NCBI GenBank assembly: GCA_947259575.1
Contig: CAMYMU010000047.1
Location: 1 to 64,000, forward strand
Reading direction: 5' to 3'
DNA from: an uncultured Ectothiorhodospiraceae bacterium
GTDB lineage: Bacteria; Pseudomonadota; Gammaproteobacteria; UBA6429; Thiohalophilaceae
DNA: 64,000 nucleotides
Shown one piece after another: positions 1 to 64,000 of this stretch. Made by a program: the position numbers and the translations under genes. Under the pieces are notes generated by a model, which made no database searches, was not told where the DNA came from, and saw only the letters and a list, made by a program, of their open reading frames with translations. Positions within the stretch are counted from its first letter, which is position 1; the number at the start of each line of letters is the position of its first letter.

Positions 1-465
1 ATGGGCAATATATGTCGTTCACCCACCGCAGAAGGGGTTTTCCGTCATGTGGTCGAAAATTCCGATCTTTGTGACCTGATTCAGACAGACTCCGCGGGCA
101 CACATGCCTATCATGTTGGCGAGCCACCGGATAAGCGTGCCCAGGCAACGGCACATTCGCGCGGTATTGATATAAGTGACTTAAGAGCACGCCGGGTTAG
201 CCATGATGATTTCGAGAAATTCGATTACATTATTGCCATGGATAACGATAATTTAGCAGGTCTGCTAAACGAGTGCCCTGAACACCACAGAGAAAAAGTA
301 GAACTTTTTCTGTCTTATGCAAATGATCTTAGTGAGACCGAAGTTCCCGATCCCTATTATGGTGGTGAGCGCGGATTTACACACGTGTTCGATCTGGTCG
401 AGTCTGCATCGAATGGACTACTTGCTGAAATTAATGAGCGTTTGACTTCAAAAAATAAGGCTTGA
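1..465 (+). CDS. Low-molecular-weight protein-tyrosine phosphatase, 5' truncated by window edge
   Basis: The visible 154 residues begin inside the family's phosphate-binding loop. The first residues, MGNICRS, follow the C-x-G-N-x-C-R-S signature, so the nucleophilic cysteine and about seven preceding residues lie just outside the window. The general-acid aspartate is visible as DPYYGG near residue 117. Members dephosphorylate phosphotyrosine, for example on bacterial tyrosine kinases, in the cytoplasm; low-molecular-weight arsenate reductases share the fold. The apparent ATG at base 1 is internal and not the real start. It converges with the FliL-like gene across only 9 bases. Confidence 0.9.
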   Translation: MGNICRSPTAEGVFRHVVENSDLCDLIQTDSAGTHAYHVGEPPDKRAQATAHSRGIDISDLRARRVSHDDFEKFDYIIAMDNDNLAGLLNECPEHHREKVELFLSYANDLSETEVPDPYYGGERGFTHVFDLVESASNGLLAEINERLTSKNKA

Positions 466-474
466 TTATAAACC

Positions 475-879
475 TTATTGGATAATGAAACCGGTGAAAT
501 AGATTTCTTCGACGATGGGATCACCTATCTGTGCGGTAAGAAACTCCTGAATTTCCTTTAGAGTGACTTCCCTTAATTTTTGCTTTCCTTTAACTGATCT
601 GATCCCACTAGCTGTTTGCTCGCTAAGCACCAACATGACAGTGTGTTGAATTGCGGGTAAATGTGAATACAGATGTTGCTTTAATTCCTCATTTTTTACT
701 TTGAACTGGGCATTAACTTGTAAGAATGCCGCACCACCTTCATTGGTGATATTGACGACAAAGGGTGTGGCAATTTCGAAGTAAGGTGTGCCACCACTAC
801 TACCGGCAGAAAAAGCAGTAGGTGTTAGTGTGACACTTGAAAGAGCCAGTAAGCTGAAAATGTAAAAAAGTCGTTGCAT
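475..879 (-). CDS. FliL-like secreted protein outside a flagellar operon
   Basis: A 134-residue protein with an N-terminal hydrophobic segment that looks like a signal peptide (cleavage plausible after TAFSA near residue 25). A FliL-type domain follows: a strand block ATPFVVNI, an FLQVNAQFKV segment, and a C-terminal EIYFTGFIIQ. Canonical FliL is a single-pass membrane protein that supports the stator in the flagellar basal body. This copy sits between a phosphatase and rne with no flagellar gene in view, so it is probably a paralogue with a periplasmic role. Whether the N-terminus is cleaved or retained as an anchor cannot be told from sequence. Confidence 0.75.
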   Translation of the reverse strand: MQRLFYIFSLLALSSVTLTPTAFSAGSSGGTPYFEIATPFVVNITNEGGAAFLQVNAQFKVKNEELKQHLYSHLPAIQHTVMLVLSEQTASGIRSVKGKQKLREVTLKEIQEFLTAQIGDPIVEEIYFTGFIIQ

Positions 880-952
880 CGGATACCTGGTATTAATGAC
901 TACTTAATACCAGATATCGGATCAGGGGTGATTTTCTTTACCCTATTCGAGA

Positions 953-3547
953 CTAATCGGCTGATGAATCTTTGGGGGCAGCTGCCGGGCCAGTGCTGGC
1001 TGGTGCGGCAGGTGATGATTTGGTTTCAACTTGCACAAGCTTGGCAGCGGCAGATGCTGCTGCGGGTTTTGACGATTCGCTGGGTGTACTGGCTGCCTGT
1101 TGAACTGGAGCAGGGGCAGAATCACGTTTTGTTTCAGTACTGGCCGAAGCCGTTTTAACTGCATCGGGCTTGGTCTGAACTGATTGCACAGGCGAAGCGG
1201 CTGAAGCTGGCTTGGCTTCAACCGGTGTTGGTGCACTTGTTGATGTGTTGGCCGCTGCTGCCGGGGCCGGCTTATTGTTTTGGCTAGTATTTTCGCTGAC
1301 TTTTTCGCCAACTTTTTCACTGGGCCCCTGACTAGTCTGGGACTTATTGCTATCACCTTGATTCTCTGATTGAGCCTGTGACTTGTTCTCTGCCGAATTT
1401 GGGTTCGCATTCTGATTATCACGGTTAGCGCCTCGACGACGTCTGCCTCCGCGACGGCCGCGACGTTTGCTCTGGCCCTGACCAGCCGCTGGTTTGGCTG
1501 TAGCATCTGCTGCAGGTGCATTTTGAGCTGCTTGTTGCGGCTGTTGTTGATCCTGTTGCGACTGGCGCTGACTTTGTTGTTGAGCTTGGCGCTCTTGAGC
1601 TTGTTTTTGCTGCGGTGCTTGTCTTTGGCCTTGGCGCTCTTGAGCTTGTTTTTGGCCTTGGCGATTTTGATTACGGTTTTGCTGACGAGCTTGTCCTTTA
1701 TTGCCACCAGCTTGCTGACGGCTATCACTACGCTGATCGCTTTGCTGGCGTCGACCTTGTTGTTGCCCCTTACCTTGACGACGTTGCGAAGGTTTGCGAT
1801 TACGCTGTTGCTGACCGCGGTTTTGTGGGCGGCGCTGTTGACTGGGTTTCTTCTTTGCAGGTTGTCCGGTGCCAAACAATGCACGCCATAAACGTACGAA
1901 GATACCCGGGCCTTGCACAGGTGTTGGAGCAGGGCGCGGCGCGGCGGGCATTACTGATTTAATTGCGGGTTGCTCAGGAGCTGTTACCGGAGCGGCTGGG
2001 CCTGACTCGATCTCTGTTTCAGTCTGGGTCACCATCTCGAAGCTGCTTTGTTTTTCTAGCTCAGGGGTCATATCGTTTTCACGAACACGAACAACCTCAA
2101 AGTGGGGTGTCTCTAACTGCAGGTTTGGTACAAGAATAATTTTGGCTTTATGGCGCTGCTGGATCTCTTCGATAGTGGTGCGTTTTTCGTTCAACAAAAA
2201 TGTTGCCGCATCAACAGGGACCTGAGCAATAACACGTGATGTGTTTTCTTTCATGGCCTCTTCTTCAACCAGGCGCAGGATTGAAAGCGCTAATGATTCA
2301 ATACCACGAATGGTGCCATGACCATCACAACGTGGGCAGACAATCTGACTCGATTCACCAAGTGAAGGACGGATGCGCTGGCGTGACATTTCCAATAAAC
2401 CAAAGCGCGAGATGCGTCCGACCTGGACACGAGCACGATCAAGCTTAAGTGCCTCACGTAAACGATTTTCAACTTCACGTTGATTGCGGGCAGGGGTCAT
2501 ATCGATAAAGTCGATAACAATCAAACCACCAATATCACGCAGACGCATTTGGCGAGCCACTTCGTCGGCGGCTTCCAGATTGGCCATCAAGGCAGTTTCT
2601 TCGATATCACTACCTTTGGTTGCGCGCGCAGAGTTAACATCGATTGAAATAAGTGCCTCAGTGGGATCAATAACGATAGCACCACCCGATGGCAGGCGAA
2701 CCTCTCGCTGGAAAGCGGATTCAATCTGAGTTTCGATTTGATAGCGAGTAAACAAAGGCACGTCATCGCTATATTGTTTAATACGATTAACGTTATGCGG
2801 CATGACTTGTTCCATGAAGTCTTTTGCCTGTTTATAAATGCTGGGCTCATCGATGATGATTTCATTTATGTCACCGCGGAAATAGTCGCGGATGGCACGA
2901 ACAACCAGGTTGCTTTCCTGGTAAATAAGGAACGGAGGCTCACGTTTTTCAGAGGCGTCGGAGATGGCCCGCCATAGGTTAATCAGGTAGTCCAGGTCCC
3001 ACTGTAATTCTTCACTGCTCTTGCCGACACCGGCTGTACGCAGAATCACCCCCATATCGGATGGGATTTCCAATGAGCTCATTGCATCACGGGCCTCTGA
3101 GCGGTCATCACCCTCAATACGGCGCGAGACACCGCCCGCTCTTGGATTATTGGGCATCAAGACCATGTAGCGGCCGGCTAGGGAGATAAAGGTGGTCAGT
3201 GCCGCGCCTTTATTGCCACGCTCTTCTTTACCAACCTGGACCACCACCTCGATACCTTCGTTTAGGACTTCCTTGATACTGATTTTGCCCTTGGACAAGT
3301 CAGTACCTTCTTTAAAGTACTGTCGAGATATTTCCTTTAGCGGTAAAAAGCCGTGGCGCTCAGCACCATAGTCGACAAATGCCGCTTCAAGGGAGGGTTC
3401 AATTCGGGTAATTCGGCCTTTGTAAATATTGGCCTTTTTGGATTCTCGGGTGGTAGTTTCGATATCGAGGTCATACAGACGTTGACCATCTACTAAAGCA
3501 ACACGCAACTCTTCCGGTTGAGTTGCGTTAAACAACATACGTTTCAT
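953..3547 (-). CDS. rne: Ribonuclease E
   Basis: An endoribonuclease that starts mRNA decay and processes rRNA/tRNA, and organises the degradosome at the membrane. The 864-residue product starts at the ATG at 3547 ([10 protein letters not shown]), matching the family start and preceded by AAGG nine bases upstream; an in-frame start at 3577 would add ten atypical residues. The S1 domain lies near residues 38-120, and the catalytic region contains [10 protein letters not shown] and VIDFIDM with the two metal-binding aspartates. The zinc-link motif CPRCDGHG is present. After about residue 510 the protein becomes a low-complexity, Gln/Arg- then Ala/Pro/Ser-rich scaffold. This repetitive tail creates large spurious ORFs in other frames. 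Confidence 0.96.
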
Positions 3548-3981
3548 TTTAAAAAACCTTATACTAACGGCGCTCAACCACAGCCTAATGCAGTAGGTTC
3601 GCCAGACCAGTTCTGTTACACAACTCAGTTAATTTGTATGGTTGTGTCTAAATAAAGTAGGTCTGCTCATCATGATCCATATAGAATCCATGGGAGCGCA
3701 ATTTCACTTTTGTGTCATTCTGCCCCGAGTGTTTGTTAACATTCGATTCGGGGACGAGACACACCTTTTCCTTCAGACCACCTACGTATCGCTTTCTTAG
3801 CGTATCGTTTTTGGTATTTCACGCTAACGATGAGGTAAATGGCTCAAAACCTGTTTTGTTTCATGCCCCCAGGCTAAATAAGGGGACCGACTGGCCATGC
3901 CAGATAAGACTAAATATAACAGTCTAATGACATCCCAGCAATGGCAGTATAATAAGATTAGAATTTAAGCAGTTGAACCCC
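3548..3981 (-). promoter_or_regulatory. Long rne leader / rne-rluC divergent region with stem-loops
   Basis: This 434-base stretch separates rne and rluC and holds no convincing gene. It contains a two-tier stem-loop: TGTGTC (3711-3716) pairs with GACACA (3758-3763), and inside it CCCCGA (3723-3728) pairs with TCGGGG (3748-3753). A second hairpin pairs TTAGCGT (3797-3803) with ACGCTAA (3821-3827). In enterobacteria the rne 5' leader is long and structured and lets RNase E autoregulate its own mRNA. The arrangement here suggests the same, but this is inferred from position and pairing, not from a match to the enterobacterial sequence. Confidence 0.6.
3927..3953 (+). promoter_or_regulatory. Candidate promoter of the rluC operon
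   Basis: A perfect -10 hexamer TATAAT (3948-3953) is preceded by ATGACA (3927-3932), five of six matches to the -35 consensus, with a short 15-base spacer. It lies about 28 bases before the rluC start codon. The spacing is below optimum, so the -35 assignment is uncertain. Confidence 0.4.
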
Positions 3982-4929
3982 ATGAAAAATCAAGAACATA
4001 CGAAGGTCCAGTGGCTGACAGTTGATGCCGAGTACGCTGGTCAGCGGATCGACAATTACCTGCTACGTATCCTTAAGGGCGTGCCAAAGAGCATGGTCTA
4101 TCGCATATTGCGTAAGGGCGAAGTCAGAGTAAACAAGGGGCGTATCAAGCCCACATACCGGCTTAAGGCCGGTGATGAGCTTAGAATTCCCCCGATCAGA
4201 ATGTCGGCCGACTCCAATCCTGGCTCATCGGCAGCCGGTGAGAGGCTCGAATCCCGTATACTTTATGAGGATAAACGTATCATTATCCTGAACAAGCCAA
4301 GCGGTATTGCTGTCCACGGGGGCAGCGGAATCCAGTTTGGTGTGATCGAGAGCATGCGGAAATCGCGAACTGATCTTCACTACCTTGAGCTCGTACACCG
4401 GCTGGATCGTGATACATCAGGTTGCCTGGTGTTGGCCAAGAAAAGGAGTGCGCTTAGGCAACTGCATGAACTCTTGCGGGTCGGAAAAATTCAGAAGCGC
4501 TATCTGGCGCTGGTGCAAGGAAATTGGCAATACGGCACGAAGCGCATTGATGTACCACTACAAAAGCAGATACTCCGGTCCGGTGAGCGAGTCGTGCGGG
4601 TCAGTGAACACGGCAAGGCTGCGTCCAGTACCTTTCGTCCACTTGCTGTATCAAGCAAGGCAAGCCTGCTAGAAGTTGAAATCCACACTGGCCGGACCCA
4701 TCAAATCCGAGTACATGCGGCCCATACTGGCCACCCGATTGCGGGCGATGAAAAATATGGCGATGAGTCATTTAATCGCTATCTGGCGAGTCTCGGATTT
4801 AAGCGCTTATTCCTTCATGCCAGGGGGATTGCCTTTGAGCTCGAAGAGCCGCATGTCGATATCGCGGTTAATGCACCGCTGGACAAAAAATTTGAGGACG
4901 TACTCAGCAAGCTGAGTCTCACAGTATGA
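3982..4929 (+). CDS. rluC: 23S rRNA pseudouridine synthase RluC
   Basis: Converts uridines 955, 2504 and 2580 of 23S rRNA (E. coli numbering) to pseudouridine. An S4 RNA-binding domain covers about residues 18-72. The RluA-family catalytic motif HRLDRDTSG lies at 139-147, with the catalytic aspartate in HRLD, followed by a GRTHQIRVH motif typical of the family. I use the ATG at 3982 (315 residues); a TTG at 3973 would add three residues. No strong ribosome-binding site decides between them. Divergence from rne is the usual gammaproteobacterial arrangement. The stop overlaps the next start (ATGA). Confidence 0.92.
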   Translation: MKNQEHTKVQWLTVDAEYAGQRIDNYLLRILKGVPKSMVYRILRKGEVRVNKGRIKPTYRLKAGDELRIPPIRMSADSNPGSSAAGERLESRILYEDKRIIILNKPSGIAVHGGSGIQFGVIESMRKSRTDLHYLELVHRLDRDTSGCLVLAKKRSALRQLHELLRVGKIQKRYLALVQGNWQYGTKRIDVPLQKQILRSGERVVRVSEHGKAASSTFRPLAVSSKASLLEVEIHTGRTHQIRVHAAHTGHPIAGDEKYGDESFNRYLASLGFKRLFLHARGIAFELEEPHVDIAVNAPLDKKFEDVLSKLSLTV

Positions 4930-5603
4930 AATATTCAAAACAACTTCTGGTCTTTGATTGGGACGGGACACTCATGGATTCCCAGGCCAGAATCGTCAAT
5001 TGCTTACGAATCGCGATTGACAAAATCGGCAAGGAAAAACGAAGTGATGAGCAGTTAAGTAATGTTATCGGGCTAGGTTTTCGAGAGGCCCTCCTGTCAC
5101 TTTATCCCGATGACGATGACAGTTTTCACAAAGATCTGATTGACGTCTATCGTCACTATTTTCTCTCCGCAGATAAAACACCGAGTGTCTTGTTCGAAGG
5201 GGTGTTGGATATGTTGAAAAATCTAAATGATGAGGGATATTATTTGGCTATTGCCACTGGCAAAGGCCGACATGGCCTCGATATCGCCCTAAACGAAAGT
5301 GGTGCGGGGCATTTTTTTCACGCTAGCCGTTGTGCAGATGAAACACGCTCAAAACCCCATCCTCAAATGCTGGAAGAACTGATAGAGTACTTTGGCGTAG
5401 AGGCCGATCATACGTTAATGATCGGTGACACCGAGTATGATTTGGAGATGGCCAATAATGCAAATGTTCATGGTGTCGGTGTGAGCTACGGCGCACATGC
5501 AGAACAACGTATTTTAGACTGCAAGCCGATTGCTTGCGTGCGAAGTGCACAAGACTTACATTCGTGGCTAACGGATGCAATTTCTAACCAGGGACATAAC
5601 TAA
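4926..5603 (+). CDS. HAD-family phosphatase, phosphoglycolate-phosphatase-like
   Basis: A 225-residue HAD subfamily IA hydrolase. Motif I is DWDGTLMD near residue 10, motif II lies in the TGKGRHGL segment near 117, and the motif IV acid cluster is GDTEYDLEMA near 167. A helical cap follows motif I. It overlaps rluC by four bases, a pairing common in gammaproteobacteria, so the two are probably translationally coupled. The real substrate is unknown; phosphoglycolate is only the family label, and adjacency to rluC does not reveal it. Confidence 0.85.
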   Translation: MKYSKQLLVFDWDGTLMDSQARIVNCLRIAIDKIGKEKRSDEQLSNVIGLGFREALLSLYPDDDDSFHKDLIDVYRHYFLSADKTPSVLFEGVLDMLKNLNDEGYYLAIATGKGRHGLDIALNESGAGHFFHASRCADETRSKPHPQMLEELIEYFGVEADHTLMIGDTEYDLEMANNANVHGVGVSYGAHAEQRILDCKPIACVRSAQDLHSWLTDAISNQGHN

Positions 5604-5615
5604 ACGGAAATCAAT

Positions 5616-6584
5616 ATGACTGATCAAGTGAATAACACAGGTAAAGACGATCCTAAATGGCAGCAAGATGTACTGACCAAGCTGCTGTTTTCTTCTCTTG
5701 AAGAGCAGAAGAGAACGCGGCTCTATAGCAATATTTTTAAAGGTATCTTTGCCGGTTACCTTATTATTCTTTTGCTGATTATGTTGCTCCCCAGTGCTAC
5801 TAAAGATGCAATACCAAAGGGCGACCATACAGCGCTAATCGAAATTAATGGTGTTATCGCCGCTAACGCTGAGGCCAGCGCCGATAATATTGTTACTGGA
5901 CTACGTGAGGCATTTGAAAACGAAGATGCGAAGGGTGTCATCTTAAGAATTAATAGTCCTGGCGGTAGCCCAGTTCAATCTGGTTATATCAATGATGAGA
6001 TCCAACGTCTCAAAAAACTTCACCCGGATAAAAAAGTCTATGCGGTGATTACCGATCTATGTGCCTCGGGTGGTTATTACATTGCTGCAGCGGCCGATGA
6101 AATCTATGCCGACAAGGCCAGCGTGGTAGGCTCGATAGGCGTCGTGATGAATGGCTTTGGTTTTGTGGATGCAATGGAAAAGCTTGGTGTTGAACGACGA
6201 TTATATACAGCGGGTGAGAACAAAGGTTTTCTCGATCCCTTTTCACCTCAAAAGCAAGGTGAGATTGATCATGTAGAAACATTGTTGCTGCAAATTCATC
6301 AACAGTTTATTGATGTTGTTAAAACGGGAAGGGGCGACAAAATTAAAGACGACAAGAAATTATTCAGTGGTCTAATCTGGACGGGTGAAGAAGCAATAAA
6401 GCTTGGTCTGGTAGATGCTATCGGTAGCAGCAGTCATGTGGCCCGCGAAATTATTAAGGCAGAAGAGATCGTCGATTACACGCCCAAACCTTCTTATCTT
6501 GAGCAATTGGCAGATCGCCTTGGGGTAGCCGCGGCCAGCACGCTGGCTGAGTCCTTCCAGAGCAACAATATCTTGATGCGTTAA
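5616..6584 (+). CDS. sppA: Signal peptide peptidase SppA (S49 family, short form)
   Basis: An inner-membrane serine protease that degrades signal peptides left after secretion. The 322-residue product has one transmembrane segment at about 40-58. The catalytic serine is Ser151 in CASGGYYIAAAA, and the paired lysine is Lys203 in AGENKGFLDPF, which forms the Ser-Lys dyad of the short bacterial form. A dimer-interface segment NSPGGSP lies at 113-119. It is twelve bases downstream of the HAD gene and probably closes the rluC operon, because a strong hairpin follows. Confidence 0.92.
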   Translation: MTDQVNNTGKDDPKWQQDVLTKLLFSSLEEQKRTRLYSNIFKGIFAGYLIILLLIMLLPSATKDAIPKGDHTALIEINGVIAANAEASADNIVTGLREAFENEDAKGVILRINSPGGSPVQSGYINDEIQRLKKLHPDKKVYAVITDLCASGGYYIAAAADEIYADKASVVGSIGVVMNGFGFVDAMEKLGVERRLYTAGENKGFLDPFSPQKQGEIDHVETLLLQIHQQFIDVVKTGRGDKIKDDKKLFSGLIWTGEEAIKLGLVDAIGSSSHVAREIIKAEEIVDYTPKPSYLEQLADRLGVAAASTLAESFQSNNILMR

Positions 6585-6596
6585 GTGATAAAGAAT

Positions 6597-6620
6597 TCTG
6601 CCTCCGTAACGGGAGGCAGA
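6597..6620 (+). terminator. Strong hairpin after sppA, possible terminator
   Basis: Nine-base perfect stem TCTGCCTCC / GGAGGCAGA with a six-base loop, twelve bases after the sppA stop. Only a weak T-rich stretch follows (ending CTGCTTTT), so intrinsic termination may be partial. A TATAAT box at 6649-6654 just downstream could serve the next gene. Confidence 0.45.
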
Positions 6621-6689
6621 CTATTCTGCTTTTACCCGCAGAGTTCGGTATAATCTCGTTTTTAATCTATCTGATGTAAGCCCATTTCC

Positions 6690-7820
6690 ATGCAACTTTC
6701 ACAGCAAGACAGTCTTCGCCTGAACGTACTTTTGAATCAAGCAGTCGAAGCGATCCGAATCGATGACGGCAAAATGATCGTTTATGGCTTAACCAAAAAA
6801 GGTGAAGCCAAAATTCAATTAAGTCCAAACTGCAAAGACGAAAAATATGTAAAGCAGGTTAAAGAGATGATCTCTAGCCACGTGCTCGGTTCACCCGGTG
6901 GTTACCCGGTATTCTTGAAACGCTGGACACGCATGGGGCAGGCCCGTTCTGAGAGTCTCGAAAACCTGCTCAAACTAGGTGAGCCAGAGGCCGTCGTTGC
7001 AGTGGTCGGTGCCGAAGGTATTACGGATGAAATTGCGCGTCGTGCCTGGTGGGTGATGCCCAACGCTGAAAATGCAAGACGCATGTTGGCAAGAAATGAA
7101 GTTGCGCAAGGTGAGATGGGCAAAGTACTTGCTGAATTCCTGCTAGAGTTTCTGCCGTTTGAAGAAGAACCACGTAATGTCATTGAGTCCGTTCGTCTCG
7201 TTTTGCAACCGGGGTTAACCGAGACACCCGCCCAGGAAAAATTATGGAAAATAGGGCAGCGTAAAAACGCCTTTCTTGTGGGATTTTTAAAATCAGATTT
7301 AGCGATTGTTCCGCAAGCTGTCTCTGAACACCCGGGCCTGGCTAACTGGCGCAAGCAATTAACTGCCCTTGCTGAGAATAACAATCGACTGGCTCAGTTC
7401 CTGCTTCTTATACTCTCGCAATCCGGTCAGGCCTGGCTCAAAACGGCAGAGCAAGTTCTCAAAAAACCGGTTAACCAGGATGTGGTGGTGGCTCTATTTG
7501 AGGCGATCGAAAGTTATTTCTTGAATATACGTCCGCATGCTGAAAAACGAAGGGATATCGAATATATTCTTAGCGAAGCAGAAACTTCGTGTGCAACACC
7601 TGAGAGCTCAATATTTTGTGATGAGATCACTGCGCTCAAGGCTGAAATACCAGATATTGTCTCGCTGGTTCCAAGTCTGCTGGTCCTTTCTTGCGTTGGT
7701 GAACAACTGGCGGCGCCTATTTTTGCAACAACGGATGCAGTGGGAACTGTGATGCGCCGTAAGCTCGAACCAATCTCAAAGCCACTCACCGAGCATTTGA
7801 ATATACTACTCGGAAAATAA
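6690..7820 (+). CDS. dsrS: DsrS-like sulfur-oxidation-associated protein
   Basis: A 376-residue soluble protein that I recognise as resembling DsrS, a protein of unknown biochemical role found in bacteria that use the reverse dissimilatory sulfite reductase pathway. Recognisable stretches are the N-terminal RLNVLLNQAVEAIRID, HVLGSPGGYPV..RWTRMGQ near residues 63-85, ARRAWWVMPNAENARRML near 120, and LLEFLPFEEEP near 155. It has no signal peptide or membrane segment. No other dsr genes lie in the window; in Allochromatium dsrS is at the end of the dsr cluster. The match is from memory of the family and should be confirmed by a profile search. Confidence 0.7.
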   Translation: MQLSQQDSLRLNVLLNQAVEAIRIDDGKMIVYGLTKKGEAKIQLSPNCKDEKYVKQVKEMISSHVLGSPGGYPVFLKRWTRMGQARSESLENLLKLGEPEAVVAVVGAEGITDEIARRAWWVMPNAENARRMLARNEVAQGEMGKVLAEFLLEFLPFEEEPRNVIESVRLVLQPGLTETPAQEKLWKIGQRKNAFLVGFLKSDLAIVPQAVSEHPGLANWRKQLTALAENNNRLAQFLLLILSQSGQAWLKTAEQVLKKPVNQDVVVALFEAIESYFLNIRPHAEKRRDIEYILSEAETSCATPESSIFCDEITALKAEIPDIVSLVPSLLVLSCVGEQLAAPIFATTDAVGTVMRRKLEPISKPLTEHLNILLGK

Positions 7821-7826
7821 ATCTGC

Positions 7827-8366
7827 ATGAGCCTGCAATTTACATCCATCTCATTATCAATGACGGTGGTCGTGCCTGAAGCTGCATTAGAACAACATAT
7901 TGCCGCATCACCTTCTATCGTAACGGATGAGATTGTCGCGGCAGTAAAAGATTACGAAAAAACACATAAACTCGGTTATTTTCCTGCCATCGACTTCTAT
8001 ATCAATAACAATGGAATAGATCCCGATCTACTGGATGCAATGCAAAGTATCTCCTGGGTCGTCACCAATATGGTTCGTAATGAAATACGAATAAAAATGC
8101 GCCCCGTCTTTTCCAACCTAAAATTCGAAACAATCAAGTCGCTTGCACAAACCTTGCCCCCTGTGCGCATCAATGACGAAAATCTCACACAAAAATTAAT
8201 GGAACATTTCAATACCACTACAGTCAAAGTCAACTTAACAGCAACCATGATTCAAAAATTTATTGATAAAGAGGCTGCGGAAAAATTAGCTAAAAACCTT
8301 GCCTATCAATGGCTTAAAGGATCATTTGAAACGGTGACTGTAAATAGCAGCAAAGCCTTGGATTAA
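7827..8366 (+). CDS. Unknown protein encoded directly after the DsrS-like gene
   Basis: I do not recognise this 179-residue protein. It begins six bases after the DsrS-like stop, so it is very probably cotranscribed. It has no signal peptide or transmembrane segment and seems mainly helical, with a hydrophobic patch AMQSISWVVTNMV near residues 71-83. Co-location is the only clue to function: it may serve the same sulfur-linked process. Confidence 0.75.
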   Translation: MSLQFTSISLSMTVVVPEAALEQHIAASPSIVTDEIVAAVKDYEKTHKLGYFPAIDFYINNNGIDPDLLDAMQSISWVVTNMVRNEIRIKMRPVFSNLKFETIKSLAQTLPPVRINDENLTQKLMEHFNTTTVKVNLTATMIQKFIDKEAAEKLAKNLAYQWLKGSFETVTVNSSKALD

Positions 8367-8400
8367 TAGACACAGTATTTTTATGACATTGTGACGCGAT

Positions 8401-8430
8401 TTGTGCTTTCAAAATAGAACGCGTTAGAAT
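8401..8430 (+). promoter_or_regulatory. Candidate promoter upstream of egtB
   Basis: TTGTGC (8401-8406) and TAGAAT (8425-8430) are separated by 18 bases and lie about 85 bases before egtB, after the preceding gene ends. Both boxes are imperfect; this is only the best visible candidate. Confidence 0.3.
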
Positions 8431-8514
8431 AATTGTTTATGTAGTAGTGAATTAAGTGGTTAGGAAGACGCTCACAGGTGCTGGCAGGTCAATTTGTAAA
8501 GGATGTCTTGATTT

Positions 8515-9801
8515 ATGCTATCAACACAAAAGAATAATAAAAACACCGACGATGATAAAGCAGGCCACCGAATTCATGCTGCATTTAATGAAATTCGAGC
8601 CGATTCAGAAAAAATTTGTCTTCCATTAGCCGTCGAGGACTATGGTATTCAAACGATGCCTGATGTCAGTCCACCCAAGTGGCATCTGGCTCATACTAGC
8701 TGGTTTTTTGAAACCTTTATTCTCAAACCCTTTCTTTCTGATTTTAAAAGCTTTGATCCCTTATATGCACACCTGTTTAATTCATATTATGAACAGGCAG
8801 GTACTTTTCACCCACGACCCGAACGGGGATTACTTTCCAGACCCACCGTGGATGAAGTTTACGACTATCGTCGCTATATAAACTACTACATGCTCGATCT
8901 ATTGGATGATGAGCATCATCCAGAACAGCAGGAGATTCTGCGTCGCACAGAAATTGGTGTCAATCATGAACAACAGCATCAAGAACTCATGTTGACAGAT
9001 ATAAAAAATATTTTTGCGTATAACCCGCTCAAGCCAGTCTATAAAGAATTGGATCTGCCCCCGCAAACAGTTGTGCCAGAGTTAAATTGGCATGCGCAGC
9101 CGGCAGGCATTTACGAGATCGGTCAAAGCAAGGATGGGTTTGCCTACGACAATGAATTTCCTCGCCATAAGGTTTATCTGGAACCGTTTCGTATTGCCTC
9201 GCGCTTAACTACTAACAAAGAGTATCTCGAGTTTATAGAAGCAGGGGGTTATCAGAACCCGGCACTATGGTTATCGGATGGGTGGAAGGCAATACAAATT
9301 CAAAACTGGTGCGCACCATTGTACTGGGAAAATATAAATGCTGAGTGGCATGAAATGACCCTGGCTGGGTTGCGTCCACTTGACTTAAATGCACCGGTAT
9401 CTCATGTCAGCTTTTACGAGGCAAATGCGTTTGCTAACTGGAAAAACAAGCGTCTGCCCACTGAAATGGAGTGGGAGGTGATTGCAAACGATCTTGAGAT
9501 TACCGGTAACTTTCGTGACATCGACTACTTGCAACCTATTTCGACCAGCGATGAAGCATTAACCCAATTTTATGGTGATGTTTGGGAGTGGACTCAGTCC
9601 AGTTATACGCCTTATCCAGGTTATCACGCTGCCGAAGGCGCACTGGGTGAATATAACGGTAAGTTTATGAGTAGCCAGATGGTATTACGCGGCGGCTCGT
9701 GTTTTACGCCGCAAAACCATATACGCGCCAGTTATCGTAATTTCTTTTACCCCGGTGACCGCTGGCAGGTGTCCGGTATCCGACTTGCGGAGACAATCTA
9801 A
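8515..9801 (+). CDS. egtB: Ergothioneine sulfoxide synthase EgtB
   Basis: A mononuclear non-haem iron enzyme that joins a sulfur donor to hercynine (trimethylhistidine) to make the sulfoxide precursor of ergothioneine. The N-terminal DinB-like domain carries the iron-binding H-x3-H-x-E motif at 151-157 and an additional candidate histidine in PPKWHLAHTSWF near 57-60. A C-terminal formylglycine-generating-enzyme-like domain runs from about residue 195 to the end, with GDVWEWTQSSY and VLRGGSCFTP. Length (428) is normal. The stop overlaps the egtD start (TAATG), so the pair forms one operon. Confidence 0.93.
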   Translation: MLSTQKNNKNTDDDKAGHRIHAAFNEIRADSEKICLPLAVEDYGIQTMPDVSPPKWHLAHTSWFFETFILKPFLSDFKSFDPLYAHLFNSYYEQAGTFHPRPERGLLSRPTVDEVYDYRRYINYYMLDLLDDEHHPEQQEILRRTEIGVNHEQQHQELMLTDIKNIFAYNPLKPVYKELDLPPQTVVPELNWHAQPAGIYEIGQSKDGFAYDNEFPRHKVYLEPFRIASRLTTNKEYLEFIEAGGYQNPALWLSDGWKAIQIQNWCAPLYWENINAEWHEMTLAGLRPLDLNAPVSHVSFYEANAFANWKNKRLPTEMEWEVIANDLEITGNFRDIDYLQPISTSDEALTQFYGDVWEWTQSSYTPYPGYHAAEGALGEYNGKFMSSQMVLRGGSCFTPQNHIRASYRNFFYPGDRWQVSGIRLAETI

Positions 9802-10793
9802 TGGCAGAGAATCAGAGCGTATTGACCTCAACAGATAATGAAATACAGTTTTATGATTTTCATCCCAAGATGTCGGATTTTTATTCCGAGGTTGTCGAAG
9901 GTTTAAAGACGGAGCCTAAAAAAATACCGCCCAAGTTTTTTTACGATGAAACGGGTTCACGTTTATTTGAACAGATCTGTCAGTTACCTGAATATTATCC
10001 AACGCGCACTGAGCAACAAATACTGGAAGACAATGCCAGCTCGATAGCGCAAATTATTGGTGACCACCATTATGTAATCGAACCTGGTTGTGGCAGCTGC
10101 GAAAAAATAAAACTTTTATTAGATACCCTTAAACCCGAAGCCTATGTGCCCATGGATATCTCTAAGGAGTTTTTACAGGAATCAGCACAAGCAGTCTCAG
10201 ATGAATTTCCGTGGTTAGATGTACACGCCGCCTGTGTAGACTTTACCGAACCAATGGAACTTCCCTTTTGTCCGGATGAAGCGCGTAAACTAGCTTTTTT
10301 TCCAGGCTCAAGTATCGGTAACTTTGAGCCCAGCCTGGCACAAAAATTTATGCAGCACGTGCTGAATCTGGTTGGACCTGGAGGAGGGATACTGATTGGC
10401 GTCGATCTGAAAAAAGACGAGCAAATACTTAACGATGCGTATAATGATAATGCCGGAGTGACCGCAGACTTTAACCTAAATCTATTGGCACGCATTAATT
10501 CAGAACTGGATGCAAACTTTGAGCTGGAACATTTTGATCATCATGCCTTTTACAACGCCGATGTCGGCCGTATAGAAATGCATCTAGTTAGTCAGAAACC
10601 GCAGCAAATAAAAATCGGCGAGCATCTCATTTCATTTGAAAGCGGTGAGACTATTCATACCGAAAGTTCCTATAAATATACGATTAAAGAGTTTCAGTCA
10701 CTGGGCCACAAAGCAGGGTTTAATCCGATTAAAGTCTGGACCGATCAGGATGACCGGTTTAGTGTGCATTATTTTGAGGTACCTCAAGCTTAG
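9801..10793 (+). CDS. egtD: L-histidine N-alpha-methyltransferase EgtD
   Basis: Uses S-adenosylmethionine to trimethylate histidine to hercynine, the first step of ergothioneine synthesis. The 330-residue protein shows the family entry motif PKFFYDETGSRLFEQICQLPEYYPTR in separate conserved pieces (KFFYDETGS, LPEYYPTRTE), the SAM-binding loop EPGCGS near residue 94, and FFPGSSIGNFEP near 173. It overlaps egtB by one base. No egtA, egtC or egtE is nearby; the enzyme pair may suffice if EgtB uses cysteine and a general lyase finishes the reaction, which is an inference. Confidence 0.93.
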   Translation: MAENQSVLTSTDNEIQFYDFHPKMSDFYSEVVEGLKTEPKKIPPKFFYDETGSRLFEQICQLPEYYPTRTEQQILEDNASSIAQIIGDHHYVIEPGCGSCEKIKLLLDTLKPEAYVPMDISKEFLQESAQAVSDEFPWLDVHAACVDFTEPMELPFCPDEARKLAFFPGSSIGNFEPSLAQKFMQHVLNLVGPGGGILIGVDLKKDEQILNDAYNDNAGVTADFNLNLLARINSELDANFELEHFDHHAFYNADVGRIEMHLVSQKPQQIKIGEHLISFESGETIHTESSYKYTIKEFQSLGHKAGFNPIKVWTDQDDRFSVHYFEVPQA

Positions 10794-10836
10794 TGAGCGT
10801 CCGTGTGAGGCTAACCGGTTATTTTAACCACAGTTT

Positions 10837-11499
10837 TTAATTTACAAGTTTACTTTCAGCTGACGATGCCAGTATTGGATCAGCTTTTTGTTCAAGCAGA
10901 TCTGAAAATAGCCTCAAACGTTCAGTAACAGTGGATGACTCCAGTAGTCGCTGCTTGCTTTCAATGTTCAGGTTCATAACTAAAACAAGATTATTAACTA
11001 CTTCTTCGATAGGCAGTTTGTCCAAAACTTTCCAATCCACCTGCATCTTGTGCCGATCAAAATAGTTGCGTAATACTGCTTTGAAATCGTTAACTACCCG
11101 TGTGTCGACTTCTTCAGTCTCATAATCATTTTTATACATGCTCCAGTCGACCCTGGCCATTCTATAACCATTCTTCAGTGGCAGTTCCTTTGTTATCTTG
11201 TATCTGCATATACCTGTCAGCATGATATTCAATCTGCCGTCTTTTCTCTCCCGATATTGCCTGATTCTCCCGGCACATCCTGTCTTATAAAGACTATTTT
11301 GTTGCTTGTTGTCTTTAGGTTGTACCATGCCGATCAGTTGATCTGTTTTTAGAGCTTTTAGGAACATAGCCAGATCATTGGGCTCAGAGAGTTCTAATGG
11401 GAGTTCACCGCCGGGTAATAATGCATTTTCTAGACGATAAATGGGCAGCTCTGCTGGTAGTGCCTCATAAGGCTGTGTGAATGGTGATTTGGGTTTCAT
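10837..11499 (-). CDS. LON N-terminal substrate-binding domain protein
   Basis: A 220-residue stand-alone LON N-terminal domain (PF02190 type). The start is typical (LPIYRLENALLPGGELPLEL), then GMVQP and GCAGRIRQYRERKDGRLNIMLTGICRYKI, which correspond to the beta-rich part of Lon's substrate-recognition domain; a helical tail follows. It has neither the AAA+ nor the protease domain. Such short proteins are common in proteobacteria and their function is unproven. It faces egtD convergently with a 43-base gap. Confidence 0.85.
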   Translation of the reverse strand: MKPKSPFTQPYEALPAELPIYRLENALLPGGELPLELSEPNDLAMFLKALKTDQLIGMVQPKDNKQQNSLYKTGCAGRIRQYRERKDGRLNIMLTGICRYKITKELPLKNGYRMARVDWSMYKNDYETEEVDTRVVNDFKAVLRNYFDRHKMQVDWKVLDKLPIEEVVNNLVLVMNLNIESKQRLLESSTVTERLRLFSDLLEQKADPILASSAESKLVN

Positions 11500-11599
11500 G
11501 ATTTAATTACCTGGAAAAAATATTTTTCTGACTTGGCACACGGCTTTTCCAATGTGATGGGGCGAAGTGATAATAAATAAGCCCTGCGTCCTCTTTAAT

Positions 11600-12532
11600 T
11601 CAATTTTCGATAATCCGCATATTCTTATCAAGCGGCGTGTCGATTGATCTTTTTTTCTTCTTGCTTGGTTCGGAAGTCTGTGGTGTTGCTCGCCTTAATT
11701 TTGCTTCTACTCGAATGGTATTCATCAATTGCTGGTCATTTATCTCTGGATACATTGGGTAATAATGGGCGACTTCAAAAACATGTTGTTTGGCAGCAAG
11801 CTCCAGGCGCTCGCGCTCATTTGCGGATAAACCCTGAAGCATCAATAAGCGTGGCGCCTTGCGCATAAGGTAGCGCTGGCACAAATCATGGTCGGTTTGT
11901 TCTTGCCAGTCCTCCCTTACCAGAAGACGTGGAAAGTCATCACCATCATTTTGATCTCTCTTGAACCATGCAGCGCGTGGGTTGATGCCTGCCTGGTTGG
12001 ATATCAGACGCTGAAAACGATGGTTGACCGGTGGTTCGTTGCGTCCCTGTTCATCCTCTGTGTTTTCAACCTGCATCTTTGAATGTGGTAAAGCAGTCCA
12101 TTCAGTTTGGCCGGGATACGTATCCATCAGTGATTCATCACAGCAGGAGTAAATCAACGCCAACGGAGACTCATCAGCTCCATCCAGTAGCCAGTATTCG
12201 AAGATGTCTCCGGCAGGAAAGGGTACTTGCGCGGTAGAGAGGAATTCTGTCAGTTCGTGTATGCTTTCTGATACCTGATCATGGTCCACGCAAGAGGGGA
12301 ACATGAAGGTCTTTAATTCCTGATTTTTTAGGGAGGCGACATTATAATAGCCTCGATCAAGACCGTAACCTTGGACTCGATATTTTTGTTCGTTTGTCTG
12401 TTTATCACCTGATAAAAACTGGATTTCCCAGTTTATCCCGTCAAAACTTTGTGCTCGTGCACTCTCCGATTCAGCAATCTGCACGAACCCTGAATAAGGA
12501 GGCAATAAGCGTTGTGAATAAGCTCGCATCAT
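11600..12532 (-). CDS. Unknown soluble protein
   Basis: I do not recognise this 310-residue protein. It begins with MMRAYSQRLLPPYSGFVQIAES from the ATG at 12532; an in-frame TTG at 12544 would add four residues and neither has a clear ribosome-binding site. There is no signal peptide. The C-terminus is highly basic and Lys-rich (KKKKR near residue 295). The central part carries paired tryptophan/tyrosine-rich segments such as FEYWLLDGADESPL. It might be cotranscribed with the LON-domain gene, 100 bases downstream. An inverted repeat lies about 80 bases upstream of its start. Confidence 0.65.
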   Translation of the reverse strand: MMRAYSQRLLPPYSGFVQIAESESARAQSFDGINWEIQFLSGDKQTNEQKYRVQGYGLDRGYYNVASLKNQELKTFMFPSCVDHDQVSESIHELTEFLSTAQVPFPAGDIFEYWLLDGADESPLALIYSCCDESLMDTYPGQTEWTALPHSKMQVENTEDEQGRNEPPVNHRFQRLISNQAGINPRAAWFKRDQNDGDDFPRLLVREDWQEQTDHDLCQRYLMRKAPRLLMLQGLSANERERLELAAKQHVFEVAHYYPMYPEINDQQLMNTIRVEAKLRRATPQTSEPSKKKKRSIDTPLDKNMRIIEN

Positions 12533-12608
12533 ATTTGTACTCAAAAACAGGTGAGTATAAGAAGCATAGATGCCCTATATGACCAAGTCTAGAGTTAGTC
12601 AACAGAAT

Positions 12609-12630
12609 TTGATCAGAAACATGATCAAAG
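12609..12630. promoter_or_regulatory. Perfect inverted repeat, operator candidate
   Basis: Arms TTTGATCA and TGATCAAA flank a six-base spacer, a perfect 8+8 dyad centred about 90 bases upstream of the unknown minus-strand gene at 11600-12532. A second small hairpin CCCTAA/TTAGGG (12632-12651) sits beside it. Size and symmetry suit a dimeric DNA-binding protein or a transcript end of the neighbour. Confidence 0.4.
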
Positions 12631-12772
12631 CCCTAACTATTAGATTAGGGTATGAGTCTATTGATAAAGGTGATATTTACATTGCAACTTTGGTTGGGTT
12701 TTCGTCTTTTCATCGATAGTAGTCCACGGTGGCTTCCTAACGGTCTCTTACCGGCCAAGAGCTGTCATTCAA

Positions 12773-13276
12773 CTACGTACATTTATATTTCTCTGAAATG
12801 TATATCCCAGGTTTCCAGCAACTTGTACCAACTTTCAAGCCGTCATCAGTTTTAAGGATGCTGACATATCCATGACCTTCTTCGCTATCCATTTGAATAC
12901 CCGTGTAGTACATCTTTACCCAACCATTGTGATGTTTGAAATCAATTACCTTAAAGTTTTTCAGGGACCAATCTCGTATTGTGAGTAACATATACCCACG
13001 ACAGGATCTATCTTCATAACACTCTATGAAACCATCCCATGAGTCTTTTGGGTAATATTTTTTTAACGGTGATACGTCTACATGCAAATCAAGCTTATTA
13101 GGTACTAAATCCGCTCTTAATTTTTCAGCTATTTCAGCTGTGATTATGCTTGTTCTTATTTCGTGATATGAACGATAAAAATCAATATACTTTTGATTTT
13201 CAGATGCAAATGAGTGATGTGAAATAGCTAGGTTAGCTACAATCAATAATGTAGAAAGATATTTCCATGTTGTCAT
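12773..13276 (-). CDS. Unknown secreted protein
   Basis: I do not recognise this 167-residue protein. A clear signal peptide (about 24 residues, cleavage after HSFA) predicts export to the periplasm. The mature part has four cysteines, two close together in IECYEDRSCRGY near residue 105-114 and two near the C-terminus (TSCWK, YKCT), which would suit two disulfide bonds. No recognisable start-site signal was seen. Isolated between two unrelated minus-strand genes. Confidence 0.65.
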   Translation of the reverse strand: MTTWKYLSTLLIVANLAISHHSFASENQKYIDFYRSYHEIRTSIITAEIAEKLRADLVPNKLDLHVDVSPLKKYYPKDSWDGFIECYEDRSCRGYMLLTIRDWSLKNFKVIDFKHHNGWVKMYYTGIQMDSEEGHGYVSILKTDDGLKVGTSCWKPGIYISEKYKCT

Positions 13277-13333
13277 AATCTTTGTATTCTACGAATAGTT
13301 GAATGTCCGATTTGGGTCGATAGCGATCTTTAA

Positions 13334-15142
13334 TCAAGTTTTATGCAACCAGATGTTACGTTTCTCTGATTCTTTTTCGGTTACATCAAGATAATAAGTA
13401 TCTTCTTTTGCTTCTGTGAGTGTGACCGCAAACTCCATCAACTCATCACGACGAAATGCGCTAAAGGTAACAGTATCACCAGCAGAGTAGGGGGTAAGCA
13501 GGTCATTAATATTGCTGTTGGTTGCTTGTATTTTATTTACAGCGATGACGATGTCTCCGCTTGCCAGTCCGGCATTTTGCAAGCAGCCACCCTCATGGAT
13601 TATCTGAATCTTTACACCAACTGGATCAGCTGCAAATTTGGCACCGAGATGAAAAGCCTGCGGCTTATGTTTATCACCAATCTTACCGCCTGGATCATCA
13701 TAAGAGAGCGTTGCTCTGTTCTTTAGTTCGATGCCCATTCTTTCCAGCAATGATGACAGCGGGATATCTTCGGTGGTGGACAGGTAGGTTTCAAAGAATT
13801 CATCAAGAGGTTGACCTGCTATCTTGCCGGCAAGGGTTTTGATGGTGTCTTGTTCAATACCCTGGTGTGGTTTTCCAAACTCGTGCCAGAGGATTCGCAT
13901 GACATCATCTAATGAAGATTGATTGCCACTGAGTTCCCGTATTTTTAGATCCAGCGCGAGTGCAAACAGGCCGCCCTTAACGTAATAACTCACAATTGAA
14001 TTCGGTGTGTTTTCGTCTTGCTTGTAGAATTTAGTCCAGGCCTCAAAGCTTGATTCAAGCAGGGTCTGTTTGAATCGGCCACTACCTCGCATGACACGGG
14101 TAATATTTTTACCAAGTAATTCCATATAGTTTTTTTCTTCAATCACCTGGCTACGGATCAGGCCTAGCTCGTCGTAGTATGACGTAATACCTTCGAAGGC
14201 CCAGAGTAATTCTGTGTAGGATTCACTTTGCAGTTGATAGGGAATAAAACTCTCCGGTTTGATCCGTTTGACATTCCAGGTGTGAAAGTACTCGTGGCTG
14301 AATAAGCCAAGCAAGTTGATGTAACCATCCGTTAACTTGCTCATATTCTTAGTCGGCAAATCTTTCCGGCTACAGATAAGCGCGGTAGAGTTCCGATGTT
14401 CCAGACCACCATAACCCGCACCAACCACGGTTAACAAAAATACATACCGCTCCATCTCCGGGAGTTCACCGAACATAGTGACGTGTGTCTCACAGATCTT
14501 TTTGACATCATCGGTTAAGCGCTTTAGATCGGTTTGATGTTTACCACTGATGACGATGTGATGAGGCGTATCGGCTACTTCGAATGAGACCTCAGTGATA
14601 TCGCCCATCTCGATGGGGTGATCAATGAGTTCATCGTAATCGTTTGCGATGTAGGTTCCGGGTTTAAATAAATCAGTATTTAGACGCGGTAACGAAGTCG
14701 CCACCTGCCAGTCTTTATAATGTTCAGCTTCTGGTAATTGTATATTTACTTCGTGTGGTTGTTGTTCCTGATCTTTGACCGCAAGAAAGACACTGCTGCC
14801 ATTAAAGAAGGCATGGGTGGTATCAAGGTGCGCCGTTCTAACAGACATGTCCCAGGCATAAACAGTATAGGTAATCGTTAGGGTGCCTTTGCAGGGGTCA
14901 CACTGCCATGTTTGTTTATCTAGCTTGTTGACCTTTACTTCTTTGTTCTCGCTAGTCGCAGCCAGGGTCACGATGTTTTTTGCAAAATCGCGAATCATGT
15001 AGCTACCTGGGATCCATGCAGGTAGCCACAGCACTTGCCCCGTGGGATCCGGTTTCATGATGGTTAAGGTTATTTCGAAGAGGTGGGCTTCGGGTTGACT
15101 CGGGATGATAGTGTAGCGAAGGTCTGTTTTAGTTTGTTGCAT
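13334..15142 (-). CDS. M61-family metallopeptidase with PDZ domain
   Basis: A 602-residue glycyl-aminopeptidase-like enzyme (peptidase family M61). An N-terminal beta-rich domain is followed by the zinc-binding HEYFHTW motif at about residue 283, with GAGYGGLEHRNS upstream as expected for the family, and a C-terminal PDZ domain from about 495 (GGCLQNAGLASGDIVIAVN). I use the ATG at 15142; the TTG at 15157 would overlap the upstream gene. There is no signal peptide. The start is immediately after the stop of the secretin-like gene, so the two are translationally linked. Confidence 0.88.
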   Translation of the reverse strand: MQQTKTDLRYTIIPSQPEAHLFEITLTIMKPDPTGQVLWLPAWIPGSYMIRDFAKNIVTLAATSENKEVKVNKLDKQTWQCDPCKGTLTITYTVYAWDMSVRTAHLDTTHAFFNGSSVFLAVKDQEQQPHEVNIQLPEAEHYKDWQVATSLPRLNTDLFKPGTYIANDYDELIDHPIEMGDITEVSFEVADTPHHIVISGKHQTDLKRLTDDVKKICETHVTMFGELPEMERYVFLLTVVGAGYGGLEHRNSTALICSRKDLPTKNMSKLTDGYINLLGLFSHEYFHTWNVKRIKPESFIPYQLQSESYTELLWAFEGITSYYDELGLIRSQVIEEKNYMELLGKNITRVMRGSGRFKQTLLESSFEAWTKFYKQDENTPNSIVSYYVKGGLFALALDLKIRELSGNQSSLDDVMRILWHEFGKPHQGIEQDTIKTLAGKIAGQPLDEFFETYLSTTEDIPLSSLLERMGIELKNRATLSYDDPGGKIGDKHKPQAFHLGAKFAADPVGVKIQIIHEGGCLQNAGLASGDIVIAVNKIQATNSNINDLLTPYSAGDTVTFSAFRRDELMEFAVTLTEAKEDTYYLDVTEKESEKRNIWLHKT

Positions 15143-15143
15143 A

Positions 15144-15944
15144 TTATGGTCGTTCAACCTTTACCCAGACCTGATTGACATCGGTTGAGCGTATACGGGT
15201 CCGATAATTGATTCCTGAATTCCTGAGATTTTCTTCCTGATTAGTGGCGCCCAGGAATAACCATTCACCCAGTTTACCTGTGATCGTCGTTTCTAATTCG
15301 TTTGTCTCGATGGTGCCACTGCTATCAGCAGACTGACTAATTGGACGTATAGTTAAGGTAACTTTGTCATCATGGATGCGCGGCATAATCTGGTAACCGG
15401 TCATGATTTGCTGATAGGTAATGGATTCTGTCACGGTGCCATCTGGATTGCGTGTTCTTGTCGCAATCGGTATCGATTGACCCATTGCAATCCTGGCCCA
15501 ATAACCTTCAGCCACCGACATGACCTGCATTGTCGAGTCGTCTTTTTTTCGCTCTGTCTGGTAGATGCGCGCATCAACTTTGGTCTTTTTGTCGGTGCCA
15601 GCTTCAATCGCGACTGAACCATGTTGTTCCTGCCGACTAGACGAATTACCAGCGGTTGGGTTACCCCGGTGTGGATCCCCCATAGAAACCGTAACTTTAA
15701 GCTGATTCTGGTTGATATCAATTTCTTCGAGTACGGCTTGTATCTGACTGATATTTTCAGGTGTGCTTTTAATTATAAGCTTATATCCAGTACCGGTGAT
15801 GCTTGCACCTGGTGCCAACATGGGTTTAACGATGGGAATCACTTCATCAGCAGGGCGATGCAATAATTTAATAGTTTCAATGATCATTGCCGACCAGAGA
15901 TTAGTCGAGACAACAAACAGTAATAGCGCAAACAGTTTTCTCAT
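15144..15944 (-). CDS. Secretin-fragment protein (N-domain plus short beta region), exported
   Basis: A 266-residue protein with a signal peptide (cleavage after LWSA near residue 19). Residues about 20-85 look like a secretin N-domain (NolW-type): TIKLLHRPADEVIPIVKPML then QIQAVLEEIDINQNQLKVTVSM. The rest resembles the start of a secretin beta-region (SIPIATRTRNPDGTVTESITYQ), but is far too short to form an outer-membrane gate. It may be a periplasmic homologue or adaptor. It lies two bases downstream of the PLD-like gene and just upstream of the M61 peptidase, forming a three-gene unit. Confidence 0.6.
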   Translation of the reverse strand: MRKLFALLLFVVSTNLWSAMIIETIKLLHRPADEVIPIVKPMLAPGASITGTGYKLIIKSTPENISQIQAVLEEIDINQNQLKVTVSMGDPHRGNPTAGNSSSRQEQHGSVAIEAGTDKKTKVDARIYQTERKKDDSTMQVMSVAEGYWARIAMGQSIPIATRTRNPDGTVTESITYQQIMTGYQIMPRIHDDKVTLTIRPISQSADSSGTIETNELETTITGKLGEWLFLGATNQEENLRNSGINYRTRIRSTDVNQVWVKVERP

Positions 15945-15946
15945 AT

Positions 15947-16486
15947 TTATATATGCAGGCTTTTAAAATCAAGCTCTGATGAGCTATGGTCCCATACTTC
16001 AGCAAAGTGATGCTCAAAGTAGATGGCGTCCGCTGGATTGTTGAAATTCACAATCGCCTCAAAGCGACTCGCCAATTTCCGATGCATGAGCCCGCGTTCA
16101 TCAACTAATAAATAGCATGACTGGTTGGCAGCGTAATCCTCATGTACTTTGCGAATTTCAATGGTGCTTGAAAGGCGGCGCGCTAGATCCAGGAGTCGGT
16201 GTCCTAGTTTGATGGCTTTATCGGGATCGATAACAAGAAATCTGATTCTGGCTTTGTTGTCATTCACGGCTAGCGATCTGACTGCATCGACAAATTCTGA
16301 GTTATCGAAGACTCTTGGGTCGAGATCGCGAGTAAATACATCCAGTCGATGACTGGCCTGGTTGACGAGTTGGATTGCGAGCTGCCGGTTGTCGTCACTC
16401 GATTCAATAACAATGTCATCTGAATTTTCTCCGAGCTGGTAGTCGGCCCAGAGTTGTTCGTTATTTGTAGTGTAAGTATCATCCAT
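15947..16486 (-). CDS. PLD-like / DUF7931-type protein
   Basis: A 179-residue soluble protein resembling the domain recently classed as DUF7931, a phospholipase-D-like fold without a clear HKD motif. Visible segments are NRQLAIQLVNQASHRLDVFTRDLDPRVFD near 33-61, IRFLVIDPDKAIKLGHRLLDLAR near 79-102 and NFNNPADAIYFEHHFAEVWDH near 147-167. In other gammaproteobacteria this domain is often joined to an acetyltransferase. Function unknown. First gene of the three-gene unit with the secretin-like and M61 genes. Confidence 0.55.
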   Translation of the reverse strand: MDDTYTTNNEQLWADYQLGENSDDIVIESSDDNRQLAIQLVNQASHRLDVFTRDLDPRVFDNSEFVDAVRSLAVNDNKARIRFLVIDPDKAIKLGHRLLDLARRLSSTIEIRKVHEDYAANQSCYLLVDERGLMHRKLASRFEAIVNFNNPADAIYFEHHFAEVWDHSSSELDFKSLHI

Positions 16487-16567
16487 AATGAAATTATAAT
16501 TGATTTATAACGGCTTACCAGTTTCTAGGTCACCGAATACAACTTCGCGAACAATTGACAAACGTCA

Positions 16568-17959
<1,392 letters not shown>

Positions 17960-18060
17960 CTACCACTTATCGTGATTTTATGGGATTGATTGGGCTTTTT
18001 TAGGATTAAAGAGGTTATTTCACCCGGCTGAGGGGGTGGCGGCTAGCGGTGGGAGTGACC

Positions 18061-18090
18061 AGTGAAATAATTCACAGTGAAATAATTCAC
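18061..18090. repeat. Tandem 15-bp palindromic repeat (two copies)
   Basis: Two identical 15-base units, AGTGAAATAATTCAC, stand head to tail. Each contains a self-complementary GTGAA....TTCAC core. A diverged copy, GTGAAACAACTCAC, occurs at 18460-18473 on the other side of the 63-residue gene. Beside the copies the string ACCCGGCTGA recurs (near 18020 and 18481). Confidence 0.7.
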
Positions 18091-18098
18091 CCGGAGCC

Positions 18099-18123
18099 CA
18101 GGTGTGAACTGCCGTCACACCTG
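18099..18123. terminator. Perfect 9-bp stem downstream of the 63-residue gene
   Basis: CAGGTGTGA and TCACACCTG flank a seven-base loop, 17 bases beyond the stop of the minus-strand small gene. No T-run follows on the minus strand, so it may be an RNA-stabilising hairpin or protein site rather than an intrinsic terminator. Confidence 0.4.
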
Positions 18124-18139
18124 TTGATACAGTCAGGGC

Positions 18140-18331
18140 CTATGCAGTCTTGTAAATAAGCCCAGGGTTGAACATTAATTCATCTTTTTGAAGCTGTCCC
18201 AGTGGACATCCATCACGATCGCATTCAGCTAGACGGTCAAATTTGTATTTGCCATCTTCTGATTCAATCGTTGAAAAAATAGGTTTACCAAGATGGGTGC
18301 CAATTGCGGGGCCGTATTTGTTATTGCTCAC
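18140..18331 (-). CDS. Unknown 63-residue protein
   Basis: A short gene starting with GTG at 18331 (MSNNKYGPAIG), preceded by GAGAGG nine to ten bases upstream, a convincing ribosome-binding site. The product is hydrophilic, with two cysteines in AECDRDGCPLGQL near residue 37-42 that might bind a metal or form a disulfide. No family is recognised. It lies alone between purB and acnA, flanked on both sides by related palindromic repeats. Confidence 0.6.
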   Translation of the reverse strand: MSNNKYGPAIGTHLGKPIFSTIESEDGKYKFDRLAECDRDGCPLGQLQKDELMFNPGLIYKTA

Positions 18332-18451
18332 TGCCTATTACCTCTCAAAACGAGTGTTGAACGATATATTACTTACACGTTAGGTATCGGCGAGGGGTTC
18401 CAGTGCTTTAGTTTCGATGTGATCCAGGTAACAGAATTCCTGGCTGGGGTA

Positions 18452-18515
18452 AAAAATGCGTGAAACAACTCACACTTCCCACCCGGCTGATATTTTTACT
18501 CAGCAAAGTGGGAAG
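18452..18515 (-). terminator. Candidate acnA terminator with two stem-loops
   Basis: Reading the minus strand after acnA: a first hairpin pairs CTTCCCAC with GTGGGAAG (18475-18515) enclosing a second pair, GCTGA/TCAGC. It is followed by a smaller hairpin GTGAG-TTGT-TTCAC (18460-18473), then GCA and six T residues (18452-18457 on the plus strand read as A). The last hairpin and T-run have the layout of an intrinsic terminator. Confidence 0.6.
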
Positions 18516-18546
18516 GTGGCCGTGATGTGTCGTTGATTTTAGTGGT

Positions 18547-21210
18547 CTAGCTGGATAATTGGCGCAGGACGTAATGTAAAATTCCGCCGTGTTTGTAGTA
18601 TTCAATTTCTTTTGGCGTATCGATGCGCACGTTGACCTTGAATCGTTTCTTTTTACCGTCAGGACTCACGGCAAGAATCTCGACTTGCTTGGCCTTACCA
18701 CCTTTTAGGTCACCAACGGTCAGCATTTCTTGGCCAGTCAGCCCCAGTGATTTTGCAGAATCGCCCGCTTTGAACTGCAGCGGAAGAATGCCCATGCAGA
18801 CCAGGTTGGTGCGGTGAATACGCTCATAGCTTTCTGCGATCACGGCACGTACGCCGAGCAGGTTCGGGCCTTTGGCCGCCCAGTCACGGGAGGAGCCGGA
18901 ACCATATTCCTTACCAGCGATGACCACTAAGGGAAAACCTTCATCTCGATACTTCATGGCGGCATCGTAAATCGAGGTCTGTTCACCACTGGTCAGATGA
19001 ATCGTGATGCCACCCTCAGTTCCCGGTGCAAGCAGATTACGCAGTCGGATATTAGCGAAGGTGCCGCGCATCATGACTTCGTGGTTACCACGGCGTGAGC
19101 CATAGGAATTAAAGTCGGTAGGTGCAACACCATGTTCGACCAGGTATTGTCCGGCAGGGCTGTCCGCCTTGATCGCACCTGCAGGTGATATGTGATCCGT
19201 TGTTACCGAGTCGCCGAGCAGGGCAAGGACGCGGGCAGCGAAGATGGGTTTGATCTCACCCGGTTCTGCGGTCATCCCGGAGAAGTAAGGTGGGTTCTGG
19301 ATATAAGTCGAGTCATCTTGCCAGTCAAATTGTTGACCACTGCCTGCGGCTAATGTCTGCCAACGCTCTGTGCCCTTAAACACGTTTTGATAGCTGCTAC
19401 TAAACTGTTCGCGAGTAACACTTTGTTGTATTGCCGCTTGTAATTCCTGTTGGCTTGGCCAGATATCTTTCAAGAAGACATCCTGACCGTCTTTAGTTTT
19501 ACCAATAGGGTCGTTATACAGATCGATATCCATACGACCAGCGATGGCGTAGGCAACGACCAGTGGTGGCGAAGCAAGATAATTCATCCGCACTTCAGCA
19601 TGCACGCGGCCTTCAAAGTTACGGTTACCAGAGAGCACCGAACAGACAGTCAGGTCGCCATCGTGAATAGCCTTGCTGACTTCTTCAGGTAGTGGGCCAG
19701 AGTTACCGATACAGGTGGTACAACCATAGCCGACGACATTAAATCCAAGCTTATCAAGGTCATCTAACAGACCAGCGGCTTCAAGGTATTCACTCACTAC
19801 ACGTGAACCTGGTCCTAATGAAGTTTTAACCCAGGGCTGAACTTGTAAACCCAGTGAAGCAGCTTTTTTCGCAACTAAGCCCGCACCGATCATCACCGAT
19901 GGATTAGAGGTGTTAGTACAGGAAGTAATAGCGGCAATCACAACCGCGCCGTCTTTCAACGTAGCGGGTTGGCCTTTGATGTTGGTATCGACAGCGCCTT
20001 TTGAAGAAAGATTACGTTCCTTGTGTAAAGTCTCTTTCGCTTCCAGGAACATACTCTTTGACTTACGCAGTGGTACACGATCCTGAGGACGTTTTGGTCC
20101 TGCAAGACTGGGTTCTGTTGTACCCAGATCCATTGAAATCGTGCTGCTATAGTTTGCGATTTTCTGATTGGCCGATCGGAACATACCCTGTGCTTTCGCA
20201 TACGCTTCCACCAGACTAATCTGATCTTCATCACGACCGGACAAACGTAAATAATTCAGTGTTTCATCATCAATAGGGAAAATGCCACAGGTCGCACCAT
20301 ACTCAGGCGCCATATTTGCAAGTGTTGCGCGATCCGCGAGTGACAAGTGATCCAGGCCATCGCCATAGAACTCAACAAATTTTCCAACAACACCATGTTG
20401 ACGCAGGGCTTCAACGACCGTTAAGACTAAATCAGTTGCGGTTGCGCCTTCAGGTAGTGCGCCTTTGAGTTCAAAACCAACGACTTGTGGTATCAACATT
20501 GAGATCGGCTGGCCAAGCATAGCGGCTTCGGCCTCGATACCACCCACACCCCAGCCGAGCACACCCAGGCCGTTAATCATGGTGGTGTGGGAATCCGTAC
20601 CCACCAGCGTATCTGGATAGGCAATGGTCTCATTGCCATCTGAACGTGTGAAAACGGTGCGAGCCAGATATTCCAGATTAACCTGGTGCACAATACCCGT
20701 CTCGGGAGGCACCACTTTAAAGTTTGAAAATGCGTTCTGTCCCCATTTTAAAAAACTGTAACGTTCCCGGTTACGCTGATATTCCAGCGATTCATTTAGA
20801 GAGAAAGCATCACTGCTGCCAAACTTATCAACTTGCACCGAGTGATCGATAACCAGCTCTGCAGGTGATAGAGGATTAATCTTGTCAGGGTTGCCGCCCA
20901 GATCCTTCATCGCATCTCGCATCGCAGCCAGATCAACCACGGCGGGTACGCCGGTAAAGTCCTGCATTAAGACGCGGGCTGGGGTAAAGGCGATTTCAGT
21001 ATCGGGGGCTGCTTTCGGGTTCCACTTGGCCAGGGCTTGAATGTCAGACTTAGTGACGCTTATACCATCTTCATGGCGCAACAGATTTTCGAGCAAAATC
21101 TTCAACGAAAAAGGGAGCTTCTCGCTGCCTTTGACTTTGTCTAAGCGAAAGTAAGTATAGTCTGTCCCGTTAACCTTGATGCTGCTGCGGGATTTAAAAC
21201 TGTCAGCCAT
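18547..21210 (-). CDS. acnA: Aconitate hydratase A
   Basis: Isomerises citrate to isocitrate in the TCA cycle; AcnA/IRP1-type enzymes can also bind RNA when the iron-sulfur cluster is lost. The 887-residue length is normal. The [4Fe-4S] ligands are Cys431 ([10 protein letters not shown]), Cys497 and Cys500 ([12 protein letters not shown]). The swivel domain is seen as [18 protein letters not shown] and [13 protein letters not shown]. The ATG at 21210 has AAGGAG at a seven-base spacing. It sits between purB and hflD, with terminator-like hairpins downstream. Confidence 0.97.
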
Positions 21211-21328
21211 GGAAACTCCTTAAAATTACTTATTATGCTGGCGCGCAATCGCTCATTATAGCGAACTTCGGGGCGGGCTCGCCATGTGCAATGTGGTTAA
21301 AAATGATGCGAGGAAATCTTGCTCGAAA

Positions 21329-21967
21329 CTAGTGCAGGCTCTGGTTCATCTCATTTTCGAGTATGCGTGTCGCCTCTTGTACAAAGAATCGCCGTTTTAG
21401 CACAATCTGCCAACGACTGCCGCCAACCTGCAGCCATAAAATTCCAGAACGTATACCGGACAATAATATCGCCCGAATTTTGTCGGCATTACCGGGGCTA
21501 GTCAGGTAACTATCTTCACCGGTGACAATCACTTTAGGTGACAAGGTGCTGATTGTTTCGGAATAAATACTGGCAAGATTGGCGAGTGTGTTGTCATGCG
21601 TAACACCGAACATGTCGACTTGCTCTTGCACGCGTTCTAATCGCTGTGAAATTGTCGCCAGCATTGCATCATTTTTTAAAAGTTTACGCGATAGGTGCAG
21701 CAAGCTAATCACATAGCGTGCGGTGTTGGCATCGCGTTGAAATGCGCCTTCGCCTAGATGCGAGCACAAGGTATGAAATCCAGTACGGAGGTTGTCGACG
21801 CCATTATATACTGCTGCGGTCGAACTGGGATTCATGTTGAGCGTACTGCGTACTGCAGTTTCAAGATCATGTGAATCAACGATGCCTTTGCTGGCTATCT
21901 GCGTCACCAGGCTTGCGCTTTGAAAAATGCCTGCCAGGGCAATAGTTTTGTCAGTAAGATTTTTCAT
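21329..21967 (-). CDS. hflD: HflD-family protein
   Basis: A 212-residue helical, membrane-associated protein. It matches HflD by its start (KTIALAGIFQSASLVTQIAS near 7-27) and by its position directly after mnmA, four bases apart, which is the standard gammaproteobacterial arrangement. In E. coli HflD affects phage lambda lysogenisation by acting on CII; its host role is not settled. The region with IRAILLSGIRSGILWLQVGG near 166-186 is the family's C-terminal signature. Confidence 0.9.
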   Translation of the reverse strand: MKNLTDKTIALAGIFQSASLVTQIASKGIVDSHDLETAVRSTLNMNPSSTAAVYNGVDNLRTGFHTLCSHLGEGAFQRDANTARYVISLLHLSRKLLKNDAMLATISQRLERVQEQVDMFGVTHDNTLANLASIYSETISTLSPKVIVTGEDSYLTSPGNADKIRAILLSGIRSGILWLQVGGSRWQIVLKRRFFVQEATRILENEMNQSLH

Positions 21968-21971
21968 GGTT

Positions 21972-23078
21972 TTATATAAGTTTATCCGTTGCCTCTATGA
22001 TGCCGCCACCAAGACAAACCTCGTCCTGATAAAAAACTACAGATTGACCGAGTGTAATAGCCCACTGTGGCTCATCGAATTCAACAAGCAGGCTATTATC
22101 GTCATCTGTGCTGAGATGGCAAACGGAATCGACCTGTCGGTAGCGTGTTTTAGCAGTACAGCTGAGCGGTAGGGCCAGTGGCTTAGGTGCAACCCACTCA
22201 AGGTTGGTCGCTTTTAACCAACGACCTTGCAGTAACGGGTGATCATGCCCCTGAACCACAATGAGTTTGTTGTTGGCAAGATCTTTGTCTGCTACATACC
22301 AGGGATCTTCATTGTAATTAGCCAGGCCACCAATACCAAGGCCTTGCCGTTGCCCACGGGTGTAATACATTAAGCCATCATGCCGACCAATCTTGTCGCC
22401 TTCAGGTGTCACTATATCTCCAGGCTTGGCGGGTAAATAGCGTTGCAAGAAGGCCTTGAAGTCTCGTTCGCCAATAAAACAGATCCCGGTACTGTCTTTT
22501 TTGTTATGGGTTATTAAATGGTTGCTCTCAGCTAATTTTCTAACTTCAGTTTTTGAGAGCTCACCGACTGGGAACAAGCTTTTGGCTAGCTGATCCTGTT
22601 TTAAAGTATATAAAAAGTAACTTTGATCCTTGTCGACGTCTTTGCCACGTAATAGATAGTGCTCGCTGTCGCGTTCTTCTGTTCGTACATAATGCCCGGT
22701 TGCGATTTTTTCAGCCCCTTGTGCTAAGGCGTAATCCAGGAAGGCGCGGAATTTTATTTCCTTGTTGCATAATACGTCCGGATTAGGCGTCCGCCCAGCG
22801 GAGTATTCATCAAGAAAATACTTGAATACTCGATCCCAGTATTGATCGGAAAAGTTAACGCCCTGGATTTCAATCCCAAGTAACTTGCACACTTCTTTTG
22901 CATCGCTAAAGTCCTGTTCAGCAGGGCAGTGGCCATCTTCGTCATCGCCTTCCCAGTTTTTCATGAAGACGGCGTATACGTCATAGCCTTGTTGCTGCAA
23001 TAACATCGCGCTCACCGATGAATCAACACCACCCGATATGCCTACAATAATGCTCTTATTTTCTTTTTGGTCAGTCAT
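21972..23078 (-). CDS. mnmA: tRNA-specific 2-thiouridylase MnmA
   Basis: Thiolates U34 of tRNA for Glu, Gln and Lys, using ATP and persulfide sulfur relayed by Tus proteins. The ATP PP-loop SGGVDSS lies at 15-21. The catalytic cysteines are Cys104 ([10 protein letters not shown]) and Cys200 ([12 protein letters not shown]). Length (368) is normal. It heads the run mnmA-hflD on the minus strand and is itself preceded closely by nudJ. Sulfur relay components are not in the window apart from the unrelated DsrE-like protein. Confidence 0.96.
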
Positions 23079-23098
23079 CTAACTTTTAATACGGAGCC

Positions 23099-23542
23099 TT
23101 AATCATTTTGAAAAACAGATAAATCAAAACGCTGGCCGCGCAAATAGTCATCGATACATTTTAAAACCAGCGGGCTTCGATGTTGTTGCTGTCTTGCTTT
23201 GAGTTGCTCGTAATCGAGCCAGACAGCTTGCTCAATTTCCTTATCTAAGCTGCGCCCTGGATCATGTTCAAGCAGCTCACCGCAAAAACAAAAACGCAGG
23301 TAGGTCTCATTGTTTTCTGGATGTATCCATTGATAAACGCCGACCAGGTGTGAGGGTTGATATTGCCAGGCTGTCTCTTCCAGTGTTTCTCTGATCGAGG
23401 CCTCAAGCAGACTTTCACCTTGTTCCCAATGACCGGCAGGTTGGTTCAAGACGAGTTGTTTGTTGATGCGTTCTTCAACCAGGAGAAAATGTTGCTCGCG
23501 CTCGAGCACAACGGCAACTGTTATATGTGGGGACCAGTTCAT
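23099..23542 (-). CDS. nudJ: Nudix hydrolase NudJ
   Basis: A 147-residue Nudix protein that in E. coli releases phosphate from nucleoside di- and triphosphates and acts on the thiamine precursor HMP-PP. The Nudix box runs from GHWEQGE to RETLEET near residues 37-58; the glycine usual in EExGU is alanine here (EETAW), a small deviation. It overlaps rluE by four bases (ATGA) and lies 20 bases before mnmA, the same order as in E. coli. Confidence 0.88.
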   Translation of the reverse strand: MNWSPHITVAVVLEREQHFLLVEERINKQLVLNQPAGHWEQGESLLEASIRETLEETAWQYQPSHLVGVYQWIHPENNETYLRFCFCGELLEHDPGRSLDKEIEQAVWLDYEQLKARQQQHRSPLVLKCIDDYLRGQRFDLSVFQND

Positions 23543-24120
23543 TGTTTGATTTTCTTTTGCTCAACCTGTGCTTTGACGTCGCCAGGAACTTTTCTTTCTT
23601 CCCAGCTACCCGGTTGAAGGTTATTTAGATACCAGGGGCCAATTCTATAGCGAATTAAGCGCAGGGTTGGATGGCCAACCTTTGCCGTCATTCTGCGTAT
23701 TTGCCGGTTCTTGCCTTCGCTAATGGTGATATCCAACCATGAAGTTGGCACTGATTTTCGCTCTCGTATTGGTGGATTACGTTGCCAGATACGTGGTTCT
23801 GAAATGCGTTTTACTCTTGCAGGTTGAGTTAAGCCGTCTTTTAATTGCACACCTTGTCTTAAACGCTGCAGAGCTTGCTCATCCGGCTCACCCTCAACCT
23901 GTACCCAATAACCTTTAGGCATCTTATGCTCGGGCTGACTGATACGGTGCTGCAAGCCACCATGGTCCGTTAGCAGCAGGAGACCTTCGCTGTCTTTATC
24001 CAGGCGGCCTGCTGGATAGACATCGGGGATAGTTATGTAGTCCGCTAGCACGGCATCCTGATCATGGCTGCGGAACTGGCAAACCACATCAAATGGCTTA
24101 TTAAAAGACAATAATAACAA
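23539..24120 (-). CDS. rluE: 23S rRNA pseudouridine synthase RluE
   Basis: Makes pseudouridine 2457 in 23S rRNA (E. coli numbering). RsuA-family motif GRLDKDSEGLLLLT near residues 38-51 holds the catalytic aspartate, and the basic ISEGKNRQIRRMTAKVGHPT segment is near 135-154. There is no N-terminal S4 domain, as expected for RluE. The start is a TTG at 24120, chosen because AAGG lies seven bases upstream; no ATG is available near the N-terminus. Confidence 0.92.
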   Translation of the reverse strand: MLLLSFNKPFDVVCQFRSHDQDAVLADYITIPDVYPAGRLDKDSEGLLLLTDHGGLQHRISQPEHKMPKGYWVQVEGEPDEQALQRLRQGVQLKDGLTQPARVKRISEPRIWQRNPPIRERKSVPTSWLDITISEGKNRQIRRMTAKVGHPTLRLIRYRIGPWYLNNLQPGSWEERKVPGDVKAQVEQKKIKQ

Positions 24121-24451
24121 AGAGTTACCTTCTTTACTTAAAGTTAAATATTATTTTGGCTTAGGGGTAAATTTTAAGCCGTGAGCAATACACGTTTATT
24201 ATGACATTCCGACCACAGACATTAAACGTTGTTTCATCGCTGGCTGAAATACAGGTGAATATGATCTCGGCGAATTAATCTGAGGCAGCCAAAATTTAGG
24301 CGCTAGAAATTGACGATTCAAGGTCTCTGTCAAAATAGTAACCTGGAATAGAGGAGGGATTCGCTTGTAGTTGTATTTTACCCACCCACTGCCTGTCATC
24401 CCTAACGAAAGGGAGACCGACAGCGGTTTTGTTGGTTCTAGCTAGTCTAAG
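24121..24451. other. Intergenic stretch between rluE and cspD, no supported gene
   Basis: A 331-base region upstream of rluE and downstream of cspD (both minus strand). A 66-codon frame exists on the minus strand at 24199-24399, but it has no ribosome-binding site or recognisable product. A stem-loop pairs CTGTC (24393-24397) with GACAG (24419-24423) and TCCCT with AGGGA inside; it could be the cspD transcript end but lacks a T-run. Confidence 0.5.
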
Positions 24452-24682
24452 CTAGTGCGTTACTACTAACCCTTCTAAGTGTGAGGGTGTAATACTGGTC
24501 GCATGCAGTCCCTTCGGTCCCTGAGTGCATTCGAACTCTACTTTCTGACCTTTTTTTAAAGTCTTATAACCGTCCATTGTAATGGATGAAAAATGAGCAA
24601 AAATATCGTCACCACCTTGTTCTGGAGAGATAAACCCATAACCCTTGGAATTACTAAACCATTTTACGATGCCAATAGCCAT
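24452..24682 (-). CDS. cspD: Cold-shock-domain protein, CspD-type
   Basis: A 76-residue single cold-shock domain with the nucleic-acid-binding motifs GIVKWFSNSKGYGFISPE (RNP1) and DIFAHFSSI (RNP2). Divergence from clpS is the E. coli cspD-clpS arrangement; there CspD is a starvation-induced inhibitor of DNA replication. The ribosome-binding site GGAGG/GGAAGG before the ATG is strong. Csp paralogues are similar to each other, so the CspD assignment rests mainly on context. Confidence 0.85.
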   Translation of the reverse strand: MAIGIVKWFSNSKGYGFISPEQGGDDIFAHFSSITMDGYKTLKKGQKVEFECTQGPKGLHATSITPSHLEGLVVTH

Positions 24683-24900
24683 GCCTTCCTAGCCTCCTTA
24701 CATACCTGCAATTTCTACAAAGTATTTCGTGCTCCATTACGTCAGTATATTGACTACAAAACAAATACTTAGCGGTAGGACCCCAGCACGAAAGCCGAGC
24801 CTTTTAACTATAGACAAAAATTCATAATATTCCTCTCAGAGCTTGTTAAAATAACTATCGAGACATTGATTTTTAGGGCTTAAAGCACCAATAACTGACT

Positions 24901-25227
24901 ATGAGTGATGGAATAATTCCCAGTGGACATGATGATGGATTGGCACTTGAAGAGGCCAAGCCGAAATTAAAACGTCCACCAATGTATAAAGTAATTCTGC
25001 TAAATGACGATTACACTCCTATGGAGTTTGTTGTGCACGTGCTGGAAAGATTTTTTGGCATGAATCGTGAAAAGGCTACACATATCATGATCAATGTGCA
25101 CACAAAGGGACATGGTGTATGCGGCGTGTTTACGCGCGAGATTGCTGAGACAAAAGTCATGTACGTTAATGACTATTCGCGCGAAAACGAACACCCACTA
25201 TTATGCACGATGGAAGCAGATGACTAG
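24901..25227 (+). CDS. clpS: ClpS, N-degron adaptor of ClpAP
   Basis: Binds proteins with bulky hydrophobic N-terminal residues and delivers them to ClpA. The core has [18 protein letters not shown] near residues 28-45, where the NDD segment contacts the substrate's amino terminus, and a [19 protein letters not shown] stretch near 77. A flexible N-terminal 25 residues, required for delivery in the family, is present. It lies 24 bases before clpA. Confidence 0.96.
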
Positions 25228-25251
25228 AGTCGTAAGTACTGAGGGTCAGTT

Positions 25252-27516
25252 ATGTTAAGTAAGGAACTAGAGAGCTCGCTGAATAATGCATTCAAGCAAG
25301 CACGCGAGAGAAACCACGAATTCATGACAGTAGAGCATTTGTTACTTGCTCTCTGTGACAACGCATCGTCATCTGATGTGCTACGAGCTTGCGGCGCCGA
25401 TATCGATGCGCTTCGAACCGAGATCAGCAACTTCCTCGATGAAACAACACCCTTGTTGCCACCCAACGATGATCGCGACACACAACCCACTTTAGGTTTC
25501 CAGCGCGTATTACAGCGTGCTGTATTTCATGTGCAGTCTTCAGGTAAAAATGAAGTGACTGGTGCGAATGTATTGGTTGCGATTTTTAGTGAGCAAGAGT
25601 CACAGGCCGTTTACTTCCTTAAGAAACAGGAAATAACACGACTCGAAGTTGTTAATTATATTTCACATGGCATCTCTAAAATTGGTGACGATGAACAACC
25701 AATGGGTAATGAGTCTGTTACTGATGAAGATGCAGTTGAAAAACCACAAGATCCACTTAGTCAGTTTGCAACTAACCTGAACAAGCTTGCCGAACAGGGG
25801 AAAATCGATCCGTTAATTGGTCGTAAGCACGAACTTGAAAGAACAATTCAGGTTCTCTGCCGTCGCCGTAAAAACAATCCGCTATTTGTTGGTGAAGCAG
25901 GCGTTGGTAAAACAGCTTTAGCTGAAGGTCTTGCGAAGAAAATTGTTGATGATGATGTGCCTGAGGTACTGGATGGTTGCACCATCTACTCACTTGACCT
26001 GGGTGCGTTACTTGCTGGTACAAAATATCGCGGCGACTTTGAGAAACGTTTGAAGGCTGTGATTAATCAGTTGAAAGATGAAGAGGGAGCCATTCTCTTT
26101 ATTGATGAGATCCATACCATCATCGGTGCTGGTGCGGCATCCGGCGGTGCGATGGATGCCTCCAATCTGATCAAACCAGTGCTGGCATCAGGTGATCTCA
26201 AATGTCTGGGTTCAACAACCTATCAGGAATATCGTGGCATCTTTGAAAAAGATCGTGCCTTAACACGTCGATTCCAGAAGATAGATGTCCCTGAACCTAC
26301 TGTTGAGGAAACCGTTCAGATTCTTGAAGGTCTTAAATCACGCTTTGAAGAACACCACAGTGTGCGTTACACCAAGCAGGCATTACGTTTGGCTGCAGAA
26401 TTAGCCGATCGTTATATCAACGACCGCCATCTACCTGATAAGGCAATTGATGTGATTGATGAAGCCGGTGCAAACCAGCGTATGCTGGCGCCATCAAAAC
26501 GCAAGAAAACCATCGGTGTCAAAGAGATTGAATCGATTGTTGCCAAGATTGCACGTATCCCAGAGAAAACTGTTTCCTCTAGTGATAAAACAGCACTTAA
26601 GAATCTTGAGCGCGATCTCAAACTGGTTATCTACGGACAGGATGATGCGGTTGACACATTATCAACGGCTATTAAGTTATCTCGTGCAGGCCTTGGTAAT
26701 GAACAAAAACCCATTGGTTCCTTCCTGTTTGCAGGGCCAACCGGTGTGGGTAAAACAGAAGTCACCCGTCAACTTGCCAGAATCATGGGTATCGAGTTAA
26801 TTCGCTTTGATATGTCTGAGTACATGGAGCGCCATACCGTTTCGCGTCTGATAGGCGCCCCTCCAGGTTATGTCGGTTACGATCAGGGCGGTCTGTTAAC
26901 TGAGGCCATTAACAAGCAACCGCATGCCGTGTTGCTGTTAGACGAAATAGAAAAGGCCCATCCAGATGTCTTTAACCTGTTACTGCAGGTGATGGATCAT
27001 GGAACGCTGACCGACAACAATGGCCGTAAAGCAGATTTCCGTAATGTGATTATTGTGATGACAACCAATGCAGGTGCGGATGTATTGAATCGTTCATCGA
27101 TTGGGTTTACGCAACAAGATCATTCGACCGATGGCATGGAAAGTATTAAGAAGTTCTTCGCGCCAGAATTCCGTAATCGACTGGATGCTGTTATTCAGTT
27201 CAAGCAGCTCTCAACAGAGATTATCACGCATGTCGTCGACAAATTCCTGTTTGAATTTGAAGCTCAACTGGAAGAGAAGGGCGTACAGCTATCCGTCGAT
27301 GATGAGGCACGTACCTGGCTGGCCATGCATGGCTATGATCCGCAAATGGGTGCACGTCCCATGGCGCGTGTCATACAGGAGAACATCAAGAAGCCACTTG
27401 CTGAGGAATTACTGTTTGGAAAATTAGCGAATGGTGGTCGGGTAAATATCACGGTACGCGACGACAAGATTGCACTTGAGCTAGAGAGCAAGGAAGAGCT
27501 TGCTCACAGCAAATAA
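25252..27516 (+). CDS. clpA: ClpA, AAA+ unfoldase of ClpAP
   Basis: A ring hexamer that unfolds substrates into the ClpP chamber. The 754-residue product has the N-domain (about 1-145), the first ATPase module with GEAGVGKTA near 214 and LFIDEIHTI near 283, and the second with GPTGVGKTE near 495 and LLDEIEKAH near 563. ClpP is not in the window. The IGF/IGL-type loop that docks on ClpP appears as SSIGFTQQ near residue 618. GAGGG six bases before the ATG serves as ribosome-binding site. It converges with infA across four bases. Confidence 0.96.
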
Positions 27517-27520
27517 GCCT

Positions 27521-27739
27521 TTAGCGGCCTCGGAAGACAATACGCCCTTTGCTTAGATCGTAAGGGGTTAGTTGCACGGTAACTTTGTCGCCGGTGAGAA
27601 TTCGGATGTAATGCTTGCGCATTTTACCTGAGATATGAGCCGTCACGACATGCCCATTTTCTAGTTCGACTCGAAACATGGTATTAGGCAGCGTATCAAT
27701 CACTGTCCCTTCCATCTCAATGTGTTCTTCTTTTGCCAT
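27521..27739 (-). CDS. infA: Translation initiation factor IF-1
   Basis: A 72-residue S1/OB-fold protein that blocks the ribosomal A site during initiation. The conserved string [20 protein letters not shown] and the end [11 protein letters not shown] identify it. A clear GAGGAAG precedes the ATG. Position after clpA, on the opposite strand, and close to aat follows the gammaproteobacterial order. Confidence 0.97.
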
Positions 27740-27910
27740 TCTTCCTCGCTGTAGTGTAATACCCTAAAAGGCGTGCGTGCTCTTAAACACGCAGCGCGAA
27801 TAATGCCTGAATTTTCTCGCTTAATCAAAAGCTAAGAGGGGATAATTAGGAAAAAATTGATGGATTTCAGTAAGATTCGACAGCCAGCACAGATCTGGCT
27901 GTGAACAGGG

Positions 27911-28147
27911 TCACACTGCCTGGGACTTTTCCCATTCAACAACACTATATGCGACATGTGGGTGGCTCATTTCACCCGCCAAAACGACCTCCATACCCAG
28001 AAAAGTCACTAGTTCATCCAGATTCTTGATGTTGGCCAGATCGGTCCGTAGTTGTGAATAATGCTTGGGATTCAGATAGAGAATATTAGGGCGGAAACCG
28101 TGCTCGATTTCAAATTTGTTTGCGAGTCTGCAAAGGAAACTGATCAT
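27911..28147 (-). CDS. Unknown 78-residue protein
   Basis: Not a family I recognise. The ATG at 28147 has an excellent GGAGGG ribosome-binding site four to five bases upstream, so it is very likely expressed. The product is soluble with an N-terminal helix (SFLCRLANKFEIEHG) followed by NILYLNPKHYSQLRTDLANI near 21-40. It lies between infA and bpt on the same strand. Confidence 0.65.
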   Translation of the reverse strand: MISFLCRLANKFEIEHGFRPNILYLNPKHYSQLRTDLANIKNLDELVTFLGMEVVLAGEMSHPHVAYSVVEWEKSQAV

Positions 28148-28344
28148 CTCACCCTCCTAACTAACCTTCTGGTTATGCAAGTTGACTTAATTATGTGACA
28201 GCAAATCGAAGTATTTGTTGCTCAAAAAAGTCAGTTTCGTTACATAAATATATCGGTTTTGCAGCTACGAACTTGAATCTTTCGTAAGGTATTGTTTTAT
28301 ATTGGAGAAGGTAATGTATTGCGTTAGATCAATAAAATTTAGAA

Positions 28345-29082
28345 TTATTTTGCTTTTTTAAAGCGATCCCAGCTATGACCATTAAAAATTTCCAGCCCGG
28401 AAAAGCGGTTCTTGTAGGACATTTTTTCGCAGTTTTTTATCCAGTAACCAAGATAAACATATTGTCGGCGTGTTTTTTTGGCTTCAGCGACTTGTTGTAA
28501 TATTGAATAGGTGCCTGGACTTAGAGCTGAATAATCTGGATCGAAAAATGTGTAGACTGCAGAAAACCCATCGATTAGCCAGTCAGTCACGGCAACCCCG
28601 ATAAGTTTATTTTCAACTCTAAACTCTGCCAACTTAGTATTGCACCAACTCGCCTTCATCATCCGCATGTAATGCTCCGGGTCATCACTCTCCATGCTAC
28701 TACCTTCGTGTCGAAACGACATATACTGACTATATAGTAGAAAGTGTTCCTCGTTATATTCTGCATCGACCCAATGCAATTTGGTATTTACATTTTTATT
28801 GATTAGACGTTTTTGTGATTTGGATAACTCAAAATATTCAACATTAATCCTGACTGCCTTGCATTCATTACAGAGAGGGCAGTGCGGACGATAAACATGT
28901 TCACCGCTGCGGCGAAAACCAAGTTCAGAAAATAAACTATAGGTGCCAGTGTCGACTTTTGCCTGAGGGTCTACAAAAAGGGTTGCCGCTTGATGATCAG
29001 CCAAATAACTACATTCGTGTTCTGGCGTAATCAATAATCGAAAATCATGCAGGGCATGAAACTTGTTCGTCTCGTCATTCAT
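28345..29082 (-). CDS. bpt: Aspartate/glutamate leucyltransferase
   Basis: Adds leucine from Leu-tRNA to proteins that begin with aspartate or glutamate, making a degron for ClpS. The 245-residue protein shows the cysteine motif [12 protein letters not shown] near residue 68-79 and the [10 protein letters not shown] stretch, plus the ATE C-terminal region [20 protein letters not shown] near 208-227. It overlaps aat by eight bases. With aat, clpS and clpA this covers both bacterial N-degron transferase branches. Confidence 0.95.
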
Positions 29083-29824
29083 TGAGAAACAGATCTCCCT
29101 GATTGACCTCGCAAGACCAAATTCCTCGATGAGCGGTTATGTTGTTTTGCTTGCAGTGCTCCGATAATAAATCCATAAGGGCCTGCCGTTCAATTTGCCG
29201 CGCGCCAAGCGTGCCAAGGTGTTCAGAATAAACCTGGCAGTCAATAAAGCCAAAGTCCCATTTGCGTAAGTGCATCACAAGATAAACTAAAGCAATTTTT
29301 GATGCATCACTTTGTCTGCTAAACATGGACTCGCCGAAAAATGCTTTACCCAGGCTGACACCATAGAGCCCACCAATCAACTCATCGTCATGCCAGACTT
29401 CGACACTATGCGCAAAACCTGCATGATGCAAGGCAATGTAAGCGCGCTCCATGTCGTCAACAATCCAGGTCCCAAATCCATCGCGGCGGCTGACAGCACA
29501 TGCTTTGATCACTTGTTCGAATGCGGTATCAAAGGTTACGTGGTAATCGGATTTCTTTAATGACTTTTTTAGACTTTTCGAAATTTTAAGTTCGTCCAGA
29601 TACAAAATGGCACGAGGATTAGGCGACCACCACAAAATGGGTTGACCTTCACTATACCAGGGGAAAATGCCCTTACTATATGCAGCGAGCAATCGCTCAG
29701 TTGATAAGTCGCCACCGACAGCCAACAATCCATCAGGATCGGTGAGTGCTAACGCCACATCAGGAAAGCTGTTAACGTCATCTGGATCTAGCCAGAATGG
29801 TGCGGTAGAGATCCCTTTCGTCAT
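29075..29824 (-). CDS. aat: Leucyl/phenylalanyl-tRNA-protein transferase
   Basis: Transfers leucine or phenylalanine to proteins with N-terminal Arg/Lys, marking them for ClpS-ClpAP. The 249-residue product carries the family start [29 protein letters not shown] split over residues 10-38, the [10 protein letters not shown] motif near 65 and [19 protein letters not shown] near 164-182. Its start overlaps the stop of the FemAB-like gene (ATGA), and its end overlaps bpt, so the three are coupled. Confidence 0.96.
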
Positions 29825-30960
29825 TTTTGTTGCATTTCTTTATAAGGAGAATGATCCATCAAACTATTTATATAGTGTTCCATGCCTATGCGTTCTCTAT
29901 CTACAAACTGGTTTATTACGCCAGCAAATTCCGGATGAGCAATCCAATGCGCTGACCAGGTTGCGGTGGGCAGAAAACCACGACTGATCTTATGCTCACC
30001 CTGGGCGCCAGGCTCAAATGTAGAAAGTTTGTTAGCGATGCAATAATCTAGCCCCTGATAATAACAGGCCTCAAAATGCAAACTATGAAACTCAGCGTTG
30101 CATCCCCAGTGCCTTCCATACAGTGTAGACTGATCTCGCATATTGAACGCACTCGCAACATATTTTCCATCATGTTTTGCAAAAACTATCACAATATTCA
30201 TGGGCATGGTCTCGCCGATCTCTTTAAAGAAATCCAGCTGTAGAGTTGGCATTCCACTTTTCTTATCAAATGTGCTGGTATAAAAACCATGAAAAATTTG
30301 CCACAATTCATCAGTCATATCGTTTCCATGCCTGATCTCGAGCTGCACGTCCTGTTCAACAACATAGCGTCGTTCACGTTTTATCTTTTTTCGTTTCGAA
30401 GAAGTTAAATATGATAAAAAGTGATCGAAATTTGTATAGTTGTTATTTTGCCAGTGAAATTGACAACCAAGTCGCATCGCATAGTCATTTTTTTCCAAAA
30501 ATGCTGTGTCGCGTTGATCGGTAAACAGCCAGTGCATACTGGATACGTTAAGTTGTTCAGCATGTTTGATAACTGCATCGGTTAAATGGTTTGCCCATTT
30601 AGCGTAGTCCTGATCTGCGTCGATGAGCAGTCGTGGCCCGGTAACGGGTGTATACGGTATTGCGGTAACTAATTTTGGATAATAGGGGATGCCCGTACGA
30701 TGGTAAGCATCTGCCCAGGCCCAATCAAAGACTAATTCGCCATAGGAATTATCTTTTATGTATAAAGGTGTGGCGGCAACAAGAACATCATCGTCATACA
30801 AAGCAATATGCTGCGGATACCAACCGAAGTCATGCAGACAGTGATTTTTTTCTAGCGCGCTTAAGAATTCAAATTGAATGAAGGGATTATTGGATCCGGC
30901 TAGTCGATTCCATTTTTCTGAACCGATCTCTCCAATGCTTTCTAGTATTTTAGTCTGCAC
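29821..30960 (-). CDS. FemAB-like GNAT protein (PF04339 type)
   Basis: A 379-residue member of the FemAB-like/DUF482 group, peptidyl- or aminoacyl-transferase folds of unproven substrate. Visible motifs are [13 protein letters not shown] near 25-37, [26 protein letters not shown] split near 73-98, and [18 protein letters not shown] near 315-332. The start is a GTG at 30960 without a strong ribosome-binding site. Coupled to aat-bpt, it may relate to aminoacyl-tRNA-dependent transfer, but the context does not prove this. Confidence 0.8.
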
Positions 30961-30970
30961 AATTTATTAA

Positions 30971-31001
30971 GTCAGGATTGAAGAAGGACTCCAATCCTGA
31001 C
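30971..31001 (-). terminator. Perfect 10-bp stem between trxB and the FemAB-like gene
   Basis: GTCAGGATTG and CAATCCTGAC flank an 11-base loop, between the trxB stop and the following start. Following bases are AT-rich but not a T-run, so it may be an RNA end stabiliser or a weak terminator. Confidence 0.45.
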
Positions 31002-31018
31002 AGATGCTGTTACCTTGA

Positions 31019-31978
<960 letters not shown>

Positions 31979-32123
31979 TCAGGGATCTCCGAATTATATT
32001 TAATTGATCTAATCATTTGAGGACAATGCACAGGTAGGATAGGTTCACTGCACAGCATCGGAAAATTTGTGTGTCTATGGTACGTAAAGGGTTGGTTCCG
32101 GTAAACAGTTAAGAGGTATGACA

Positions 32124-33179
32124 ATGCGTATTGGTATTCCCAAAGAAATTAAAACCTATGAAGCACGAGTGGCCTTGCTGCCAGCGTCCTGTGCTGAGTT
32201 AATCCAGAACAACCATGAGGTTATTGTCGAAACCAAGGCAGGGGTACACGCCGGTTATGCGGATGCGTTATACCAACAAGTCGGTTGCCAATTAGCCGAT
32301 TCCGCCGAGCAGGTTTACTCGTCAGCAGAGCTCATAGTTAAGGTCAAGGAGCCACAACCGGAAGAGGTTCAGATGTTGAGTTCGGGGCAATTGCTCTTTT
32401 CATACCTGCACCTCGCTGCTGAACCGGCTTTACTCAACAGCTTGCAGCAATCAGGGGTGACGGCTATTGGTTTTGAGACCGTTCAGGTTGGCAAGCAGCT
32501 GCCTTTGCTGGCGCCGATGAGTGACATAGCCGGACGCCTGTCCGTACAGATTGGCGCAACGCTTCTTCAGCATCAAAATGGCGGAAGAGGGGTTCTGCTC
32601 GGCGGTCTCGCTGGCACTGAGCGTGGTCAGGTTGTCATACTTGGGGCCGGGGTTGCTGGAGGACATGCTGCTTTGGTTGCACAGGCATTAGGGGCAAATG
32701 TCACCATTTTCGACCCAAATCGCGACAAATTGACGCAAATGAGGGCATTAGGCCCCAATGTCACGGGTTTACATCCCAATGCGCACGATATAGAGACGCA
32801 TGTAAAGGCTGCTGATTTGCTGGTTGGTGCTGTTTTGATACCAGGTGCAAAGGCTCCCAAGCTAGTCAGCAAAGACCTGGTGGCGAAAATGAACCCCGGT
32901 AGCGTCATCATTGATATCTCAGTCGATCAAGGTGGCTGTATTGAAACAACACGACCTACGAGCTATGCAGACCCCACCTATTTGGTGAATGATGTAGTGC
33001 ATTTTGGGGTTACCAACATGCCTGGGGCGGTTCCTCGGAGTGCCTCACAGGCATTGTCGGCGGCCTTGCTACCTTATATCCTGCGCCTGGCAACACCCGA
33101 TTGGGAGCACGATGATGTACTGCATTCCGGAGTCAATGTGAGGGCAGGCAAAGTCGTGCATCCAGCCCTGATTTCATGA
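32124..33179 (+). CDS. ald: Alanine dehydrogenase
   Basis: Interconverts L-alanine and pyruvate/ammonia with NAD. I start at the ATG at 32124 (MRIGIPKEIK), because AAGAGG lies seven bases before it and it matches the family N-terminus; the in-frame ATG at 32118 would overlap the ribosome-binding site. The 351-residue protein shows EARVALLP near 13, MSDIAGRLSVQ near 132, and the nucleotide loop GAGVAGGHAA near 173. It diverges from trxB. It lies upstream of ftsK, where E. coli has lrp. Confidence 0.94.
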   Translation: MRIGIPKEIKTYEARVALLPASCAELIQNNHEVIVETKAGVHAGYADALYQQVGCQLADSAEQVYSSAELIVKVKEPQPEEVQMLSSGQLLFSYLHLAAEPALLNSLQQSGVTAIGFETVQVGKQLPLLAPMSDIAGRLSVQIGATLLQHQNGGRGVLLGGLAGTERGQVVILGAGVAGGHAALVAQALGANVTIFDPNRDKLTQMRALGPNVTGLHPNAHDIETHVKAADLLVGAVLIPGAKAPKLVSKDLVAKMNPGSVIIDISVDQGGCIETTRPTSYADPTYLVNDVVHFGVTNMPGAVPRSASQALSAALLPYILRLATPDWEHDDVLHSGVNVRAGKVVHPALIS

Positions 33180-33260
33180 CAGTTGTTATTGATAAATAAT
33201 ATATAAAATAGTAAGTTAGCGATATTAGTTAATAGAGTAGTTTAAGAGTGAAGCAGTAAA

Positions 33261-35576
33261 ATGGCCCAAGCAAAACAAAAGTCAGATCGTCCACCACTGG
33301 CCGAGCATCTACAACGGGGCCTCCGTGAAGGTGCGCTTTTTGTGTTTGCATTTGTGGCGATTTATTTCCTGATCGCTATCTCAAGTTATGCCCCCCAGGA
33401 CCCGGGTTGGTCGACAAGCGCCGAGGGGGGTGAAGTCCATAATCTGGGTGGTCTCGCCGGGGCCTGGTTTGCTGATATTGTTCTGGCCCTGTTTGGTTAC
33501 CTGGCTTACCTAATCCCGATAATGGTGGCCTATGCAGGTTGGCTAATATTCCGTCAAATGCCTGTTAATCCGCACGAATGGCGTTCGCTGGCTTTGAGAG
33601 GGCTGGGGTTTTTATTTACCCTGGCATCAGCCTGTGGCATTGCTAGCCTTTACGATAATCAGGTCGTAAGTTCTTTGCCGCAGCACGTAACGGCTGGAGG
33701 GATTTTCGGTGACCTGGTTAAGAACGGAATGATCTATGCGTTTAACCAACTGGGTGCAACTTTGTTGCTACTCGCGGTGTTCTTCAGTGGCTTTACCTTA
33801 TTTACCAACTTGTCCTGGTTAAAGTTGATGGATATTACCGGTGCGATCACGCTGAATAGCATTGCCTGGGTCCAGGACAAAATCATGACCTTTATCGACC
33901 GTAAACAAGATAAAGACTACCAACAAAAGCGTTTTGAAAAAACCAGGATCAAGATCGAGAAACAGGAAAAGAAAAAGGCAGAGCGCACTCCGCCCCGGAT
34001 TGAACCAGTGATCAGAGAGCCCAAGGTCAGTGTGCGTGAACAAAAAGAACGTCAAGTCCCCTTGTTTAGAACTGACGGTGAAACCGAGTTACCACCGCTT
34101 GCCTTGTTAGATGAACAGGAGGAGATAGCAAATCCAATATCTAAGGAATCATTGGAAGCGATCTCACGGCAAGTTGAAATCAAACTGGCTGATTTTGGTA
34201 TTGAGGTCCAAGTTGTAGCGGTTCATCCCGGTCCGGTGATCACACGTTATGAATTGCAACCTGCACCCGGTGTAAAAGTTAGTCAGATTAGCAATCTGTC
34301 AAAAGATCTTGCGCGTGCCTTATCAGCGATCAGTGTACGAATTGTTGAAGTTATTCCCGGTAAGTCGACTGTGGGACTCGAAATTCCTAATGAAGAAAGG
34401 GAAGTAGTACAGTTACACGACAACCTTAAGTCCGACGCCTTTGAGCATGCCAAGTCACCGCTGTCGTTAGCCTTGGGTAAGGATATTAGTGGTCACCCTG
34501 TGGTTGCCGATCTCGCCAGGATGCCACACTTATTGGTTGCGGGTACAACCGGTGCTGGTAAGTCAGTTGCACTAAACGCGATGATCTTGAGTATTTTATA
34601 TAACGCGAAACCGCAAGACATTCGTTTGATAATGATTGATCCAAAAATGCTGGAACTTTCAATCTACGAAGGTATTCCGCATTTATTAGCACCAGTCGTA
34701 ACGGATATGAAAGATGCAGCGAATGCATTGCGTTGGTGTGTTGCTGAAATGGATCGTCGTTATCAACTGATGGCGGCACTAAAGGTAAGAAATATCGCAG
34801 GTTATAATCGTAAAGTGCTGGAAGCAAAAGATAAGGGCGAGCCCATACTCGATCCCCTGCATCCAAAAGATTCTGAAGAACCTGCAACGGAATTAGAGAA
34901 GCTGCCCTACATTGTCGTTATCGTCGATGAATTGGCCGACATGATGATGTTGGTGGGCAAAAAAGTTGAGCAGCTCATTGCGCGATTGGCACAAAAGGCA
35001 CGGGCAGCGGGTGTTCATTTAATAATTGCAACTCAGCGTCCTTCGGTAGATGTGTTAACCGGTTTGATAAAAGCTAACATACCTTGTCGTATTGCCTTCC
35101 AGGTATCGTCAAAGGTGGATTCACGCACCATTCTTGATCAACAGGGCGCAGAATCATTACTCGGACATGGTGACATGCTGTATTTACCGGCAGGTACAGG
35201 CGTGCCAATTCGTGTACATGGCGCCTTTGTTTCTGACAACGAAGTTCATCGGGTTGTGGATTACCTCAAAGAAAGTGGTGAACCACAATATGAAGATGAT
35301 GTCTTAAATGGACCAAGTGATGCTTCTCAGGTATTAAGCCTTACTGGTATTGATTCGGCAGAAAAAAATGATGAGTCAGACCCGTTATACGATGAAGCGG
35401 TTAAAATTGTCACAGAGACACGTAGAGCCTCTATTTCAGGCGTACAACGTAGATTGAAAATTGGCTATAACCGTGCCGCACGAATGGTTGAGGCAATGGA
35501 AGCAGCAGGTGTCGTGGGCCCGCAGGAATCTAACGGCAACCGCGAAGTGATTGCACCGCCACCACCCAAGGATTAA
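33261..35576 (+). CDS. ftsK: DNA translocase FtsK
   Basis: A septal DNA pump that clears chromosome dimers and works with XerCD and TopoIV. The 771-residue product has four or five hydrophobic segments in residues 25-185, a short charged linker (210-295, much shorter than in E. coli), a RecA-like motor with Walker [14 protein letters not shown] near 428-440 and [12 protein letters not shown] near 555, and a C-terminal winged-helix gamma domain from about 700 that reads KOPS sites. Length is typical for the short-linker forms of many gammaproteobacteria. Confidence 0.96.
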
Positions 35577-35584
35577 AACGAAAT

Positions 35585-36241
35585 ATGTATACCACCTTTA
35601 AAACACGAGCTTTTACCAGCCTTGTTGTCTCTACGTTGCTTCTGTTAACCAGTTTTAATGTTACAGCAAGTTCGTTAGATGATTATCTCGGCCACGTTAA
35701 ATCACTGACGGCCGTGTTTGCGCAATATGTTTTTAACGAATCCACCCAAGAACCAGAAGAGAGTGCGGGTAAGATTTTTGTATTGAGTCCGGATAAATTC
35801 CGGCTTGATTACACTAAGCCATACAAACAGGAGTATGTGGCTGATGGTGAACGTCTCTGGAGTTATGACGAGGACTTAGAACAGGTTACAGTGAAAAAGC
35901 AGCAGGGCTTATTGGCAAACTCACCTGCGATCATCCTGGGCAACCCCTCTGAATTAAGTCAGGCCTATGTTGTACAGGCGCAAGGCAAAAAACATAATAT
36001 CGACTGGTTTCATTTAACGCCAAAGAACCCTGATAGTCAGTTTGATCATGTCCGTCTTGGATTTACTGGTAAGAATCTGTATGTAATGGAGCTGTATGAT
36101 TCGTTTGGACAACGTACTCAACTAAAATTCAGTCAATTACAATATAACCCAACCATTAGCAGCGATAAATTCACTTTTACGCCACCCGACGGCGTGGATG
36201 TAATCGGTGATGTAATGTCCGATGACTCAGGTACACCATGA
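35585..36241 (+). CDS. lolA: Outer-membrane lipoprotein carrier LolA
   Basis: A periplasmic chaperone that carries lipoproteins from LolCDE to LolB. The 218-residue precursor has a signal peptide of about 28 residues (cleavage after FNVTA). The family start [19 protein letters not shown] is followed by [12 protein letters not shown] near 80 and [10 protein letters not shown] near 153. It lies nine bases after ftsK and overlaps rarA by four, the standard ftsK-lolA-rarA operon. Confidence 0.95.
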
Positions 36242-37587
36242 GTCGATCCTCTTCTCGAGAAGCAGATTTGTTTGCCTCTCAAGAGCGCAATCTCTATAAG
36301 CCACTCGCCGACAGGCTACGCCCAACAAAATTAACCGAGTTCTTTGGGCAACAACACCTGGTTGGTCAGGGTAAATCCCTACAGCAGGCAATTGAACAAA
36401 GTAAATTACACTCCATGATCTTTTGGGGACCCCCGGGTACCGGAAAAACTACTCTGGCCAGAATAATTGCTGAACAATGTCAGGCGAAGTTTCTTACTAT
36501 CTCGGCCGTACTGTCTGGCGTTAAGGATATTCGTGCGGCAATAGATGAAGCAAAAGAAACACTGCACATGCACCAGCAGCACAGTATTTTATTTGTCGAT
36601 GAGGTGCATCGCTTCAACAAAGCACAGCAAGATGCCTTTTTACCATTTGTTGAAGATGGCACAGTGACATTTATCGGTGCCACCACAGAAAACCCATCTT
36701 TCGAATTAAACAATGCGCTACTATCGCGCGCACGTGTTTATGTGCTTAAGGCATTACAGACTGAAGACATCAAACAAGTACTGCAGCGCGCACTCACCGA
36801 TAAAGAAAAGGGCCTGGCTGATCAGCATATAACTATTGACGATGAGAGCCTGGAACGACTCGCCAGCATCGTTGATGGTGATGCGCGCCGTGCCTTAAAC
36901 CTGCTTGAGATTGCCGCTGATCTCACAGAGGAAGTCGACGGTAAAAAAATAATTAGTGAAGACATACTCAAAGATGTACTCCAGCAAAGTTACCGCCGTT
37001 TTGATAAACAGGGTGAAGCTTTCTATGACCTCATTTCCGCATTGCATAAATCTGTACGAGGCTCCAACCCCGATGCCTCACTGTACTGGTTTGTGCGAAT
37101 GCTGGATGGAGGCTGTGACCCCTTATATATAGCAAGGCGTGTGGTCCGGATGGCAAGTGAGGATATTGGCAATGCTGATCCCCGTGGTCTGCAGCTGGCA
37201 CTGAATGCCTGGGATGTGCAGGAGCGCCTTGGACATCCAGAAGGGGAGTTAGCGATTGCTCAGGCAATTATTTATCTCGCCTGTACACCCAAAAGTAACG
37301 CCGTCTATAAGGCATTTAATCAGGCAAAAAAAGACGTCCAACAGTCGGGCAGTGCCGAGGTACCACTTCATTTACGTAATGCACCGACCAAATTAATGGA
37401 TGAACTGGGTTACGGTAAAACCTATCGTTACGCACATGATGAACCCCATGCTTACGCTGCAGGTGAACAGTATTTCCCAGAAGGGATGAATCCTCACTAC
37501 TACCAACCATTGCCATATGGTTTAGAGCAGAAAATCAGCGAAAGATTGGCCTTCCTCAGAAATCTGGATGAAAAAGCCAAGCAATAA
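36238..37587 (+). CDS. rarA: Replication-associated recombination protein RarA
   Basis: A clamp-loader-like AAA+ ATPase acting at stalled replication forks. Start region [20 protein letters not shown], Walker [10 protein letters not shown] at 64-72 and Walker [13 protein letters not shown] near 116 are clear, followed by sensor 1 [10 protein letters not shown]. The C-terminal tetramerisation domain includes [21 protein letters not shown] split near 296-316. Length (449) is usual. It overlaps lolA by four bases. Confidence 0.96.
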
Positions 37588-37683
37588 CTCCCCAGAAATT
37601 CTATCAGCCATAGATAAGTCCCTTTTATAAACAATCAAAAATCCCGTACAATCACATCTATACATCCTTTATGACTAAGTAAT

Positions 37684-38058
37684 GTGCAGCAACTTATTTT
37701 AATAGCAATGGGCGGGGCCATCGGCGCCATGATGCGATTCGGTGTTTCGAATGGAGTGCATGCGCTGTTTGGTCGTGATTTTCCCTATGGCACATTAACC
37801 GTCAATGTGCTGGGCTCATTATTAATCGGATTTTTTTATATAACTCTACTAGAGCGAGTGAGCTTTGGACCTGAATGGCGTGCCTTTATTGTGATCGGCA
37901 TCCTGGGCGCATTCACCACGTTCTCAACATTTTCGCTTGAGACATTCAATCTAATTGAAACTGGAGAAATACTAAAGGCTGTAGCAAACATTCTTTTAAG
38001 TGTTACGATCTGTTTGTTCGCCGCCTGGATAGGTATTTTAGTCGCGAGGCAACTATGA
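37684..38058 (+). CDS. crcB: Fluoride channel FluC (CrcB)
   Basis: A dual-topology fluoride exporter with four transmembrane helices in 124 residues. Family signatures are GGAIGAMMRFGVS near 10-22, GTLTVNVLGSLLIGF near 38-52 and GAFTTFSTFSLE near 74-85, whose backbone binds the central sodium. The start is GTG at 37684; an overlapping ATG at 37682 is out of frame. No fluoride riboswitch is visible in the 96 bases upstream. It overlaps the DUF190 gene by four bases. Confidence 0.93.
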   Translation: MQQLILIAMGGAIGAMMRFGVSNGVHALFGRDFPYGTLTVNVLGSLLIGFFYITLLERVSFGPEWRAFIVIGILGAFTTFSTFSLETFNLIETGEILKAVANILLSVTICLFAAWIGILVARQL

Positions 38059-38384
38059 ATAATAATTCAAATACTAAACCCGCCAGTAATGAAATTACTA
38101 TGGTCAGAATTTATCTGACTGAGGGTGAGGCGCAACTTAAAACACTAATTAAGCGGTTACGGGATTGGGAAAAATTACGTGGGCTTACCGTTTTCAGAGG
38201 TATCACTGGTTTCGGTGAATCCGGCGTCATTCATGGTACCGAAATTGTCGACCTATCCTTACATCTACCAGTAGTAGTTGAATTTTTTGACGACCAGGAA
38301 AAGATCGAAGAGATCTGGAAACATTTAAACGAAATTATTAAGCCAGGGCACATGGTGCGCTGGAATGCAGAAATCAACTTATAA
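38055..38384 (+). CDS. DUF190 protein paired with the fluoride channel
   Basis: A 109-residue, PII-like small soluble protein of the DUF190 family. Signatures are ITMVRIYLTEGE near 15-26 and GLTVFRGITGFGESGVIH near 45-62, ending with a PVVVEFFDDQEKIEEI segment. DUF190 genes often accompany crcB, and the four-base overlap here supports a functional pair; the fold resembles PII signalling proteins, so nucleotide or ion sensing is plausible but unproven. Confidence 0.88.
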   Translation: MNNNSNTKPASNEITMVRIYLTEGEAQLKTLIKRLRDWEKLRGLTVFRGITGFGESGVIHGTEIVDLSLHLPVVVEFFDDQEKIEEIWKHLNEIIKPGHMVRWNAEINL

Positions 38385-38401
38385 AAAGAAGCAAAGGTTA
38401 A

Positions 38402-39854
<1,453 letters not shown>

Positions 39855-39879
39855 TTTTTCGTTTCCAGTTTTCTACAAC

Positions 39880-39914
39880 CCAAAAAAATAAGCCCCGGCA
39901 AAACCGAGGCTTAT
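39880..39914 (-). terminator. Intrinsic terminator of the BI-1 family gene
   Basis: On the minus strand a GC-rich hairpin, ATAAGCCTCGG / CCGGGGCTTAT with a short loop, is followed by seven T residues (39882-39888 as A on the plus strand), 19 bases after the gene's stop. Confidence 0.85.
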
Positions 39915-39932
39915 GTATAAAAATAATGTTAT

Positions 39933-40601
39933 CTAGTCATTGCCCGAGAGAGCCATTAGTAGATTTACGAGATGCATAAAGAGCATCCAAATATTGATAT
40001 ACAAGTTTACCGTGCAGGTAATGTAATTGGTTTCATGCCCGTGAACCATACGACTGGTATCGTAAAGAATGTAACCACTAAATATCAGAATTGCGACCGA
40101 GGAAATGGCTAGTGATAGTGCTGTCATCTCAAGAAAGAAATTTGCAACCGCGGCGACCAGTATAATCAGGATACCCGCAAACAAAAAACCACCCAAAAAG
40201 TTGAAGTTTTTGCGTGTGGTTAATGCGTATGCCGACAAGCCCAGGAAGATCACGCCAGTGCCACCAAAGGCATGCAATATGACATCGGCACCGTTTTGGA
40301 CCTGGAGTAACGGCGCAAGTGCTGTACCTGCTATATAGCCGAGGAAGCCCGTCAGCGCAAAGACAGCTAGAATGCCAAAGGCACTATTACGTAGCCAGCG
40401 TGTCATCATAAACAGACCAATGACGCCTACGAGGTAGACCACAAAGCCAGGGTAGGGTAGTCCTGCCTGCATTACAAAATAACCGACAATACCGCTGAAA
40501 ATAACCGTCATCGACAGCAAGATATAAGTGTTTTTGACGAGCTTGTTTGTCGAAAGAATCGACTCACTAGGACGTGCAATGGTTGGTTGGTCGTTATACA
40601 T
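39933..40601 (-). CDS. Bax-inhibitor-1 / YccA family membrane protein
   Basis: A 222-residue inner-membrane protein with seven predicted transmembrane segments after a 25-residue cytoplasmic N-terminus. The family pattern is seen in LVKNTYILLSMTVIFSGIVGYF near 21-42, LTTRKNFNFLGGFLFAG near 127-143, and the C-terminal ILYDTSRMVHG / YITCTVNLYINIWMLFMHLV. In E. coli YccA modulates FtsH; related proteins leak protons or calcium. A clean terminator follows. Confidence 0.88.
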   Translation of the reverse strand: MYNDQPTIARPSESILSTNKLVKNTYILLSMTVIFSGIVGYFVMQAGLPYPGFVVYLVGVIGLFMMTRWLRNSAFGILAVFALTGFLGYIAGTALAPLLQVQNGADVILHAFGGTGVIFLGLSAYALTTRKNFNFLGGFLFAGILIILVAAVANFFLEMTALSLAISSVAILIFSGYILYDTSRMVHGHETNYITCTVNLYINIWMLFMHLVNLLMALSGND

Positions 40602-40843
40602 GGTTAACCTCTCTAAAAATCCATAATTTCAGTATTCAATGGACAACAGCATACCTGACTGGTTCCCAAGATCAAGTACTTAGGTGCTTGGCAAGTTGTT
40701 GTAAAGGCTCGATTTTCGCTAGATTTTCCCGAGGGACTCGGGTATGCTGCGCAACCTTCGCCAATACGTCATCCAGAGCATATTTTAGTATATATAATGG
40801 CCAGAAAGGAGACTTTCAACGTCTGGTAAAGGAAAAACAATTT

Positions 40844-40933
40844 GGAGAGGTGGCAGAGCTCGGTCGAATGCACCGGTCTTGAAAACCGGCGAGGGGCAAC
40901 CCTCCGTGGGTTCGAATCCCACCCTCTCCGCCA
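40844..40933 (+). tRNA. tRNA-Ser (anticodon UGA)
   Basis: A 90-base gene including an encoded CCA. Acceptor arms GGAGAGG / CCTCTCC, anticodon stem CCGGT/ACCGG with loop CTTGAAA giving TGA, a long variable arm (CGAGGGGCAACCCTCCG), and the T-loop GTTCGAATC are all present. A TATAAT box (40793-40798) lies 46 bases upstream. Confidence 0.97.
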
Positions 40934-40943
40934 TAAAACAACA

Positions 40944-40975
40944 AAGGCTACGCCATAACGGGGTAGCCTTTTTTT
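40944..40975 (+). terminator. Intrinsic terminator after tRNA-Ser
   Basis: AAGGCTAC and GTAGCCTT form an eight-base stem with an 11-base loop, followed directly by five T residues, ten bases after the CCA end. Confidence 0.88.
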
Positions 40976-41118
40976 GTGCCCCCATCCCATAAATTCAATT
41001 ATCAGCCCTATTGGATAAACAATGAGCAACATAAGGATGAATCAAGTATACTTTGAATCATATTTTCACCCATCGAGTGATGAATAAGTTTAGTATTAAA
41101 AAGTAGGGGGCCAACTCG

Positions 41119-41766
41119 ATGATCAATGTACTACTAGCTGACGACCACGATCTTGTGCGCATGGGGATGCGACGCCTGCTCGAGGATAACAATGAACTCA
41201 ACATAATTGCTGAGGCAACCTCAGGGGAGGAGGCGGTCTCGGTGTGCCGAGACGAGAGTATCCACGTTGTGTTAATGGATATTAATATGCCCGGCATGGG
41301 TGGTATGGAAGCAACAAAAAAAATCGTCCAGCGTGATGGCAGTATTAAAGTCATCATCGTAACCATGAATGAAGACGAAGTCCTGGCACAGAAGTTATTG
41401 AAACTAGGTGCAGCAGGTTATGTAACCAAGGGCTGTAAGATCGCAGAAATAGTACACGCCATCAAAGAGGTTATGGCGAACCGACGTTACCTCACCCCTG
41501 AAATCGCCCAACAGCTAGCGCTGGCGGGTACCAGGACAGAAGAAGAACAATCTCCCTTCCATGATCTTTCTGAACGAGAGTTGCAGGTCATGATGATGGT
41601 GCTCGATGGTAGAAAAACCAATGAGATTTCTGACAGCCTATGTCTTAGCCCGAAAACAGTCAGTACATATCGTCACCGTCTCTTCAGCAAATTACAGATC
41701 CAAACTGATGTTGAGTTGACCCGCCTGGCCATCGGTCATGGTATTATCCAGAAGAGTGATCATTAA
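41119..41766 (+). CDS. uvrY: UvrY/GacA-type response regulator
   Basis: The transcription regulator of the BarA-UvrY (GacS-GacA) system, which controls Csr small RNAs. The receiver domain has the acidic pair LADDHDLV near 6-13 and the phosphorylation site Asp54 in VLMDINMPGM. A C-terminal LuxR-type helix-turn-helix runs from about 145 (LSERELQVMMMVLDG) to 200. Length (215) matches. It lies upstream of uvrC, as in E. coli, but with a glycosylase gene inserted. No partner kinase is in the window. Confidence 0.92.
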   Translation: MINVLLADDHDLVRMGMRRLLEDNNELNIIAEATSGEEAVSVCRDESIHVVLMDINMPGMGGMEATKKIVQRDGSIKVIIVTMNEDEVLAQKLLKLGAAGYVTKGCKIAEIVHAIKEVMANRRYLTPEIAQQLALAGTRTEEEQSPFHDLSERELQVMMMVLDGRKTNEISDSLCLSPKTVSTYRHRLFSKLQIQTDVELTRLAIGHGIIQKSDH

Positions 41767-41787
41767 CCTTCGGATTCAAACGACTGC

Positions 41788-42426
41788 ATGACCCAAACCA
41801 CTTTTGATTTAGACTGCAAGCAATGTCCAAGGCTTGCCGAGTTCCTGCGTAAGGTAAAAAAACAGCACCCGGATTATCATGCGCTGCCAGTCGCCCCTTT
41901 TGGTGCTGCTAATCCTAAATTACTTATTGTCGGCCTTGCCCCAGGTATGCATGGTGCCAACGCAACGGGTCGGCCATTTACCGGTGATTACGCGGGCATA
42001 CTTTTATATGAGACATTATTTAAATTTGGATTTAGCAACAAACCAGAGTCTGTCTCACTCGACGATGGCTTAAAACTAAAACAATGTCGAATTACCAATG
42101 CAGTTAAGTGCCTGCCCCCAGAAAATAAACCTGTTGGTGCAGAGATAAAAACCTGCAATCAATTTCTCGCGGCTGAACTAGCAAGCCTGAAAAAAGGCAC
42201 GTGTATTTTGGTGCTCGGTGGTATTGCGCATAGTTCAGTATTGACTGCACTCCAACTAAGAAAAAAAGACTTTCCCTTTGGGCATAATCTTTCTTATGAT
42301 TTACCGAGTGGACTGAAGCTCTTTACATCGTATCATTGCAGCCGTTATAACACGCAGACTAAACGTTTAACGACGCCGTTATTTCATAAAGTTTTTAAAG
42401 ATATCCGCAAAGTACTCGACAAATGA
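41788..42426 (+). CDS. Uracil-DNA glycosylase, type-5 (UDGb-like)
   Basis: A 212-residue glycosylase that removes uracil and other deaminated bases. The motif GLAPGMHGANATGRPFTGD near 50-68 matches the type-5 family more closely than type 4. Iron-sulfur cysteines appear as CKQCPRL at 10-16 and as KCLPPENKP...TCNQF near 110-125. The C-terminal SYHCSRYNTQT segment near 186 is the second active-site region. It lies between uvrY and uvrC and abuts uvrC by one base, so it belongs to that DNA-repair operon. Confidence 0.88.
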   Translation: MTQTTFDLDCKQCPRLAEFLRKVKKQHPDYHALPVAPFGAANPKLLIVGLAPGMHGANATGRPFTGDYAGILLYETLFKFGFSNKPESVSLDDGLKLKQCRITNAVKCLPPENKPVGAEIKTCNQFLAAELASLKKGTCILVLGGIAHSSVLTALQLRKKDFPFGHNLSYDLPSGLKLFTSYHCSRYNTQTKRLTTPLFHKVFKDIRKVLDK

Positions 42427-42427
42427 C

Positions 42428-44305
42428 ATGTGCCCTACCAAAGCACCCAAAATGGAACATTCTGATAAGATAAAGAATATCCTAAAGACGCTACCGGAAT
42501 TACCCGGCGTTTATCGTATGTACAATGCAAGGGAGGATTTAATATATATAGGTAAGGCGATTAATCTTAAAAAACGTGTCTCAAGTTATTTTCAAAAAAA
42601 ACACCCTGATCCAAAAACAGCTTCTTTAGTTAAAAATATCGATAATATTGAAACGATTATCACACATACCGAAAGCGAGGCGCTATTACTAGAAAACAAC
42701 TTAATTAAAGAACATTTGCCCCGGTACAATATTCTCTATCGGGATGATAAAAGTTACCCCTATATTTATATATCAACCGACCAGACTTTTCCTCGGCTCA
42801 CTTTTCACCGTGGCGCACGTAAAGGTAAAGGCCGTTATTTTGGCCCTTATTTAAGCGCAGGGGCAGTACGCGAAACACTGGCTTTGATGCAAAAAGTATT
42901 TTCTGTCCGCCAATGCTCAGATAGTTTCTACAAAAATAGATCACGCGCATGTTTACAATACCAGATAAAACGTTGTTCCGGACCCTGTGTCGGGCTAGTT
43001 GATGAAGCAGTTTATGCTGAAGAAGTTAATCACGTAATCATGTTTCTAGAAGGTAAAAGTACAGAGTTAAATGATATTTTGATAAAGCAAATGGAAAAGG
43101 CATCTGCATCGTTGGATTATGAGACAGCCGCCAGTTTGCGCGATCAAATCACCAACTTAAGACGCATCCAGGAAAAACAATATATCAGTGAAGGCGAGGG
43201 TGACTACGATGTAATTGCTGCCTCTACAAAGTCAGGCGTGAGTTGCGTGCAACTATTTATGATCAGAGGTGGGCATAACCTGGGCAATAAAGCCTTCTAC
43301 CCGAAAAAATCAGAATCCGAACAAACAGCAGATTTAATTAATGCCTTTTTGTCGCAGCATTATCTCGGCGTTGCTGCAACCAACAAACAAAATATGCCAA
43401 CAAGAATACTGATTTCAGAAGACGTGCCTGATAGGGGCGTGTTAGCAGCATTACTTTCTAAGCAAGCTGGCAAAAAGATTGATATAAGCTTTAAGGTTAA
43501 AGGTAGTCGAACCAAATGGATCGAAATGGCCAGGCATAATGCGGATATTGCTGTGGCATCACGTCTAGCAACCAGCACCAGCTTATTAGTTCGTTTTGAT
43601 AAACTGCGCGAGGTGTTTAAGTTAGATGAAACACCAACACGCCTGGAGTGTTTTGATATTAGTCATACGATGGGTGAAGCGACAGTTGCATCCTGTGTTG
43701 TGTTTGGACATGAAGGCCCAATTAAATCGGACTACCGACGCTACAATATAGAGAACATTACTCCCGGCGATGATTATGCTGCAATGGAGCAAGCCCTGAT
43801 GCGGCGCTATCGAAAAGCCAATGAGGAGACTGAAAAACTCCCAGATATTTTGTTTATCGATGGTGGTAAAGGTCAACTCTCCCGTGCAAAGGCCGTATTT
43901 GATGAGCTCCAAATAGCTGATACGCTTTTAGTCGGCGTTGCTAAAGGCCCAACACGTAAAGCAGGCATGGAGACATTGATTCTTTCCGGTTGCTTGTCCG
44001 AGCACCAGTCCGAGTTTATACTGCCTGCAGATTCACCGGCTTTACACTTAATTCAACAGGTGCGTGATGAGGCACATCGATTTGCCATCAGTGGACACCG
44101 AAATCGACGTAAGAAAAAACGCTCAAAATCGGTATTGGAAGAAATTGAAGGGCTGGGTCCAAAACGACGCCAATCATTGTTAACTCACTTCGGTGGTTTG
44201 CAAGAAGTCGCAAAAGCAGGTGTCGATGACCTAGCCAGCGTTCCTGGTATCAGTAAGCAATTGGCTGTAAAAATTTATGATAGTTTCCACCCTGACAACA
44301 AGTAG
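42428..44305 (+). CDS. uvrC: Excinuclease ABC subunit C
   Basis: The dual-incision nuclease of nucleotide excision repair. The GIY-YIG domain (LPGVYRMYN...LIYIGKAINLKKRVSSYF) covers about 22-53, the UvrB-binding UVR motif is near 205-240, the RNase-H-like C-terminal nuclease with ECFDISHTMGEATVASCVVF lies near 405-424, and a helix-hairpin-helix tail (EGLGPKRRQSLLTHFGG, VPGISKQLA) ends the protein. I start at 42428; an ATG at 42452 is closer to the common N-terminus but has no ribosome-binding site. Confidence 0.95.
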   Translation: MCPTKAPKMEHSDKIKNILKTLPELPGVYRMYNAREDLIYIGKAINLKKRVSSYFQKKHPDPKTASLVKNIDNIETIITHTESEALLLENNLIKEHLPRYNILYRDDKSYPYIYISTDQTFPRLTFHRGARKGKGRYFGPYLSAGAVRETLALMQKVFSVRQCSDSFYKNRSRACLQYQIKRCSGPCVGLVDEAVYAEEVNHVIMFLEGKSTELNDILIKQMEKASASLDYETAASLRDQITNLRRIQEKQYISEGEGDYDVIAASTKSGVSCVQLFMIRGGHNLGNKAFYPKKSESEQTADLINAFLSQHYLGVAATNKQNMPTRILISEDVPDRGVLAALLSKQAGKKIDISFKVKGSRTKWIEMARHNADIAVASRLATSTSLLVRFDKLREVFKLDETPTRLECFDISHTMGEATVASCVVFGHEGPIKSDYRRYNIENITPGDDYAAMEQALMRRYRKANEETEKLPDILFIDGGKGQLSRAKAVFDELQIADTLLVGVAKGPTRKAGMETLILSGCLSEHQSEFILPADSPALHLIQQVRDEAHRFAISGHRNRRKKKRSKSVLEEIEGLGPKRRQSLLTHFGGLQEVAKAGVDDLASVPGISKQLAVKIYDSFHPDNK

Positions 44306-44314
44306 TTGGTAAAA

Positions 44315-44902
44315 ATGATAGGTATACCACTCACCATTCCTAATATGATCACCATATTCCGGATTGTTATTATCCCGGTATTTGTGCTCGCCTTCATAAT
44401 GCCGGACTATCATTACAAGCCGCTTGTTTTGGTGTCGTTATTCTTTCTGGCAGGTTTTAGTGATTGGGTCGATGGCTTTCTTGCCCGGAAATTGAAGCAG
44501 TCATCCGCATTTGGTGCGTTTCTGGATCCCGTCGCTGACAAGCTGATGGTAACAACTGCCATGATCTTGTTAGTGATGTCTCCACCAGGAATCGAGCGCC
44601 CCAGCTTGCTAATTGTTTTCCCCGCCATTGTTATTATTGGCCGAGAAATTGCCATTTCTGCTCTACGGGAGTGGATGGCCAAAGTGGGTGCTCAGACCAA
44701 GGTAAAGGTCAGTTTCATTGGCAAGGTAAAGACGGCGAGCCAGCTGCTAGCGATAGGGTTTTTGCTCTACGATCAACCGATTGGCACATTCGATCCAACT
44801 ATTGTTGGTTACGTACTTCTGTATATCGCTACGATCCTGACCCTGTGGTCTATGGTGGTCTATTTGAGAGCCTCCTGGTCGAGTTTTTCTGTGAAAAAAT
44901 GA
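44315..44902 (+). CDS. pgsA: CDP-diacylglycerol-glycerol-3-phosphate 3-phosphatidyltransferase
   Basis: Makes phosphatidylglycerol phosphate in the inner membrane. The CDP-alcohol phosphotransferase motif DG-x2-AR-x8-G-x3-D-x3-D is seen as DGFLARKLKQ then FGAFLDPVADK near residues 51-75. Several transmembrane segments cover the rest of the 195 residues. I use the ATG at 44315; a TTG at 44306 is the first in-frame start. The uvrY-uvrC-pgsA order is conserved in gammaproteobacteria. Confidence 0.94.
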   Translation: MIGIPLTIPNMITIFRIVIIPVFVLAFIMPDYHYKPLVLVSLFFLAGFSDWVDGFLARKLKQSSAFGAFLDPVADKLMVTTAMILLVMSPPGIERPSLLIVFPAIVIIGREIAISALREWMAKVGAQTKVKVSFIGKVKTASQLLAIGFLLYDQPIGTFDPTIVGYVLLYIATILTLWSMVVYLRASWSSFSVKK

Positions 44903-44941
44903 GCGGGAAATGAAAATCCCTAGTTGTTTTGCCTCAACTTC

Positions 44942-44969
44942 TTGACACTTTACATTAGCTCATTACAAT
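44942..44969 (+). promoter_or_regulatory. Strong promoter of tRNA-Gly
   Basis: TTGACA (44942-44947, perfect) and TACAAT (44964-44969) are separated by 16 bases, with the mature tRNA start 11 bases after the -10 box. A GC-containing discriminator follows, as in stringently controlled stable-RNA promoters. Confidence 0.8.
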
Positions 44970-44980
44970 ACGCCTTCCAC

Positions 44981-45056
44981 GCGGGAATAGCTCAGTTGGT
45001 AGAGCACAACCTTGCCAAGGTTGGGGTCGCGAGTTCGAATCTCGTTTCCCGCTCCA
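44981..45056 (+). tRNA. tRNA-Gly (anticodon GCC)
   Basis: A 76-base gene with encoded CCA. Acceptor GCGGGAA / TTCCCGC, D-loop with AGTTGGTAGA, anticodon stem CAACC/GGTTG with loop TTGCCAA giving GCC, and T-loop GTTCGAATC. A 224-base gap to the next tRNA holds a weak TTGCCA/TAGAAT pair with 19-base spacing (45144-45174). Confidence 0.97.
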
Positions 45057-45280
45057 AATTTTCTCCCCATTTCAGACAGTTAGGTTAAACAGTGTACAGC
45101 TCGTTTAATATGGTCTGGTATGGGGCATGAAATTAGATTTTGCTTGCCACACGGGGGGCAAAATAGGGTAGAATGGCGCCCGTTTTTGTGGCACAAGAAT
45201 CGTTAGAAATCAGTCGCTTAGGCTGTATCAAACAACTCATCACAAAGACTCAAAGGTGGCGATAGCTGTCTTTACAGATT

Positions 45281-45354
45281 GGCTGGGTGGCAGAGTGGCT
45301 ATGCACCGGATTGCAAATCCGTGTACCTCGGTTCGACTCCGGGCCCAGCCTCCA
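45281..45354 (+). tRNA. tRNA-Cys (anticodon GCA)
   Basis: A 74-base gene with encoded CCA. Acceptor GGCTGGG / CCCAGCC, anticodon loop TTGCAAA giving GCA, and T-loop GTTCGACTC. It is seven bases before tRNA-Leu, so both are probably in one transcript. Confidence 0.97.
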
Positions 45355-45361
45355 TTTCTTA

Positions 45362-45448
45362 GCCCAGGTGGCGAAATTGGTAGACGCAAGGGACTTAAAA
45401 TCCCTCGGTGGCAACACCGTGCCGGTTCGATTCCGGCCCTGGGCACCA
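45362..45448 (+). tRNA. tRNA-Leu (anticodon UAA)
   Basis: An 87-base gene with encoded CCA. Acceptor GCCCAGG / CCTGGGC, anticodon loop CTTAAAA giving TAA, a long variable arm (CGGTGGCAACACCGT), and T-loop GTTCGATTC. Its 3' end is duplicated about 257 bases downstream, at the end of a repeat array. Confidence 0.97.
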
Positions 45449-45520
45449 TCTTAACCGAATAGTTATCTGATTTTATTTGAACCGAAGATTAGACCGGCAC
45501 GGTACTGATATGATCTGGTT

Positions 45521-45682
45521 CGCACTGGCTTGAACGGCTACGCCGTTCCCCCAGCATTCTCTACGCTGCGCTCCGGTCCCCTGGTTTGAACGCTGTGCGT
45601 TCGTCCAGGATTTCCTACGCTTTGCTACGGTCCCCTGGTTTGAACGCTGTGCGTTCGTCCAGGATTTCCTACGCTTTGCTAC
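45521..45682. repeat. Three 54-bp tandem repeats downstream of tRNA-Leu
   Basis: Copies lie at 45521-45574, 45575-45628 and 45629-45682. Copies 2 and 3 are identical; copy 1 is diverged. Each can form a hairpin: in copy 1 GAACGGC-TAC-GCCGTTC enclosed by CTGG/CCAG, in copies 2 and 3 GAACGC-TGT-GCGTTC enclosed by CCTGG/CCAGG. The arms differ between copies but remain complementary. Reading the minus strand as protein gives an 18-residue tandem repeat without start signals, so a structured RNA or repeat element is more likely than a gene. Confidence 0.85.
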
Positions 45683-45708
45683 GGTTATTCCGGCCCTGGG
45701 CACCATCT
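45682..45708 (+). repeat. Duplicated 3' end of tRNA-Leu
   Basis: Bases 45687-45708 repeat exactly the 22 bases 45430-45451 that include the T-arm end, acceptor arm, CCA and three flanking bases of tRNA-Leu. The CGGTT just before also matches the T-arm, with two bases (CG) deleted. The copy ends four bases before the dbpA stop. It cannot fold as a tRNA alone. Confidence 0.85.
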
Positions 45709-45712
45709 CTTT

Positions 45713-47095
45713 TTAACGTAGCTTACGTACCCGGAATTTCCGACCCTTAATCTTACCTTCTGTCAAAATCTTCAAGGCCTGTTTGGCGATAGGGCGTTCC
45801 ACGGCCACATAGGCAATATTATCAAACAGATCAATTTTCCCAATCTGCTTGCCAGGTAAGTTTGTATTTTTTGTGAGTGCACCCAGGATATCACCAGCAC
45901 GTATTTTATCTTTACGTCCCGCATTGATACATAAGGTAACCATCGGAGGGCTAAGCCTGAAGTTCTCGCGTGGCTTTAGCGATGTTAGTTTTTCGATATT
46001 CACTGACGTTTTCAAGTACTCTTCGATCTTTGTTACTTTAGGTGCCTCTGAAGGCATAAACAAACTGAGCGCAAGCCCTTCATTGCCTGCACGACCGGTA
46101 CGGCCGATACGATGAATATATACCTCAGGGTCAGGTGAAAGCTCAAAGTTGATAACGGCTTGTAAGTCTTTAATATCCAGTCCACGCGCAGCTACATCGG
46201 TTGCAATTAGAATGGAACTACTTTTGTTTGAAAACTGCACCAGCACTTGATCGCGCTCGCGTTGTTCAAGATCGCCATGTAGCGCTAGGACATGGAAGCC
46301 TTGCTGCCATAGTTCTTCGGCGAGCTCTTTACATTGTTGTTTACGGTTACAAAATATAACGCTGGATTCAGGTCGATAGTGTTTTAAAGCGGTAACGAGT
46401 GTTTTGGTTCGTTCACCTTTTTGGATTTCGTAGAAAACCTGTTTGATTTTTTTATTTTCATGTGATGCCTCTACTCGCACATCAACTGGATCTTTTTGAA
46501 TCGTATCGCTTATATATTTTATTTCATCGGGGTAGGTGGCCGAGAATAACAAGGTTTGTCGCTTGCTAGGCGTCATATCTATTATTTGCATGATGTCCTC
46601 ACTAAACCCCATGTCCAGCATGCGATCGGCCTCATCAAGCACTAACATTGTTAAGCTGTTTGTTTTTAACGAGCCCTTCTGTAAATGCTGAAGAATGCGA
46701 CCTGGCGTACCGACTACAATGTGTGGCTGATGTTCTAACGAGGCATACTGCGGCGCAGTGGGGACACCGCCGCAGAGAGTAAGAATTTTCGTGTTGGGAA
46801 TAGCGCGCGCCAGGCGACGCAGTTCCTTGCTAACCTGATCAGCTAACTCTCGAGTCGGACAAAGCACCAGAGCCTGCATTTTATATTCTTGCGGTTCAAG
46901 ATTGTGCAAAATGCCAATACCAAAAGCAGCCGTTTTACCACTGCCTGTTTTTGCCTGAGCCAACAAATCTTTGCCTTTTAAAATCGCAGGTAGACTTTGT
47001 GCCTGAATAGGTGTCATCACCTTGTAATCCAGTGATTCTATATTGACGAGAAATTCCGGTGATAAGGGCAGGGTAGAGAAGGCTGTGGTTGTCAC
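45713..47095 (-). CDS. dbpA: ATP-dependent RNA helicase DbpA
   Basis: A DEAD-box helicase that acts in 50S ribosome assembly, guided by hairpin 92 of 23S rRNA. Q motif region MTPIQAQSLPAI near 27-38, Walker A AKTGSGKT near 47, LDEADRM near 152, SATYP near 184 and HRIGRTGRAGNEG near 324-336 are present. The C-terminal RNA-recognition domain (about 385-460) includes LCINAGRKDKIRAGDILGAL, the DbpA signature. Length 460 is standard. Its stop lies four bases beyond the duplicated tRNA end. Confidence 0.95.
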   Translation of the reverse strand: MTTTAFSTLPLSPEFLVNIESLDYKVMTPIQAQSLPAILKGKDLLAQAKTGSGKTAAFGIGILHNLEPQEYKMQALVLCPTRELADQVSKELRRLARAIPNTKILTLCGGVPTAPQYASLEHQPHIVVGTPGRILQHLQKGSLKTNSLTMLVLDEADRMLDMGFSEDIMQIIDMTPSKRQTLLFSATYPDEIKYISDTIQKDPVDVRVEASHENKKIKQVFYEIQKGERTKTLVTALKHYRPESSVIFCNRKQQCKELAEELWQQGFHVLALHGDLEQRERDQVLVQFSNKSSSILIATDVAARGLDIKDLQAVINFELSPDPEVYIHRIGRTGRAGNEGLALSLFMPSEAPKVTKIEEYLKTSVNIEKLTSLKPRENFRLSPPMVTLCINAGRKDKIRAGDILGALTKNTNLPGKQIGKIDLFDNIAYVAVERPIAKQALKILTEGKIKGRKFRVRKLR

Positions 47096-47500
47096 GTGAT
47101 TATCTATGTCGTTGGCAGAAAAGCTAACGCATGATAGCAGATCGGCACTCTAGACGGTTCGCTAATTGCCGTCGCGATAAATGTTCCGGTTTTAGCATAG
47201 AAATCGATAACTTGTTGTTTTTATGTCTTATTTGAGTCAATCTTCGAATAGGCAGTGCTACCCAGAATTAGCAGCAAATTTTGACCTTCTGTCATGCTGA
47301 ATCCACCGGAAGTCCAAGTCTTTGTTGCTTTTTCTATTAATATCAACAATATATATAGTTACACCAAGTTAAGTATTTTGCTGTATAATTGACCAGTCGA
47401 AAATATTCAATTTAATCAAATTGTTATTAACGATAAATGAGGCAAATGCAGTATTATTGGCATGACATATTATTAAAGTTAGCAAACTGGTTACCAACAC
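47096..47500. promoter_or_regulatory. Divergent region between dbpA and the AAA-FHA gene
   Basis: A 405-base AT-rich region with no supported gene. A good -10 box TATAAT lies at 47384-47389 on the plus strand, with TTACAC (47359-47364) 19 bases upstream as a poor -35. This would give the AAA-FHA gene a leader of roughly 100 bases. No other clear structure is seen. Confidence 0.4.
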
Positions 47501-48745
47501 GTGTATTACGACTTTTTCAATCTAAAAGAGCATCCTTTTCGTTTAACCTGCGAGACGAAGTTCTTTTATCTCAGCCCTGAGCATACACACGCGAATGCGA
47601 TGATGGAGTTTGCTCTAATTAAACGTCAGGGACTGATGCTGCTAACGGGTGAAGTCGGCACAGGCAAAACAATGTTAGTGCAGCACTTTCTGTCACGCAT
47701 TGATGAAAACGCTCATAAGGTTGTTAAGCTAAACCAAACACAACTCTCCGAGCTTGAATTGTTTCAAATGATTTTTCTTGAACTGGTTGATGATGACACT
47801 CAGCCAGAAGTAAGAATTACACCACTATTCAAACAGGTTGTTGAAAGAATAGAAAAGCTACGTGAAGAAAAGAAACATACCATTATCGTTATTGATGAGG
47901 CTCAGAATCTTGAAATCGAAAATCTGGTTCGCTTGTTCGAGTTGTCACAAAAACGCATCGATAACGAGAAGATCTGTACCATCTATTTGGTAGGACAGAA
48001 CAAACTACGTGACACCTTGGAAGACCCGTCAGTAAGAGAATTTATCTCCACTATCAATACCAAATATCACTTGAGCTCTTTAGTATTGGAAGATATTCGC
48101 AAGTATATCTATCATCGACTGGCTGTAGCAGGGGGCCATAAAAGTGTTCACTTTGAGAATGATATTTTTCCGATTATAGAAACATATACTGGCGGACGAC
48201 CAAGGCTTATAAATGTTTTAGTTGATCATGTCCTGACCTATTCATACCTGGAAGATATTAACAAAATTACTTCACGTGTTGTTGATGATGCTATTGCGGA
48301 TCTGCAGTGGGTGCCATTTGGCGTTCAGTACGCCGAAGAAGTGCGGCCAAAAAACAAAAAGACGTTCGAAGAAGAACGCCGCTCATCGTATAAATTAATT
48401 ATTCGCTCGGAAGATAAAATCACGAGCGAATATTACATACGCAAAAAACGCATAACAATAGGGCGCCACAGTGAGAATGATCTGCGCATCGATGATACGC
48501 TTATAAGTCGACAGCATGCTCAAATTATTCAACAAGGCCGCACAGTCTATTTGCGTGATTTGAATAGCACTAATGGGTGCTTTATTAATGGGTCGCGAGT
48601 CGATATTGCTCCTTTAGAAATTGGCACCGAAATAAAGATTGGCGGCTGCCAGTTAACCTTTACACGCAGTACCAAAAATACACCTTCGAAAAATACGAGA
48701 AGCAGTGAAAATGTACTCGAGTTTGCTAAAACACATCACTCCTAG
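47501..48745 (+). CDS. ExeA-like AAA ATPase fused to an FHA domain
   Basis: A 414-residue soluble protein. Residues 1-270 are an AAA ATPase of the ExeA/GspA (MSHA MshM) type: start YDFFNLKEHPFRLT, Walker A TGEVGTGKT at 49-57, Walker B IIVIDEAQNL near 128-137 and the TGGRPRLIN sensor region near 230-238. After a charged linker, residues about 296-390 form an FHA phosphothreonine-binding domain, with IGRHSENDLRI, SRQHA and DLNSTNGCFING all intact. The start is GTG at 47501 without a strong ribosome-binding site. It has no transmembrane helix, unlike GspA. Confidence 0.88.
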   Translation: MYYDFFNLKEHPFRLTCETKFFYLSPEHTHANAMMEFALIKRQGLMLLTGEVGTGKTMLVQHFLSRIDENAHKVVKLNQTQLSELELFQMIFLELVDDDTQPEVRITPLFKQVVERIEKLREEKKHTIIVIDEAQNLEIENLVRLFELSQKRIDNEKICTIYLVGQNKLRDTLEDPSVREFISTINTKYHLSSLVLEDIRKYIYHRLAVAGGHKSVHFENDIFPIIETYTGGRPRLINVLVDHVLTYSYLEDINKITSRVVDDAIADLQWVPFGVQYAEEVRPKNKKTFEEERRSSYKLIIRSEDKITSEYYIRKKRITIGRHSENDLRIDDTLISRQHAQIIQQGRTVYLRDLNSTNGCFINGSRVDIAPLEIGTEIKIGGCQLTFTRSTKNTPSKNTRSSENVLEFAKTHHS

Positions 48746-48773
48746 CAGAAATTAAACCGGAAAAAGAATTTAT

Positions 48774-49199
48774 ATGATTGTTTTTGATCTTGTATGCGAA
48801 TTTGACCACGAATTTGAAGGCTGGTTTAAAAATGCCAGCGATTTTGAATCACAACAAACTACCGGCTTGTTAACCTGTCCTATGTGCGGGACAGACAATG
48901 TTATAAAAGTACCGAGTGTTAGCCACATTAATTTCGGTAAAAAAGAAAAACAGCTCGCTGAGTTAATTGAAATTCAACAAAACGCTGAGACACTCTCTAA
49001 TAAAATAACTGAATATGTCACCAATAACTTTGAAGATGTTGGGGAAGAGTTTGCTGAAGTGTCTAAAAAAATGCATTATGGCGAAGAAGACGAACGCAAC
49101 ATCTTTGGTTCAGCTACACTTGAAGATGCGCTTGAATTGCATGAAGAGGGCATTGATGTTATCCCGCTGCCGTCAACCAAAAAAGATAAACTGAATTAG
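48774..49199 (+). CDS. DUF1178 zinc-ribbon protein
   Basis: A 141-residue DUF1178 protein. The start IVFDLVCEFDHEFEGWFKNASDFE is typical, and a Cys pair CPMCGT near 36-41, with the earlier Cys8, could bind zinc. The C-terminal half is acidic and helical. Function is unknown. It lies 28 bases after the AAA-FHA gene and five before nfi. Confidence 0.88.
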   Translation: MIVFDLVCEFDHEFEGWFKNASDFESQQTTGLLTCPMCGTDNVIKVPSVSHINFGKKEKQLAELIEIQQNAETLSNKITEYVTNNFEDVGEEFAEVSKKMHYGEEDERNIFGSATLEDALELHEEGIDVIPLPSTKKDKLN

Positions 49200-49204
49200 G
49201 TTGA

Positions 49205-49879
49205 ATGCAACTCAAGCTTGATAACCCGCACCCCTGGGATCTATCAATACAACAAGCAAAAGTGTTACAGGTAGAGCTTGCCTCAAAAGTCATCATAAAA
49301 GATAAATTACCTGATGACATTCAGTATGTCGCGGGAATTGATGTCGGGTTTGAAAATAACGGTAAAATCACCCGTGCCGCAGTCGTTATTATTGATTTTA
49401 AAACACTCGAACATATCGATAGTTCGCTTGTTCGTATAAAGACAACCTTTCCCTATGTACCTGGTTATTTATCATTTCGAGAATTACCTGCAGTACTAAA
49501 AGCATTCGAAAATATATCTATTGAGCCTGATATCGTGCTTTGTGATGGACAAGGTATTGCTCATCCACGTCGACTTGGCATAGCTTCGCATTTAGGTGTG
49601 TTAACAGGTCTACCTACGATTGGCGTCGCAAAGTCACGATTAATCGGTACTTTTAAAGAACCCAGTGACCGTAAAGGTAATAAAAGCTTGCTTTATGATG
49701 GTAAAGATAAGATTGGTTATGTTCTACGTACACGCGATAATGTTAAACCACTTTATATATCACCAGGGCACAAGATTTCCCTGCTAACTGCATGTGACAT
49801 TGTATTGAAGTGTACAACCAAGTATCGGTTACCTGAGACGACACGCTGGGCACACCATATTGCGTCTGAGACTAAATAA
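49205..49879 (+). CDS. nfi: Endonuclease V
   Basis: Cuts DNA one base 3' of deoxyinosine, starting repair of deaminated adenine. The 224-residue protein shows the metal site VAGIDVGFEN near 40-49, the wedge PYVPGYLSFRELP near 78-90, ILCDGQGIAHPRRLGIASHLG split near 107-127, and GVAKSRLIGTF near 135. AGG lies four bases before the ATG. It may be cotranscribed with the DUF1178 gene. Confidence 0.95.
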   Translation: MQLKLDNPHPWDLSIQQAKVLQVELASKVIIKDKLPDDIQYVAGIDVGFENNGKITRAAVVIIDFKTLEHIDSSLVRIKTTFPYVPGYLSFRELPAVLKAFENISIEPDIVLCDGQGIAHPRRLGIASHLGVLTGLPTIGVAKSRLIGTFKEPSDRKGNKSLLYDGKDKIGYVLRTRDNVKPLYISPGHKISLLTACDIVLKCTTKYRLPETTRWAHHIASETK

Positions 49880-49884
49880 AGAAG

Positions 49885-50232
49885 TTTAAGAGGCTGCAGG
49901 AGCGATCTGAACTGACATATGCAAAATCATCTAGAAATATTTTCACCAAAATATCAGTATGTTGCAGTATATTCATAACTAATGCGTCATAAATAGAAGC
50001 CATCCGTATTATGTAGCAATTCCTTGCGATTCGTGACTCTGGCGCTGACGAAGACATGCTGCGAGGTAATATGTTAGCGGCGGTTGTTTGCAACAGAGAT
50101 TATGAAGAGCTTTCTCAGTTGGTCGATCAGGAAAGGATTTATTTTACGGAGTAGGACTATGCGCAAGGTATTCTTGAGGCAATAGATTATTATGATTTTT
50201 TTCACGCCGGCACAGCAACGCAAGCGTGAGGC
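49885..50232 (+). pseudogene. Decayed C-terminal remnant of sucrose-phosphate synthase
   Basis: One reading frame across the gap after nfi gives a continuous run of residues interrupted by three stops: TAA at 49990-49992, TAG at 50014-50016 and TAG at 50152-50154. Recognisable pieces are RDSGADEDMLRGNMLAAVV, NRDYEELS, ERIYFTE and, after the last stop, AQGILEAIDYYDFF. Together these match the C-terminal phosphatase-like end of bacterial sucrose-phosphate synthase (typical GDSGADEDM...GN..VVV.N.H.EELS...IYFA....AGILEAI.HYDFF), as I know the family. There is no start codon and the N-terminal two-thirds are missing. The intact phosphorylase and phosphatase genes downstream are of the same sugar pathway. 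Confidence 0.7.
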
Positions 50233-50305
50233 GTGATAAAATACTTATCAGCTAATTGGTCAGGTATATGATTAAGAAAAAAGTATAAATAATTGAGCAG
50301 AGGTT

Positions 50306-52069
50306 ATGGAAACTCAAGTCATGTCAAAAAAAATAGATTACCCGAAAGGCGTAGTATTTAACGCTTATCCTGACAGTATTGGTCAGAATCTGGCTGATAT
50401 AGTCTCTATGCTAAAGAGACCGGAATTCGAAGATGTTTTTTCTTTGTTCTACATCCTGCCTACCATTTTTAATAGTGATCTGGATCGCGGTTTTTCTATC
50501 ATAGATTATGATCTCAATAGCGAGCTTGTGTCCCGGGAGGATCTGGAGCAACTGCATGAGCTTAATGTGATGTTTAAGTTTGATCTCGTGTTGAACCACC
50601 TGTCTGTGGGTTCTCCCCAGTTTCAGGATCTATTGAAGCGTGGGGACAAATCTAAATATAAGGACTTCTTTATTAATTGGAATGAATTTTGGGGTCCGCA
50701 TGGAGAGTTGAGCTCTGATGGTCATGTGATACCATTTGACGAACATCTAGATAAACTTTTTATGCGAAAACCCGGACTGCCGATATTGAAAGTACGCTTT
50801 CCGGATGGGACAGACAGGCCTTATTGGAATACATTTTATCAGGAAGTTATATACCATGAGGTTACTGCCCATGATCTCCTACATTCATTAGGCATCGAAG
50901 AACTGACCCACGATGATGCAGAACACATTTCAGCAATTTTGAATGATATATTAAATGCGAAGCGGGATCTGAGCGAGATAGATCTGGGTGATTTTTCCCA
51001 TCACAAGGATGATATTGTTACCCTTGTTGAGCAGAATCGTAGATACCTTGGGCAAATGGATTTAAACGCTCAATCACAAGAGGTCTGGGATTTTTACGAT
51101 GAAACGTTAAAGAAGCTGCGTGATCATGGTGGTAAGCTCGTCAGGCTTGATGCCTTTGCCTATTTACATAAGGAACCGGGTGAGGCCAATTTTTTCAATA
51201 AACCTGGCACCTGGGAGTATCTGGATAGACTCAAACAGATAGCCAATGAGTATGATTTGATTCTTCTACCTGAAATACATTCTGAGTATGGTAATGGGCT
51301 GCATGAGGAAGTGGCTGCCAAAGGATTTCCTATCTACGATTTCTTCTTTCCCGGCCTGGTTATTCATGCTCTGGAACGAGGTACAAACCGACATCTTCTA
51401 AAATGGATTGGCGAGATACTGGAAAAGAAGATCAAGACAATTAACATGCTTGGCTGTCACGATGGTATCCCTGTGCTTGATCTACGAGGTAAGGATGATA
51501 CCGGTAAGTCACGTGAAGGACTAATAATTGAAGAAGAAATTGACGCACTCGTCGATGAGATAATGGACAGGGGGGGTAGAGTTAAAAACCTGTATGGCCC
51601 GGATGGCAAGAAAATATCGTATTACCAGGTAAATGCGACCTTCTTTAGCGCACTGGGTGAAGACGAACGAAAGTTACGCCTTGCTCGGGCAATTCAAATG
51701 TTTATGCCGGGGATACCTCAAGTATGGTATCTGGATCTGTTTGCCGGCAAAAACGATTACGCAGCGGCGGACAAAGGTGGACCGGCCGGGCACAAGGAAA
51801 TCAATCGTACCACGTTGACCAATAGTGATATTGAACAAGGGCTTTCTCGAATTATTGTGCGAGACCAGCTGGAGCTTATTAGGCTACGCAACAAATCCCC
51901 CGCATTTGATGGTGAATTGGAGATCCACGATTCTGATGAGCATATCTTGGAACTAAGCTGGAGAAACAATGGTTGTGTGGCGACACTCTCTGCCGACTTG
52001 AAAGGGTACGGCTTTAGCGTTACCCATGAGGGTGAAGGATATGTTGAGTTTGTTACATTGTATCGATGA
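50306..52069 (+). CDS. GH13_18-type sucrose / glucosylglycerate phosphorylase-like protein
   Basis: A 587-residue alpha-amylase-superfamily enzyme. The catalytic triad is visible: nucleophile Asp282 in VRLDAFAY, acid/base Glu323 in LLPEIHSEYG, and Asp386 in LGCHDGIPVLDLRG, the pattern of sucrose phosphorylase and relatives. Substrate candidates are sucrose, sucrose-6'-phosphate, glucosylglycerol and glucosylglycerate. Residues about 183-258 form an acidic insertion that makes the protein longer than usual (about 490-500). AGAGG precedes the ATG. It is followed 44 bases later by a sucrose-phosphatase-like gene. Confidence 0.85.
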   Translation: METQVMSKKIDYPKGVVFNAYPDSIGQNLADIVSMLKRPEFEDVFSLFYILPTIFNSDLDRGFSIIDYDLNSELVSREDLEQLHELNVMFKFDLVLNHLSVGSPQFQDLLKRGDKSKYKDFFINWNEFWGPHGELSSDGHVIPFDEHLDKLFMRKPGLPILKVRFPDGTDRPYWNTFYQEVIYHEVTAHDLLHSLGIEELTHDDAEHISAILNDILNAKRDLSEIDLGDFSHHKDDIVTLVEQNRRYLGQMDLNAQSQEVWDFYDETLKKLRDHGGKLVRLDAFAYLHKEPGEANFFNKPGTWEYLDRLKQIANEYDLILLPEIHSEYGNGLHEEVAAKGFPIYDFFFPGLVIHALERGTNRHLLKWIGEILEKKIKTINMLGCHDGIPVLDLRGKDDTGKSREGLIIEEEIDALVDEIMDRGGRVKNLYGPDGKKISYYQVNATFFSALGEDERKLRLARAIQMFMPGIPQVWYLDLFAGKNDYAAADKGGPAGHKEINRTTLTNSDIEQGLSRIIVRDQLELIRLRNKSPAFDGELEIHDSDEHILELSWRNNGCVATLSADLKGYGFSVTHEGEGYVEFVTLYR

Positions 52070-52113
52070 TGGACAATTCAGCGCTGATGATGACTTTCCC
52101 AAGGAGTTAATTA

Positions 52114-52920
52114 ATGAAAATACTTGCTACAGATTTGGACAGAACTCTGTTGCCGAATGGCAGTTGGGAGAGTGATAGGGAAGCGATCAGTCTGTTTAAT
52201 AACCTGACAGAAAAACACGACGTGCTCGTTGTTTATGTAACAGGACGCAATCTGGCCCTTACCGAGAATGCGATAAAAGAATTTGGGGTCCGACACCCGA
52301 ATATTCTCTGCGGTGACGTCGGCACTTCGATTAGAAAATATGAGAATGGTGAGTGGCAGTTTGATGATGGTTGGGTTAATCATGTCAAGAAGGAGAGTCC
52401 ACGGTGGGATGCCATGGCGATAAGAGATGCCGTTGTCGGGATTGATGGTATGCGGGAACAGGAAAGTGAACATCAAAACCAGTTCAAGCAAAGTTATTAT
52501 GTTGAACATGAAAAAAATGTACAGGTGTTAAAAAGAGTTGATGAACGGGTAAAGGGAAAGTTTGATGAAGTCATCGTATACAGTTTTGATTCACAGGATG
52601 GCAAAGGGCTTCTTGATTTTTTGCCTGCTAGTGCGACAAAACAAACAGCCTTGGAGTTTGTGGTTGAAGAGTTCGGTGCTGCGAAAGAGGATGTTGTATT
52701 TTGCGGAGACAGCGGGAACGATATATTTCCTCTGACAGCAGGTTTCTGCGGTGTACTTGTAAAGAATGCCGATGACCAATTGGTAGATAATGTAAAAAAG
52801 GCAATGAATCATAATCCTGAATTGCAAGTATATTTCGCAAAAGGGGATTTCAAGGGTTTGAATGGATATTATACTAGCGGTGTAATTGAAGGGGCATATC
52901 ATTATGGGGTGTTTGATTAG
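52114..52920 (+). CDS. HAD-family sucrose-phosphatase-like protein
   Basis: A 268-residue HAD subfamily IIB phosphatase resembling sucrose-6-phosphate phosphatase. Motif I is LATDLDRTLLPNG (Asp7, Asp9), motif II lies in YVTGRNLAL near 46, and motif III/IV in CGDSGNDIFPL near 207-217. The cap domain resembles the SPP branch. AAGGAG seven bases before the ATG is ideal. With the neighbouring phosphorylase it suggests turnover of a sugar-phosphate or compatible solute, although the synthase is now a remnant. Confidence 0.82.
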   Translation: MKILATDLDRTLLPNGSWESDREAISLFNNLTEKHDVLVVYVTGRNLALTENAIKEFGVRHPNILCGDVGTSIRKYENGEWQFDDGWVNHVKKESPRWDAMAIRDAVVGIDGMREQESEHQNQFKQSYYVEHEKNVQVLKRVDERVKGKFDEVIVYSFDSQDGKGLLDFLPASATKQTALEFVVEEFGAAKEDVVFCGDSGNDIFPLTAGFCGVLVKNADDQLVDNVKKAMNHNPELQVYFAKGDFKGLNGYYTSGVIEGAYHYGVFD

Positions 52921-53022
52921 ATCAGCAGGCATCCTTTTCACCTGGTAAACCGGTACTAGAATGCAATACATGAGTTAATGGTTCGTATCCACAAGGTTAT
53001 AAATGCGACTTATACTATTTAA

Positions 53023-53038
53023 CATAATATATATTATG
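53023..53038. other. 16-bp AT-rich perfect palindrome
   Basis: CATAATATATATTATG reads the same on both strands. It lies in the 166-base gap between two convergent genes, so it is not an obvious promoter operator; it may be a bidirectional transcript end or chance in AT-rich sequence. Confidence 0.35.
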
Positions 53039-53086
53039 CGCATATCCGTTATTACAACTTTGCACAAATGTCACAATAATGTCTTC

Positions 53087-53515
53087 TTAAGGACGCCAAT
53101 ATTTATAGCCCTGCATTTGAAGGCGGATCACTTCAGGAGCGCCAGCAGGAACAAACTCGACCTCCAACGGAAATTCGTCTTCTTTAAGATTCCAGGCTCT
53201 CATACTGATCCGGCATGCTTTGAAAACAACGCCCCGATTAGCCAATTTAGTTAAAAGCTGTGATGTTTCTTTGTTGTTTGCTAACAAGGCTTGAATCCCA
53301 TTTTCATAGGCAACAACTTCTATTTTTAACTTCTTTTCACCGATATCGTTTAACACCTTATCAATTTGAAGAAAGGCACGTCGATGACCGTAGTTGTCAC
53401 CAGTACGTGTTAACTGCATAACAAACGGAACAGGATTATCTTCAGCCGCTATAAGTAAACCAGACGTAGATAAAATAATTGTCAGTGCGAGTAGTGTAAA
53501 AAGTTTAAGTTTCAT
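53087..53515 (-). CDS. Periplasmic DsrE-family protein
   Basis: A 142-residue DsrE/F-like protein with a signal peptide (about 23 residues, cleavage after LLIAA). The DsrE fold pattern is RRAFLQIDKVLNDIGEKKLKIEVVAYENGIQALL in pieces near 45-78, and a conserved cysteine, Cys101, lies in GVVFKACRISMRAW where cytoplasmic DsrE/TusD carry their sulfur-relay cysteine. This suggests persulfide carriage or sensing outside the cytoplasm. It overlaps the MFS gene by four bases and is the last gene of the PDO-MFS-DsrE operon. Confidence 0.82.
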   Translation of the reverse strand: MKLKLFTLLALTIILSTSGLLIAAEDNPVPFVMQLTRTGDNYGHRRAFLQIDKVLNDIGEKKLKIEVVAYENGIQALLANNKETSQLLTKLANRGVVFKACRISMRAWNLKEDEFPLEVEFVPAGAPEVIRLQMQGYKYWRP

Positions 53516-54819
53516 TCTAAACTTTGCCCCTCTTTAGGATTAAGTCTTGGATGGGTTTCCTCGGCAAACATAAGTACCAGGAGTCCCGAGACAAACATGG
53601 AAATAGTCACGAACCAGAATCCTGTGCTAATTAAACCAGAAAAATTGGAGACAAGCCCTAACAACAGCGCTCCAATACCATAACCCAGATCGCGCCAGAA
53701 TCGATAGATCCCGATGGCTGAACCACGCCAGGCAGGGTGAGCAATATCACCCACTGCGGCGCTGATATTTGGATACAGCAATGCCATACCAAAGCCAGTA
53801 ATTGCGGCCGAGATAGACCACCAAAGCAGTGTATCGCCCAATAAGGTCAACCCTACTCCGGCACCACAGACCCACATACCGATAATGATCGGCCATAGTC
53901 GTCCGACATGATCGGATAGCTTACCGGTTAAAAACTGTGAACCGCCCCAGACAAAGCCATAGATACCCACTACCCAGCCAATATTCGCCAAGCTAAGACC
54001 TTGCTGGTATAAAAACACCGGATAAAACACCCAAATTAAGGCATCGACAAATTTCTCAACCAGCCCCGCCTGGCTAAAGGCGAACATGCGTTTATCGCGC
54101 CATGACATCAGGGTAAATACTTCCCAGGTTGTCGGTTTGTTTGAGATATTAGTTGGAAAACGCGGTGTGGGTCCAGTTGCTGTGCCCGCTGCATGTTGAT
54201 CGGCTTCTGCCTGGGCCCATGGCAGTGTTTCCTTAATCCAAAACTGGGTTGTAACAATAGCAGCAACAACCGTAACTAAACCAAACCACATTAGCCCTTC
54301 ACGCGCACCCAGCCATTCTGATAAATAACCTGTAAGAATACCTGCAACTGCAACACCAAAATATCCAGAGAACTCATTTAACCCTATAGTAAAACCACGC
54401 TGTTCTGGGTGAGTAAGATCGAGTTTAGCTGTTTGAGTCATTGACCAGGTTAGCCCCTGATTAACACCCAACAGAACGGTTGCCATCACAATCCAGTTCC
54501 AACTAGGCGCATGCATAATCATTGGCGGAATGGGAATCGCGATTATCCAACCCAGCATCAAAACATGTTTGCGCCCTATTCTTTCTGATAAGCGTCCTGC
54601 AACAAAATTTAATGTACCTTTAACAAAACCAAATGCAACGACAAAGGCCATGAGCAACAAGAATGAACCTTTAGGAACACCAAACTCACTTTCAGCAAGC
54701 GCAGGGATCACTGTACGCATCATGCCCAGGGTTAGACCCACGAGTAAGACTTGCCACAATTGGTGGGCAAACTGATGCGCGTTTACGCGGATACCAAAAT
54801 GATATTCCTGTTCTTTCAT
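53512..54819 (-). CDS. MFS transporter in a persulfide operon
   Basis: A 435-residue inner-membrane carrier of the major facilitator superfamily with about twelve transmembrane segments. The loop 2-3 motif appears as AGRLSERIGRKHVLM near 74-88, repeated as TGKLSDHVGRLWPII in the second half. The substrate is unknown. Its placement between a persulfide dioxygenase and a DsrE-like protein suggests an oxidised sulfur compound or thiol, by inference. It starts 12 bases after the dioxygenase stop. Confidence 0.85.
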   Translation of the reverse strand: MKEQEYHFGIRVNAHQFAHQLWQVLLVGLTLGMMRTVIPALAESEFGVPKGSFLLLMAFVVAFGFVKGTLNFVAGRLSERIGRKHVLMLGWIIAIPIPPMIMHAPSWNWIVMATVLLGVNQGLTWSMTQTAKLDLTHPEQRGFTIGLNEFSGYFGVAVAGILTGYLSEWLGAREGLMWFGLVTVVAAIVTTQFWIKETLPWAQAEADQHAAGTATGPTPRFPTNISNKPTTWEVFTLMSWRDKRMFAFSQAGLVEKFVDALIWVFYPVFLYQQGLSLANIGWVVGIYGFVWGGSQFLTGKLSDHVGRLWPIIIGMWVCGAGVGLTLLGDTLLWWSISAAITGFGMALLYPNISAAVGDIAHPAWRGSAIGIYRFWRDLGYGIGALLLGLVSNFSGLISTGFWFVTISMFVSGLLVLMFAEETHPRLNPKEGQSLE

Positions 54820-54831
54820 TAAATCTTTCGC

Positions 54832-55560
54832 TTATGCTTTTATGTTTGCCGCAACGATTTTGTCCATCTCGGCTGGGCGTGGTGGAATTTCTTTAGTGAG
54901 CAGCTGCACAAACTCATCTTTATCAGTGACGCTTAGCATTGGGTTAAAGCGTTTTTCAAATCCCAAGGTGGAAACAGGCTTACCGGAAATACCGGCACCA
55001 CAAACACTACCTGCCTGGTGGGCTGGATAAATCTCTGTGGTATCCGGAAAGCTTAGTAATTTAGTATGCAGTGTATCGAATAACATTCCGGCCATTTCTT
55101 TTTCGCGACCTGCCAGGTCAGGCCGACCAATGCTACCAACAAATAGGGTGTCACCAGTTAGCAAAAACCAGGGTTCTTCACTACGACGATTATCGGACAC
55201 AGCTAGACTAATACTGTCCATGGTGTGACCAGGGGTGTAAATTACCCTCACCTTCACATTACCCACATCGATTACATCACCATCATTCAAGGGCTCAAAT
55301 TCGAACTCTGGGCTGGCATCCTTATATAAACAATATTTAGCGCCGAGACGCTCAGCCAGAGCGCGCCCACCCGAATAATGATCAGCATGCACGTGGGTTT
55401 CTAGTACATGGGTTATGGAGACGTTCTGAGCCTCGGCCTGCTCCACAAACCAGTCTTCATCGCCCGCGACAACATCAACGGCGATAGCCTTTCCTAGCGA
55501 GCCACATCCTAACAGATACGATAACGATGCCTCTTTTGTCGCTAACTGCTTGAAAAACAT
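54832..55560 (-). CDS. Persulfide dioxygenase-like metallo-beta-lactamase protein
   Basis: A 242-residue MBL-fold protein of the ETHE1/persulfide dioxygenase type, which oxidises glutathione persulfide to sulfite. Metal-binding THVHADHYSGG lies at 55-65 (His56, His58, Asp60, His61), and further motifs are TPGHTMDSIS near 118, LTGDTLFVGSIGRPDL near 143-158 and IYPAHQAGSVCGAG near 187-200. A single iron is expected. There is no rhodanese domain. GGAG lies seven bases before the ATG. It is the first gene of the operon and diverges from the ArsR regulator. Confidence 0.9.
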   Translation of the reverse strand: MFFKQLATKEASLSYLLGCGSLGKAIAVDVVAGDEDWFVEQAEAQNVSITHVLETHVHADHYSGGRALAERLGAKYCLYKDASPEFEFEPLNDGDVIDVGNVKVRVIYTPGHTMDSISLAVSDNRRSEEPWFLLTGDTLFVGSIGRPDLAGREKEMAGMLFDTLHTKLLSFPDTTEIYPAHQAGSVCGAGISGKPVSTLGFEKRFNPMLSVTDKDEFVQLLTKEIPPRPAEMDKIVAANIKA

Positions 55561-55610
55561 AGTTTATCTCCTATATTTGGCTGTTGACATTAGTCGCAAT
55601 TCAGCTCATT

Positions 55611-55630
55611 ATATGCGTAGATACTCATAT
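55611..55630. promoter_or_regulatory. Imperfect palindrome in the PDO-arsR divergent region, operator candidate
   Basis: ATATG (55611-55615) and CATAT (55626-55630) flank a ten-base spacer, in the 92-base gap between the dioxygenase and the regulator. A second pairing, TATGCG (55612-55617) with CGCATA (55640-55645), shares the same left arm. Either could be the binding site of the ArsR protein controlling both directions. Confidence 0.5.
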
Positions 55631-55652
55631 GAACAAGTGCGCATACGATTAA

Positions 55653-55970
55653 ATGAAGACTAACGAATTACCAATAGAACAGCTATCCAGGATATTGAAG
55701 ATACTAAGTGAGCCTAACCGCCTTCGAATTCTGTGCAGTATGGGGCTAGAGTGTGTACCCGTATCAGCCATCATTGCTAAAACTGGGCTTTCGCAGACGA
55801 ACGTTTCGTTTCACCTGCGTGTTATGCGAGAGGCAGGTATCGTTAAAGGTGAAAAGAACGGTGCCTTTGTTTTTTACTGCCTATACGACTACTCCATTAT
55901 TGATTTGCTAAAGAATCTCGCAGACTGGGGTAACTCAAACAAGCAGCTTGTCGATAAAGCGCAAGCCTGA
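55653..55970 (+). CDS. ArsR-family regulator, candidate persulfide sensor
   Basis: A 105-residue winged-helix repressor. Family features are SEPNRLRILCSMGL near 19-32, the recognition helix KTGLSQTNVSFHLRVMREAGIV near 43-64 (in pieces), and the wing GEKNGAFVFYCLYDY near 66-80. Cysteines are Cys28, Cys34 and Cys76. In the BigR/SqrR persulfide sensors one regulatory cysteine sits in the equivalent RLxILC position, but the second, near the C-terminus, has no counterpart here. Divergent from the PDO-MFS-DsrE operon. Confidence 0.85.
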   Translation: MKTNELPIEQLSRILKILSEPNRLRILCSMGLECVPVSAIIAKTGLSQTNVSFHLRVMREAGIVKGEKNGAFVFYCLYDYSIIDLLKNLADWGNSNKQLVDKAQA

Positions 55971-56066
55971 ATATACACCGTTAATAACCACCCTCCTCCA
56001 TTCAGAATCTAATTGTGCTACTTTAAACACCCATAATAATTAATAATCCAAAATCAAGGATCTAGT

Positions 56067-56906
56067 GTGAGAACGGCTGTCAGATATAAATTAATTTTAG
56101 TTTGTTTAATACTTTCTATTTCACCTATAAGTCACGCCAAAGACGACACCACGAAAACTAAATGGGAACTGGGTATCGGTCTCGGTGTGCTGAGTCTGCC
56201 TCACTATCGTGGCTCCGATCAACGCGATGAATATTTTGCCCCCGTCCCCTATGTCCGTTTTCGAGGTGAGAAACTAAAAGTCGATCGCGAAGGGGGGCGT
56301 TATTACTTTATTAACGGCGAAACATTTAAACTCGATGTAAGTGCAGCATTTGCATTACCTGTAGATAGTGATGACAATCGTAGCCGTCAGGGTATGCCTG
56401 ATCTTGACGCTATTCTGGAGATCGGACCTCGAATGCAGTGGTTTTTATGGGAAAGTGAGGATCGGCGTTTGCGCTTTCGTGCCACAGCACCGGTACGCCT
56501 TGCCGTAAATTTATCTGATGCCGGTAACGAAGGTTGGTTTTTTGCTCCCTACTTACAGTTGCGTTATTACTCGACTATGGAAACGGCTTTTTCTGTTGGG
56601 CCCATGTGGGCATCTGAGAAGTTCCATGACTATTACTACCAGGTCGACAATCAATACGCGACTGTGGGCAGACCAGCCTATGATGCACAAGCAGGATACA
56701 GCGGCTTTCGCTTTACCTTAACCAACAGCCAGCGTATTAGTAAACACTATTGGTGGGGTGGCTTTATACGCTATGACTTGTTATCAGGCGCGACATTTGA
56801 AGACAGCCCGCTGATTAAACAAAAAGATGCGCTTATGTTAGGTTTTGCCATATCTTACATCTTTAATCCGGTTAAAGAATACTACACAGACCCCTATCGC
56901 GAATAA
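56067..56906 (+). CDS. MipA/OmpV-family outer-membrane protein
   Basis: A 279-residue beta-barrel precursor. A signal peptide covers about 24 residues (cleavage after SPISHA). MipA-family markers are WELGIGLGVLSLPHYRGSDQ near 33-52, FAPVPYVRFRGEKLKVDREGG in pieces near 57-77, and a C-terminal aromatic strand GFAISYIFNPV near 262. MipA scaffolds murein enzymes in E. coli; OmpV has porin-like roles. The start is GTG at 56067. Confidence 0.85.
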   Translation: MRTAVRYKLILVCLILSISPISHAKDDTTKTKWELGIGLGVLSLPHYRGSDQRDEYFAPVPYVRFRGEKLKVDREGGRYYFINGETFKLDVSAAFALPVDSDDNRSRQGMPDLDAILEIGPRMQWFLWESEDRRLRFRATAPVRLAVNLSDAGNEGWFFAPYLQLRYYSTMETAFSVGPMWASEKFHDYYYQVDNQYATVGRPAYDAQAGYSGFRFTLTNSQRISKHYWWGGFIRYDLLSGATFEDSPLIKQKDALMLGFAISYIFNPVKEYYTDPYRE

Positions 56907-57174
56907 GCCTTTACTAGCTGGATTATGAGTAGATTTTATTTGCGCTAGATCAACTATTATTTAAATATTTATTCTTAATAAATTCAGCTAATCAAACGTT
57001 GGCATTCTACTTCAACTGATTTTTCTATCTATCTGAATAAGTTCATGTTTCAATTTCGAACACAAAGTACGAAATATACGCAATTATTGCGAATAAATTT
57101 TTTTAATTAGCGATGATTTCCTAAACGTTTACTCTTTTATGTAAAGAAAGATAATGTTGAATGAAGGAAATGAC

Positions 57175-57495
57175 ATGGCAACCGAATTAGATCCCATTAT
57201 CAATAGCTGGTATCGCGATAAAGAGAGTGGACGTGTATATGAAGTTGTCGCCATCGATGAGTATGGCGGAACAGTAGAAATCCAGTACTTTGAAAGCGAA
57301 CTGGAAGAGATGGACATCGATAACTGGTATGAACAAAAGTTAGAAACTATCGCCGCACCAGAGGATTGGTCAGGACCTTATGATGATTTGGTTCCCGACG
57401 ATTTTGGTGACACGGAAGAGCCCATGCACCCAGAGACATGGGCAAGTCCGCTTGATGATATTGACGGTGAAGCTGCATTTGAATACGGCGACTAG
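57175..57495 (+). CDS. DUF6763-family protein
   Basis: A 106-residue acidic soluble protein. The ATG at 57175 is preferred because GAAGG lies seven bases upstream; an ATG at 57154 would add seven residues. The pattern INSWYRDKESGRVYEVVAIDE near 9-29, GGTVEIQYFESELEEMD near 31-47 and APEDWSGPYDDL near 61-72 matches a family known from gammaproteobacteria such as Chromatiales (as I recall). Function unknown. Confidence 0.75.
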   Translation: MATELDPIINSWYRDKESGRVYEVVAIDEYGGTVEIQYFESELEEMDIDNWYEQKLETIAAPEDWSGPYDDLVPDDFGDTEEPMHPETWASPLDDIDGEAAFEYGD

Positions 57496-57574
57496 CGACC
57501 ACCTCTAGTTCTTAACAATCCAGCAAGTCGATCCCCTACTTCTGCGGGCTATCATAGTAGACATGCAGTAATTT

Positions 57575-59389
57575 TTAATGCGAATCAGGTACCACACCGG
57601 TTTGCGGCATGTCTGCAAGGCCTGTTTCGCGGGCATGTTCTTCAAAACCTTTATTACGCCAGAAAAATGCGCCGGGCATGGTTGTTGGTATGACTAATAC
57701 ATAAAACAGGGCTCGACCAATCAACGCTGCAGTCATAATTAAGGCTAAGGACAACACACCAAGGGCCAGGAAGGCTTCATGCGTTGCACCTAACAGATAA
57801 ATAGCGCTAACAACTGAAATGCTGGCCAGGAGTGCGATATTTCGTAACCAGTAGCTTTTTCCATATTTGGTAGTTTGTTCGAAATGTGAAAGCGCACCTT
57901 CGTGCTGTGCAGATTTCATATCACGCGCATGCGTAACTAACCCAATCAATTCTATAGCCAGACCTGCAATCACGATTAAACTGGTAATTTCAATCAACGC
58001 TGCAGACGCTGACACACCATTACTAATCACACCAACGGTAACAACCAGGATACCGCCCAGACTCAATGTTGTACCAATAAAGCTTGATGCGGTTTGCCAG
58101 TGATCCCAATAAGGCCTGGCCGGGATGCGGTACAACTTGTACATGTAATATGTACCGATAACACTGCCCAGGACTGCTACCACGGCTGAGGCATTCATCA
58201 TGAATGTCGCAAAACTGTTTTCGAATAAACTAAAAAAACCGTAGCCTGACAGGCCTGCAAAAAACATTGAGACACCAGCGATTTCTCGACTGACCGGCGA
58301 ATAGCGCAAATTATTAAAACCTCTATAAAATCTGTGAGGCCGGCCAAGGTGTAGATTCAGCTTCAACAGACCAAAACTCATTAAAATAAAGGTTACGATT
58401 AGTAGTGGCCATTTTGCTGTAGTTGTTAGCACTGATAAAGCTTCCACGCCTAGATACTGACTACACAGTAATAGTAAAAATGCACCCATTACCGTCTGTG
58501 CACTCAAGGTAAAGGCGATGTGTGCATTTTCGTGTGATGACAGTAATTTTTTAAGATTCCAGCTCTTTTTAGTATTTGCACGATTCTCATTAATAACAGG
58601 GACATAGGCATCTTTGTTATCATTTAATCGATATTTAACATCGATTGAATCTGTGCGCGACATCTCCTTCGGCAACGTCTTCGTTTGCTGGAAGCGAATA
58701 TTCGGATGTGAAATCTCTGGTGTTGGAAATCCTGGAATCTGGGTCTTAAGTTGTTCACGATTCTCTGGTGTTGTTTCGGTTACACCAAAATCCAGCGCAC
58801 CGGCTAAACAAGCGGAAGCACACGCAGGTTTCAAACCAACTTCCAGGCGATCAACGCACATATTACATTTATGCACGTGTCCTTTTTCGGTATCGAGTTG
58901 TGGCGCATTGTAGGGGCAAACCCATGTGCAATAACCACAACCAAAACATATATCAGGATCTTGAAGAACTGCACCATATTCGGCGTACTTTGTATACGCA
59001 CGTGTCGGACAGCCTTTAAGACAAACAGGGTCGTCACAGTGGTTACATGCCATCGATATATTTAAGCGGGTATAATTAGGAAAAGTTCCACCTTCAACAT
59101 ACCCCACCGATCGATAAGCCAGATATGGCGGTAAATCATTTTTCTCACTGCAAGCCGATTCACATGCATGACAAGAAATACAATTATCTGCATTAAAATA
59201 AAAACCGTGCTGCTTATAACGATTCGGGTTTTCACCAACTCCTGCATCATTATTAATATTTAAGCTTTCGCCTAAAAGGGCATTATCCTGTGCAGCCAGA
59301 TCAATTTTCTCACCATATCGATTGCGCTCAGGTGCTGCTGTGTCAGGAAGAAATGCGTATTTTGGTTCGTCGTCTCTTATTTTGTACAT
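57575..59389 (-). CDS. Fused DmsB-DmsC-like iron-sulfur/membrane protein of the nitrate reductase operon
   Basis: A 604-residue protein uniting two subunits that are usually separate. Residues 60-200 hold four [4Fe-4S] ligand groups: Cys70/73/76/80, Cys115/118/123/127, Cys148/151/154/158 and Cys175/178/190/194. Residues from about 290 to 585 carry eight or so transmembrane segments of the DmsC/NrfD-like type, which bind quinol. The start at 59389 is one base after the nasA stop; an earlier in-frame start overlaps nasA. It could pass quinol electrons to NasA. Last gene of the operon. Confidence 0.85.
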   Translation of the reverse strand: MYKIRDDEPKYAFLPDTAAPERNRYGEKIDLAAQDNALLGESLNINNDAGVGENPNRYKQHGFYFNADNCISCHACESACSEKNDLPPYLAYRSVGYVEGGTFPNYTRLNISMACNHCDDPVCLKGCPTRAYTKYAEYGAVLQDPDICFGCGYCTWVCPYNAPQLDTEKGHVHKCNMCVDRLEVGLKPACASACLAGALDFGVTETTPENREQLKTQIPGFPTPEISHPNIRFQQTKTLPKEMSRTDSIDVKYRLNDNKDAYVPVINENRANTKKSWNLKKLLSSHENAHIAFTLSAQTVMGAFLLLLCSQYLGVEALSVLTTTAKWPLLIVTFILMSFGLLKLNLHLGRPHRFYRGFNNLRYSPVSREIAGVSMFFAGLSGYGFFSLFENSFATFMMNASAVVAVLGSVIGTYYMYKLYRIPARPYWDHWQTASSFIGTTLSLGGILVVTVGVISNGVSASAALIEITSLIVIAGLAIELIGLVTHARDMKSAQHEGALSHFEQTTKYGKSYWLRNIALLASISVVSAIYLLGATHEAFLALGVLSLALIMTAALIGRALFYVLVIPTTMPGAFFWRNKGFEEHARETGLADMPQTGVVPDSH

Positions 59390-59390
59390 A

Positions 59391-61571
59391 TTAAAATCCA
59401 CGCGCTTCTTTGTTGCGAAGCGCTGCACTTTGTTGATCATTTGCTAATTCAATTTTGACTGCGCATTGTTTAAAAGCAGGCTGCCTGGAATGTGGGTCAA
59501 GCAAGCCAAGGGATAAGCGATTAACACAATCATGAAAATGGAATGGTATAAATACCATGTTAGGCGAAACGCGTTGTGTAAGTTGCACCATCACCACGGC
59601 ATCGCCGCGCCTAGAGGTAAGGCGCGCATATTGGCCATGAGCAATACCCAGTGCTTTGGCTGCGTCAGGATTCATTTCCATGTAGGGTGTTGGGCTAAAC
59701 TTGTTAATATTACCAACCTTGCCGGTACGTGTCCGGGTATGAAAGTGTTCAACCACACGGCCGCTATTCATCCAGAAAGGATACTCGTCATCCGGGCGTT
59801 CATTATTATCGATAAATGGTAACGGCATTAACTTTGCCTTACCATCTGGATATTGAAATTTACCGTCGGTATATAAACGCTGCAAGCCCTTTTCATCACC
59901 ATCTTTACAGGGCCATTGAATACCCCGCTGCGCTTCAATCTTGTCATAGGTCATGCCAGAATAATCCAGCATGCGACCTTTGGAGAGTTCTCGTAATTCA
60001 TCAAATACACCTGATGATGTTTCTGGGAATTTAACCTTTTGCCCTTGCTCGAATCGCTTGGCCATTTGATTAAAGATCCACAAATCAGGTTTTGAGTCGG
60101 CGTATGGTTTTATGACATTACGTATCAGGTTTACACGACGCTCGGTATTGGTAAAACAGCCTTCTTTTTCAGCCCAGACACCTGCGGGAAAATACACGTT
60201 CGCATATTGGTTAGATTCACAATCCTGGTATGCATCCTGGACCACAAGAAAATCCAATTTTTCAAACGTTTTACGAATCCGATCGGTATTGCTCATTGAA
60301 GTCATTGGATTGGTCGCGATAATCCAGAGCCCTTTAATTTGCCCAGTTTCGATTGCAGGGAAAATGTCGGTCTGGAACAAACCACGTTTTTTGGGGAAAA
60401 ACTCTTTATCAACTCCCCAGAAGTTTGCAATCGTCTCTCGGTCTTCCTCTTTTTCAAGCGTGCGATATCCTGGCAGCCCTGAACACGAAGACCATTCTCT
60501 TGTACCCATCGCATTGCACTGTCCGGTAATCGACAGACTAGTGCCACCCGGCTTGCCGATATTGCCGGTAATTAAATTCAAGTTGTTGATCCCGCAAACG
60601 CCATCGGAGCCATGAGTCGATTGATTAATACCCATGGTCCAGATAGTCATAGCAGCACCTGCTTTAGCATAAGTACGCGCTACGTTTCTAATCGTGTCTT
60701 CGTCGATACCACAAATTTTAGAAGCCGTTACCGGATCATATTGCTCTATGACCTTATAAAATTCTTCATCATTATTAGTATGTGCCTCAATATATTCTTT
60801 ATCAGCCAGCCCTTCCTCAAGAATGACATACGCAAGACTATTCAATAAGGCTAAATCAGTGCCCGGTGTAACCGGTAAATGAATATCGGCCATTTGCGCC
60901 ATCATGGTAACCCGTGGGTCAACTACAATTACGGGGAATTTACGTTTTTCCAACGCCTGTTTTAAACGCCAGAAAATAATGGGATGTTGTTCAGGTAAAT
61001 TTGATCCTATCGCTAGCAAACACTCTGTGTGCTCAAAATCCTCATAGCACCCTGGAGGGCCATCTGATCCAAAGGAACGTTTATAGCCTGATACAGCTGA
61101 TGACATACAAAGTGTTGTATTACCATCATAGTTATTTGTTCCAATAACACCACGCGCAAGTTTTCCAAGCGTGTAGAATTCTTCTGTCATTATCTGGCCG
61201 GTAGAGACAATAGCGAAGGCATCACGACCATAAGTCGTTTGAATACGTTTTATCTCATCGGCCGTTTTGTCAAGCGCGGTGTCCCAGTCGGTTTTTTGAA
61301 ACGGCTCATAAAACTTGTCACGAATCAGTGGCGTTTCACCTCGCCCTTCTAATTTGAAGAGCTCGTGCTCGTAAATTCCCTTTAAGCAGAGTTTGCCGCG
61401 ATTCACATCAGCACTTGCCACCCCACGCGTTGCAACGGCTTCACCCTTTTCATCTAAACCGACTTCAATCGAACAACCTGTTGAGCAATAACCACAAGTT
61501 GTGTACTTCCAGTCAACAACACCCTTGTCAGCAATTTTAATCGGATTTTTTTGCTTACGACCAAACAACAT
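59391..61571 (-). CDS. nasA: Assimilatory nitrate reductase catalytic subunit
   Basis: A 726-residue molybdopterin oxidoreductase that reduces nitrate to nitrite. The N-terminal [4Fe-4S] ligands are Cys26, Cys29, Cys33 and Cys62; the molybdenum-ligand Cys155 is in NTTLCMSSAV; ATNPMTSMSNTD and GVWAEKEGCFTNTERR are typical of the NasA/NarB group. There is no Tat signal, consistent with a cytoplasmic enzyme. The length is close to cyanobacterial NarB and shorter than Klebsiella NasA, because it lacks the C-terminal [2Fe-2S] domain. Confidence 0.93.
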   Translation of the reverse strand: MLFGRKQKNPIKIADKGVVDWKYTTCGYCSTGCSIEVGLDEKGEAVATRGVASADVNRGKLCLKGIYEHELFKLEGRGETPLIRDKFYEPFQKTDWDTALDKTADEIKRIQTTYGRDAFAIVSTGQIMTEEFYTLGKLARGVIGTNNYDGNTTLCMSSAVSGYKRSFGSDGPPGCYEDFEHTECLLAIGSNLPEQHPIIFWRLKQALEKRKFPVIVVDPRVTMMAQMADIHLPVTPGTDLALLNSLAYVILEEGLADKEYIEAHTNNDEEFYKVIEQYDPVTASKICGIDEDTIRNVARTYAKAGAAMTIWTMGINQSTHGSDGVCGINNLNLITGNIGKPGGTSLSITGQCNAMGTREWSSCSGLPGYRTLEKEEDRETIANFWGVDKEFFPKKRGLFQTDIFPAIETGQIKGLWIIATNPMTSMSNTDRIRKTFEKLDFLVVQDAYQDCESNQYANVYFPAGVWAEKEGCFTNTERRVNLIRNVIKPYADSKPDLWIFNQMAKRFEQGQKVKFPETSSGVFDELRELSKGRMLDYSGMTYDKIEAQRGIQWPCKDGDEKGLQRLYTDGKFQYPDGKAKLMPLPFIDNNERPDDEYPFWMNSGRVVEHFHTRTRTGKVGNINKFSPTPYMEMNPDAAKALGIAHGQYARLTSRRGDAVVMVQLTQRVSPNMVFIPFHFHDCVNRLSLGLLDPHSRQPAFKQCAVKIELANDQQSAALRNKEARGF

Positions 61572-61586
61572 AGTTCATTTTCCTAT

Positions 61587-61922
61587 CTATTGATTAGGAC
61601 ATCCTTCATTAGGCTTTAATGACAACATAATCTTGTTGCCTTCCATCTTAACCGGGTAAGTCGCCGCACAGCCTTCATCAGGCGCCACAGCGGTACCGGT
61701 ATCAAGTTGAATTTTCCAGTCATGTAACGGGCATGCGACGCGATCACCATGTACAATACCCTGCGAAAGCGGACCCTGCTTATGCGGGCATTCATCTTTT
61801 ATCGCGAACACCTTGTCTTCCGCTGTCCTAAATACAGCGATATTACCATTATCAGAGGTCACAACACGTGCGCCTAACTGTGGAATATCATTTAGTGTTC
61901 CTATTTCAATCCAGTCACTCAT
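61587..61922 (-). CDS. nirD: Nitrite reductase small subunit NirD with full Rieske site
   Basis: A 111-residue Rieske-fold subunit of assimilatory NADH-nitrite reductase. The ligands Cys45-x-His47 and Cys64-x2-His67 are all present (DECPHKQG and VACPLHDW), so it should bind a [2Fe-2S] cluster. In E. coli NirD these are lost. It lies between nirB and nasA, 20 bases after nirB and 15 before nasA. Confidence 0.92.
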   Translation of the reverse strand: MSDWIEIGTLNDIPQLGARVVTSDNGNIAVFRTAEDKVFAIKDECPHKQGPLSQGIVHGDRVACPLHDWKIQLDTGTAVAPDEGCAATYPVKMEGNKIMLSLKPNEGCPNQ

Positions 61923-61942
61923 TGATTTATAACCTATAACTA

Positions 61943-64000
61943 TTATGCGTTGATTTGCTTGATGGCATTAAATTCATGTTGCTGTGCACCGTTCGCACGT
62001 GCTTCCCATGGATCATCTTGCATGAATTGTTGTGAATAATGGAAGCGTTCGGCTAACTGCTTACGATTTTCTGCATCATCAACAATATTCTCCTTGATAT
62101 GCGTTAAACCAACACGCTCAATCCAGGGTGCGGTACGTTCAAGATAATGCGCCTCTTCTCTATAGAGCTGAATATACGCAGCGCTATATTCCATTGCTTC
62201 TTCTTCTGTGGTAACAGCGCACAAGAAATCTGTTGCGCGGACTTTGATACCTCCATTACCACCGACATGCAGCTCATATCCTGAATCAACACAAACAACG
62301 CCAAAATCTTTAATAGTCGCCTCAGCACAATTGCGAGGACAACCAGAGACAGCCAACTTGAACTTGTGTGGCATCCATGAGCCCCAGGTCATTTTCTCTA
62401 ACTCAACCCCGAGATGTGTTGAGTCTTGCGTACCAAAACGACACCATTCCTTACCGACACAGGTCTTGACCGTACGTAAAGCTTTACCATAAGCATGCCC
62501 AGATACCATGCCGGCATCATTTAAATCTTTCCAAATAACCGGTAACTCTTCTTTCTTTAGTCCATAAAGGCCGATACGCTGACCACCCGTTACGTGAACG
62601 GTTTTAATGTTGAACTTTTCAGCAGCATCAGCAATAGCGCGCAACTCATCAGGCGTAGTACCACCCCCCCACATGCGAGGAATAACTGAATAGGTACCAT
62701 CTTTTTGAATGTTTGCGTGTGCACGTTCATTGATGAAGCGTGATTGCGCATCATCCGCACTGTGTGTTTCAGGCCACTGGCAAACCATGTAATAGTTCAA
62801 CGCAGTACGACATTTAGGGCAGCCATCTGATGTTTTCCATTCCATAAATTGCTGTAGCTCGCGAATTGATTTGAAGTTCTTATCGCGAATAACCGCTCTG
62901 ACTTCATCATGCGTATGGTCAGTACAAGCACAAATTGGTTTTAAATGTGGCGCAACTGAATAGTCGCCACCAACAGTGTGCGCCAACAAAGCTTCAACCA
63001 GGCCAGTACATGAACCACATGAGCTTGAAGCCTTGGTATGTGCACGCACATCATCCAGAGTAAACAATTTCTTTTCGGTAATCGCAGAAACAATGTCACC
63101 TTTACAAACACCATTACAGCCGCAAATTTCTGCCGTATCTGACATGCTGGCAACACGATTATCATCACCGTGACCAGAATCACCTAAATGAGCCTGACCA
63201 AATAAGATCGTTGAGCGAAAATCTGTTATATCTGTTTGGTCGCGCATTAAATCGAAATACCAGGTACCATCGATGGTGTCGCCATACATCACGGTGCCTT
63301 TTATTTTGTTATCCTGGACAACGATTTTGCGATAGACGCCTGAAGCAGCATCTTGAAAAACCAGTTCCTCGGTTGTGTCATCGCCAGTGAAATCACCAGC
63401 CGAAAACAAATCAATTCCCGTCACTTTCAATTTAGTAGAGGTAACCGATCCTTCATAACGGCCGATACCATGTTTAGCCAGGTGATTGGCACAGACTTTA
63501 CCCATTTCGAATAAAGGTGCGACCAGACCATAGGTTTCATTTCTATGTTGAACGCACTCGCCGACTGCGTATACGCGTGGGTCGAAAGTTTGCATCGTGT
63601 CATTAACAACAATACCACGCTCACAATGTATTCCGACTTTCTCAGCAAGTGCGATATTTGGACGAATACCTACTGCCATAATAACAATATCGGCATCGAC
63701 GGAGCTGCCGTCTTTAAAACATACTTTCTCAACCCGGTCTTTACCTTCGATGGATGCTGTTTGTGCACCCATTAAAAATTCCATTCCCCGTTCTTCTAGT
63801 GATGTCCTCAGCATTTTTGCCGCAGGTTCATCTAACTGTCGTTCCATCAAGGTATCCATGATATGTACAACTTTTACACTCATACCTTGTTGCATCAGAC
63901 CATTAGCTGCTTCCAGCCCTAGTAATCCGCCGCCGATAACAACTGCCTTCTTATATTTACCTGCAGCCTCAAGCATGGCATCGACATCAGCGATGTCACG
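61943..64000 (-). CDS. nirB: Nitrite reductase large subunit NirB, 5' truncated by window edge
   Basis: The frame stays open to the last base, adding RDIADVDA before the first internal ATG at 63976, so the real start is outside the window; roughly the first 130 residues are missing. Visible parts are the FAD/NAD fold (VVIGGGLLGLEAA), two BFD-like [2Fe-2S] regions (CGCNGVCKGDIV...CGSCTG and CACTDHTHDE...CPKCR), and the siroheme-[4Fe-4S] site (CVGKEWCRFG and CPRNCAEATIKD). It reduces nitrite to ammonium with NAD(P)H. First visible gene of the nirB-nirD-nasA operon. Confidence 0.95.
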   Translation of the reverse strand, partial: RDIADVDAMLEAAGKYKKAVVIGGGLLGLEAANGLMQQGMSVKVVHIMDTLMERQLDEPAAKMLRTSLEERGMEFLMGAQTASIEGKDRVEKVCFKDGSSVDADIVIMAVGIRPNIALAEKVGIHCERGIVVNDTMQTFDPRVYAVGECVQHRNETYGLVAPLFEMGKVCANHLAKHGIGRYEGSVTSTKLKVTGIDLFSAGDFTGDDTTEELVFQDAASGVYRKIVVQDNKIKGTVMYGDTIDGTWYFDLMRDQTDITDFRSTILFGQAHLGDSGHGDDNRVASMSDTAEICGCNGVCKGDIVSAITEKKLFTLDDVRAHTKASSSCGSCTGLVEALLAHTVGGDYSVAPHLKPICACTDHTHDEVRAVIRDKNFKSIRELQQFMEWKTSDGCPKCRTALNYYMVCQWPETHSADDAQSRFINERAHANIQKDGTYSVIPRMWGGGTTPDELRAIADAAEKFNIKTVHVTGGQRIGLYGLKKEELPVIWKDLNDAGMVSGHAYGKALRTVKTCVGKEWCRFGTQDSTHLGVELEKMTWGSWMPHKFKLAVSGCPRNCAEATIKDFGVVCVDSGYELHVGGNGGIKVRATDFLCAVTTEEEAMEYSAAYIQLYREEAHYLERTAPWIERVGLTHIKENIVDDAENRKQLAERFHYSQQFMQDDPWEARANGAQQHEFNAIKQINA

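Follow-up and report, generated by a model that had tools for sequence, protein, structure and literature searches.

Does the gene cluster at 53087 to 55970 of the window (the whole stretch of 64,000 nucleotides analysed here) encode one functional module of persulfide oxidation and sulfur transport, and which of its members belong to the module? A persulfide dioxygenase (PDO) makes toxic sulfite, and then thiosulfate, within the cell. In the case of Beggiatoa, the authors hold that thiosulfate probably reaches the periplasm by unknown transporter proteins (PMC11507549, consulted in excerpt). A transporter gene which trails PDO across several phyla and the haloarchaea is a concrete candidate. 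We consider it about an even chance (roughly 0.5) that the locus is an ArsR-controlled operon for the oxidation and detoxification of sulfane sulfur (persulfide), with anion transport by an MFS protein and a periplasmic role for a DsrE-like protein.

The gene cluster and the PDO–MFS pair

The preliminary description had placed a divergent ArsR gene opposite PDO, MFS and exported DsrE genes separated by a 12-base gap and a 4-base overlap, and both the ORF coordinates and the Pfam matches agree with this layout. The ArsR/SmtB-family repressor (55653..55970, plus strand, 105 aa) is divergent to the other three genes, which lie on the minus strand: a PDO of the MBL fold with no rhodanese domain (54832..55560, 242 aa), an MFS transporter (53512..54819, 435 aa) and an exported-looking DsrE-domain protein (53087..53515, 142 aa). 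The spacing between PDO and MFS is 12 nt, while MFS and DsrE overlap by 4 nt (ATGA, at the MFS stop). Matches to MFS_1 (1.1e-45), Lactamase_B (4.3e-13) and HTH_5 (1.9e-10) were all above the gathering scores.

The PDO shows the MBL fold with the THxHxDH, His and Asp iron-site motifs of persulfide dioxygenases (ETHE1/PDO/Blh), and the motif residues H56, H58, D60, H61, H112, D137, R146 and H181 are identical in at least 33 of 34 sequences, the window included. The iron ligands are presumably among H56/H58/D60/H61, H112 and D137. Its best solved relatives by sequence include CstB/Blh-type and PDO proteins (3tp9, 3r2u, 4ysb and ETHE1 4chl). Perhaps the window PDO belongs to the SdoS/type III group of Acidithiobacillus caldus SDO1 (PMC5584763, PMC6335251); relatives occur in a locus of Sulfuricella (L033, 65%) and in one of Sulfuriferula (L026, 70%). 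Both genera are reported with SdoS in the consulted parts of PMC5584763 and PMC12285272.

With the MFS alone as query, PDO was found directly upstream of it in 34 of 47 assessable loci, in 31 of 40 at an MFS identity of at least 60%, and in 14 of the 21 plasmid regions opened. The pair occurs in Alpha-, Beta- and Gammaproteobacteria, Acidithiobacillia, Deinococcota (Deinococcus) and Halobacteria (haloarchaea). An ArsR-type gene lies upstream as well in 28 of the 34 loci and was not found upstream in L014, L031, L040, L042, L045 and L051. These counts uphold the earlier view of a module in which PDO and MFS are joined by an ArsR-type regulator: the two form a real, conserved pair which recurs in many bacteria and haloarchaea. 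PDO was not directly upstream of MFS in 13 of the 47 loci and none was detected in 10 of these, so the transporter can exist without PDO. As to the sample, L023, L024 and L025 were left uncounted because their lengths or places equal those of L013, L014 and L018; L029, L037, L050 and L053, with less than 800 nt upstream, were not scored for PDO (a partial one is visible in L037); two Bacteroidota loci (L055 and L056, 33–36%, no PDO found) were excluded from the percentages; and the 16 MFS matches which the class yielded beyond the family contributed 15 loci, G399 being omitted as of the same genus as G306. A search of viral contigs with the MFS returned no relative.

By our own reading of the predicted structure, the MFS has 12 transmembrane helices. 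The charged residues K67, E149, K256, D259, R373, R376 and D377 are invariant inside these helices, and the basic ones (K67, K256, R373 and R376) fit an anion as substrate. A named identity for the transporter was rejected since no NCBIfam model reached its cut-off, no solved chain was matched by sequence at 1e-5, and the matches of a structure search with the model were scattered over many unlike substrates.

The sulfur genes found around the MFS are ArsR-rhodanese, DsrE-domain, rhodanese and TauE genes and an SQR-like FAD protein, and 29 of 48 loci have some DsrE-domain or rhodanese gene close to it. A TauE-family gene is found 7 kb or less from the MFS at 6 of the 48, once on the opposite strand, and three plasmid regions have one as well; the MFS is thus not simply a TauE substitute. 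Part of this company would also suit transport in the reverse direction, the MFS taking up a sulfane-sulfur compound (thiosulfate, polysulfide or an organic persulfide) which is formed or trapped in the periplasm, with a periplasmic rhodanese or DsrE handing it over and a cytoplasmic DsrE or rhodanese passing it on to PDO. Rhodanese genes of a type with a leader (seen in three sequences) come after the MFS at 10 of the 48 loci and before it at 1, DsrE-domain genes are near in 21 of 48, the TauE proteins could take over export, and in Halobacterium and Halolamina the MFS has neighbours of the YeeE family, to which thiosulfate uptake proteins belong. Tetrathionate is split in the periplasm. Deletion of sdo1 in A. 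caldus, of the SdoS group and with a dsrE-like gene downstream, abolished growth on tetrathionate according to the portion of PMC5584763 consulted. Nevertheless, ArsR-type repressors and some of the plasmid neighbours (chrA, mer and ars genes) suit detoxification better than uptake, and we regard import as unlikely.

The regulator and its candidate operator

The ArsR protein passes the general metalloregulator model NF033788, whereas it falls below the cut-offs of the TsoR and BigR models (44.4 bits against 155 for BigR). CzrA and SmtB are the closest folds to its predicted structure, with BigR and SqrR lower in the list. Ten sequences of its group were aligned; Cys34 and Cys76 are invariant, Cys28 is present in 6 of 10, beyond residue 76 every row is free of cysteine, and the window protein has Asn at position 94. 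From ungapped alignment spans and the numbering of HlyU we take Cys28 to be the counterpart of the first sensor cysteine. In sensors of the SqrR/BigR/SoxR/HlyU type the two cysteines are 66 residues apart, at 42/108 in BigR and 50/116 in sHdrR, as given in parts of PMC5823870 and PMC12423496. The window ArsR has no such pair. The short ArsR beside the MFS perhaps uses Cys34/Cys76 in its place as a reactive-sulfur sensor, and if so the ArsR family would hold a second design for persulfide sensing.

The metalloregulator match and the closest folds of ArsR would also suit a locus for metals or metalloids, in which ArsR would sense a thiophilic metal and the MFS export a metal-thiol or metalloid species while PDO only kept thiols clean. 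Arsenic, chromate and mercury genes among the plasmid neighbours agree with this explanation (in the chromosomal loci, where part of the neighbours were annotated, metal genes may exist too), as do five loci at which the DsrE subfamily of the window lies, by eye, directly beside MerR-like genes. The recurrence of PDO, rhodanese, DsrE-domain and SQR-like genes beside the MFS speaks against it, and so do the ArsR-rhodanese ORFs in the fetched loci, which keep both rhodanese-loop cysteines in 28 of 28 cases. Taken together, we find a metal module quite improbable.

A 24-bp palindrome (TCATATGAGTATCTACGCATATAA, 55609..55632) between arsR and pdo is the candidate ArsR operator. On the pdo side it overlaps a TATAAT recognised by eye (minus strand, 55608–55613), and on the arsR side a −10-like CATTAT (plus strand, 55607–55612); scans of the window for promoter-like sites and terminators did not rise above shuffles. 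The number of matches to the palindrome expected by chance in the window is 0.05. In the genome it occurs at a single place with at most one mismatch and at one more with two mismatches (G000:C46:75835), and all 7 relatives which share this gene arrangement have a similar site. Our literature search returned no paper joining TsoR and ArsR and none on a regulator with ArsR and rhodanese domains in sulfur oxidation.

The exported-looking DsrE-like protein

The third gene of the cluster matches DsrE (PF02635) at 4.1e-12, with 46.7 bits against a gathering score of 22.7. A hydrophobic stretch, read by eye as a putative Sec-type leader, stands at the N-terminus of the window protein and its relatives. 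The sole cysteine after the leader, Cys101 in ACRISM, is present in 15 of 15 subfamily rows which cover the stretch, and this confirms the conserved cysteine noticed earlier. The place of the gene in the module fared differently. The preliminary description had let the link fail if the genes stood apart in most genomes, and for DsrE this is what was found: of 20 other genomes inspected, 19 have the DsrE subfamily of the window elsewhere than at PDO-MFS, and two of the same genus (G031 and G032) carry the gene on a different contig, behind an ArgE-like gene. DsrE as a core partner was therefore rejected; of the functional module proposed in the preliminary description, the PDO-MFS pair stands, while DsrE as a regular third member does not.

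A DsrE which had landed behind the MFS with no functional tie to it, a reading compatible with the others, would account for these counts and for the lower G+C of its stretch (~39% vs 44–50% for the mfs windows). The ATGA overlap, on the other hand, suggests translational coupling, in a Gallionellales locus (L041, 59% identity) a gene of this subfamily stands upstream of the MFS at a distance of ~1.8 kb, ahead of an ArsR-rhodanese gene, and DsrE-domain genes are common near the MFS. Such a bystander is a real possibility, but one to which we give less than even odds. Three DsrE types whose sequences were inspected have no leader and look cytoplasmic; a sulfur carrier near the MFS is common but is not orthologous to the DsrE of the window.

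Regardless of adjacency, DsrE was found in 8, MFS in 8 and both in 4 of 40 family genomes, a weak excess which could be explained by relatedness; among 369 class genomes the figures are 13, 18 and 2. No relative of the window DsrE was found on plasmids at 1e-15. The gene for this exported-looking DsrE-like protein appears to have joined the operon in this lineage as a late addition.

Proposed mechanism and comparison with known systems

In the operon reading preferred here, ArsR would repress both arsR and pdo-mfs-dsrE through the palindrome, and reactive sulfur species would lift the repression, perhaps by modification of Cys34/Cys76. In the cytoplasm PDO would form sulfite from glutathione persulfide. 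The MFS would then carry a small sulfur anion over the inner membrane, most likely outward, and it occupies the position held by TauE in the bigR operon. Its cargo would be sulfite, or thiosulfate derived from sulfite, a possible substrate of the periplasmic Sox system; SoxB and DsrA were found elsewhere in the genome. We infer export of thiosulfate or sulfite by the MFS. The exported-looking DsrE-like protein may handle periplasmic sulfane sulfur via Cys101.

Beyond this locus we propose tentatively, at slightly under even odds, that the PDO-linked MFS proteins are one uncharacterised family of sulfur-anion transporters (for sulfite, thiosulfate or low-molecular persulfide), common to bacteria and haloarchaea and found on plasmids with PDO, and that the short ArsR represents a new kind of sensor for reactive sulfur, in which Cys34 and Cys76, paired in the winged-helix sheet, replace the known pair.

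With DsrEFH and TusBCD the locus shares a DsrE domain with a conserved cysteine, but here the domain stands in one exported-looking protein by itself; the scanned neighbours include neither dsrF nor dsrH, nor any other DsrE-domain gene. The cst operon of Staphylococcus (CstR, CstA and CstB) has a CsoR-family regulator, and its CstB carries rhodanese domains. The window PDO is related to CstB (~37% identity at plasmid cstB matches) and the logic of persulfide detoxification is alike, whereas the regulator is ArsR and the PDO has no rhodanese domain.

In the SdoS/type III locus of A. caldus, a dsrE-like gene (A5904_0418) is downstream of sdo1 (A5904_0421; PMC5584763); the likeness lies in this gene and, possibly, in a dioxygenase group of chemolithotrophic sulfur oxidisers. 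The SUL module of Antarctic Arthrobacter plasmids, described in 2018, brings together a sulfur dioxygenase with rhodaneses, TauE and an MFS transporter in a single cluster (PMC6305408, consulted in excerpt), so such a combination of dioxygenase and MFS is already known. Its MFS is 41% identical to that of the window and has no function assigned in that excerpt; the regulator there is of the CsoR family, TauE is present, and PDO is not next to the MFS.

The bigR operon of Xylella and Agrobacterium comprises the ArsR-type repressor BigR, the Blh dioxygenase and a TauE-related sulfite transporter (part of PMC5823870). The locus studied here likewise has adjacent genes for a repressor of the ArsR family, a sulfur dioxygenase with the MBL fold and a membrane transporter. 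It differs from the operon, as described there, in that the transporter matches MFS_1 instead of TauE (no TauE is among the ten proteins scanned around the locus), PDO has no fused sulfurtransferase domain, ArsR has no pair of the Cys42/Cys108 type, and an exported-looking DsrE is added. The precedent of a repressor, Blh and a TauE-related sulfite transporter in one operon supports the operon reading of the locus.

The dioxygenase and its MFS partner

The four genes are found where the preliminary description had placed them: the persulfide dioxygenase (PDO, 54832-55560), MFS transporter (53512-54819) and DsrE (53087-53515) genes on the minus strand and the divergent ArsR gene (55653-55970) on the plus strand, with the 12-nt gap and the 4-nt ATGA overlap confirmed. 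Each of the proteins matched its Pfam family above the gathering score (Lactamase_B, MFS_1, PF02635 (DsrE) and HTH_5, respectively), and for DsrE there was no NCBIfam match. By sequence, the MBL-fold protein has among its solved relatives 3tp9, 3r2u, 9rhq and 4ysb, the list extending as far as ETHE1. Its metal-site motifs are shared by no fewer than 33 of 34 sequences, the window's own among them. On account of these relatives and motifs, the persulfide dioxygenase assignment made earlier fits, and the name appears to be a good one as far as sequence can tell. Our verdict is that the set is probably a persulfide-oxidation operon with a conserved MFS partner and a lineage-specific, exported-looking DsrE.

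The pairing was searched with the window MFS alone as query. Relatives were found in 8 of 40 genomes of the order and 18 of 369 genomes of the class sample (own genome counted in both), and at 34 loci among named genomes, whose hosts include Sulfuricella, Sulfuriferula, Thiogranum, Gallionellales and Hydrogenophilaceae. Out of 53 loci besides the window, 51 have an MFS that is 47% or more identical, and 47 of these have at least 800 nt upstream. In 34 of these 47 assessable loci the PDO gene lies directly upstream of the MFS gene on the same strand (31/40 at 60% identity or above, 3/7 below 60%). Among the 13 misses, a distant PDO (29-30%) is located 0.4 kb upstream of the MFS in L103 and L104, a rhodanese gene stands between PDO and MFS in L113, and no PDO was detected in the other ten (L035, L049 with only 853 nt, L052, L054, L102, L105-L108 and L112).

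The window MFS matches 99 plasmid records at 1e-50, 60 of them among the matches listed, and 21 plasmid regions, hand-picked for taxon spread, were inspected. PDO is directly upstream of MFS in 14 of the 21, from Alpha-, Beta- and Gammaproteobacteria, Acidithiobacillia, Deinococcota and six haloarchaea; one of these pairs, in Frigidibacter (L134), is shortened by surrounding insertion elements, and in the six haloarchaeal cases the upstream protein has a weak rhodanese-like match (38-44 bits) ahead of its PDO part. An MBL/PDO gene is in the cluster, not directly upstream, in four regions: Leptospirillum (Nitrospirota, L136), Thiothrix (L138), Arthrobacter (Actinomycetota, L148, by annotation) and Halolamina (L154). 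The remaining three (L137, L142 and L143) have no PDO beside the MFS, the sole PDO-like gene of L142 and L143 being distant and on the opposite strand.

With the MFS protein, 17 NCBIfam models matched, none at its cut-off, and its structure matches many transporters unspecifically (VMAT2, NorA, G6PT, OxlT and others). Invariant in 32 sequences (47-100% identity) are R35, K67, N71, Q121, D134, N148, E149, R173, Q250, K256, D259, Q295, D303, R307, D358, R365, R373, R376 and D377, of which K67, E149, K256, D259, R373, R376 and D377 are inside helices of the model (pLDDT 89). The basic residues among the latter suggest that the substrate may be an anion.

DsrE and other putative sulfur carriers

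Thirteen of the 369 class genomes carry the window's DsrE subfamily, as do 8 of the 40 genomes from the family (own counted in both), and the two samples together with locus L041 provide 20 other genomes that have it. The unit of PDO, MFS and DsrE proposed earlier thus stands for the PDO-MFS pair and not for its third member, since only L041 has the subfamily near the pair (59% identity, ~1.8 kb upstream of MFS, preceding a gene for ArsR fused to a rhodanese domain, ArsR-rhodanese); in the other 19 the neighbourhood check finds the subfamily away from any such pair. Four of them have both DsrE and MFS, separated by 71 kb (G058) or ~22 kb (G029), or on different contigs (G031 and G032, both of the window's genus, where DsrE comes after an ArgE-like gene named by eye), and in 15 the MFS query matched nothing at the thresholds applied. 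Most simply, DsrE would have joined the operon in the window's lineage. The single cysteine of the protein, Cys101 in the motif ACRISM, is kept in 15/15 aligned subfamily rows; MTH1491 and ST0148 have a cysteine at the aligned position. By eye, a MerR-like gene directly adjoins the subfamily at L093, L095, L098, L127 and L129, and a CcdA/DsbD-like membrane protein is also nearby at L127 and L098; in L098, a second copy in G222, DsrE is split into two ORFs.

Carrier genes were counted in 48 loci with MFS above 45% and at least 1.5 kb downstream, using seed sequences with families checked (TauE was identified by eye); a few assignments, as in L043, come from fragments of a single gene. A DsrE-domain gene occurs from -3.0 to +5.5 kb of the MFS start in 21/48 loci, 16 of them within ~1 kb after MFS. 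As 170 PF02635 matches were found in ~65 Mb of 21 hand-picked genomes, chance alone would place one in ~2% of 8.5-kb stretches. Exported-type rhodanese was observed in 11/48 loci (10 after MFS, 1 before), the cytoplasmic type in 6/48, TauE within 7 kb in 6/48, and a DsrE-domain or rhodanese gene of any type in 29/48. These carriers are not orthologous: they comprise three types of DsrE that look cytoplasmic, two of rhodanese, and the exported-looking DsrE of the window. A ~106-aa protein without Pfam match also recurs near MFS (L015:10880-11197; L033:9720-11207), fused in the latter to an O-acetylhomoserine sulfhydrylase-like part (by eye).

The regulator and its candidate operator

Within 3.8 kb upstream of the 34 pairs, the regulator is ArsR-rhodanese in 21, a short ArsR as in the window in seven and neither in six. 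Both rhodanese-loop cysteines are kept in 28/28 ArsR-rhodanese ORFs of the fetched loci (L043:3989-4681 and 27 similar), and this regulator could be a sulfane-sulfur carrier in its own right.

The arsR-pdo intergenic region contains a candidate ArsR palindrome, TCATATGAGTATCTACGCATATAA (55609-55632), for whose consensus 0.05 matches are expected in the window. In the whole genome, with up to two mismatches, it was found there and at one other place (G000:C46:75835-75857, two mismatches). In 8/8 loci with short divergent ArsR (window counted), the closest site departs from the consensus at 0-3 of 18 positions, a fit that is partly circular because the consensus was drawn from the window and the same relatives; 500 mononucleotide shuffles per locus never gave so close a match in these eight loci.

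In ten short ArsR rows, Cys34 and Cys76 are present in 10/10 and Cys28 in 6/10, and no cysteine lies beyond residue 76. Known persulfide sensors carry two cysteines with a spacing of 66 residues (PMC5823870, PMC12423496), whereas the window ArsR has Asn94 at the place of the second; PMC12423496 further describes many ArsR-type regulators next to sulfur genes as being without both. In the ArsR model (pLDDT 85), Cys34 is just ahead of a short strand (35-36) and Cys76 is within strand 72-77. As the pairing of these strands in one sheet is presumed from winged-helix proteins in general, a Cys34-Cys76 switch in the short ArsR is offered only as a hypothesis.

Host genome and known systems

The host, a 3.45-Mb draft genome with the operon on contig C47, is a sulfur oxidiser by gene content, given SoxB above its cut-off and DsrA, likewise, on the operon's contig (107-108 kb, close to the contig end). 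It has two more PDO-like genes, both distant (31% and 35%). A DsrE-like paralogue (32% identity; L121, L002) at G000:C5:25941-28021 adjoins another SoxB-like gene, whose score of 320 bits is weaker and under the cut-off. Elsewhere in the window, 57575-63976 encodes a 726-aa molybdopterin oxidoreductase (best NCBIfam Fdh-alpha and NasC, both below cut-off), an overlapping 621-aa protein that fuses an Fe-S subunit to a DmsC-like anchor, and an adjoining 677-aa NirB-like ORF (named by eye); together they may form an unusual set for membrane-linked nitrate assimilation. Adjoining egtB-like and egtD-like genes for ergothioneine synthesis were seen by eye only at 8515-10793, and 50306-52920 has a sucrose-phosphorylase-like gene with a sucrose-phosphate-phosphatase-like gene after it, both scoring under the NCBIfam cut-offs.

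Open-licence literature yielded no paper joining "persulfide dioxygenase", "DsrE" and "MFS transporter", and none with "periplasmic DsrE". The combination of sulfur dioxygenase and MFS is already in print, since an Arthrobacter plasmid module holds a sulfur dioxygenase, rhodaneses, TauE and an MFS, the last given no function in the accessible part of that paper (PMC6305408). SdoS has been defined in a paper that finds sdo1 followed downstream by a dsrE-like gene and reports no growth on tetrathionate upon sdo1 deletion (PMC5584763). The bigR operon, consisting of the ArsR-type BigR, the Blh dioxygenase and a TauE-related transporter, is laid out like the operon of the window, but the window's ArsR does not qualify as a BigR, and the transporter beside it belongs to another family.
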